31,872 bases of DNA from a virus. The stretch is taken from positions 1-31,872 of the IMG/VR virus record IMGVR_UViG_3300001460_008008. One strand, 5' to 3'. Of the stretch, positions 1-31,872 are shown piece after piece. A model generated the notes under the pieces. That model ran no database searches. It saw only the letters and a list, made by a program, of their open reading frames with translations, and was not told the origin of the DNA. Position 1 is the first letter of the stretch. Each line of letters begins with the position of its first letter. The translations under genes and the position numbers were made by a program.

Positions 1-216
1 TCCCTCACCGCTCAGTCCGTAGAAAACATCCTTGCCTCCATCGACACCAGCGGAGTCTACGGAACAAACACAGGGGCAAGCGGAGGCACTCAGCTATCAG
101 ACATCACAATCGACATCGACTACGACGGAACCACGTTGTCATCCGCTACCGCCACGGCAATCACCAGCCTCAAATCTAAGAATTGGGCCATCTCAATCAA
201 CTCAGTAATTCAATAA
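1..216 (+). CDS. C-terminal end of a surface/tail protein (partial)
   Basis: The reading frame is open from base 1 to the TAA at 214-216, so only the last 71 residues are present. They are rich in Ser, Thr, Gly, Ala and Ile and include LTAQSVENILASID near the start and a closing SLKSKNWAISINSVIQ. From memory this pattern is common at the ends of BspA/leucine-rich-like phage structural or tail-fibre proteins; that family call is an inference. GC content, counted over bases 1-180, is 99/180 (55%), clearly above the AT-rich genes that follow, which suggests a different evolutionary origin for this gene or module. The next gene starts one base after the stop, so the two are probably co-transcribed. 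The function of the missing N-terminal part is unknown. Confidence 0.7.
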   Translation, partial: SLTAQSVENILASIDTSGVYGTNTGASGGTQLSDITIDIDYDGTTLSSATATAITSLKSKNWAISINSVIQ

Positions 217-217
217 T

Positions 218-607
218 ATGCCTGAAGAAAATATAGAACTAACTCCAATCGAACAAAGCCGCGCCGAAACAGGACGGAGATATTTCGCGGTCGAACCTGA
301 TGTCTATGTCGCGATGTCTCAAGGAGTAGACCAAATTCGCAACTACCCAAAAGGTATAAATACAATTGCCCAGACACTGACGGGTCTAATCCCAATTGAG
401 AAGCTGGAGACTGCAAATGATGACAGTGGCTTTGTCCTGACCTCTTTAGAGGTCTCGCGATTTACTGAGGCGGATGAAGCAATGATGGCTGATCCTATTG
501 CATTAGGTCTGATTATAGAGATGACCAAAGCGGAGTTCGATACCCTAAAACCTTTGCCAATAGAGGAAATAGAGGAAATAGAGGAAATAGAGGAAGATAT
601 AATTTAA
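218..607 (+). CDS. hypothetical acidic protein with Glu/Ile repeat tail
   Basis: A 129-residue protein of unknown function, starting with ATG one base after the preceding stop. It has no signal peptide or membrane segment. The last 20 residues are a run of Glu-Glu-Ile units encoded by a 9-base tandem DNA repeat (562-595), so the tail is low-complexity and may vary in length between strains. Its position directly behind the tail/surface gene and on the same strand suggests a virion assembly partner or chaperone, but that rests only on neighbourhood. It runs convergently into the minus-strand gene at 611-862 with a gap of only three bases. Confidence 0.75.
   Translation: MPEENIELTPIEQSRAETGRRYFAVEPDVYVAMSQGVDQIRNYPKGINTIAQTLTGLIPIEKLETANDDSGFVLTSLEVSRFTEADEAMMADPIALGLIIEMTKAEFDTLKPLPIEEIEEIEEIEEDII
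562..595 (+). repeat. 9-bp tandem repeat (AGAGGAAAT x3.8)
   Basis: Three perfect copies of AGAGGAAAT lie at 562-570, 571-579 and 580-588, followed by a partial copy at 589-595. The repeat is in frame within the 218-607 gene, so gain or loss of units changes the number of Glu-Glu-Ile steps without a frameshift. Confidence 0.9.
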
Positions 608-610
608 AGG

Positions 611-862
611 TTAAAAAGACTGCCTCTTCAAAGTTTTAAACATGTCATACAGGTATTGATCCTGCTTGCCAGCTTTTCTTACTTTAGTCTTCATTTCAAA
701 TGAATGTGATGTATGGGCGATCTCTCTTTTAATCACCCAGCCATCTTCAATAAAATAGTCGGTATCCCATTCAAATAACTCTGAAATATAATCAAGAGCA
801 ATCAAGTGTCTTTGACCCTCGGATATCTCAATTTCGACTTCCTGCTTACCTGTAATCTTCAT
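611..862 (-). CDS. hypothetical protein, 83 aa
   Basis: Small soluble protein of no recognised family, starting with ATG at 862. It has an acidic N-terminal half (MKITGKQEVEIEISEGQ) with aromatic residues (ELFEWDTDYFIEDGW) and a basic C-terminal end. Similar short proteins are common in large phage genomes, judged from memory only. It is last on its strand before the convergent 218-607 gene. It has its own promoter-like element at 871-898, only 8 nt before the ATG, so it may be expressed separately from the upstream 931-3470 genes. Confidence 0.7.
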   Translation of the reverse strand: MKITGKQEVEIEISEGQRHLIALDYISELFEWDTDYFIEDGWVIKREIAHTSHSFEMKTKVRKAGKQDQYLYDMFKTLKRQSF

Positions 863-870
863 GAATTGTT

Positions 871-898
871 ATTACACTATTTGTGTCCAGATTGTCAA
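871..898 (-). promoter_or_regulatory. sigma70-type promoter for 611-862
   Basis: On the minus strand TTGACA (893-898) is followed after 16 nt by TGTAAT (871-876), and the ATG begins 8 nt later. The -35 box is perfect and the -10 box has one mismatch. The expected start of transcription is within about 2 nt of the start codon. Confidence 0.6.
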
Positions 899-930
899 GA
901 GGATTATATTTGGGTTTTATTTCTTCACAA

Positions 931-1620
931 TTAATCTTTAATAAAAGTGGAGTGCATCAAAGGAGTATGGTCAACACCATGAAATCCAAATGTGTCATAA
1001 GTTGAGAGTTCATCCGTAATGTGCTTTTGTTCTGGACACGCATTCCACTCAACTCCGAATTTAGCTGCCAACTCAACGGGAGCAAATTTAATTTTATAAA
1101 GGGACTCTAGCTCCTCCTTTGACTTTAAACAAATAAATACATCTTCATTTCCAAAGGGACCATTAAGAGGATCTGTTATCTTCTTAGTGGCTTGCAATAA
1201 TTTCTTACTTCTAAGAGAGAAGCCTCCATTCCCAACCCTACGAGATTTATCATTTATTGGATCGCGCCAAGGAGAACCAATGTAATCATAGTTAAGGAAT
1301 TCATCTTTCCAAAGCGAAGCATCGATTATAAATCCATCGTTTTCAATCGTTAAAACAAAATCCGTATTTATGTGATTGTCCAAACGATTAAGTTTGAAAA
1401 AATTATAAGATTCATAACTGGAGTCCAAGTCATCTTCAAAGACGAATCTAACTCCAAGCGCTTCAAATTTAGAGGTATCTAGGTTGGGGATTTTTGAGCA
1501 AATCACGAAATCATCGAATTCAAAAACAGAGATGCAATGTTTAACAATCCCCAAGGTTATCTCTACCTCATCTTCTGATGAAATATAAGTAAAAAGAGAT
1601 ATGGTTTTATTGGATTTCAA
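931..1620 (-). CDS. DUF5672-like glycosyltransferase-type protein
   Basis: A 229-residue protein with the pattern I associate with DUF5672, a GT-A-like family: YDYIGSPW at 111-118, VGNGGFSLRS at 129-138 and an ED pair at 159-160. The likely role is transfer of a sugar to a surface glycan; the acceptor is unknown. The first possible start is TTG at 1620, two nt after the stop of the upstream gene, and no in-frame ATG occurs in the N-terminal region, so a TTG start is the best reading. It follows two tiny genes and ThyX, and a second glycosyltransferase-like gene lies at 2700-3470, so this block holds two probable sugar-modifying enzymes outside the main glycan operon. Confidence 0.72.
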   Translation of the reverse strand: MKSNKTISLFTYISSEDEVEITLGIVKHCISVFEFDDFVICSKIPNLDTSKFEALGVRFVFEDDLDSSYESYNFFKLNRLDNHINTDFVLTIENDGFIIDASLWKDEFLNYDYIGSPWRDPINDKSRRVGNGGFSLRSKKLLQATKKITDPLNGPFGNEDVFICLKSKEELESLYKIKFAPVELAAKFGVEWNACPEQKHITDELSTYDTFGFHGVDHTPLMHSTFIKD

Positions 1621-1622
1621 GA

Positions 1623-1817
1623 CTAATCTTCAGTAAAAGTTATATCACGAACTTCAAGGTCTTCTGGGTTTTTCGCAGCGCGAGCTTCTGCTTTTTTTAG
1701 TTCATTTTCTGTAAAGAGAAAGTGTCTATCATCATCAGAACTAATCTGAATATAGACAAGCGCACCATTACCTCTCTTATCATTATTGACAACAGCCTTG
1801 ATATATGCGTATTTCAT
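1623..1817 (-). CDS. hypothetical protein, 64 aa
   Basis: Small soluble protein with ATG at 1817. The N-terminal half looks like a short beta sheet (YAYIKAVVNN, GALVYIQISS). The C-terminal half contains FTENELKKAEARAAKNPEDL, a pattern recalled from many small phage proteins of unknown function. It sits two bases before the TTG start of the DUF5672-like gene, so the two are probably translated from one mRNA. A weak promoter-like arrangement (TTGAAT-N16-TAATAC) lies just upstream. No catalytic motif is visible. Confidence 0.65.
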   Translation of the reverse strand: MKYAYIKAVVNNDKRGNGALVYIQISSDDDRHFLFTENELKKAEARAAKNPEDLEVRDITFTED

Positions 1818-1835
1818 GATGGTATTAGCCTGAAT

Positions 1836-2072
1836 TTATTCGTATTCAAAAAACGACTCTTCAATGCCACCCATAATATTGTCTTCCTCTATTGGACAAT
1901 CGCTCAGAATGTTAGATAACATTTCATTTTCCTCTTCTGTAGGCTGTTCAGAGTCATCAAGTATCTTCTGAAATCTTTCGATAGAGCCAAAATTATCAAT
2001 AATATCTCCATCCTCCAACTCATAAGTGCGAACTTGCTGGAGAGAGCGAAGTTCAATTTTTTTTATTTGCAT
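1836..2072 (-). CDS. hypothetical acidic protein, 78 aa
   Basis: A 78-residue protein of unknown function starting at ATG 2072, three nt after the ThyX stop, so it is probably read from the ThyX mRNA. It is strongly acidic, with runs such as EDGDIIDNFGS and EQPTEEENEMLSN, and ends in FFEYE. No membrane segment, metal-binding cysteines or recognisable domain. It might be an inhibitor or DNA-mimic-type acidic protein, but nothing in the sequence establishes this. Confidence 0.6.
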   Translation of the reverse strand: MQIKKIELRSLQQVRTYELEDGDIIDNFGSIERFQKILDDSEQPTEEENEMLSNILSDCPIEEDNIMGGIEESFFEYE

Positions 2073-2075
2073 AAT

Positions 2076-2693
2076 TTAATAACCCCAACTATTTAAGGTA
2101 TGTCTAAACGGATTTTCTTCGATATTCCTAACCAAGTCAAGCATTTTTTGAGCGATTTCTCTTATTTCTTTTTGAGCGTGTTCACTATTCCTAAGTTTTA
2201 GGAAGTTTGCAAAGCTTCTCATGTTGAATTGAACATCTGCTTGAATACGACTATTGTAAGTCTTGAAGAACCGTGCGGATTCCTTTGCTCGTTTGCGCCC
2301 TAACTCTGGCTCAAGTTCAGCAATGCATTGGTGGTAAAGCTCATTCCCTTTTTGTGTGTAAGACACTAACATTTCCTGCCAAAACGCTGGCCAATCTTCA
2401 GGAAGAAACATTTTGTCTTCCTTAAGCTCTTTGTAGCGAGCCGATTCAGCATTGAGCGAAGAAATCCTATGTTTAAGCAAATGTATATGACTGGCAATAT
2501 CACAATCAACAAGAAAGTGAACGCTACCCTTCTCAAAGGGTGTCTCATGTCCGTTACTCCAAAGCATGTCGATGAGCTTCGGAATTCTCTGTCTTTTCTC
2601 TTCATTTAACTCTCTACTTGTTGAAGTCCATGCGCTACAAGCGATGACTTCATCAGATCCATAGTGTCCAAGTAATTCTACTGTATTTGTCAT
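2076..2693 (-). CDS. thyX: FAD-dependent thymidylate synthase ThyX
   Basis: Flavin-dependent thymidylate synthase makes dTMP from dUMP with methylene-tetrahydrofolate and NAD(P)H. At 205 residues it is near the usual family size. The ThyX signature RHRxxSxNxxSxR is present at 74-86 as KHRISSLNAESAR, with the first Arg replaced by Lys. HETPFEKGSVHF (49-60) matches the N-terminal family block, and MRSFANFLKLRN followed by AQKEIREIA near the C-terminus matches the conserved last helices. It starts with ATG at 2693, immediately downstream of a glycosyltransferase-like gene, and is followed at 3 nt by a small acidic gene. A phage copy would keep dTTP up during replication. The family call is secure; the Lys substitution is the only oddity. 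Confidence 0.93.
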   Translation of the reverse strand: MTNTVELLGHYGSDEVIACSAWTSTSRELNEEKRQRIPKLIDMLWSNGHETPFEKGSVHFLVDCDIASHIHLLKHRISSLNAESARYKELKEDKMFLPEDWPAFWQEMLVSYTQKGNELYHQCIAELEPELGRKRAKESARFFKTYNSRIQADVQFNMRSFANFLKLRNSEHAQKEIREIAQKMLDLVRNIEENPFRHTLNSWGY

Positions 2694-2699
2694 ATTTTA

Positions 2700-3470
2700 T
2701 CAATATTTAAATGGATTTGCCGTGATAAATGTATTTGGCATTATCTTCCTAACATAAACATACCCTGAATTACGATAAGAGTCAAGCATGTGATTTGTTA
2801 ATGTTCTAAAAACCTTTGGAGTTCTATCTTTTACGCCCTTATTATTCATGGTAATACTCCAATCAGAATAAGTGGTTGCTTGGCCCATTTCAAAGTCCAT
2901 GCCCAACTGTTTCGCTATTCCCCAAAAATAAAACTCATCAGCAAAGATAACTTTTTCTTTCACAAAGAACTGTGACCAGTGCTCAAAAGTCTCAACAAAC
3001 ACTTCCACATCTTTTCTTCGGCAAACAAAAAACTGACAAACAGCGTTATACTCACCAAAATCGTAACCTTTTATCCCCTCCTTGAAAATCTTTTGACCTT
3101 TAACTTTTGTGTGGAAGCTAAAATGCTTGGTAAAAGTCGTTTTTTTATATTTTTTTTTGATCAGGTCTACTGTGGTATCCAAATCATACAGGGGGAAATG
3201 AGAATCGCTAATTAAAGTAAAGTATTCATTGTCCTCGTCCTCTAAAGCTGCCCTCATTAGCTCTATTGTCGCTTCTACTAATGAAAAATGACCCCAAGCT
3301 GTTGGAACGGTATTTTTTATGCAGTAATTAGAGAATGGGTGCTTAGTTTGATGTTTTGAGTGCAAATAAAGATTAAAACAGTCCTTGTCTCCCTGATTAA
3401 AAAACTCCTCCCAAACGCGATTGTGATAAAAAGAATTGATTGTTAAATTCAAAAAAGCTACTTTTTCCAT
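2700..3470 (-). CDS. Core-2/I-branching-like glycosyltransferase
   Basis: A 256-residue protein resembling the GT14 beta-1,6-N-acetylglucosaminyltransferase-like fold. VPTAWGHFSLVEA (55-67) followed by YFTLISDSHFPLY (83-95) is the typical core, and a late CQFFVCRRKDVEVF, DEFYFWGIAKQLG and RKIMP pattern fits the family's C-terminal half. The donor and acceptor cannot be predicted. I chose ATG 3470; an in-frame TTG at 3509 would add 13 residues (MGYTIIIHYKHKL), but those do not look like the family and would run into the divergent promoter region. It heads the minus-strand group ending at 931 and is divergent from the gene at 3517. Confidence 0.75.
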   Translation of the reverse strand: MEKVAFLNLTINSFYHNRVWEEFFNQGDKDCFNLYLHSKHQTKHPFSNYCIKNTVPTAWGHFSLVEATIELMRAALEDEDNEYFTLISDSHFPLYDLDTTVDLIKKKYKKTTFTKHFSFHTKVKGQKIFKEGIKGYDFGEYNAVCQFFVCRRKDVEVFVETFEHWSQFFVKEKVIFADEFYFWGIAKQLGMDFEMGQATTYSDWSITMNNKGVKDRTPKVFRTLTNHMLDSYRNSGYVYVRKIMPNTFITANPFKY

Positions 3471-3516
3471 TAATTTGTGTTTATAGTGTATTATAATAGT
3501 ATAACCCAATTATACT
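3471..3516. promoter_or_regulatory. AT-rich divergent intergenic region
   Basis: These 46 bases separate two divergent genes and contain TATAAT on both strands (plus 3492-3497, minus 3490-3495) and a minus-strand TATAAA (3480-3485) 9 nt before the 3470 start. A minus-strand TTGGGT (3504-3509) with an 18-nt spacer could serve as -35. No good -35 box is seen for the plus-strand gene, so a late-type promoter that uses only the -10 region is possible. Confidence 0.4.
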
Positions 3517-3873
3517 ATGGACAATTTTGAAAATCCCTTAGAAAGTCAGGCCAGCGTCAATGATGCTGGAGAAATGGAAGTAACCATCGCCAAGAAGTAT
3601 TCTCAAGCAGAAGCTGGAGTTTACAAGTCTTACATGCACATGTGCGCTATGGACGATAAAATGTTTACAGATACAGCTGGGATGGGTGATAAGGATACTT
3701 ACGGTGCTTGTGCCATGCAATATGGTAAAATGCGAGCCATGATGATGGACGATAGCAAAGGAGAACTCACTGAAAAACAAAAGAAATTACCCCCAGCATT
3801 ACAAAAAGCCATCATCGAGAAGATGAAAAAAGAGGGTAAGAATAAAGAAGACGAGAAAGAAGAAAAAGAATAA
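3517..3873 (+). CDS. hypothetical Met-rich, charged protein (possible virion protein)
   Basis: A 118-residue protein of unknown function. The middle is unusually rich in Met and Cys (YMHMCAMDDKMF, GACAMQYGKMRAMMM). The C-terminal third carries KQKKLPPALQKAI followed by alternating Lys/Glu. The LPPALQKAI-type tail recurs, from memory, in small phage structural or scaffold-associated proteins. Both this and the two genes after it lie on the plus strand, opposite to the metabolic genes, which suggests late virion expression. It starts with ATG at 3517. No membrane segment or catalytic motif. The virion role is an inference from strand and composition. Confidence 0.7.
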   Translation: MDNFENPLESQASVNDAGEMEVTIAKKYSQAEAGVYKSYMHMCAMDDKMFTDTAGMGDKDTYGACAMQYGKMRAMMMDDSKGELTEKQKKLPPALQKAIIEKMKKEGKNKEDEKEEKE

Positions 3874-3902
3874 TTGATTTTTATATCTTTTTTCTATAAA
3901 AT
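3874..3902 (+). promoter_or_regulatory. promoter for the 3909-5082 genes
   Basis: TTGATT (3874-3879), a 17-nt spacer and TAAAAT (3897-3902) precede the GTG start at 3909 by 6 nt. The geometry matches the promoters seen on the minus strand. The overlapping TATAAAAT (3895-3902) also resembles a T4-type late -10 element. Confidence 0.5.
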
Positions 3903-3908
3903 CTTTTA

Positions 3909-4208
3909 GTGAAAACGATTGTTAAAAAGAAATTAGAAATCGAAACTAAAAGACATGATTTCGATAACGAATTTGCTTATATCGAAACGTGGCACAACAC
4001 ACAGCTGAAAGATTGTTTTTTCGCAGAGAAGCAATTCCTCTGGCCTGATGGTAGCTTGAAGGCTGGAGGAAAAAAATATTTCTTAGGCAGGAGTCTTGAT
4101 TCCCCAGAAAAAGAGATTAAATGTATTAATTATAATAATTTTAACTACTTCGACCATCTATACTTTTTTGGTGAAACTGGAGAGGTTATAAATATATTGA
4201 ACAAGTGA
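3909..4208 (+). CDS. hypothetical protein, 99 aa
   Basis: Unrecognised 99-residue protein beginning at GTG 3909. No Shine-Dalgarno lies upstream, but a promoter-like element ends 6 nt before the GTG, so translation may be leaderless. The protein is rich in aromatic residues (CFFAEKQFLWPDG, NYFDHLYFFGETG) and charged residues and looks soluble. It is separated by one base from the next gene (stop at 4206-4208, ATG at 4210), so the two are likely translated together. Probably a virion accessory protein by position. Confidence 0.65.
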   Translation: MKTIVKKKLEIETKRHDFDNEFAYIETWHNTQLKDCFFAEKQFLWPDGSLKAGGKKYFLGRSLDSPEKEIKCINYNNFNYFDHLYFFGETGEVINILNK

Positions 4209-4209
4209 T

Positions 4210-5082
4210 ATGGCTGAAGAAGTAGAAGAGGTAAAATCGCTAACTTACCACGTTCAAGGAAATAGAGCAAACGCTGCTACATATACTTTTTATTCAGCTC
4301 CTTTCTTCCCAGAGATAAAAGAGGAAGCGGATACAATTAAGGTCAAATTCAATGAGGGTTATATTTACGATCATGCGAATATGACAACGGATGATTTTGA
4401 GGATAAAACTAGCGATAATGCCTCCATCCCCCGAATTAAAGTCGAAGACTTAGAGCATACTCATGCCGAAGGTGAGAAGGTCGAATATTCTATAGAAATC
4501 ATAAGAAACGAGAAAACTGGAGAAGTAGTTTCAGCAAAAATTATTAGAACTGATCAAAAAACTAATGCCGAGACTTTTAGGAATTTTATTGTAGAAAATG
4601 AATTAGAAACCCCCCCGCAACTTTTAAATCCACCAAATAAAACTCCAGAAGGGAAAGAAAGTTTTATCTACATCGATTTAGCTGATTTTAAAGGGTTTGA
4701 ACTTAAAGAACTTTATGTAAGAGAAAATATTCACGTTTACTATAGGGGTTTTGAACAATTATCGGATAAAGATTCTGATAAAGTAGGCTCCGAAGAAGAT
4801 CCATTCCCAATATTACTTACAACAGGAACGACTGGAGCGAATGGGATGATAGGAGTAAAGGCTTTAGTTGAGGAGAAAGATCGCTCGGACAATGTATCGG
4901 ATGAAAACATCCTTGACATAACTGATGATGAGAATCAGATTTACCTATTTGTGCCAAAGTTCGACGATTCATTTTTGCAAGAGCAAATTGACGCTTGTGC
5001 AACGACAGCACAACTAACCGCTTTGCAAGCCTCGGTCACCACCTCACTTGCGGCGATGCAAGCTCAAATTGATGATCTCTAG
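4210..5082 (+). CDS. putative virion structural protein, 290 aa
   Basis: A 290-residue protein with no family I can name. It is acidic and beta-rich for most of its length, with an Asp/Glu-rich stretch around 185-200, a Gly/Thr segment (LTTGTTGANGMIG, about 203-215) typical of tail or neck proteins, and a C-terminal heptad-like helix (TTAQLTALQASVTTSLAAMQ) that looks like a trimerisation coiled coil. These traits suggest a fibre, whisker or baseplate-attached protein; this is an inference. It begins with ATG one base after the 3909-4208 gene and ends convergently 25 bases before the HAD phosphatase gene. Confidence 0.75.
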   Translation: MAEEVEEVKSLTYHVQGNRANAATYTFYSAPFFPEIKEEADTIKVKFNEGYIYDHANMTTDDFEDKTSDNASIPRIKVEDLEHTHAEGEKVEYSIEIIRNEKTGEVVSAKIIRTDQKTNAETFRNFIVENELETPPQLLNPPNKTPEGKESFIYIDLADFKGFELKELYVRENIHVYYRGFEQLSDKDSDKVGSEEDPFPILLTTGTTGANGMIGVKALVEEKDRSDNVSDENILDITDDENQIYLFVPKFDDSFLQEQIDACATTAQLTALQASVTTSLAAMQAQIDDL

Positions 5083-5097
5083 ATTGATTCGATCAAT
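5083..5097. terminator. small hairpin between convergent genes
   Basis: ATTGAT-TCG-ATCAAT forms a 6-bp perfect stem directly after the stop of the plus-strand gene and before the end of the minus-strand phosphatase gene. It has no clear U-run, so termination is possible but weakly supported. Confidence 0.3.
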
Positions 5098-5107
5098 GCG
5101 GCAATCT

Positions 5108-5416
5108 TTAAAAATAAAGTTCATCAAAGAACCTATTTCCATTATATGCCTTGTCATCAATCCAAAAATCATATGCTGGCTTGTTCATCTTAAGCTCTGT
5201 ATATTTGACCCCCCACTCTTTAAGTTGCTTCTTTGTAAGCTCCGACCAATCTTTTCCTGAGTTCCCTCCTCTCGCAGTCCAGTAGATTACTGTATTGCCA
5301 CTATCAACCAATCCATTGAAATATTGAATACGAGCTTTCATAGGGCGAGCTAATTCATATCTGCCCCGACTATCTGTGCAAATAGTCCCATCAATGTCTA
5401 CGATAAAAGTTTTCAT
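5108..5416 (-). CDS. HAD-family phosphatase, small
   Basis: A 102-residue minimal HAD hydrolase. Motif I is DIDGTIC (Asp7 and Asp9 expected as nucleophile and acid/base), a Thr/Ser-containing IYWTARG serves as motif II, and a C-terminal KPAYDFWIDDKA carries the motif-IV acidic pair. There is no room for a cap domain. Its start overlaps the stop of the nucleotidyltransferase gene (ATGA), so it is the last gene of the heptose operon. In context it is a candidate for the GmhB step (heptose 1,7-bisphosphate to heptose 1-phosphate), but it is far shorter than classical GmhB and resembles capsule-locus HAD proteins, so this assignment is only an inference. Confidence 0.82.
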   Translation of the reverse strand: MKTFIVDIDGTICTDSRGRYELARPMKARIQYFNGLVDSGNTVIYWTARGGNSGKDWSELTKKQLKEWGVKYTELKMNKPAYDFWIDDKAYNGNRFFDELYF

Positions 5417-5889
5417 AGTTCTTTAATTTTTGTTATAATTTTCGTGGCACTTATATCCTCAGAGAATGGAATGAAATATACCTCTGTTTGTCCACAGGAT
5501 GCCTTCTCAGACGGATGTAATGTCGCAATGCTATAATCTCCACCTTTATACCAACGAGAGGGCTTAAGGTGTCTCAGGTAGCCAGAAACTGTTGCGTCAT
5601 TAAACACAAACACATGGTCAACGCACTCATGACAAGCTACAAGAAAGGCTCTCTGTTTTTGGCTGATAATAGGTCTTTCTGAACCCTTATTTTGCTTAAC
5701 GCTTTCATCTCCATTCACGCCGACAACTAATTCGTAATCATCGGGCAAATCTTCCTTAATTGATTTCAGAAGGTGTGCATGACCTGCGTGAAACAAATCA
5801 AAGCAACCATTAGTAAAGGCCATATTTTTCGTTCCCGTCGAAAAATGGTGCATAATCTTAGTTATATTAGCTATTTTAGGATGATTCAT
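5413..5889 (-). CDS. hldC: heptose 1-phosphate nucleotidyltransferase (HldE C-domain/HldC-like)
   Basis: A 158-residue cytidylyltransferase-fold protein. It has TNGCFDLFHAGHAHLL near 25-40 (the HxGH motif), GVNGDESVKQNKGSERPI, then YKGGDY and a final ISATKIITKIK. All of these align in order with the C-terminal domain of the bifunctional HldE/RfaE protein, which adenylylates D-glycero-beta-D-manno-heptose 1-phosphate. Start ATG 5889 overlaps the stop of the kinase gene by ATGA. Together with the kinase, it is a two-gene version of HldE in kinase-then-transferase order. ADP versus another nucleotide cannot be read from sequence, but the HldD-like epimerase in the window favours ADP. Confidence 0.87.
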   Translation of the reverse strand: MNHPKIANITKIMHHFSTGTKNMAFTNGCFDLFHAGHAHLLKSIKEDLPDDYELVVGVNGDESVKQNKGSERPIISQKQRAFLVACHECVDHVFVFNDATVSGYLRHLKPSRWYKGGDYSIATLHPSEKASCGQTEVYFIPFSEDISATKIITKIKEL

Positions 5890-6635
5890 ATCGTTGCTGT
5901 TCCAGCTTTACTGATGACAATGCTACAGCAAGTCTGAGCGTAGTCAATCGCTGAATCTATATCTTGATTGAATAAATAGTTAGTCGCAAAAGCAGCAAGG
6001 AAAGTGTCTCCAGCACCACTCACATCTCTCACTTGAGCGACAGATTTCAAAGGGTATTTCTTTCCTTTGAACCTACATCCTCCACCCCCTAAAGTAACAA
6101 TAAGGTTATCCATACCCATCCCTTTAAATCCATTCTCTTTGTATTCCTTTTCGTTGATTTTAATCAGATCAAATGAATTAGCCCACTTTGAATTATATTT
6201 CTTTTTAGTGTCTAAAAAAGACATTTGAGCATTATCTGCAATATATTTTAAATCTTTGTCTGTCAGATATCCCTTATTGTAATCAGAAACGATTACAGCA
6301 TCATAAGACCACACGTTTGCTTCATGCAACTTTAATTCATCAATCTCTTTATACTCATCTGAATCAACGCGCAAAAACATTTGATTAGAATTAGAGTCAA
6401 TATATCTAACCTTTGCTCCAGTGCTTTTATTGCTTTTAATCTCTACCTCTGCCTTTTTACCTAAATCATCAAGGCAAGCAATGACATTTCTATGGACGTT
6501 AAAGGCCATACCCATAAAGGTAACTGAGTCCTCCTGCTTAAAAACAGGGACTGGAGCTTCTGGGCATAATCTATCAGCAGACCCATAAGTAAAAATGTCT
6601 AAGCATGACTCTCCAATAACAAGAATTTTTTTCAT
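5886..6635 (-). CDS. hldA: heptose 7-phosphate kinase (HldE N-domain/HldA-like)
   Basis: A 249-residue PfkB/ribokinase-family protein. RLCPEAPVPVF (22-32) is the HldE kinase signature, and RDVSGAGDTFLAAF (203-216) carries the anion-hole GAGD with catalytic Asp210. TLGGGGCRFKG matches the nucleotide-binding strand. It phosphorylates D-glycero-D-manno-heptose 7-phosphate at C1 in ADP-heptose synthesis. It is shorter than the usual ~310-residue domain, and the family's GGAANV motif reads GMAFNV here. ATG 6635 overlaps the stop of the cupin gene, and its own stop overlaps the nucleotidyltransferase start. The family call is firm; the exact sugar is inferred from the partner genes. Confidence 0.86.
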   Translation of the reverse strand: MKKILVIGESCLDIFTYGSADRLCPEAPVPVFKQEDSVTFMGMAFNVHRNVIACLDDLGKKAEVEIKSNKSTGAKVRYIDSNSNQMFLRVDSDEYKEIDELKLHEANVWSYDAVIVSDYNKGYLTDKDLKYIADNAQMSFLDTKKKYNSKWANSFDLIKINEKEYKENGFKGMGMDNLIVTLGGGGCRFKGKKYPLKSVAQVRDVSGAGDTFLAAFATNYLFNQDIDSAIDYAQTCCSIVISKAGTATI

Positions 6636-7006
6636 TTCTGCGAATCTCCTTTTTGAACCCTGTAAGAATCTTCCTCAAAATGCTGAGTGCTTACTTCAAA
6701 TACAGAAGATTCTTCTATAGCAATGAGTTTATGAGGTATACAAGGCTTTAAATGAATTGTCTCTCCAACCCGCAAGATCATTTCTTTTTCCTCGGCATTA
6801 CTCAAATCATAATATTTTAAAAGAAGTTTACCTTTTATTACGGCCCAAGTTTCTTCCTTCTTGATATGGTAGTGCATGGAGAACTCCGCTCCTTTATTAA
6901 ACTTTAGAATTTTTCCGCAATAAAGTTCGTTGTTCGTAATCCAGATCTCTTTACCCCAGCCCTTTGCATAAGTCTCAACAATACCTTTGATTGGCTCCAT
7001 GCTCAT
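6632..7006 (-). CDS. cupin, mannose-6-phosphate isomerase type II-like
   Basis: A 124-residue single-domain cupin. Motif 1 is MHYHIKKEETWAVIKG (two His and a Glu as metal ligands) and motif 2 is LKPCIPHKLIAI with a third His. The ending FEVSTQHFEEDSYRV is typical of the type II phosphomannose isomerase cupin group and small sugar-locus relatives. It is probably a metal-dependent sugar-phosphate isomerase or epimerase. It is first in the operon followed by heptose kinase, nucleotidyltransferase and phosphatase, so it may act on the same sugar; it could even stand in for the missing GmhA isomerase, but nothing proves that. Start ATG 7006 is 6 nt after a good promoter. Confidence 0.82.
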   Translation of the reverse strand: MSMEPIKGIVETYAKGWGKEIWITNNELYCGKILKFNKGAEFSMHYHIKKEETWAVIKGKLLLKYYDLSNAEEKEMILRVGETIHLKPCIPHKLIAIEESSVFEVSTQHFEEDSYRVQKGDSQK

Positions 7007-7012
7007 TAAGTA

Positions 7013-7040
7013 ATTTTAGCTAGAATACATGAAAATTCAA
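7013..7040 (-). promoter_or_regulatory. promoter of the heptose operon (7006 to 5108)
   Basis: TTGAAT (7035-7040), 16-nt spacer and TAAAAT (7013-7018) end 6 nt before the ATG at 7006. The element lies just downstream of the UUCG terminator, so this operon is insulated from the lysis-region transcript. Confidence 0.6.
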
Positions 7041-7051
7041 TAGCTAATCAT

Positions 7052-7080
7052 AAAAAAACCGTCCCGAAGGACGGCTTTTA
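7052..7080 (-). terminator. intrinsic terminator with UUCG tetraloop
   Basis: Read on the minus strand, CCGTCC-TTCG-GGACGG (7059-7074) is a 6-bp GC-rich stem closed by the very stable C(UUCG)G tetraloop. It is followed by a run of seven T. An A-run on the other side gives a shorter T-run on the plus strand, so it may also work weakly in that direction. It ends the minus-strand unit carrying lysis genes and precedes the heptose-operon promoter. Confidence 0.85.
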
Positions 7081-7102
7081 AATTATTTAAAATGATTTAT
7101 GT

Positions 7103-7207
7103 TTATTGCTGCTCTTTCCCCCTCTCCTTTCCTTTTACCTCGCCTTTATTAGAAATAGCTGAGTAACAAAAAAAAGATGAGATAGCTGACAATACAATTA
7201 TCCTCAC
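7103..7207 (-). CDS. possible secreted micropeptide, 34 aa
   Basis: A small open frame starting at GTG 7207 and ending with TAA at 7103. The product begins MRIIVLSAISSFFCYSAIS, a short hydrophobic segment with a Cys like a signal peptide or lipoprotein leader, and then changes abruptly to a very basic, Lys/Gly/Glu-rich tail. It lies 32 nt after the membrane protein gene at 7240-7440 and just before the UUCG terminator, so it would be the last gene of the lysis-region transcript. There is no Shine-Dalgarno and the Cys context is not a canonical lipobox. It may be a lysis accessory peptide or a chance frame. Confidence 0.35.
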   Translation of the reverse strand: MRIIVLSAISSFFCYSAISNKGEVKGKERGKEQQ

Positions 7208-7239
7208 GGTTTAATCACATAAATTATGATGCGTTATTT

Positions 7240-7440
7240 TTACTTATCGCCTTTATCTTTGGCTTTACCAAAATTAATGCTGAGAAAATCTACGACTTTG
7301 TAAGCTTTCGACAGCCAAGTCCCCTGTTTTGGGGTTGGGGAAGCAGCAGCAAATGCACTAGCCGCAGCAATAACAGCACAAGCCCAGTTAAACCAAACTT
7401 TATCTTCAACGAACGATGTAATAATCTCAATAATATCCAT
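7240..7440 (-). CDS. small membrane protein, holin-like
   Basis: A 66-residue protein starting with ATG at 7440. It has one membrane segment at about 16-36 (VWFNWACAVIAAASAFAAAS), a short Pro/Lys-containing turn (PTPKQG), then an amphipathic helix and a charged tail ending KAKDKGDK. From memory, similar one-TM proteins occur in T4-like marine phages, often as unnamed or holin-like genes. A separate and better holin candidate is at 9567-9881, so this one may be an accessory lysis or membrane protein. A possible promoter (TTGCCT-N17-TATACA) lies upstream, farther from the ATG than in the other cases. Confidence 0.7.
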   Translation of the reverse strand: MDIIEIITSFVEDKVWFNWACAVIAAASAFAAASPTPKQGTWLSKAYKVVDFLSINFGKAKDKGDK

Positions 7441-7490
7441 AACAATATTTTGTTTGTATAGCTTATTACACCAAGCGAGGCAACAGGGAA

Positions 7491-7622
7491 TTATCTGCCT
7501 TGTCCCCTGTAGGGTTTTTTGTAATTTTTAGAGCTTTTAATGCTAGAGGTCTTGCTTTTAGCATGAACTCCTTTGCGCCTAATCTTCTTCTTTTCCTCGT
7601 AAGTTTTGTTTGCTTTTTTCAT
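7491..7622 (-). CDS. small basic phage protein, 43 aa
   Basis: ATG at 7622 overlaps the TGA of the 7619-8164 gene as ATGA, which fixes this start in preference to a TTG 60 bases upstream. The 43-residue product is extremely basic (many Lys/Arg) and contains KKKIRRKGVHAKSKTS and ends KPYRGQGR. I recall near-identical tails in small proteins of many tailed phages, always of unknown function. The charge suggests nucleic-acid binding. No fold or catalytic site can be named. Confidence 0.72.
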   Translation of the reverse strand: MKKANKTYEEKKKIRRKGVHAKSKTSSIKSSKNYKKPYRGQGR

Positions 7623-8164
7623 TTTTTTAATTCTTCTAATAAACTTTCTAAATTTCTCATTAGAGAGTCTTCTTTGAGCCAAATATTGTCACAAATTGTC
7701 CTGCGATATTCGCCATGTTTATCGACATCACTAGCGTAATTCCAACCTTTTAAAGTTACTTCTCCAGTCACAGAATCAGCCTCTGTTGTTGTCCAAATCA
7801 CAATAGCACCTTTATTTAAGTATTGTTTCAATTGACGGGGAGGGATACACCTTTTAAATTTCTCCCAGTGAGAATTCCTTAAACCTTTTACTTCTATAAA
7901 CGAATCTTTTATTGCAATGTCAGGCTTGCCTCTAGAGTTTTCAAAATCAATAAAGCATGGAGATACTTCTACATCTTTTAAATTTTCTCTTAACCAAACT
8001 ACAGTAGCTACCTCGGACTTTACGCCAATTAAATTACTATCAACTCTATTGTGATTGTAAGATCCAGAGCCTTTGGTTTTATCGCCTCCGTATTTTTCAA
8101 CAATTTTTTTGGCATGATCCTCACACCAATCCAGTTGTTCTTGCGATAACTCTATTTCAATCAT
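7619..8164 (-). CDS. PD-(D/E)XK-type endonuclease-like protein
   Basis: A 181-residue protein. GKPDIAIKDSFIEVKG (79-94) gives Asp82, Glu91 and Lys93, the D-x(n)-ExK core of restriction-type nucleases. The N-terminal half is helical with a conserved-looking Asn/Ser/Gly loop, and the C-terminal part continues the alpha/beta fold. Likely a DNA-cutting enzyme or a nuclease-fold protein acting on host or phage DNA. It lies between MazG (sharing a TAATG overlap at 8164) and a tiny basic protein (ATGA overlap at 7619), so it belongs to the MazG transcription unit. No sequence-specificity domain is visible. Confidence 0.7.
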   Translation of the reverse strand: MIEIELSQEQLDWCEDHAKKIVEKYGGDKTKGSGSYNHNRVDSNLIGVKSEVATVVWLRENLKDVEVSPCFIDFENSRGKPDIAIKDSFIEVKGLRNSHWEKFKRCIPPRQLKQYLNKGAIVIWTTTEADSVTGEVTLKGWNYASDVDKHGEYRRTICDNIWLKEDSLMRNLESLLEELKK

Positions 8165-8529
8165 TAATCTTTGACAAATTGTCCATCCACCATCTTTCCA
8201 GTGCGGCCCTTAATTACATCATAAGCTGCATTTAAACAGTCTGTAGTGTCTAGCTCTACCATCTTAGCGAGTAAAACAATAGTAACCAACATGTCTCCAA
8301 TACCGTCCTTAACTTCTGCAAGAATATCCTCTTTATTTTCAGGAGGAATTCCAAGAACTTCCATCAAGTTAGGTTGACGATCAAGATCATTTAGTTTTTT
8401 TAAAGCTGCTCTTGTTTCATCAAGCTCTTCTTGCGTCTTGTCTAGTTGTCTAAGTGGGGTAGAAGAATCTAAAATCCCTTTACTTTCCCCCCACTCAATC
8501 ACTAATTTACTTAGTTCTTCGTGTTCCAT
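8164..8529 (-). CDS. mazG: MazG-like nucleotide pyrophosphohydrolase
   Basis: A 121-residue all-alpha NTP pyrophosphohydrolase. EELDE at 34-38 and EVKDGIGD at 72-79 are the EExxE and ExxD magnesium-binding motifs. The C-terminal GRTGKMVDGQFVKD matches the tail of many phage MazG proteins. It hydrolyses (d)NTPs to monophosphates; in marine phages it has been proposed to act on nucleotides such as dGTP/dCTP or on host stress signalling, which the sequence cannot decide. It starts with ATG at 8529 about 10 nt after a near-perfect sigma70 promoter, so it heads the unit MazG - nuclease - basic protein - membrane protein. Confidence 0.9.
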   Translation of the reverse strand: MEHEELSKLVIEWGESKGILDSSTPLRQLDKTQEELDETRAALKKLNDLDRQPNLMEVLGIPPENKEDILAEVKDGIGDMLVTIVLLAKMVELDTTDCLNAAYDVIKGRTGKMVDGQFVKD

Positions 8530-8539
8530 ATCTGCTCTT

Positions 8540-8567
8540 AGTATAAGGAAATTTTAAGCCGTGTCAA
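8540..8567 (-). promoter_or_regulatory. strong sigma70 promoter for mazG
   Basis: TTGACA (8562-8567), 16-nt spacer and TATACT (8540-8545), followed 10 nt later by the ATG at 8529. The -35 is perfect and the -10 has one mismatch. The predicted transcript would begin about 3-4 nt before the start codon. Confidence 0.75.
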
Positions 8568-8574
8568 CTATTTT

Positions 8575-8871
8575 TCATAATTTAACAGTCTTAGGGGATA
8601 TTTCCTCTATTTCTTCGCATAACCTAAGTATCTCTGAAGTCTGCATATCAGGAGCTTTTGCTTTTAACTTAAAAAGCTCTTTATAAAAATAAATATAATC
8701 CCTGTCCTGATTAACATATTCTTGATCTCTGATATTAAAAATGTGATCTATGTATGTCTCGTAAATTGTAGCATCAATGCACTTCTCTACTGGATCATAA
8801 ACAGAATTAGACACAACGTAGTCAAAGATGTCGTGACGGCTCACATTGATATGAAATATCTCTTCATTCAC
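8575..8871 (-). CDS. hypothetical protein, 98 aa
   Basis: Unrecognised protein starting at GTG 8871, two bases after the stop of the endolysin gene, so it is co-translated with it. It is rich in Asp, Tyr and Ile, with helical stretches (KCIDATIYETYIDHIFN, DYIYFYKELFKLKAK), no membrane segment and no cysteine cluster. No in-frame ATG exists near the N-terminus, which supports the GTG start. Position after the amidase may mean a lysis regulator, but this is only neighbourhood. The promoter of mazG lies just beyond its stop codon. Confidence 0.65.
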   Translation of the reverse strand: MNEEIFHINVSRHDIFDYVVSNSVYDPVEKCIDATIYETYIDHIFNIRDQEYVNQDRDYIYFYKELFKLKAKAPDMQTSEILRLCEEIEEISPKTVKL

Positions 8872-8873
8872 TG

Positions 8874-9506
8874 TTAAAGCTCTTTTATACGTTTGATGAC
8901 CATTTGGTAGGTTTCATCTGAAGGGTCATTCTTTCTATTCGGCGCAATCATTTTGTGCGTTAGAATGTTTTCTATTCCAAGGTCAAATTTATCCATAAGG
9001 TATTTGCATTTCTTGGCAGCAGAATCAATTTCAACCGCACTTGGTGTGCGTTTATTAGTATCTCCATAAAAAGAAATGCCGACACTATGGCCATTTAGAC
9101 CACTTACACCTTTCCAAGAAGATCTTCCTGCATGCCAAGCCCTTTTTTTGTCATAAACAAATTGTGTGCGAGATCCATCAGGCGCAATAAGATAGTGATA
9201 ACTAACCTTTGATGCAGCATTTAAAATCCATGAACGAGTCCCATCATGACTTCCACTGCTATGATGCAGAACCACATACTTAGGTTTAATGGCTCCAGAT
9301 TGGTTTGGAGAAGCTTTATAAACTTCAGGGTAATCATCTTTAAGTTCTTGAGCTTCAGGCTCTGGCTTTTCTGGCTCACCTTTATCATCATGAATCAGAT
9401 TCTCCCAAATCATTTTCCATGTAGCAGGACCATCAATCCCGTCAGCTTTAAGGCCAAGTTTTTTTTGAACTTGCTTAACGATACGGTCTTTACCAGAAAA
9501 CTTCAT
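8874..9506 (-). CDS. endolysin: N-acetylmuramoyl-L-alanine amidase
   Basis: A 210-residue modular lysin. Residues about 9-34 form a short peptidoglycan-binding domain (VQKKLGLKADGIDGPATW), then a Pro/Glu-rich linker (45-52), then an Amidase_2/PGRP catalytic domain. The zinc ligands appear to be His81 (VVLHHSSG), His184 (LTHKMIAPN) and Asp194 (NDPS). It cuts the amide bond between the sugar and peptide of murein. I chose ATG 9506 rather than the GTG at 9512; AGGTG lies just before it. It has its own promoter at 9516-9543. It has no signal peptide, so export must depend on a holin. Confidence 0.9.
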   Translation of the reverse strand: MKFSGKDRIVKQVQKKLGLKADGIDGPATWKMIWENLIHDDKGEPEKPEPEAQELKDDYPEVYKASPNQSGAIKPKYVVLHHSSGSHDGTRSWILNAASKVSYHYLIAPDGSRTQFVYDKKRAWHAGRSSWKGVSGLNGHSVGISFYGDTNKRTPSAVEIDSAAKKCKYLMDKFDLGIENILTHKMIAPNRKNDPSDETYQMVIKRIKEL

Positions 9507-9515
9507 AATCACCTA

Positions 9516-9543
9516 ATTATATTCTTTGGCAAGATAAATTCAA
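9516..9543 (-). promoter_or_regulatory. promoter of the endolysin gene
   Basis: TTGAAT (9538-9543), 16-nt spacer and a perfect TATAAT (9516-9521). The ATG at 9506 lies 9 nt downstream of the -10 box. Confidence 0.68.
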
Positions 9544-9566
9544 GCAATTAATATTACATTAATTTC

Positions 9567-9881
9567 TTATTTTTTTAAAAATTTATCAGGATTCTTTTCA
9601 AACTTCTTCGCTAATGCAATTAACCCATTTGTAATCTCTGGAGCTACTACTCCAACTACGCCATAAGAAATAGCCTTAATAAAATCACTTATAGGAGCAT
9701 CATGCAATACGAACCATAAAATGCCTGATAATATAGCAGCAGCCAAAACATTCCTAAAAAAACATTTTAAGGAAACCCTTCCCTTAAAAGTAAGCATGCG
9801 AACAATCATACCTGATGCTCCAATAACAGGAATAACCCAGCCACCGTCTAAAAACTCCCTGATTATGCTTTTAAAATCCAT
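9567..9881 (-). CDS. LydA-like holin (superfamily III)
   Basis: A 104-residue membrane protein with three hydrophobic segments at about 13-29 (GGWVIPVIGASGMIV), 42-59 (NVLAAAILSGILWFVL) and 70-89 (YGVVGVVAPEI). A basic loop lies between the first two and a Lys-rich C-terminus follows. The spacing and the GGWxIPVIGA / YGVxGVxxPE pattern match the LydA-type holin family (PF16083), recalled from memory. Holins form membrane lesions that let the endolysin reach murein. I chose ATG 9881 over a TTG 18 bases upstream. It lies between the spanin-like genes and the amidase, which supports a lysis role. Confidence 0.8.
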   Translation of the reverse strand: MDFKSIIREFLDGGWVIPVIGASGMIVRMLTFKGRVSLKCFFRNVLAAAILSGILWFVLHDAPISDFIKAISYGVVGVVAPEITNGLIALAKKFEKNPDKFLKK

Positions 9882-9966
9882 ACAAAATATATTACACAAA
9901 AATATGCCACAAACATATATTTATAAAAAGATTCTAGAAACAGAAGCCTTTAATAATGAAGGTTTT

Positions 9967-10218
9967 CTATTGGTTATAAACTTGTCGCTCTAGCTTTCTG
10001 TAACGAGCGTCTGAGTGCCAAACCTCATCGGTCTGCGGAGTATAAACGCCCTCTTCAGTCTGAATTGGCTGACCCTCCTTCAGCTTCAACGAAGACGGCT
10101 GATATATGTTTAAACTGCTTGTTTTCGGTGAGGAGCTGCCCCCGCAAGAAGTCAGCGCGATCACTGGACTCATTGTCGCCAATATCCCGTAGCTTTTCAA
10201 TTTCTTCGATAAGTTCAT
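9967..10218 (-). CDS. outer-membrane lipoprotein, o-spanin (Rz1)-like
   Basis: An 83-residue lipoprotein: basic start (MNLSKKLKS), hydrophobic core and lipobox LTSC with acceptor Cys25, then Gly/Ser. The mature part is Pro/Ser-containing and ends EVWHSDARYRKLERQVYN. Its first 164 bases overlap, in another frame, the end of the 10055-10324 gene, just as Rz1 genes overlap Rz genes. An o-spanin would sit in the outer membrane and span the periplasm with an inner-membrane partner to disrupt the outer membrane at lysis. This implies a Gram-negative host. ATG start at 10218. Confidence 0.75.
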   Translation of the reverse strand: MNLSKKLKSYGILATMSPVIALTSCGGSSSPKTSSLNIYQPSSLKLKEGQPIQTEEGVYTPQTDEVWHSDARYRKLERQVYNQ

Positions 10219-10324
10219 ATTTTCTTTTGTTATGTTTCTCTGTAATTTCAGAGAATGCGAGTTTATTTCTCAAATTGAGGTATAACTCCACGCTTTTTAA
10301 TACAGATTTAATTAGAGATACCAT
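10055..10324 (-). CDS. coiled-coil protein, i-spanin (Rz)-like candidate
   Basis: An 89-residue protein beginning at ATG 10324, eight bases after the HldD-like stop. The N-terminal helix MVSLIKSVLKSVELYLNLRN is amphipathic and only weakly hydrophobic. The rest (ITEKHNKRKYELIEEIEKL, ADFLRGQLLTENKQFKHIS) is a long charged coiled coil. Its 3' half is overlapped by the lipoprotein gene in another frame, which is the main reason to suspect an i-spanin. A true i-spanin needs an N-terminal membrane anchor, which is not convincing here, so the role remains a hypothesis. A GTG at 10339 would add five residues. Confidence 0.6.
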   Translation of the reverse strand: MVSLIKSVLKSVELYLNLRNKLAFSEITEKHNKRKYELIEEIEKLRDIGDNESSDRADFLRGQLLTENKQFKHISAVFVEAEGGSANSD

Positions 10325-10331
10325 TTCTTTA

Positions 10332-11132
10332 TTATACACACTCTAAGACTTGTTTCCAATCCATTTCTCCAATCGCAGATGTTAGCTTTGTAATGTCTGC
10401 TTGGGTAAATTTTTGATACTTGCCCTTGAGTTTTGTGGGCATCGCTATCTGCTTGACCTTTGCCCCAGAGTTTTCTGCCATTTTATCTGCAATTTCTTTA
10501 AAAGAAACAGAGTTGCCAGTCCCAACATTAAAAACCCCATTAGTATCATGATGAAGCATCCTATAATGAACTTCACAAACATCTTCCACATGCACGAAGT
10601 CTCTACTAGCTTTTCCCCTAAATACTTTGATCTCGCCATCTTCTTGAATTTGTTTGATGAATTTCGTTATCGGACTTGCCTGATCTCCTTTATGTTCCTC
10701 ATGTGGACCATATACATTAAAATAGCGAAATCCTTGATAGGGATGATCTTCGTTCAAAAGCCAGTTGTCAAACATATATTTGCTATAAGCATAAGGGTTT
10801 AGAGGGACGCAGAACTGATCCTCTTCAAATGTCTCTGCTGCACCATAGACAGAACCACTGCTAGCGTATTGAAATTTAACACCCATATTCGCACATAATT
10901 GATAAAGTGTGCCAGAGAATATAAAATTCTCATTTAAAATCTTTTTTAAGTCGGTTTCCGTAGTGCTAGAGTTAGCTCCAAGATGAATGACGGCATCAAT
11001 ACCATTCAAAGGAGGCAAACTACCACCGAACTTAATATCGTAAGGAACGACCTCTATTCCTCTTTTCTCAAGATAAGGACAGAGATTTTTGCCAATAAAC
11101 CCCTCACTGCCCGTAACTAATACCCTTTTCAT
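10332..11132 (-). CDS. hldD: ADP-L-glycero-D-manno-heptose 6-epimerase (HldD-like)
   Basis: A 266-residue extended short-chain dehydrogenase. GSEGFIG (8-14) binds NAD(P), and Tyr114-x3-Lys118 (YAYSK) is the catalytic pair. Three family-specific blocks match HldD: FNVYGPHEEHKG (138-149), GVFNVGTGNSVSF (199-211) and LKGKYQKFTQAD (235-246). The enzyme inverts C6 of ADP-D,D-heptose to make the L,D form used in LPS cores. It is somewhat shorter than bacterial HldD (~310 aa), mostly by small deletions. It has TATAAT 6 nt before its ATG but no -35 match. It is separated from the kinase/transferase operon by the lysis genes. Confidence 0.87.
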   Translation of the reverse strand: MKRVLVTGSEGFIGKNLCPYLEKRGIEVVPYDIKFGGSLPPLNGIDAVIHLGANSSTTETDLKKILNENFIFSGTLYQLCANMGVKFQYASSGSVYGAAETFEEDQFCVPLNPYAYSKYMFDNWLLNEDHPYQGFRYFNVYGPHEEHKGDQASPITKFIKQIQEDGEIKVFRGKASRDFVHVEDVCEVHYRMLHHDTNGVFNVGTGNSVSFKEIADKMAENSGAKVKQIAMPTKLKGKYQKFTQADITKLTSAIGEMDWKQVLECV

Positions 11133-11138
11133 AAAGGT

Positions 11139-11144
11139 ATTATA
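11139..11144 (-). promoter_or_regulatory. -10 box (TATAAT) before hldD
   Basis: A perfect TATAAT on the minus strand ends 6 nt before the ATG at 11132. The stretch ATACCTTTATG is shared with the gene starting at 25272. No acceptable -35 box is seen at 16-18 nt, so an activator-dependent promoter or a chance match is possible. Confidence 0.4.
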
Positions 11145-12116
11145 TTACAGTTCGCCTTCGTCCTCTACAATTTCTTTTACTGATTCCAAGAATGGATAGC
11201 CATTCAATAAATCTTGATGCTCTGCGAAAGACTCGTCATCCCAACACCACTGAGAAAACTTTTCATCCTCATCCCAAGCAATAACCTCTTCTGAAGCCAT
11301 TGAACTTACAGGTTTTTTAGACCAAAATTTACAACTCCAGTAACGAGGAGTAGTTTTATCTTTAGCTGTATCGCACTTGTGTCGAGCACGGAAATTACGG
11401 CGACGATCTGGGTCATCACGCTTGATTTCCATGTTAGGGTCACCAAATTTAACCATGATGACATTACCAGTCTCTGGGTTTTTTACATAAACGCCAAACT
11501 TCTTTTTACCGTCTTTTAATCGGAAGGGCTTATTTAAAGTTTTTTTTTCAGCGTCTGAATACTCAAGATCTTCGATGTCTTGGTCAGACTCCTCTAAAGC
11601 ATCGATTCTTTGAAGATCTAAGCGAGCGCAAGCAAAATCAAGCTCGTCAAAATCAACAAAAGCGCTGTTTGGATCTTCCATATAATAATCTTCAGATCCT
11701 TTGGCGACATCTTGATCTGCTGCGCGGTAAGACTTCTTGACTTTACCTCCACGCACCATCTTCAGGAACATATTAACCCTAGCCATCGCCCACTGACCTC
11801 TGGTCTTGCCGGGCCTATGGCTAGAGCTGAATGCCCCCGAACCTCGACGGTATATTTTTTTAAGTTGTGTAAGCGAAACTTTTTTAGAATACTTCTTGTT
11901 ATGCTCCTTAACTTTGTTTTTTAGAGCAGTAACAACTTTCTCTGAGAAGTTAATCTTCTTTCCATCTTTACCCGCGCTGCCCTTTTTGTTCTTACTAGAA
12001 CCTTTCTTACGCTCACTAGGTTTTGCTGGAGTTTGTGCTTCACCTTTAGGCCCAGATCGCTTGGCAGCTTGAGACTCAAGAAATTCCTTAGCTTCTTTAG
12101 AGAAATCGTATTCCAT
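11145..12116 (-). CDS. virion-associated protein with DUF5824-like domain
   Basis: A 323-residue protein. After a low-complexity Lys/Gly/Ser region (about 15-55) comes a block VSLTQLKKIYRRGSGAFSSS followed by HRPGKTRGQWAMARVNMFL. I associate this with DUF5824, found next to head-maturation genes in many tailed phages. A second domain (about 195-270) has FGVYVKNPETGNVIMVKFGD, then NMEIKRDDPDRRRNFRARH, CDTAKDKT and RYWSCKFW, also familiar from phage prohead-linked proteins. The exact role is unknown. The start is ATG 12116 (a TTG at 12119 precedes it). It is last in the five-gene unit that begins at 13066. Confidence 0.75.
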   Translation of the reverse strand: MEYDFSKEAKEFLESQAAKRSGPKGEAQTPAKPSERKKGSSKNKKGSAGKDGKKINFSEKVVTALKNKVKEHNKKYSKKVSLTQLKKIYRRGSGAFSSSHRPGKTRGQWAMARVNMFLKMVRGGKVKKSYRAADQDVAKGSEDYYMEDPNSAFVDFDELDFACARLDLQRIDALEESDQDIEDLEYSDAEKKTLNKPFRLKDGKKKFGVYVKNPETGNVIMVKFGDPNMEIKRDDPDRRRNFRARHKCDTAKDKTTPRYWSCKFWSKKPVSSMASEEVIAWDEDEKFSQWCWDDESFAEHQDLLNGYPFLESVKEIVEDEGEL

Positions 12117-12131
12117 CAAAGGATGTTACAC

Positions 12132-12314
12132 TTATTTTTCAAAAACTTCGTTATAACTTTGAAGTTTTTCTTCATCAGTCATTTTACTAAGCTTTTCCTC
12201 AACCTCTTTGTTTACCAAGGTAGAAATAACTTCAATTAGCTCTGCGAAAGTCAAATTACTTGTAATATGATTTACGAAGGCTTCATGAAGCTCTTGTTCT
12301 TGCTCTGGAGACAT
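12132..12314 (-). CDS. hypothetical acidic helical protein, 60 aa
   Basis: A 60-residue acidic, helix-rich protein (SPEQEQELHEAFVNHITS, KEVEEKLSKMTDEEKLQ) of unknown function. Its ATG at 12314 shares a base with the TAA of the upstream gene (TAATG), so translation is coupled. No membrane segment or metal site. It may be a partner or adaptor for the neighbouring virion-associated proteins, but no evidence beyond location supports that. Confidence 0.68.
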   Translation of the reverse strand: MSPEQEQELHEAFVNHITSNLTFAELIEVISTLVNKEVEEKLSKMTDEEKLQSYNEVFEK

Positions 12315-12709
12315 TATTTCTGTAGGGCTTTGCTTTTATAGATGCGTAGATCAGGCTGATTATCCTTCTCTTTGAATTTATTCTTGAAAATAACGATTTC
12401 CGTCTTTTCATCTTTTACCGACAAGCTTCCAGAATAAAAAGGCTTATCGTCACCTTTACGCCACAAAGCCCCGATTTCACGTTCTGACCAGTCATCATTA
12501 GTCTGGGTAGAATCTTGCGGTCTACTCAGATAGATCCGAAGATCAGGTTGGGCATCCTTCTCCTTAAACTTATTCTGAAAAATAACAATTTCGGTAGTAG
12601 AACCAGAAACGGTAAAGTTACCAGAATAAAATGGCTTTTCGCCACCTTTGCGCCAAAGAGCACCAACTTCTCGGTCACTCCATTCACTATTTTTTTTATT
12701 TTCTTCCAT
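12314..12709 (-). CDS. tandem-duplicated GALW-domain protein (DUF736-like)
   Basis: A 131-residue protein made of two nearly identical 51-residue units at 10-60 and 74-124. Each follows WSxREhGALWRKGxxKPFYSG, then TEIVIFxNKFKEKDxQPDLRIY. They are joined by a short polar linker (SRPQDSTQTNDD). Single copies of similar small beta-rich domains occur in phages and plasmids (DUF736-like, from memory); function unknown, possibly nucleic-acid or protein binding. The high identity of the two copies suggests a recent duplication or strong selection for a pseudo-dimer. ATG 12709 overlaps the end of the 53-residue gene upstream by 14 nt. Confidence 0.8.
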   Translation of the reverse strand: MEENKKNSEWSDREVGALWRKGGEKPFYSGNFTVSGSTTEIVIFQNKFKEKDAQPDLRIYLSRPQDSTQTNDDWSEREIGALWRKGDDKPFYSGSLSVKDEKTEIVIFKNKFKEKDNQPDLRIYKSKALQK

Positions 12710-12857
12710 GAGTCTTTAAGTAATCTTTGATTAGATGTTTTTTGTCGTGAGGGAGCTTAGTATAGCGCTGTTTAACGCGCTTGTAAACCCTTTTCATGAT
12801 CGGATCAGCTTGAAAATTAAGCAAACCTCTCAAATATCTTGAAGTAGACCCACTCAT
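12696..12857 (-). CDS. small basic protein, 53 aa
   Basis: A 53-residue frame starting with ATG at 12857, sharing one base with the TAA of the upstream gene (TAATG), and ending with TAA 14 nt inside the next gene. The product is basic, with a helical middle (DPIMKRVYKRVKQRYTKLPH) and a Lys/His-rich end (DKKHLIKDYLKTHGRK). The tight coupling on both sides and the lack of any other use of this interval support a real gene. Function unknown; the charge suggests nucleic-acid binding. Confidence 0.65.
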   Translation of the reverse strand: MSGSTSRYLRGLLNFQADPIMKRVYKRVKQRYTKLPHDKKHLIKDYLKTHGRK

Positions 12858-13066
12858 TACTGACTAAACGAAACCCTATCAAGGCTAGTTTTAGCAAAAC
12901 GACGAATAAGTCCGTTATTACGGTCAAATACCTGAATGTAGTTCCCAGTTTCTCCACGGAACTGAGCGTTCAAAGTTTCTCCTTGAGTGGTTTGGAGGCC
13001 GAAGAAGCGACCACGGGTTCCACGAATAAGACTTAAGGCAGTTTTCTGCTTTCGATTTAATTTCAT
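12857..13066 (-). CDS. small conserved-type phage protein, 69 aa
   Basis: A 69-residue protein, start ATG 13066, with a basic first helix (KLNRKQKTALSLIRGTRG) and then a small beta-barrel-like stretch (RFFGLQTTQGETLNAQFRG, GNYIQVFDRNNGLIRRFA). This layout is recalled from a widespread group of small phage proteins with an SH3-like look; function unknown. It heads the unit that runs to 11145 and begins 8 nt after a strong promoter. Confidence 0.7.
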   Translation of the reverse strand: MKLNRKQKTALSLIRGTRGRFFGLQTTQGETLNAQFRGETGNYIQVFDRNNGLIRRFAKTSLDRVSFSQ

Positions 13067-13074
13067 AACACGTT

Positions 13075-13102
13075 ATTCTAAGTGGAATTGGGACTTTGTC
13101 AA
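13075..13102 (-). promoter_or_regulatory. promoter of the 13066-11145 unit
   Basis: TTGACA (13097-13102), 16-nt spacer and TAGAAT (13075-13080), with the ATG at 13066 starting 8 nt later. The -35 box is perfect. Confidence 0.7.
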
Positions 13103-13129
13103 CTAAAAAGTCGAACAATTCGTCGCAGA

Positions 13130-13309
13130 TCAACGGGCTTCGCCCGTGTCTGGATAGTTAGCGTTCTCCTTGCAAAAAATAGGGTTAGCATCTGCTTCAA
13201 CATCAAAAGGGGTGTCCACAAACTCGCAATGAAAAACCCTTGTATATCCGTCCCCCTCCATATTGCCCCCACAGTTAGGGCAACAGAACAATATTCGTTC
13301 TTCGTTCAT
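13130..13309 (-). CDS. zinc-ribbon-like miniprotein, 59 aa
   Basis: ATG at 13309 overlaps the TGA of the Clp gene (ATGA), and the frame ends at 13130. The 59-residue product begins MNEERILFCCPNCGG, giving Cys9/Cys10 and Cys13, then HCEF with Cys28 and DANPIFC with Cys46. The CPNC pair plus a later Cys/His set resembles a short zinc ribbon, although the second half is irregular. It is the last gene of the polymerase unit, so it may be a small partner of Clp or the polymerase, or an RNA-polymerase-type regulator. That is inference from position. Confidence 0.68.
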   Translation of the reverse strand: MNEERILFCCPNCGGNMEGDGYTRVFHCEFVDTPFDVEADANPIFCKENANYPDTGEAR

Positions 13310-15588
13310 ACGTTAATTTTGTTCAGGTTTATTTCTGAGCAGTTTTCTGTGATTTTTTCGCAAATGAACTTGTTAATATGAGTTTCAAATCGTTCTTCAA
13401 AATCAACTAGATTTTTACAGGAGCGAGCAAACTTTTTCAAAAAACTCAAGGTGAATATAACTTCTATTTTGTTTAAGCGGAGATCATCATTAATTTTTTG
13501 AAGCTTGTTATAAAGGATTCTAAAAATATCCTTCTTTTTAATGTGCTGCAATAATACATTGCAATCAACCAGAGATAATAATTCTTTAAAAATAGACGAG
13601 GTTGGAGATTCTTTGTCGGAATTAAAGCCCATTGATGAAGTATTTTCTACTCCGCTAGTCACAAAAATTTTGACGTTGGAAAAGTCAGCGATATCTCCAT
13701 TGGACATTTGCAACTTTCCGTCCTTTAGTATTTGAGCAAATAGACTCTTAACAGACAAGTGTAACTTATGGAAATCGTCAATAATAATGACGCTATTAGG
13801 ATGTATATTGATCTTCTCGCATAAAGAAGTGTTGTTCATGATTTCTGGTAAGATTTTAAACTTAGCGAACTCATCTGAGAAATGAACTCCACTATAATTT
13901 AAGACATTCACCCCACTCTTTTCCAGAGAATCCTTTAAGGTAGAGCAGAAAAAACTTTTGCCCGTAGACTCTTCACCAGTGATGCAGTAAATACTTGGAA
14001 CTGAACTTTTTTTATGTATACCGTAACTTGAAAGTGATATTGATTCAATAAGAGAATCGATGATTTTATCATTACCCACAAACTTTTCTTTTAAGCTGAC
14101 AGACAGATCTGATAAAATATTTGACTTCCTCAAGGGATTTTCCTTTTTAGAGAAAAATTCTTTTAAGTGTTTTACTGTAACATCCGGTAACTCTTCTTCT
14201 TTTTCGTTTGTCCAAGAAGTCAACTGATCTGTGACAAAAGAAAGAATAGAATCTTCAGAATCAAGGTCAATATTTTTTTCTTTTATATTCTCTTTAATTT
14301 GTTTAAAAGAGGAGTCTTGGCCCCAATGAGAAACTTTTGCTTGTGCGCCACAATGATCTATAACATCAATAGCTTTATCTGGATAAAACTTATTTGGAAG
14401 ATATTTCTCACAAAAGTTAATGACATTGTTTATGAAGTTGTCTGTATAACGGACACAATGAAACTCTTCATAATATGAAGCAATAACGGGTAATATCTCT
14501 TGCATCTGGAACTTAGAAGGCTCCTTGATGATTACCCTTTCAAAGCGACGATCTAGAGCAGTATCTTTTTTAATTGTATTAGTATATTCATTAATTGTAG
14601 TCGCCCCGATACAACTTATAGTGCCTCTTGCTAATTCTGGCTTGAGTATATTTGAGGCTTCCAAAGAGTTCTCAGTTGTTCCTCCCGCTCCCACCAAAGT
14701 ATGGATTTCGTCTATAAAGAGAATGATATTATCATACTTTTTAACCTCATTGACAAACTTCTCCAACCTCTCTTCAAACTGCCCCCTGTATTGAGTTCCA
14801 GCAACCATGCTAGACAAACTCAAGGAGTAAATAACCTTATTGGCTATAAGCTCTGGAGCCTCCTCATTAACAATATTAGACGCTAGTCCCTCGATCAAAG
14901 AGGTTTTACCCGTTCCCGCTGGCCCCACTAAAATCGCATTGGGCTTTTTCTTCCTACAGAGGATGGTGGCTATCTCTGATATTTTATCATCAAAGTCCAC
15001 AACCTTATCGAACTCGTCGCGGGAGGCTTTTAGGTTTAAATTTTCCGCGAATTGATCTAGGATCTTATTTTCGTCAAACATCCCGATCCAGTTTCCCATA
15101 GGTAGATCAAAATCGTTGTTTTCGGAATTAAATTCTATTTCCACCTCTTCTTCATCTTTTACGAAAAAAGAAATGTCATTAATTAGTTCATTGCGATCAT
15201 CTACGTCGAAAACTTCTGCTAAAGCCTTCGGAGTATATTCATCGCTTAACATACACAAAAGCATTGACTCTGTGCTAATATAATCTAACCCAAAAAGCTG
15301 TTTTTGGATAAACTCAGAATGATCAATAAGCTGAGATAATTTTTTTGAATACTGCCTAGAAATCTCCTTATTTGGATTTTTCTTTTCAATAACACGTTGC
15401 GAAGCTATATTAAGTGCTTTGATGCTATCATATCTACCTAAAATAGTTTCACATGACAAACTTAGGTTATCCATGAAACAGGAGAAGAAAATATCTAAAT
15501 CAACTTTATTCCTGCCAAGATGTTCAGTTAAGTCTTGAGATTTTTTTAATATAGAAGCTAGTTGAGGAGTGAAGGGCAAATCGTTCAT
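13306..15588 (-). CDS. ClpA/ClpC-like AAA+ ATPase
   Basis: A 760-residue two-ring Hsp100 protein. Residues 1-140 look like a divergent Clp N-domain. The first AAA+ module has Walker A GPAGTGKT (222-229), pore-loop-type YRGQFEER (267-274), Walker B IILFIDE (288-294) and Arg finger DRRFER (346-351). The second has Walker A GEESTGKS (538-545) but Walker B ends IIIDD (601-605) with Asp in place of catalytic Glu, and no FRNR-type Arg finger is seen. MGF at 653-655 falls where ClpA/ClpC have the IGL/VGF ClpP-binding loop. It probably unfolds proteins, perhaps feeding host ClpP, since no clpP is present. Start ATG 15588 overlaps the polymerase stop. Confidence 0.88.
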   Translation of the reverse strand: MNDLPFTPQLASILKKSQDLTEHLGRNKVDLDIFFSCFMDNLSLSCETILGRYDSIKALNIASQRVIEKKNPNKEISRQYSKKLSQLIDHSEFIQKQLFGLDYISTESMLLCMLSDEYTPKALAEVFDVDDRNELINDISFFVKDEEEVEIEFNSENNDFDLPMGNWIGMFDENKILDQFAENLNLKASRDEFDKVVDFDDKISEIATILCRKKKPNAILVGPAGTGKTSLIEGLASNIVNEEAPELIANKVIYSLSLSSMVAGTQYRGQFEERLEKFVNEVKKYDNIILFIDEIHTLVGAGGTTENSLEASNILKPELARGTISCIGATTINEYTNTIKKDTALDRRFERVIIKEPSKFQMQEILPVIASYYEEFHCVRYTDNFINNVINFCEKYLPNKFYPDKAIDVIDHCGAQAKVSHWGQDSSFKQIKENIKEKNIDLDSEDSILSFVTDQLTSWTNEKEEELPDVTVKHLKEFFSKKENPLRKSNILSDLSVSLKEKFVGNDKIIDSLIESISLSSYGIHKKSSVPSIYCITGEESTGKSFFCSTLKDSLEKSGVNVLNYSGVHFSDEFAKFKILPEIMNNTSLCEKINIHPNSVIIIDDFHKLHLSVKSLFAQILKDGKLQMSNGDIADFSNVKIFVTSGVENTSSMGFNSDKESPTSSIFKELLSLVDCNVLLQHIKKKDIFRILYNKLQKINDDLRLNKIEVIFTLSFLKKFARSCKNLVDFEERFETHINKFICEKITENCSEINLNKINV

Positions 15589-18146
15589 TTCTTCTTGAGA
15601 TCCATTAATTTCATCATAATCTTGGTATCTACGACCCTTGCTGAGTCTACGAAATTACTACCACGACCTTTGCTTGCATTCAAGATCAAAATACAGTCTT
15701 TTGAAATTTTGTATTGATCAAGAAAATCAGAAAGAGTTTCAGACCTTGAGTTATCCATAATTAGAAAGCTAGTTGAAGCAGTATTATCTGAACCTTCAAT
15801 AAGCATATATTTGTTGCCGTTTTGAGATATCCTTGTAAAGAAATCTTTAACTTGGCAAACAGTTTTGAACTTAGAGTTCTCTGGAATCTCATCCAAGTCT
15901 TTCAGAGAATTCATTGAGCCAAACTCGTCCTCAAAGCAGTCCTTCAAGTCAAAAGAATAACTGTAGCCCAATAAACTATTTTCATACCACCAATTAGAAA
16001 ACTTGCGATATGGTTTATTCTTGTCAAAAATTTCTTTATAGCTCTTAAACTTCTTTTTAAAAGTCTCAAACCTAGACTCCTTCATTATAGGGCGACCATC
16101 ATCAGCGATAGCCTTAGCCTCAATGACTTTAGATATTGCATGTAAAATATCATCACCGAACCTGTCTTTAAAAAGAATAAAATTCCTCTTTTCTCTATCA
16201 GTCAAGATATTGAATGCTTGAGCTTCTAGAACCAAACGACTCCTTTTCTCTGTGGTTTCCCCCATAGCTCCAGCTTGAATTAACGCAACTAGAACAGAAA
16301 TATTAATACCACAGCTTTTCGCAGCGGAAAAAACATCATACTTACTCGAAAAGCCATCAGAACCCTTAAAGTTTATAAGACCCTCAATCGATTTCGCTGA
16401 AATACCTTTAATGCTATTTAAGCCATATCTAATGTTGTCCCCTTCAATCGAAAAATTCATTTTTGATTTAAATAAGTTTGGGGGCAGTAGTTTGATGCCG
16501 AAATGATCTAATTCTTGGTGGACAGAGGCGACAACTGCCAAGGGATCTGGATCAAACTCTGAAGATTCAAGGACAGACAAAAAGAACTCTCTAGGATACT
16601 TATACTTTAGATAAACCGTCTTAGCTGCCAACTCAGCATAAGCAAAACTGTGAGACTTGTTGAAAGAGTAATCTGCTGAAGCTTGAAGAGCACTCCAATA
16701 GAAGTCACTAATCTGAGAGTCTAATCCTAAATCTTCTGCTGCCTGATAAATCCTATCTCTCCACTTGGGCATCTCGTCAGCTTTCTTTTTGCCAACAATG
16801 CGACGAAGAGTTTCTGCCTCTTCTAGGGTCAAACCGAAAACCTTATTAGCAATCTGCATCAACTGCTCTTGATACAAAATAACATTTTTAGACCAAGATA
16901 GGATTTCGTCTAGTTCTTTATGAAGGTCACTTGATTGGGGGGCTTGTTTTTGTCGAATGTATTCGTCAACAAATTGTAAAGCACCCGGTCTAGCAAGAGC
17001 TACAACATCAGAAAGTTCATTTAAATTATCTGGCTTAACGTCTTGGCACACTCTAAAGTTTGTGCTAGCAGAAATCTGGAATAAGCCTTCTGGATGATTG
17101 TAATCCTGAAGCTTCTCGTATATGAATCCATCATTAGGGTCAACGTCATCTATATTGATTCCAATCTTGTCGCAAGTCCTATGAGCAATAGTTAGAGTTC
17201 TTAGGCCAAGAATATCGAACTTAACCATAAGGTCAGCGACATCATGCATATTGTAGCCTGTTATAAGGTCTCCATCTTTAGTTTTTTGTAGAGGAACAAC
17301 ATCTCCTATTGATTGGGAGCAAATGGCGATACCAGATGGATGAACTCCCGTGTTTTTAATTAAATTTTCTATCTTCTTCGCGTTGGTGAAAGTCTTATTG
17401 TGTTTCTTAACCCAATCGTCGAATTTTTCATTATCTTCTCTTGCATTTTCCAGAGAGGATACTTTACCGTGAAGCTTCGGAATCATGTCGCTAACCGCAT
17501 TAGCTTGTTCCTCCCTAGCTTCATCAAAATACTTGGTCGCTTCTCTGATACAGAGCTTAGAACTAAAAGTGTTGAAGGTTAAGATCTTTGCTGTCCTGCC
17601 CTCATGTTTTTCTTCGATGTATTGAATAACTCTCTGTCTTTGCTCATAACTAATGTCTGAGTCAACATCAGGAAGTAGGCTACCAACAAGAAACTCTTTA
17701 TTGCGTTTATCGTAAACTTTTTTAGCACGACTCTTCGAAACAAAACGCTCAAAGAATAAGTTGTGAGGGATAGGATCAATATTGGTTACCCCAAGCAAAT
17801 ACAAAACTAAAGATCCAGCAGCAGAACCACGACCTGCTCCAGTGGGGATACTGTTTTCATGGCAGAAGTTTAGAACATCCCAGTTTAACAAAATATAATC
17901 TGTAAACCCAAGCTCTTCGAAAGTCTCTAATTCTTGTTTCGCACGATCAAAATATTCTTTTTTATTCTCATGCTTTGTAATTCCTTTATCCCGCAATCCT
18001 TTGCGGGTAAGCTCATACATAATTTCTTTAGTGGAGCTTTCTTTGCCAAGCCCAATACTACTCAATACAGCTTCGCTGACAGAAGTCTTAGGTAATTCAA
18101 CGCCAATAGGCTCACAATCGTCGTAAACAGAAAAATCTCCAAACAT
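15585..18146 (-). CDS. dnaE: DNA polymerase III alpha core (C-family), without PHP domain
   Basis: An 853-residue replicative polymerase core. PTGAGRGSAAGSLVLYLLGV (101-120) is the family's nucleotide-binding segment. PDVDSD (159-164, Asp160/162/164 region) and KFDILGLRTL (309-318, Asp311) supply the catalytic aspartates. A helix-hairpin-helix (LNSIKGISAKSIEGLI, about 575) and a C-terminal OB-fold follow. It begins just after where a PHP domain should end: CEPIGVELPKTS matches the PHP-to-palm linker of bacterial DnaE. The PHP part and a proofreading exonuclease are separate upstream genes. Its start shares a base with the exonuclease stop (TAATG) and its stop overlaps the Clp start. Confidence 0.92.
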   Translation of the reverse strand: MFGDFSVYDDCEPIGVELPKTSVSEAVLSSIGLGKESSTKEIMYELTRKGLRDKGITKHENKKEYFDRAKQELETFEELGFTDYILLNWDVLNFCHENSIPTGAGRGSAAGSLVLYLLGVTNIDPIPHNLFFERFVSKSRAKKVYDKRNKEFLVGSLLPDVDSDISYEQRQRVIQYIEEKHEGRTAKILTFNTFSSKLCIREATKYFDEAREEQANAVSDMIPKLHGKVSSLENAREDNEKFDDWVKKHNKTFTNAKKIENLIKNTGVHPSGIAICSQSIGDVVPLQKTKDGDLITGYNMHDVADLMVKFDILGLRTLTIAHRTCDKIGINIDDVDPNDGFIYEKLQDYNHPEGLFQISASTNFRVCQDVKPDNLNELSDVVALARPGALQFVDEYIRQKQAPQSSDLHKELDEILSWSKNVILYQEQLMQIANKVFGLTLEEAETLRRIVGKKKADEMPKWRDRIYQAAEDLGLDSQISDFYWSALQASADYSFNKSHSFAYAELAAKTVYLKYKYPREFFLSVLESSEFDPDPLAVVASVHQELDHFGIKLLPPNLFKSKMNFSIEGDNIRYGLNSIKGISAKSIEGLINFKGSDGFSSKYDVFSAAKSCGINISVLVALIQAGAMGETTEKRSRLVLEAQAFNILTDREKRNFILFKDRFGDDILHAISKVIEAKAIADDGRPIMKESRFETFKKKFKSYKEIFDKNKPYRKFSNWWYENSLLGYSYSFDLKDCFEDEFGSMNSLKDLDEIPENSKFKTVCQVKDFFTRISQNGNKYMLIEGSDNTASTSFLIMDNSRSETLSDFLDQYKISKDCILILNASKGRGSNFVDSARVVDTKIMMKLMDLKKK

Positions 18147-18760
18147 TACAAATTCATTTCTTTTTTAAGTGCAGAAAAAACCTTAAAGCACATCTTGTTG
18201 TCATATAAGGCATCATGCAGCTTCTCTTCTTCAAACTCTATGCCAAAGAATTTAAGCAATTGGTTTTGAGAAACTCTCGCCTTGAGGGATCGGTCATGGA
18301 TTATCTTATACTGCCAACTCAATAAATCTTTCTTGGGCTTATCGAGATCTTCCCTGTAAGCCTTGCCGAAGGCTCTAGTGTCATAAATTCGATTAAGATA
18401 CGAGTAATCAGGAGTTTCCCCCAATAACCTTTGCATCCCAGCTACCATGTAGACATCAAAGCCCAAAAGGTTCTGACCAACAATTTTATATTCTGGGTTG
18501 AATAAATCAGCTTTAAAATCAGCCCAAACTTTCTTCAAAGGTTCTTTTCTTTCGTCATACTTGTCCCAAGTGAAACCAGTAAGGCGCTCTACTAATTTAT
18601 TGATTTGCAGATCTTTATGACTAATATACCTATCGTTCTCTTCGATGATTCTATTACCTTGACAGATCAACCATGAAACCTGCCAAGTGCGAGAAGAATG
18701 TAAATTAAGTCCTTCAGTTTCCGTATCGAAAACTAGATATTTTTGATTATGTGGTAGCAT
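18146..18760 (-). CDS. DnaQ-like DEDDh 3'-5' exonuclease
   Basis: A 204-residue exonuclease with all three motifs: VFDTETEG (Asp12, Glu14), GQNLLGFDVYM (Asp102) and LHDALYDNKM (His182, Asp187), so it is a catalytically complete DEDDh enzyme of the DnaQ/RNase T type. Between the PHP gene upstream (14-nt overlap) and the polymerase core downstream (1-nt overlap), it is almost certainly the proofreading subunit of this split replicase. Order PHP-exonuclease-polymerase recalls Gram-positive PolC, in which the exonuclease is inserted within the PHP domain, but here each part is its own gene. ATG start at 18760. Confidence 0.92.
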   Translation of the reverse strand: MLPHNQKYLVFDTETEGLNLHSSRTWQVSWLICQGNRIIEENDRYISHKDLQINKLVERLTGFTWDKYDERKEPLKKVWADFKADLFNPEYKIVGQNLLGFDVYMVAGMQRLLGETPDYSYLNRIYDTRAFGKAYREDLDKPKKDLLSWQYKIIHDRSLKARVSQNQLLKFFGIEFEEEKLHDALYDNKMCFKVFSALKKEMNL

Positions 18761-19448
18761 CTTTATAAGACTCCCAGCAGAACTCGTCTGAGCAGAAGTG
18801 ATTTAGGTTTGGGCTTTGGAAAGTTGGAGATTTGCCTCCAGATCTATTGCAAGTAGCTTTATACATTTGTGAAGCTGCAAATTCATCTTTGTTGTGATGA
18901 ACAATTGTCTTAACTGCTTGCGTCTTGACTCCAAGTCCATCAATAACAGACTTGATTTGAAAATCAAAAGGATGATTATTATCTTCAATAAAATAAACTG
19001 GGTCTAAGTGTTTAATATCTATATGAGATAATCCAAAATAAAATAAATTATTAAAAATATAAGAGTCGTAAAAGGGGACGCAAACCTTAAGGTTTTTAAA
19101 ATCTTCCTTACTGTATTCGGATAAAATCAGGGAATTGCAATCATTCAAAGATGCACTGGAATACATTTTTTTTAAATCTTTTACCCCTTCATTATTTTTT
19201 GCAAAAAGAACTAACTTGCTAGACCTTTCGTTTTCATCAACTCCATTATTTATAACAGGAATCCTAAGACCAAATACTAAATTAATACGCTCCTCTTGAA
19301 AAAGATTGTTAAATATTCTAAATCCATAAAAGCTATCCTCAACCAAGACAACGCGATCCAAGGAGTTGAGCTTTGCGATTTCCAATATTTTCTCTGCGGT
19401 CAGAATAGACTTACCTATACTAAACTGGCTCTTAAAGAGAGGTATCAT
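18747..19448 (-). CDS. PHP domain of Pol III alpha as a separate, metal-site-degenerate protein
   Basis: A 233-residue protein whose start (IPLFKSQFSIGKS) and LVEDSFYGFR, INLVFGLRIPV, KLVLFAKNNEGVKDLKKMY and final HNKDEFAASQMYKATCN follow the DnaE PHP domain from first to last strand. It ends where the E. coli PHP domain would (pattern like HDG..SPQQYMRSEEEM becoming SPNLNHFCSDEFC). The His-x-His metal pair is replaced (LFKSQ), and the TDH-type motif reads VEDSF, so nuclease activity is unlikely. It is probably a structural or regulatory subunit of the polymerase. It has a promoter 6 nt before ATG 19448 and overlaps the exonuclease start by 14 nt. Confidence 0.82.
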   Translation of the reverse strand: MIPLFKSQFSIGKSILTAEKILEIAKLNSLDRVVLVEDSFYGFRIFNNLFQEERINLVFGLRIPVINNGVDENERSSKLVLFAKNNEGVKDLKKMYSSASLNDCNSLILSEYSKEDFKNLKVCVPFYDSYIFNNLFYFGLSHIDIKHLDPVYFIEDNNHPFDFQIKSVIDGLGVKTQAVKTIVHHNKDEFAASQMYKATCNRSGGKSPTFQSPNLNHFCSDEFCWESYKDATT

Positions 19449-19454
19449 GCAGAA

Positions 19455-19483
19455 ATCTTAAAGGAGGTCACTTGGGCTGTCAA
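19455..19483 (-). promoter_or_regulatory. promoter of the replicase unit (PHP-exo-Pol-Clp)
   Basis: TTGACA (19478-19483), 17-nt spacer and TAAGAT (19455-19460), with the ATG at 19448 starting 6 nt later. It overlaps the last codons of the upstream nuclease gene. Confidence 0.6.
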
Positions 19484-20504
19484 ACGAAAAAGACGGACAA
19501 CCAGAATATTTTTTCTTCTCGATATGTGTGCCTACTCCTTCGTCAAGCATGACTTGTAAATCTTCTTTTACATAAGATGACTTGATGAACTTATCTTTTC
19601 CCCCAAGCAGGTGATAATAATCGAATGGAAACTTGAATGGACAGTGCCACATCAAATCTCCATTCTTTTTCAATTGCCCTACATGAGTAGCTCTACCACA
19701 AACAATTTTACCAGCGAACCCGTCTTCCTTTGCTGGATAACCCTTGTCCCAAGCAAGACCGCTAACCGCAGTCTTTTCACTGAAGTTGTTGATTACCTGC
19801 TGAACATCCGTCAAAAAATATTCAAAACCTTCTAAGTCTAGTTCATCTAACGGCTCCATAGCCATAAGACCTTCCGCATTTAAGTCGAACTTTAAGAATA
19901 AGAACTCCATGCGCCTCTTCAGGTATTCTGGATACAAATATTTAACAGCAAGGCAATACATATAATCCTGCATGTTGTCTGTATACTCCTTACCTTCGAA
20001 AACATTTTTAGAGGTTTTAAAGTCTCGGATTATAGCTGTTTTTTTTCTTTTAAAGAGGAATAGCTTATCTATAAACCCTAGTATCCGATAATTCTTATCT
20101 CCTTCATCTACAGATATATCGAAATCTTTCTCAGAGATAGCTTCTGTAGGTTTCCCCTCTGTATCCCCAAAGAAGTCAAAATTCAAACCCTCAACTGTCA
20201 TCTTATTGATTAGGTCCATATTCTCAAAGTCGTCTATCTCATACTTTTTAGCATAAGCTTCGACCATCCTCTTAATAGGAGAGCTAACATTTATATCTTG
20301 AGCTTTAATAATAGCCCTATAATGCTTCCTATGTCTAGGGTTACCTAAGTTCTCAAAAATAGCATGACAGATTGTCCCACGCAAAGATCCATGATTAGAT
20401 TTGTCTGGTAGACGCAAATGATACTTAGCCCAATATTGCCAAGTGCAAGTCTGCATTGTTTTAATGCGTGAGGCTGACAGAGGCTTGTTTTCAGATTTCT
20501 CCAT
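19458..20504 (-). CDS. PD-(D/E)XK exonuclease, Cas4/RecB-nuclease-like
   Basis: A 348-residue protein from ATG 20504; in-frame upstream starts lie inside the primase gene. LSASRIKTMQTC near the N-terminus and RGTICHAIFENLG are typical of RecB/AddB-type nucleases. GFIDKLF (143-149) and IRDFKTSK (159-166) supply the acidic and Asp-x-Lys catalytic residues. Cys20 and Cys269, Cys288 and Cys336 are spaced like the one-plus-three cysteines of iron-sulfur nucleases (Cas4, AddB), which is suggestive only. It likely resects or processes DNA ends in recombination-dependent replication. It overlaps the primase gene by 14 nt and precedes the replicase promoter. Confidence 0.82.
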   Translation of the reverse strand: MEKSENKPLSASRIKTMQTCTWQYWAKYHLRLPDKSNHGSLRGTICHAIFENLGNPRHRKHYRAIIKAQDINVSSPIKRMVEAYAKKYEIDDFENMDLINKMTVEGLNFDFFGDTEGKPTEAISEKDFDISVDEGDKNYRILGFIDKLFLFKRKKTAIIRDFKTSKNVFEGKEYTDNMQDYMYCLAVKYLYPEYLKRRMEFLFLKFDLNAEGLMAMEPLDELDLEGFEYFLTDVQQVINNFSEKTAVSGLAWDKGYPAKEDGFAGKIVCGRATHVGQLKKNGDLMWHCPFKFPFDYYHLLGGKDKFIKSSYVKEDLQVMLDEGVGTHIEKKKYSGCPSFSFDSPSDLL

Positions 20505-21540
20505 AATGGAAGTCGTATTTTTTTTCGAACTTCCGTAAATTAGAAGTAAATGTTTTATTGACCCCACGTTTATTCATCTCTTTGGCAAAATCAATAACGT
20601 TGGCTATTGTTTCATTATGCTTAATTGATGCACAATATTCAACATATTTGTTTATTTGGTCTTTATCCATGTCTCCGAAATCATTTTCTGGAGGTGGAGA
20701 AAAAAATACTTTATCAAAATCAATTTGATCGCAGAGCTTGAATATAGACTTAATTGAACCTTCAAATCCCCTGTTAGAACCTGAATTAAAATCATTATTA
20801 AATGCAATAAAAATTTTATCTAAGGGCAAGCCATGCAACTTAGATATGAACTTAGGTGAAATATTAAGACCGAAAGAAACAAGAACATTTTTGATTCCAG
20901 CATCAAATAATGAAATACAATCTCCAATCGATTCTACAACATAAACACTGCGACTTTCTTCAATAGCAGTTCGAACTTTGTCAATCGTATAATATGGATA
21001 AAACCAATCAGAACACCTCCCATTGTGCAACCATTTAGGTCTAGGGTCATCCGTTACCTTTCGGCCCGAAAAGCCATGTATCCTCCCGTCAGGGCGGCAA
21101 ATGGGGAATATGACTCGCTGATACATTTTTCCAGACATTGCCAATCCGCACTTGAACTTCTTCAAAGTGTCTTCTGATATCCCCCTATTCAAATAAAAGT
21201 CATAATGGGGTAGCAAGCGATTTAAACAAGAATCTGGATATGTTTTTTCTTCATTCAAAAGTTTTTTTTGAGCAGAGCGTTCATATATATTTACACTATT
21301 ACTCTTTAGGTAAGAGCTTAAAATACTTTTGTCATTAGTATTTAAAGTTTTCTGAAGTAAGGCTTCAAAGGGGAGAAACATAGAGTCTTCCACATAATCT
21401 TTCCAAACCCCAGTATCTTTATAAATCTGTAGTGCTGTAGAATTATCACCAGACCTATATACAGCGCTAGTTCTCCAATAAGAGCCATGATCTTTTAGTC
21501 GATAACCAAGATCTTCTAAAACAGATTTGTAATCGGTCAT
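20491..21540 (-). CDS. DnaG-type primase with TOPRIM domain
   Basis: A 349-residue primase-like protein. The N-terminal region (TALQIYKDTGVWKDYVED) matches the zinc-domain area of DnaG-like primases but has no Cys/His zinc ligands. A middle block (YLNRGISEDTLKKFKCGLA, VIFPICRPDGRIHGFSGRK) matches the RNA-polymerase-like part. The TOPRIM core has VVESIGD (Glu203, Asp207), but its DxD motif reads FNND (247-250), with Asn for the first Asp. It makes RNA primers for the helicase-primase complex encoded with the DnaB gene upstream. ATG 21540 overlaps the helicase stop (ATGA). Confidence 0.82.
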   Translation of the reverse strand: MTDYKSVLEDLGYRLKDHGSYWRTSAVYRSGDNSTALQIYKDTGVWKDYVEDSMFLPFEALLQKTLNTNDKSILSSYLKSNSVNIYERSAQKKLLNEEKTYPDSCLNRLLPHYDFYLNRGISEDTLKKFKCGLAMSGKMYQRVIFPICRPDGRIHGFSGRKVTDDPRPKWLHNGRCSDWFYPYYTIDKVRTAIEESRSVYVVESIGDCISLFDAGIKNVLVSFGLNISPKFISKLHGLPLDKIFIAFNNDFNSGSNRGFEGSIKSIFKLCDQIDFDKVFFSPPPENDFGDMDKDQINKYVEYCASIKHNETIANVIDFAKEMNKRGVNKTFTSNLRKFEKKYDFHYGEI

Positions 21541-23087
21541 TGCGAAAGACTGATTGGGATGTCATCACTTTCGTTGCTAGACTCCAAATTAACATCAACG
21601 TTATTAATAGAATTAACAATATCCTGAAGGTCTCCGCGCTCTTCGATTCTAAAGTTTTGAATATTCAAGTTTATAAAATTCTTGCGATTAGAGCCATCTG
21701 GCATTTCTATGGGATTAATGTCACGAAGAGGGTTTTTACCTAGATGACGAGCTTTAAGATTTACTAGCTTGTGAGTTCCGAATCGATCTCCATCTTCATG
21801 AATTTCATCTGGAACTTTCCTCCTCAATAAAAACAGATGAGAACAGAATTGAGTGATCCCATCAGAAAGAGAGACCACACTTTCATTATCGACTATCGAA
21901 TCTGTTCCCCTGTTACCCGTAATCCCAAGTCTATTTGCTTGAACAGAAGTCATCATTGAAACGCAGGGCTTGCCATCAAAACACAAATCCCTATGGATAG
22001 TTTGCTTGAACAAGTGAACCATCAAAGAAACTTGCTGCCAACCAGAATCGTTTTTGCCAACGCTATTAAAGTCTGTCTTGATATAATCAAAACTAAAAAT
22101 CATTTTATTACCCCTGCCAACTTTAGAGTAGTAATACCTTTTTAGATAAGAGCACATTTCTTCAGCAGACATACCAGCAACATTCACATAATAAAACTGC
22201 ATATTACCAGACTTTATCTTATCCCAAGTTTGACGAACCTTTGCTACAACCTCTTCAACAGACCAATTCTTATAACTAGAAGTCCTCCACTTCCCACTTT
22301 GCAAGAGGTAAACAGGTATGCCGCTCATTGCAGAACATTGACGAAAAATAAGCTCCTCTTCACTCATTTCACCATTGTCAAAATGTAAGACAGGAATATT
22401 GTATTTAGCTCCAGTTCTTATTGTGTAATCCATGCAGAACTGAGTCTTTCCCACGCCAGAACGAGCAACAATAACAGAGATGTTTCCCTCTAAAAGTAAA
22501 GATCCGTAAATCTCGTTTATTCTTTCATGTGGCCCCATTAATCCAGATTCTTCAATAGGATTATTTCCCCTATCTTCAACCAAATCTTCCATCATATCAA
22601 AAAGATTAATTGGCCCATCATCAGTAAACTCAAAATCTTTAATATTTTTGTTATAAATCTCGTCAGCTTTATCTATAATTTCTGAATATTTTATATCAGG
22701 ATCGACCTTTTTGACATAAGAAGCTACGTCCCTTGCGGAGCGATAGATCTCTCTACGAGCAGAGAACTTTTTCAATTCCTTTACTGAAGAAATAAAGATA
22801 TCTTCAGTAATCTTATGGTAAACAAGGGATCGGATGTATTCTGGCAGGTCAATACTGTCTGGGAAACTAACCTTTAGTTGCTCCAATCTTGGAATAAGAA
22901 TAGTGTCATCAATTGACTCCATATTATTCAATGCATTGCGGATCAATTTAAAAATAGAAAGATGAACCTGAGAGTCTTCACTAAAGAAATCTTTCTCATT
23001 GAGAAACACTGAAACTTCAGCCCACTTGTGAGGGTGCTGGAGAAGACCCTTTAATACAGTCTTCTCTAGATCCATGCTAGATATCAT
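21537..23087 (-). CDS. dnaB: DnaB-like replicative helicase
   Basis: A 516-residue RecA-fold helicase. Residues 1-110 match the DnaB N-terminal all-alpha domain. Walker A is ARSGVGKT (208-215), the catalytic-Glu region is NGEMSEEE (238-245), Walker B is MIFSFDYIK (329-337), and VSMMTSVQANR forms motif H4. It unwinds the replication fork 5'-3' and interacts with the primase encoded directly downstream (ATGA overlap). It starts with ATG 23087 behind the best Shine-Dalgarno in the window (AGGGAGGTG, 4 nt away), located within the end of the upstream gene, so high translation is expected. Confidence 0.92.
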   Translation of the reverse strand: MISSMDLEKTVLKGLLQHPHKWAEVSVFLNEKDFFSEDSQVHLSIFKLIRNALNNMESIDDTILIPRLEQLKVSFPDSIDLPEYIRSLVYHKITEDIFISSVKELKKFSARREIYRSARDVASYVKKVDPDIKYSEIIDKADEIYNKNIKDFEFTDDGPINLFDMMEDLVEDRGNNPIEESGLMGPHERINEIYGSLLLEGNISVIVARSGVGKTQFCMDYTIRTGAKYNIPVLHFDNGEMSEEELIFRQCSAMSGIPVYLLQSGKWRTSSYKNWSVEEVVAKVRQTWDKIKSGNMQFYYVNVAGMSAEEMCSYLKRYYYSKVGRGNKMIFSFDYIKTDFNSVGKNDSGWQQVSLMVHLFKQTIHRDLCFDGKPCVSMMTSVQANRLGITGNRGTDSIVDNESVVSLSDGITQFCSHLFLLRRKVPDEIHEDGDRFGTHKLVNLKARHLGKNPLRDINPIEMPDGSNRKNFINLNIQNFRIEERGDLQDIVNSINNVDVNLESSNESDDIPISLSQ

Positions 23088-23305
23088 CGAGCACCTCCCT
23101 CGTCCAAAGAAATTTCGACCAACTTACTCAAAGCCATATCGACACAAGTATTTTCTGTCTTGGTTGCAAAAGTAGGTTGACCCACATCATTAATATAATA
23201 AAGGAAGAATCCCTTGTTTCCTCCGCTCTCAGAACCCGTGCAATCAAAAAGCTTCGTTAGAATGCTTATAGGTAACGTATTATCCGTTTTGTCAAAATTG
23301 TTCAT
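23084..23305 (-). CDS. hypothetical protein, 73 aa
   Basis: A 73-residue protein of unknown function starting at ATG 23305. It looks like a small alpha/beta protein (ISILTKLFDCTG, GGNKGFFLYYINDVGQPTF, CVDMALSKLVEISLDEGG). Both ends overlap neighbours: ATGA with the endonuclease upstream and ATGA with the helicase downstream. Its last codons contain the helicase Shine-Dalgarno. Its place between recombination and helicase genes suggests a helicase loader or accessory protein, but no motif supports this. Confidence 0.68.
   Translation of the reverse strand: MNNFDKTDNTLPISILTKLFDCTGSESGGNKGFFLYYINDVGQPTFATKTENTCVDMALSKLVEISLDEGGAR
23092..23100 (-). promoter_or_regulatory. strong Shine-Dalgarno of the helicase gene
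   Basis: AGGGAGGTG on the minus strand ends 4 nt before ATG 23087. It sits inside the last codons of the 23084-23305 gene (coding Gly-Gly-Ala-Arg), so the C-terminus of that protein is partly set by this signal. Confidence 0.8.
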
Positions 23306-23709
23306 ATAATGTCTAATGCTCTTAGAAGCTCCTCGTCAATGGTATCCCTTTCCAATATTCTGACAAGCTTAATTTGGTTAATTTCACAAAAATACTCCTT
23401 TTTCTCATCTCTCTGCAACTGAGAAAGGAAATTTTGCCTAGAGTTTGAGTGGAAGAACTTGTTGTATTTGTAATGTTGATTGCCATCCACCTCTACTGCA
23501 AGTTTTTTATTTGCGTTGTAAAAGTCTAATGTCATTCGTGTCCCAAGAACGGGAAGCTCCTCGAAAACAACATCAGAAACCCAATTTGAGTATAAGAGAT
23601 CTTTAACTTTTTTTTGAAGCTTACTCCGACACTTTTTGTCCCAATCAATTAAATACTTTGTAGAGTTTTTGAGCTTTTGTTCCCGACCAGTTGTCGTTAA
23701 AAAGATCAT
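23302..23709 (-). CDS. endonuclease-like protein, DUF559/DUF2726-type PD-(D/E)XK
   Basis: A 135-residue nuclease-fold protein. Glu50, Asp62 (TLDFYNANKK) and LAVEVDGNQHY (70-80, Glu73 and a following Asp-Gly-x-Gln-His) are arranged as in the small Vsr/DUF559-like endonucleases. A downstream RDEKKEYFCEINQIKLVRI provides the usual helix and strand. It may be a nickase or resolvase-type enzyme in recombination or packaging. It overlaps RecA (ATGA) and the 73-residue gene (ATGA) and is transcribed between them. No DNA-binding domain beyond the fold is visible. Confidence 0.75.
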   Translation of the reverse strand: MIFLTTTGREQKLKNSTKYLIDWDKKCRSKLQKKVKDLLYSNWVSDVVFEELPVLGTRMTLDFYNANKKLAVEVDGNQHYKYNKFFHSNSRQNFLSQLQRDEKKEYFCEINQIKLVRILERDTIDEELLRALDII

Positions 23710-24833
23710 GCGAAAACGTTTTCAGCAATAAATAAGTGCATTGCTTTTGTCACCTCTTCGTTGCTCTCCAAGAGATCATACAAAGCTTTCATTCCTTGAT
23801 ACTTCTCCTGAAGTTCAATGCCTCTATCGCCAAGATATTTGATCAACTCCTCATCAAACTTAAACCAAGAAGCTGACTTCTCAATAAAGTTCCACATTAG
23901 AAGCATTTCAATAATCTCACGCTCAATCCAAATAGACTTTCCATCAGATCGACCATGCTTAATTGGATAGCGGATACGCATTCCCGTGCTCTCATTCGTA
24001 GACTTTTGAATATGAACCTTGGCATAATGCCCAATGATTGGATTCTCTGGGCTTGGCCTTGCCTTTTGGTCTTGCAAGATCAAGTCGGCCTGATTTCTCT
24101 TTTCGAAGTTAATGATCCAGTCTGGATAGTGAAGTGCTGCATTGCCACCGCTAGAATTGGTTTGGTTGTTTGGATCACTAGCTGCATACTGACTCGTCTT
24201 AATAGTTGACCGAACCTGAGAGATCATAATGCACATGTGACCAAATTTACCCATCCCAAGACTAACTCGCTTTAAGAAATCTGAAGTTAAAGATGCACCT
24301 GCTGCAACTTTTGCTGCGTCACTGGTAGTCTTCTCTAGGTCAGATTTAGGAATCAAGCCATCCATACTGTCGATGACAATGCAAAATTTTTCTTTATCTG
24401 GGTTATTCTTTAGTAGTTCTCTAAGACCATCGAAAACTACATCATAAATATTGCACTCCCAAACAAGGCAAGTGCCGACTTCCCAGTCTTCTGGGTCAGT
24501 CACAAACTTCAATCCAGAACGCTTTTGGATGTCTCCTGATAGGCGACCCTCTGCTTTAATATAAAGACCCTTGGTTTTCTCTACTGTCTCAAGCATGTTC
24601 TTCATAACATGAAGAGCCTCGTTTGTTTTACCTCCTTCATTGCAGCCGATAAAACGCTGCAAACCAGCTCCAAGACCACCACCAATAAACTGGTCTAAAA
24701 TCAAAGAACCAGTCGAAACTATATAAGGCTTCGCAGTATCTTCATAATTGTAATGAAACTCTTTGTTACTCTTAAAAAACTTCGACATAAATTGCGAAGT
24801 GCCGATTGTTTCTTTTGCGCTTTTCTTACTCAT
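23706..24833 (-). CDS. recA: RecA-like recombinase
   Basis: A 375-residue RecA/UvsX-class protein. Walker A is GCNEGGKT (63-70), the catalytic Glu lies in KAEGRL (93-98), Walker B is CIVIDSMDG (151-159), and SQVRST (205-210) is the Gln-containing switch motif. The variable-looking L1/L2 loops and the Asn-rich TNSSGGNAALHYPDW stretch fit a DNA-binding loop. It catalyses strand exchange for recombination-dependent replication and repair. ATG 24833 overlaps the upstream zinc protein by 8 nt, and the stop overlaps the endonuclease start. Walker A differs from the cellular GPESSGKT, as is common in phage versions. Confidence 0.92.
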   Translation of the reverse strand: MSKKSAKETIGTSQFMSKFFKSNKEFHYNYEDTAKPYIVSTGSLILDQFIGGGLGAGLQRFIGCNEGGKTNEALHVMKNMLETVEKTKGLYIKAEGRLSGDIQKRSGLKFVTDPEDWEVGTCLVWECNIYDVVFDGLRELLKNNPDKEKFCIVIDSMDGLIPKSDLEKTTSDAAKVAAGASLTSDFLKRVSLGMGKFGHMCIMISQVRSTIKTSQYAASDPNNQTNSSGGNAALHYPDWIINFEKRNQADLILQDQKARPSPENPIIGHYAKVHIQKSTNESTGMRIRYPIKHGRSDGKSIWIEREIIEMLLMWNFIEKSASWFKFDEELIKYLGDRGIELQEKYQGMKALYDLLESNEEVTKAMHLFIAENVFA

Positions 24834-25272
24834 CTAAAAAATCTCTCAGGGTTTTTCTTTTTTCGATCAATCTATCTTCTCCGCATTTAAGCCTATGGTC
24901 AACCATTTTTTCGGAGTTTTTTGGCTTGTAGTAAAATTCTCTGAGCTTCTTGTCTAAGTATTCCAATCCATCTTTGGTTAAAAAATATTTTATTGAACCA
25001 TCGAACTTAAACGGAGGCTTAACCTTCAACAAAAAATCAGCATCATTTTCAAAGCGCTTGAAAACCTTCGTAGCTGTGATCATATCCAGCTTGTAATTCG
25101 TTGAAGGCTGATTATTCAGCATCTTCTTTATAAACTGCTGCCTCTCTCTAAAATAAGTAGGCTTTTTGGGTGTTTTTTTGTGGTTTTTAAATATAAACCC
25201 ACACTCACACTCTAAAGCTCGGCTAGAACACAAAGAAGAACACTTTGGACATTCTTTTTTACCCCTTGGCAT
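24826..25272 (-). CDS. zinc-finger protein upstream of recA, 148 aa
   Basis: A 148-residue protein. Its N-terminus holds a compact zinc motif: Cys8-PK-Cys11 and Cys22-E-Cys24 with Cys15 between (CPKCSSLCSS, ECECGFIF). A very basic linker and a C-terminal winged-helix-like region (SIKYFLTKDGLEYLDKKLRE) follow. It probably binds DNA or RNA and may regulate this replication operon or act with RecA. It is the first gene of the replication unit, starting 6 nt after a promoter-like element, and overlaps recA by 8 nt. The family is not recognised. Confidence 0.75.
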   Translation of the reverse strand: MPRGKKECPKCSSLCSSRALECECGFIFKNHKKTPKKPTYFRERQQFIKKMLNNQPSTNYKLDMITATKVFKRFENDADFLLKVKPPFKFDGSIKYFLTKDGLEYLDKKLREFYYKPKNSEKMVDHRLKCGEDRLIEKRKTLRDFLDE

Positions 25273-25278
25273 AAAGGT

Positions 25279-25307
25279 ATCCTAACATGCATTCATATCG
25301 TTTGCAA
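25279..25307 (-). promoter_or_regulatory. promoter of the RecA-helicase-primase unit
   Basis: TTGCAA (25302-25307), 17-nt spacer and TAGGAT (25279-25284) end 6 nt before ATG 25272. The element overlaps the last codons of the GMD gene. It is weaker in consensus than the others but has the same geometry. Confidence 0.5.
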
Positions 25308-26310
25308 CCATTTTTCTCACCAAGCCTAAAAAATCTGTTTTTGGAGACCAACCCAACTCTCTTCTAGCTAAGTCAGAATCTCCCAAAAGCAACTCTACTT
25401 CAGCAGGGCGATAAAAAGCTGGACTAATCTGGACTAAGATCTTGTCTTCATGGTAATACTTCTCGTTAACACTATAGCCATCCCATCGACATTGATCTTT
25501 AGCAAATCCTGCAAAATTGAAAGCCTCCTCAACAAATTCTCTAATCGAGTGTGTTTCGTCTGAAGACAAGACATATTCTTTTGGATGCTCTTGGTTGAGC
25601 ATCAACCAAACACCTTCAACAAAATCTTCAGCATCGCTCCAATCTCGCTTGGCATCTACATTACCTAACTCAAGAGGCATAAAATCGCCACTAGGGTATT
25701 CCTTTTGAATACGAGATACATTTTTGGTAATCTTACGAGTTACAAACTCTTCTCCGCGACGAGTTCCTTCATGGTTGAATAACCATCCTTGAATAGCAAA
25801 CAAATGATAGGAATCTCTCCATACTTTTACCATGTGCCTCGCACTAGCCTTAGAAACACCATAAGGGCTTCTTGGTCGCAACGGATGAAGTTCTGACTGT
25901 GGAGAATGTAAAACGTCTCCAAACTCCTCTGAGGAGCCAGCGTTGTAATAACGGCATTTAGGACAATGCTTGCGAATTGCCTCAAGCTGATACATTACAG
26001 CCATAGCATTTGTGTTCATGTGGTTTGCTGGTTGGGTCCAACTAACCCCCACAAAAGAATTAGCCGCAAAATTAATAAAATAATCTGGCTTCTCTTTAGA
26101 GATAACCTCTTCTGTATTTACAGAATCAGTAACATCTAAGTCAATGAGTTTAAAGCGTGGATTATCTACCAGATGAGCAATATTGCTATGATTTTTGACA
26201 CTTAAACGCCGAACTCCAGCGATAATAGTGTGCTCAGTATTCTTCAGAAGATAGTCAGCCATGAAGCTGCCATCTTGACCTGTTACTCCTGTAATAATAA
26301 CTTTTTTCAT
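25282..26310 (-). CDS. gmd: GDP-mannose 4,6-dehydratase
   Basis: A 342-residue extended short-chain dehydrogenase, full length for GMD. TGVTGQDGSF (7-16) binds NADP. AGSSEEFG (124-131) and Tyr150-x3-Lys154 (SPYGVSK) are catalytic, and NHEGTRRGEEFVTRKI, LGNVDAKRDWSDAEDF and YRPAEVELLLGD are hallmark GMD blocks. It converts GDP-mannose to GDP-4-keto-6-deoxymannose, precursor of GDP-fucose, rhamnose, perosamine and related sugars. It is last in the glycan operon, overlapping the epimerase-type gene by ATGA. No GMER or other 4-keto-converting gene is obvious, so the host or the neighbouring SDR may finish the sugar. Confidence 0.93.
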   Translation of the reverse strand: MKKVIITGVTGQDGSFMADYLLKNTEHTIIAGVRRLSVKNHSNIAHLVDNPRFKLIDLDVTDSVNTEEVISKEKPDYFINFAANSFVGVSWTQPANHMNTNAMAVMYQLEAIRKHCPKCRYYNAGSSEEFGDVLHSPQSELHPLRPRSPYGVSKASARHMVKVWRDSYHLFAIQGWLFNHEGTRRGEEFVTRKITKNVSRIQKEYPSGDFMPLELGNVDAKRDWSDAEDFVEGVWLMLNQEHPKEYVLSSDETHSIREFVEEAFNFAGFAKDQCRWDGYSVNEKYYHEDKILVQISPAFYRPAEVELLLGDSDLARRELGWSPKTDFLGLVRKMVANDMNAC

Positions 26311-27143
26311 CTATTTTTTATCCAATCAATTAAATTTTTAGTTGGCTCCCAGCCCAAAAGGTCTTTTGCTAAGACTGAATTACAAAGAGTATCTTGAGCT
26401 TCACCCATCCTATCGCCATGATAGTTAATTTTTTTTTCGCCATACATTTCCGAAACCTCCTTTACAGAGTGATTATCTCCTCTACCTAATTCAAATAAAT
26501 TTCCAAAAGATTTTTCCTCAAAAATTAAAATCAAAGCATCGACAATATCATCTACATGAGTGAAATCTCTACGTTTTGATCCATCTCCATAAATATTAAA
26601 TGCCATACCCTCTCTGTAAGCTTTGTCCCAAATACCAATTAAAGTTGCTGCTCCTTCCTCTAATTGATGAGGTCCGTATACATTATAAAACCTTGCGGTG
26701 CTTGCTTGTATATTAAATAGTTTTTGATAAAGTTCAACCGTTTCTTCAGACAAATCTTTTGTGAATGTGTATGGATTTTTAAATTTACCTGAATGGTGAG
26801 AAGAACTCCCAGCAAAAATTAGTGGGATATTATTGGACCTACAATATTCGCAAACATTAAATGTTGCAATCACGTTGTTTTTTGCATATAAAACTGGATC
26901 TTTAAATGAGGGTTGGATTCTAGCTGAAGCAGCCAAGTGATAAACTATATCAACATCTTCCTCAATGTTTTCTAGGGGGTATTCTAAAATGTCAGCATTA
27001 ATGTAATTAACACCAGAAATTTCATTTTCTTTTTTACCAGTAGAGTAATTATCTATGCTTACAACATCATGGCCATATTCCAATAATCTTTTGCAAAGAT
27101 TATAACCTACAAATCCCGCTCCTCCTGTAACTAATATTTTCAT
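26307..27143 (-). CDS. NAD-dependent sugar epimerase/dehydratase
   Basis: A 278-residue extended SDR of the UDP-glucose 4-epimerase/GMER-like group. GGAGFVG (7-13) binds NAD, catalytic Tyr125-x3-Lys129 lies in NPYTFTKD, and RFYNVYGPHQ is conserved. The active-site block AGSSSHHSGK differs from the usual SSAAVYG-type pattern, so the substrate may be unusual. Next to GMD, it could process the 4-keto-6-deoxy product, but that is an inference. It is coupled by ATGA overlaps to the GT2 gene upstream and to GMD downstream. Confidence 0.87.
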   Translation of the reverse strand: MKILVTGGAGFVGYNLCKRLLEYGHDVVSIDNYSTGKKENEISGVNYINADILEYPLENIEEDVDIVYHLAASARIQPSFKDPVLYAKNNVIATFNVCEYCRSNNIPLIFAGSSSHHSGKFKNPYTFTKDLSEETVELYQKLFNIQASTARFYNVYGPHQLEEGAATLIGIWDKAYREGMAFNIYGDGSKRRDFTHVDDIVDALILIFEEKSFGNLFELGRGDNHSVKEVSEMYGEKKINYHGDRMGEAQDTLCNSVLAKDLLGWEPTKNLIDWIKNR

Positions 27144-28309
27144 TTGTTTTTAGATTGAAAGTCTTGGATATCATCAATAATAATTATTAAGTTACCCACT
27201 TTGTAATGACCAAGCAAATTATTGGAAGATATAGCTGAACTTAGATTTTTTATTAAGTTGAAATCTTTCTGATCAAAGTTTCTCCCGTCAACATAAACCG
27301 TTACCTGATGATAATTAAACTCTGTTATTTTTTTAATTCTGCTATCCAAATTAAATAATGTTTTGTCGCAGTTTTCTGAAACATAACTTTTTACATTCTC
27401 AGAGCTACAATCTTGATAAATTACATCACAAACAGGCTCAAGATGATAAAGAAGAGTTGGATTGCAGTATTTACAAACAATAGCTACGTCATATTTAGGG
27501 AAAATAATCGGACTCAAATATTGATCTAGTAAAACATCAGTCCCCCATTTTCTAAAGAAGTTTCTCTCATTTTTGTGGTTTGTTTTTTGCCACTCTGGAG
27601 AATCTACCCCTGTATCACCACCAGAGATTTTGTTAAACCTACTGCCTCTAGAGGTGAAATGATAAACTAATCCATCCCAAGTTTGAATCAATTCATATCC
27701 ATTAATAACAAACCTATAAAAAAGATCGGAATCTTCCCTGCTTTGAGGAGCGAACAATTCATCATGTCCACCTATGCTCAAAAAATCTTCTTTATACATG
27801 CACCAAGGAGCGAACATTCCATTAGTCGTTTCGGAATCAGGCTTTTTCTGGTAATCATTTTTACACCAATCCACAAACTTATCATAATCAAAGTCTTTCA
27901 CTTCTGAACCTAGATCAACTAAAACTTTTGATTGGTGATCTGGGTGAATGGGAGGCTCTAATCTAGTAGCGCAAACAACCTTCCTTTTATCTAAATGTTT
28001 TAATATTTGATAATCTAAGTCGGGAGCAGCAACCATATCAGCATGAAAAGCCATGATTATATCTGTTGGGGCCATAGCTATCCCCTTGTCGAACATACCA
28101 ACAATACCGACTCTTTCTGGTCCAGAATTTTTATAACAATGAAGTCTTTCATCATCCAATGAATCTAACCATTCTGAAGTTCCATCTGAAGAAGCGTCAT
28201 CCAAAATTAAAATATGGTGAGAACCCTCCAATTTCTTTAAAGAATTGTAACATATTTTTAAGAATTCTAAATTATTTCTAGCTGGGATTACAAAAGTAAT
28301 AGCTCTCAT
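27140..28309 (-). CDS. glycosyltransferase family 2, 389 aa
   Basis: A GT-A enzyme. It has the N-terminal TFVIPARNNLEFLKICY, then ILDDASSDGTSEWLDS (35-50) and MAFHADMVAAPDLDY (about 90-104, the metal-binding Asp region). WCMYKEDFLSIGGHDELF followed by REDSDLFYRF is the typical acceptor-side motif. The C-terminal ~110 residues (from about 280) are a separate, Asn/Asp-rich domain I cannot assign. It likely adds one sugar to the operon's glycan. ATG 28309 lies just beyond the methyltransferase stop; its stop overlaps the epimerase gene. Confidence 0.86.
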   Translation of the reverse strand: MRAITFVIPARNNLEFLKICYNSLKKLEGSHHILILDDASSDGTSEWLDSLDDERLHCYKNSGPERVGIVGMFDKGIAMAPTDIIMAFHADMVAAPDLDYQILKHLDKRKVVCATRLEPPIHPDHQSKVLVDLGSEVKDFDYDKFVDWCKNDYQKKPDSETTNGMFAPWCMYKEDFLSIGGHDELFAPQSREDSDLFYRFVINGYELIQTWDGLVYHFTSRGSRFNKISGGDTGVDSPEWQKTNHKNERNFFRKWGTDVLLDQYLSPIIFPKYDVAIVCKYCNPTLLYHLEPVCDVIYQDCSSENVKSYVSENCDKTLFNLDSRIKKITEFNYHQVTVYVDGRNFDQKDFNLIKNLSSAISSNNLLGHYKVGNLIIIIDDIQDFQSKNK

Positions 28310-28310
28310 A

Positions 28311-28952
28311 TTATTTTTTAAGGTTAATTAAGAAAAAGAAAACTCTACAATTATTAAGATCATTTGTAATGTCTGTCCCATACTGATTTCTAGAATTCAA
28401 CAATAATTCTTGTAAACCAAATCCTGATATTTTAGAGTCTGGAAAGTTTTTTGTTAGAATTTCTATCATCTCCTTTGAGTCGTATTCATATAAGTGAGTT
28501 CCTCCATCATACTCCCAAGTAGGGGTTAATCTTCTTGGAGTAGTTATAATTATTGTTTTTTCCGTAACAAATTTTAAGGACTGTAAATATTGATCTATTT
28601 TTTCTGGAGGAAGATGTTCAAATGTTTCTATCGAAGTGCATACATCAAATTCATTCTCTTCAAATTCATCTTTCAAATTGAAAATATCGCAAGTTAAAAA
28701 ATGAACATTATCTCTTCCGAACCTGCTCTGACTTTCTTTGATTGAATCTTCATCTATGTCAATCCCTGTAACAGACTTTGCGCCAAGAGAATAAAGGATC
28801 ATAGCTCCATATCCTCTACCAGTAGCTGCATCTAAAACTTTCTGACCCTTCGTCCAATAGTCAGCTATCACATAACGATCAATCATGGTTGAGGTTGCAG
28901 GATTTTTGAGTCTGTTTATCTCTTCAAGAGTGTGATTATCTGTAGTTTTCAT
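28311..28952 (-). CDS. SAM-dependent methyltransferase
   Basis: A 213-residue class I methyltransferase. KVLDAATGRGYGAMIL (38-53) is the SAM-binding glycine loop, GIDIDEDS (63-70) the acidic strand that holds the ribose, and FDVCTSIETFEHL motif III/IV. It most resembles small-molecule or sugar methyltransferases of glycan loci, so it may O-methylate a sugar or glycan terminus, or act in capsule-chain capping. It overlaps the deacetylase-like gene upstream by one base (TAATG at 28952). The substrate is unknown. Confidence 0.85.
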   Translation of the reverse strand: MKTTDNHTLEEINRLKNPATSTMIDRYVIADYWTKGQKVLDAATGRGYGAMILYSLGAKSVTGIDIDEDSIKESQSRFGRDNVHFLTCDIFNLKDEFEENEFDVCTSIETFEHLPPEKIDQYLQSLKFVTEKTIIITTPRRLTPTWEYDGGTHLYEYDSKEMIEILTKNFPDSKISGFGLQELLLNSRNQYGTDITNDLNNCRVFFFLINLKK

Positions 28953-29641
28953 TAAATTAAATCTTCAAAATTTTTAAAAGTAACTTTATATTTGTCAAGA
29001 AGAATCTTCAAAGTATTTTTGAAATGAGTGTAATTTGACAAGTCCCAAACATTTTTATTAAATTTGCCTGATATGTGCGACTGAAAGTAAATAAACTTAT
29101 CATCTACAATGGACTGCTCCTTACTTGTGATGCAGGTATTGTTCGCAAACAGTTTACAGTCTTCTCTAAAGTGGATGTTTTTATTAGTTAACTCGTGGAT
29201 TGCTAAATACTTGAATTTTTCTTGTGCTGCATAAAAAGACCCTTGAGTAGCATTCCATCCACACATCCTCCATCCTAATGGATGAACATCAACAGAATCC
29301 CATTCAATTAGACAATCATTCAATCTTTTCTGAGATTCATAATAATCTAAATCCAAGAATTCATTTTCTCTACAGTAATTAGGATTAGTATATGGCCTAC
29401 AGTGAGTGTGGCCATGACCAGCAAATTCTATCCAATCTTGATCTTTCCAAAACTTAACCCAATCTTTATGTTTCGAAAGGGGGTATAATCCTTGGTAATT
29501 AGAGGGCGTAAACAAAACGAATTTACATCCAAACTCCTCATTTAAAAGTTGAATATATTTAGTGCATTCGTCATTAGGTAATCCCCAACCTTCTTCTGGA
29601 TGAAGGTCGTCAATTGCTATTACTATATCTAAACTTTTCAT
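28952..29641 (-). CDS. polysaccharide deacetylase-like protein
   Basis: A 229-residue protein of the carbohydrate esterase 4/DUF2334-like fold. IAIDDLHPEEGWG (8-20) gives the paired aspartates. AGHGHTH (74-80) supplies the metal-binding histidines, and LGWRMCGWNAT (122-132) matches the motif that carries Arg/Trp in NodB enzymes. It may remove acetyl groups from a glycan or sugar nucleotide. It is preceded by a transferase gene overlapping by 32 nt and followed by the methyltransferase. The family is divergent, so activity is uncertain. Confidence 0.75.
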   Translation of the reverse strand: MKSLDIVIAIDDLHPEEGWGLPNDECTKYIQLLNEEFGCKFVLFTPSNYQGLYPLSKHKDWVKFWKDQDWIEFAGHGHTHCRPYTNPNYCRENEFLDLDYYESQKRLNDCLIEWDSVDVHPLGWRMCGWNATQGSFYAAQEKFKYLAIHELTNKNIHFREDCKLFANNTCITSKEQSIVDDKFIYFQSHISGKFNKNVWDLSNYTHFKNTLKILLDKYKVTFKNFEDLI

Positions 29642-30575
29642 AAAATCTTTTTAAAAATATTTCTTCTGAATATTCTTTTTTATACAATTGTTTTGTTTCC
29701 TTTGAGCAATGATTGTAAAAATCACTATCACTAAATAATTTTTCCATTAGCTTACGAGCCTTTTCTAAATCTCCATCTTCTACAGATAAACTTGGGTGTA
29801 GCTTTCTTTGAGTATCTAAATAAGAATACGCTATACATGGTATACCTAAGTAAGAACAATTTAAAGAAAAAGTTCCTGCGGCAAAGGTTCTCATCAAATG
29901 GATTGAATATTTTCTCTTTGATAATTCAAACATCCAATTAGACCAATTTGTATAATCAATATGAGTTAAATTTTTTATTTTTGTCTCATCTTCTTTAAAC
30001 CTACTTCCGCGACCCATAGTTGGTGCATATAATTCTTCGCTAAACTTCGATGCAATAGCAAAAGAGTCAATACCTCCATACCAACTTGAACAATTACCTC
30101 CCAACATAACTCCAGACCTTTTATTCTCTGGGTGCAAATCTTTAATTGCGTCTTCAATCATTAACGATTGAAAAGTTTTTATGGATTTATTTGGGAAAAT
30201 TCCTTTGTAATATTTTACATCTGATTCATTATGAGTAAATATAACGTCAGCTTCTGCCAAGTTATTAAGGTAGTGTAGTTGATCGTTAATTGAGTAATCT
30301 TGGAAATACCAAAATGGTCCTTCCTGCATAACTATTATGATCTTGCAAAATTTTTTAATTTCAGAGATTTTAAAGATGGAAGGATTTTTTTTAGATAAAA
30401 TAACTATCCCAATGTCATAATGTCCATAAAGAGAATTATATTTTTCAAAAGGTGGGTTAAAAACATGAGCATTTAAAGAACAGGCCCAAGCCAAATCTGT
30501 TCTAATATTTGGATGTTCTCTACTAACCATATATGGAGCTGTAGAGTCTCCCTCTTGGAAAAAAGCCACCTTCAT
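29610..30575 (-). CDS. GT-B-type glycosyltransferase (group 1-like)
   Basis: A 321-residue protein with two Rossmann-like halves. N-terminal strands include VAFFQEG and IGIVILSKKNP; the hinge has IVMQEGPFWYFQDYS; the C-terminal half has SWMFELSKRKYSIH-type helices and a nucleotide-sugar site like AGTFSLNCSYLGIPCIAY. This resembles group 1 (GT4-like) transferases, though no textbook E-x7-E was found, so the call is moderate. It starts with ATG 30575, one base after the stop of the GT2 gene upstream, and overlaps the deacetylase gene by 32 nt. Confidence 0.68.
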   Translation of the reverse strand: MKVAFFQEGDSTAPYMVSREHPNIRTDLAWACSLNAHVFNPPFEKYNSLYGHYDIGIVILSKKNPSIFKISEIKKFCKIIIVMQEGPFWYFQDYSINDQLHYLNNLAEADVIFTHNESDVKYYKGIFPNKSIKTFQSLMIEDAIKDLHPENKRSGVMLGGNCSSWYGGIDSFAIASKFSEELYAPTMGRGSRFKEDETKIKNLTHIDYTNWSNWMFELSKRKYSIHLMRTFAAGTFSLNCSYLGIPCIAYSYLDTQRKLHPSLSVEDGDLEKARKLMEKLFSDSDFYNHCSKETKQLYKKEYSEEIFLKRFYEKFRYSNSN

Positions 30576-30576
30576 T

Positions 30577-31188
30577 TTAAATTGTATCGTATAAATTATT
30601 TTGACGCTCTTGCTTTTTGATATCTTTTACATGAAGAATACAAAAATGCTCAATAGGTTCACTAGATAATTTAACTTGATTCTTCGCTCCCGCTAAGACC
30701 TCATGAACTTTATTCTGCCACTTAACATGACCTTTAGTGGAAACAAAACGAGATTGAAAATCAGGAAATCCCTCCCAACCCATTTTGTTTATTTCCCAGT
30801 TGTATTTTTTGATATGTTCTTCTGTCGCCCCACGAACGACATTGATCCTTGGAATCCAAAGCAGATCAATATCTCCTTTTTGCACTACTGCCCTTAATGC
30901 ATTCAATAATGAAGGTGGTATTTGTTCATCAGCATCAATCTGCATCAAATAGTCTTTTGTAGATAACTCAAATAAAGTATTTTTAAAAGCAGAAAAATCT
31001 TTCTGAAAGTCAAAGTAGTTTATTTTCAACCCGCAAAGCTTACAAAAATCTTCGATATCTTTAGTTACTTTGTTCTGATCTGCCAAGATGACAATCTCCT
31101 CATCTGGTAAAACATATGGTTCAAGTGAATTAATTAATCTTTTAAATTCAAAAAACTCGTCTGCTACCGTTATCCCGTAAGTAATCAT
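30577..31188 (-). CDS. glycosyltransferase family 2, 203 aa
   Basis: A 203-residue GT-A domain from ATG 31188. MITYGITVADEFFEFKRL is the first strand, YLMQIDADEQIP (80-91) carries the DxD metal site, and FPDFQSRFVSTKGHVKWQN with EVLAG is the C-terminal acceptor region, resembling LPS-core beta-transferases. It is the first gene of the glycan operon. Its start follows AAGGAG at 7 nt, but that Shine-Dalgarno is also the 3' arm of an intrinsic terminator (31189-31226), so translation from a readthrough mRNA would be masked. A GTG at 31239 is a less likely alternative start, since it lies upstream of the terminator. Confidence 0.86.
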   Translation of the reverse strand: MITYGITVADEFFEFKRLINSLEPYVLPDEEIVILADQNKVTKDIEDFCKLCGLKINYFDFQKDFSAFKNTLFELSTKDYLMQIDADEQIPPSLLNALRAVVQKGDIDLLWIPRINVVRGATEEHIKKYNWEINKMGWEGFPDFQSRFVSTKGHVKWQNKVHEVLAGAKNQVKLSSEPIEHFCILHVKDIKKQERQNNLYDTI

Positions 31189-31226
31189 AAAAAAACTCCT
31201 TCTAGGTAAGCACAACCTAGAAGGAG
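31189..31226 (-). terminator. terminator whose 3' arm carries the SD of the next gene
   Basis: On the minus strand CTCCTTCTAGGT pairs perfectly over 12 bp with ACCTAGAAGGAG (loop TGTGCTT, 7 nt), followed by seven T. The next base is the A of ATG 31188. The final AAGGAG of the stem is a consensus Shine-Dalgarno 7 nt before the ATG. The hairpin ends the hsp20 transcript and at the same time could sequester the ribosome site of the glycan operon's first gene. Confidence 0.88.
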
Positions 31227-31248
31227 CGATATAAGTCACTTCAAAGTT

Positions 31249-31674
31249 TTACTTAACTTCAATCATTATGTCTTTTTTCTCCTCTTTTTCAAGAGGTATT
31301 TTAACTCTCAGTAGGCCATTTTTATATTCTGCCTGAATGGAGTCTTTATCAACGTTCTGGTGCAAGGTAAAGTGCTTCTTGACAGATCGTCGAGATATTT
31401 TTCTATGGTAGAATTCAGCATCATCGTCTTTTTGCTGAGATCCCGCCTCAATCTTCAAGGTCTGTCCAGATACAGATACGGAAATATCTTCCTGATCTAA
31501 TCCGACTAATGCAAACTCAAGAATAAAATTACCATCCTTGTCTTTGTAAGCATCGTAAGGCTCTGAGCCTGAATACAGTGGAGCATTAGCTTCGTTAGCC
31601 AATAACTGCATACGTTTAAAGATATCTCCCTCGAAAACCAAGGGAGCCAACATTTTGTTTATCATCATTGTCAT
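31249..31674 (-). CDS. hsp20: Hsp20/alpha-crystallin small heat-shock protein
   Basis: A 141-residue small chaperone from ATG 31674; a TTG start at 31737 would add 21 residues. The alpha-crystallin domain includes YDAYKDKDGNFILEFALVG, ISVSVSGQTLKIEAG and the A/G-x-L-type motif KNGLLRVKIPL, and it ends IMIEV, an I-x-I-like C-terminal anchor. It holds unfolding proteins; marine phages often carry such genes, possibly for virion assembly. A terminator follows its stop. A 33-residue acidic gene precedes it. No signal of a heat-shock promoter was seen. Confidence 0.9.
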   Translation of the reverse strand: MTMMINKMLAPLVFEGDIFKRMQLLANEANAPLYSGSEPYDAYKDKDGNFILEFALVGLDQEDISVSVSGQTLKIEAGSQQKDDDAEFYHRKISRRSVKKHFTLHQNVDKDSIQAEYKNGLLRVKIPLEKEEKKDIMIEVK

Positions 31675-31752
31675 ACTACTATTTTTAGTTAGTTTTGTTT
31701 TTCTAGCCCCATTTGGGTGCTGGAAATTCTCAGACAATAGAGATATACTAAA

Positions 31753-31854
31753 TCAATCCTCTTCTAATTGAGCTTCGTCAATACGATCTAGTATAAATGC
31801 TATTGTTTCGTCGAGTTCTACCTCGTCTGTAAAATTAATTTCTGGTTCGGTCAT
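31753..31854 (-). CDS. acidic micropeptide, 33 aa
   Basis: A short frame starting at ATG 31854 and ending with TGA at 31753. The product (MTEPEINFTDEVELDETIA, then FILDRIDEAQLEED) is acidic and helical, with no Cys or membrane segment. TATACA lies 7 nt before its ATG, the same geometry as the other promoters here, which supports expression; the -35 region is outside the window. It may be the first gene of the hsp20 transcript. Function unknown; chance cannot be excluded at this length. Confidence 0.45.
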   Translation of the reverse strand: MTEPEINFTDEVELDETIAFILDRIDEAQLEED

Positions 31855-31872
31855 AGTGCATGTATATACACA

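Follow-up and report, generated by a model that had tools for sequence, protein, structure and literature searches.

T4-type phages carry mobile cassettes of a promoter and a stem-loop at the borders of exchanged genes. Other stem-loops in this group hide ribosome sites, as described for T4 genes e, soc, 49, I-TevI and segB and for Aeh1 mobE (PMC2988022, PMC3014915). The hairpin of gene e has a pair of late promoters (TATAAATA) in its 5′ part, and late RNA is made without the 5′ strand (PMC3014915); both TATAAATA boxes are evident in T4 DNA, in the 5′ arm region of gene e. Here, we relate these systems to a hairpin between hsp20 and a set of glycan genes in an uncultured marine phage, taken from an IMG/VR virus record and analysed over its whole stretch of 31,872 nt (the window).

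The phage is distant from those in culture. A DNA-level search with the window gave no match to cultured phages, and its replication proteins (a DnaE-like polymerase, DnaB-like helicase, UvsX-like recombinase and Clp-like ATPase) are about 20–35% identical to those of cultured phages where compared. The nearest annotated Hsp20 proteins are those of Pelagibacter phages (32–33% identity), and IMG/VR contigs hold relatives with Hsp20 proteins 66–99% identical to that of the window. No relatives of this hsp20 were found in GTDB genomes, which therefore give no clue to the host, and a search for HSP70 in six contigs gave no match.

An earlier note on this DNA had placed a perfect 12-bp stem with a U7 tail at 31189–31226 and had read AAGGAG, the last six bases of its 3′ arm, as a perfect ribosome site hidden in read-through RNA. 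The hairpin, here called P2, is indeed present on the minus strand, which reads G CTCCTTCTAGGT TGTGCTT ACCTAGAAGGAG TTTTTTT ATG; its perfect stem has 12 bp, or 13 bp counting the closing G·U, and AAGGAG ends exactly 7 nt from the glycosyltransferase ATG (31188–31186, minus strand), as claimed. For the surrounding 76-nt region the computed folding energy is −25.3 kcal/mol, whereas shuffled versions average −12.2 (z −5.5), and not one of 200 shuffles matched its stability. Read-through RNA is predicted to fold, with AAGGAG paired inside the P2 helix and the AUG outside the 12-bp stem. P2 itself (ΔG −21.1 kcal/mol in the window) runs directly into T7, giving the stable hairpin and U-rich tract of an intrinsic terminator, and in a terminator scan of positions 20000–31872 it ranked first as the strongest terminator-like site. 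It lies between hsp20 (PF00011) and the first glycan gene (PF00535), and the statement that the hsp20 unit closes with a terminator-like hairpin is supported. Rfam 15, applied to the whole window at gathering threshold, returned no match. The features of the locus are collected in Table 1.

Table 1. Features at the hsp20–glycan gene junction of the window
Feature	Position	Strand	Description and basis
hsp20	31249..31674	−	141 aa counted from the ATG; TAA stop codon, 31251–31249; PF00011 E 2.9e-19; phrog_432
Candidate sigma70-like promoter TTGAAA-N16-CATAAT	31265..31292	−	In hsp20 3′ end; 10/12 matches; weak
Hairpin P1	31241..31262	−	8 bp; last Lys codon and stop codon of hsp20 in loop; RNA folds, covarying pairs
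Linker between P1 and P2	31228..31240	−	Consensus AGTGAYTTRTATC; conserved in all homologs having the element
Hairpin P2	31195..31227	−	12–13 bp stem, 7-nt loop; fold and covariation; stem as in the earlier note
P2 5′ arm	31226–31215 (31227–31215 with closing G·U)	−	
P2 loop	31214–31208	−	7 nt
P2 3′ arm	31207–31196 (31207–31195 with closing G·U)	−	
AAGGAG	31201–31196	−	SD-like end of P2 3′ arm; sequence; absent in four divergent homologs
T7 tract	31195–31189	−	Terminator tail and spacer to ATG; T6–8 in all homologs having the element
First glycan-cassette gene	30577..31188	−	GT2-family glycosyltransferase, 203 aa; PF00535 E 1.2e-5
Glycan cassette	25282..31188	−	Glycosyltransferases, methyltransferase, epimerase, GDP-mannose 4,6-dehydratase; Pfam matches

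P2 resembles intrinsic (Rho-independent) terminators in its 12–13 bp hairpin, the T6–8 that follows directly, its position after the hsp20 stop codon and its conserved pairing. Judged on sequence, it is probably such a terminator, closing the core nrd-hsp20 unit at the left border of a hypervariable glycan cassette and serving as a constitutive attenuator. Unlike ordinary intrinsic terminators, its 3′ arm ends in an SD-like hexamer, its T-run abuts the next start codon, and it is preceded by an invariant linker and a second covarying hairpin, P1. Some of these features speak against a terminator and nothing else: termination does not require an ATG directly at the T-run, as found in eight unrelated first genes, nor does it need the linker and P1.

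Conservation across related hsp20 loci is what selection on a terminator at a gene end would be expected to leave. P2, a T-run of 6–8 and an immediate ATG are kept in 22 of 23 such loci (21 of the 22 in a first set, plus L233), although many of the contigs are near-duplicates and represent about 14 distinct sequences, related and few. Wherever the element occurs, the stem has a ΔG of about −18 to −22 kcal/mol and the T-run is present at a length of 6–8. In the aligned set, 99.6% of cells in the P1 and P2 helices are paired, and this fraction drops to 35–64% in slid-alignment controls; double-sided changes affect four pairs (six cells), and the covariation score was reached by 0 of 500 shuffles. 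In P2, a T-A pair has become C-G with pairing kept in L008, and L017 and L021 have jointly lost one pair (CTCCTTC/GAAGGAG to CCCTTC/GAAGGG); one P1 position varies through A-U, G-U, G-C and C-G, with changes on both sides. A covariance model searched against 49 sources (about 564 kb) found strong matches at hsp20 junctions only, the next matches having E values of about 0.01 or worse. In L012, the single exception, a different long hairpin takes the place of the element, and the next ATG lies about 100 nt away without an SD; having a hairpin behind hsp20 thus seems to count for more than having an SD before the glycan gene. Whether homologous loci keep the pairing was a check proposed with the switch idea, and they do; the pattern named as its refutation, a lost stem with SD and T-run retained, is the opposite of what we see, namely stem and T-run retained with AAGGAG lost in four relatives.

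More distant hsp20 homologs on other IMG/VR contigs (L235–L249; 32–35% identity) carry different conserved hairpins after the stop codon, of the type ATTCCTTTTAGTAGGGGAAT followed by a G+C-rich stem. As these downstream hairpins are unrelated, the loci were left out of the comparison.

The genes behind the element are not constant. At least eight unrelated kinds of gene come first: a GT2 glycosyltransferase in window-type loci, an FkbM-type methyltransferase in L005, a group 1 glycosyltransferase in L011 and L017, another methyltransferase in L013, and unrelated genes in L016, L021, L022 and L233. Conversely, the glycosyltransferase of the window lacks the hairpin where it occurs at internal positions, both in L035–L043 and as the second gene in L005. 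Because the downstream genes differ and the glycosyltransferase is found elsewhere without a hairpin, the element belongs to hsp20, and whichever gene comes first has its start codon abutting it. P2 sits exactly between the conserved nrd-hsp20 genes and the exchanged ones, as would be expected if the element were kept chiefly as shared DNA at which relatives swap glycan cassettes, in the manner of the T4-type stem-loop cassettes. We regard this as very improbable: the covariation in both hairpins shows that what is selected is pairing in the RNA and not identity of the DNA. The likeness to the T4-type cassettes is that of a stem-loop bordering exchanged genes; P2 differs from them in that no promoter of their kind was found and in that it stays with hsp20. 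Two further observations concern these loci. L004 and L015 are two hsp20 loci near opposite ends of one 118-kb contig (IMGVR_UViG_3300028197_001695) with different cassettes behind them, and this contig may have been assembled from two strains, as a chimera or by overlap. L017 (366–956, minus strand) and L021 (263–862, minus strand) encode a protein of 196–199 aa divergent from nrdB, whose C-terminus resembles a sigma-70 family factor by eye, with no such match in Pfam.

The claim of a perfect ribosome site fares less well. We counted SD 4-mers at −18 to −4 against a control region at −42 to −28 in 361 genes of the window and five relatives, and found them at background (13.0% versus 13.6%). 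The same pipeline gave 81% versus 8% for T4, 62% versus 22% for Pelagibacter phage HTVC115P and 5% versus 12% for Cellulophaga phage phi19:1. SD motifs were scarcest where they would be needed most, in genes whose start lies free in an intergenic region (0 of 29, and 6% of 96). The hexamer itself is not conserved: the arm reads AAGGGT in L017, L021 and L022 and GAGGGT in L233. These sequences retain a weakened SD core, and all four loci keep the stem and the T-run. None of the other terminators of these phages has an SD arm. Outside the hsp20 junction, nine strong SD hexamers occur in the lineage, all in 4-nt ATGA gene overlaps, and SD pairing may therefore function in the host. In addition, the distance from arm to ATG stays at 6–8 nt ahead of the eight unrelated first genes, which fits an SD at 5–9 nt and speaks somewhat for a role in initiation. 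On balance, we take AAGGAG to be chiefly the purine strand of the terminator stem, and it may have a minor role in initiation when the stem opens.

In many genes of these phages, a box GTGTAA[TC] lies 7–11 nt (mostly 8–10) before the ATG, as at the minus-strand starts 862, 9899, 12314 and others in the window and in L167–L185. At 6–11 nt before ORF starts, TGTAAY was found at 35 sites, compared with 2–13 for permuted hexamers. If this box is a −10 element, the messages would be leaderless or nearly so, which would fit the lack of SD sites in the lineage.

Read as a translational switch of the T4 gene e, soc or I-TevI type, the junction would hide its SD in read-through RNA and free it either through transcripts that start inside the hairpin or through a factor that opens the stem, thereby timing the glycan genes. 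Like the T4 and Aeh1 hairpins, P2 is stable, lies directly ahead of the AUG and carries an SD-like sequence in its 3′ arm, here ideally spaced; these precedents, the conserved pairing and the constant distance to eight unrelated genes all argue for such a device. Neither TATAAAT nor a lineage-type TGTAAY box was found within 110 nt before the ATG, and hence no recognisable RNA start within the hairpin; unlike gene e with its two TATAAATA boxes, P2 has no late promoter in or beside its 5′ arm that would omit this arm from the RNA. The linker, which precedes the arm on its 5′ side, contains a conserved TTRTAT that might represent a degenerate −10 box but matches one at just 3–4 of 6 positions. 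The only fair sigma70-like site lies further upstream (Table 1), and its RNA would include all of P2. P2 further differs from the gene e-type hairpins in that its T-run would make it a terminator and in that its lineage hardly uses SD sites, so that genes translated from SD sites, a mark of the T4 systems, are not what we find here. We consider a switch of this type unlikely. The earlier interpretation is partly supported: the pairing that it relied on is conserved and the motif spacing is right, whereas SD motifs at background level, the loss of AAGGAG in four relatives, the lack of a recognisable start box within 110 nt before the ATG and an element that goes with hsp20 rather than the glycan genes leave its switch or timing device weak.

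Two other routes of control were considered and set aside. The window has an open frame that would allow in-frame read-through from hsp20 to the gene behind it, but this frame is not conserved, since T-run length varies from 6 to 8 across homologs. A search by eye of the upstream sequence for an antiterminator partner of the P2 5′ arm gave just 4-nt matches, such as GAAG/CUUC, which are lost in L233.

P1 does not figure in the earlier note. It is predicted by RNA folding in 13 of 14 distinct homologs, and its conservation is plain. The 13-nt linker AGTGAYTTRTATC that joins it to P2 is near-invariant and predicted to be unpaired, and in six contigs searched it is present at the hsp20 junction only. 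An unpaired, seed-like linker between two covarying hairpins, followed by a U6–8 tail, would suit a 3′-UTR-derived small RNA or leader, comprising P1, linker and terminator, that is cut from the 3′ end of hsp20 or started within it, the glycan genes being incidental. TTGAAA-N16-CATAAT just upstream is a candidate promoter for it. Its expected start, near 31258 and upstream of P2, would nevertheless fall within P1 and break it, although this start was also placed upstream of P1 as a whole, and Rfam holds no match; such an RNA seems improbable. Most homologs have TATAAT at the candidate promoter, where synonymous conservation is not exceptional, being high throughout hsp20. The hsp20 gene also has a possible alternative upstream start, TTG at 31737. 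It is quite doubtful, but conceivable, that P1, linker and P2 together form a regulatory RNA in a leaderless or non-SD phage lineage. Any glycan cassette plugged in behind this RNA would then be expressed depending on whether hsp20 is translated or on a linker-binding factor.

To see how unusual the layout is, we scanned IMG/VR for exact occurrences of AAGGAGTTTTTTTATG; the matches listed first, which are not a census, gave at least 91 distinct sites with enough upstream sequence. Among 91 listed sites, the stem reached at least 8 bp in 35 and at least 11 bp in 27, while mononucleotide shuffles of the upstream sequence predict 2.9 and 0.16, respectively. Since 35 of 91 far exceeds 2.9, an SD-like hairpin arm before a T-run and ATG has thus arisen many times. 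These AAGGAG-T7-ATG hairpins share the SD-like 3′ arm, the T-run and the ATG with P2, and differ from it in having unrelated stems and genes. Within the window, a GCCGTCC-TTCG-GGACGG hairpin on the minus strand (about 7006–7239) is also followed by T7 and an ATG, but its frame stops after four codons, and it is a chance case of terminator, T-run and ATG. A terminator with an SD-like arm is accordingly the more familiar side of the locus, with ribosome-site hiding known from T4 (PMC2988022, PMC3014915) and a layout that recurs widely; less expected are the covarying hairpin at a stop codon and a lineage that makes so little use of SD sites.

Returning to the terminator reading, what the analysis shows is the sequence itself, a conserved pairing, a constant T-run and an exchange of the genes downstream; termination, read-through and attenuation are inferred. 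Most polymerases would halt in the T-run, and the glycan cassette would be transcribed by the minority that pass the leaky terminator, amounting to constitutive attenuation. In the read-through RNA, the hairpin would end 6–8 nt before the AUG and would be expected to lower initiation at the first cassette gene. Conservation shows P1 and the linker to be parts of the same hsp20 3′ element as P2.

For the biology of these phages, the locus indicates that a conserved terminator stem can yield, as a by-product, what looks like a perfect Shine-Dalgarno site where the phage hardly uses SD sites. It also presents a conserved RNA border behind which phages swap sugar-modifying genes. Were the switch to prove true, this border would act as a standard socket by which the dose of exchangeable surface genes is set.
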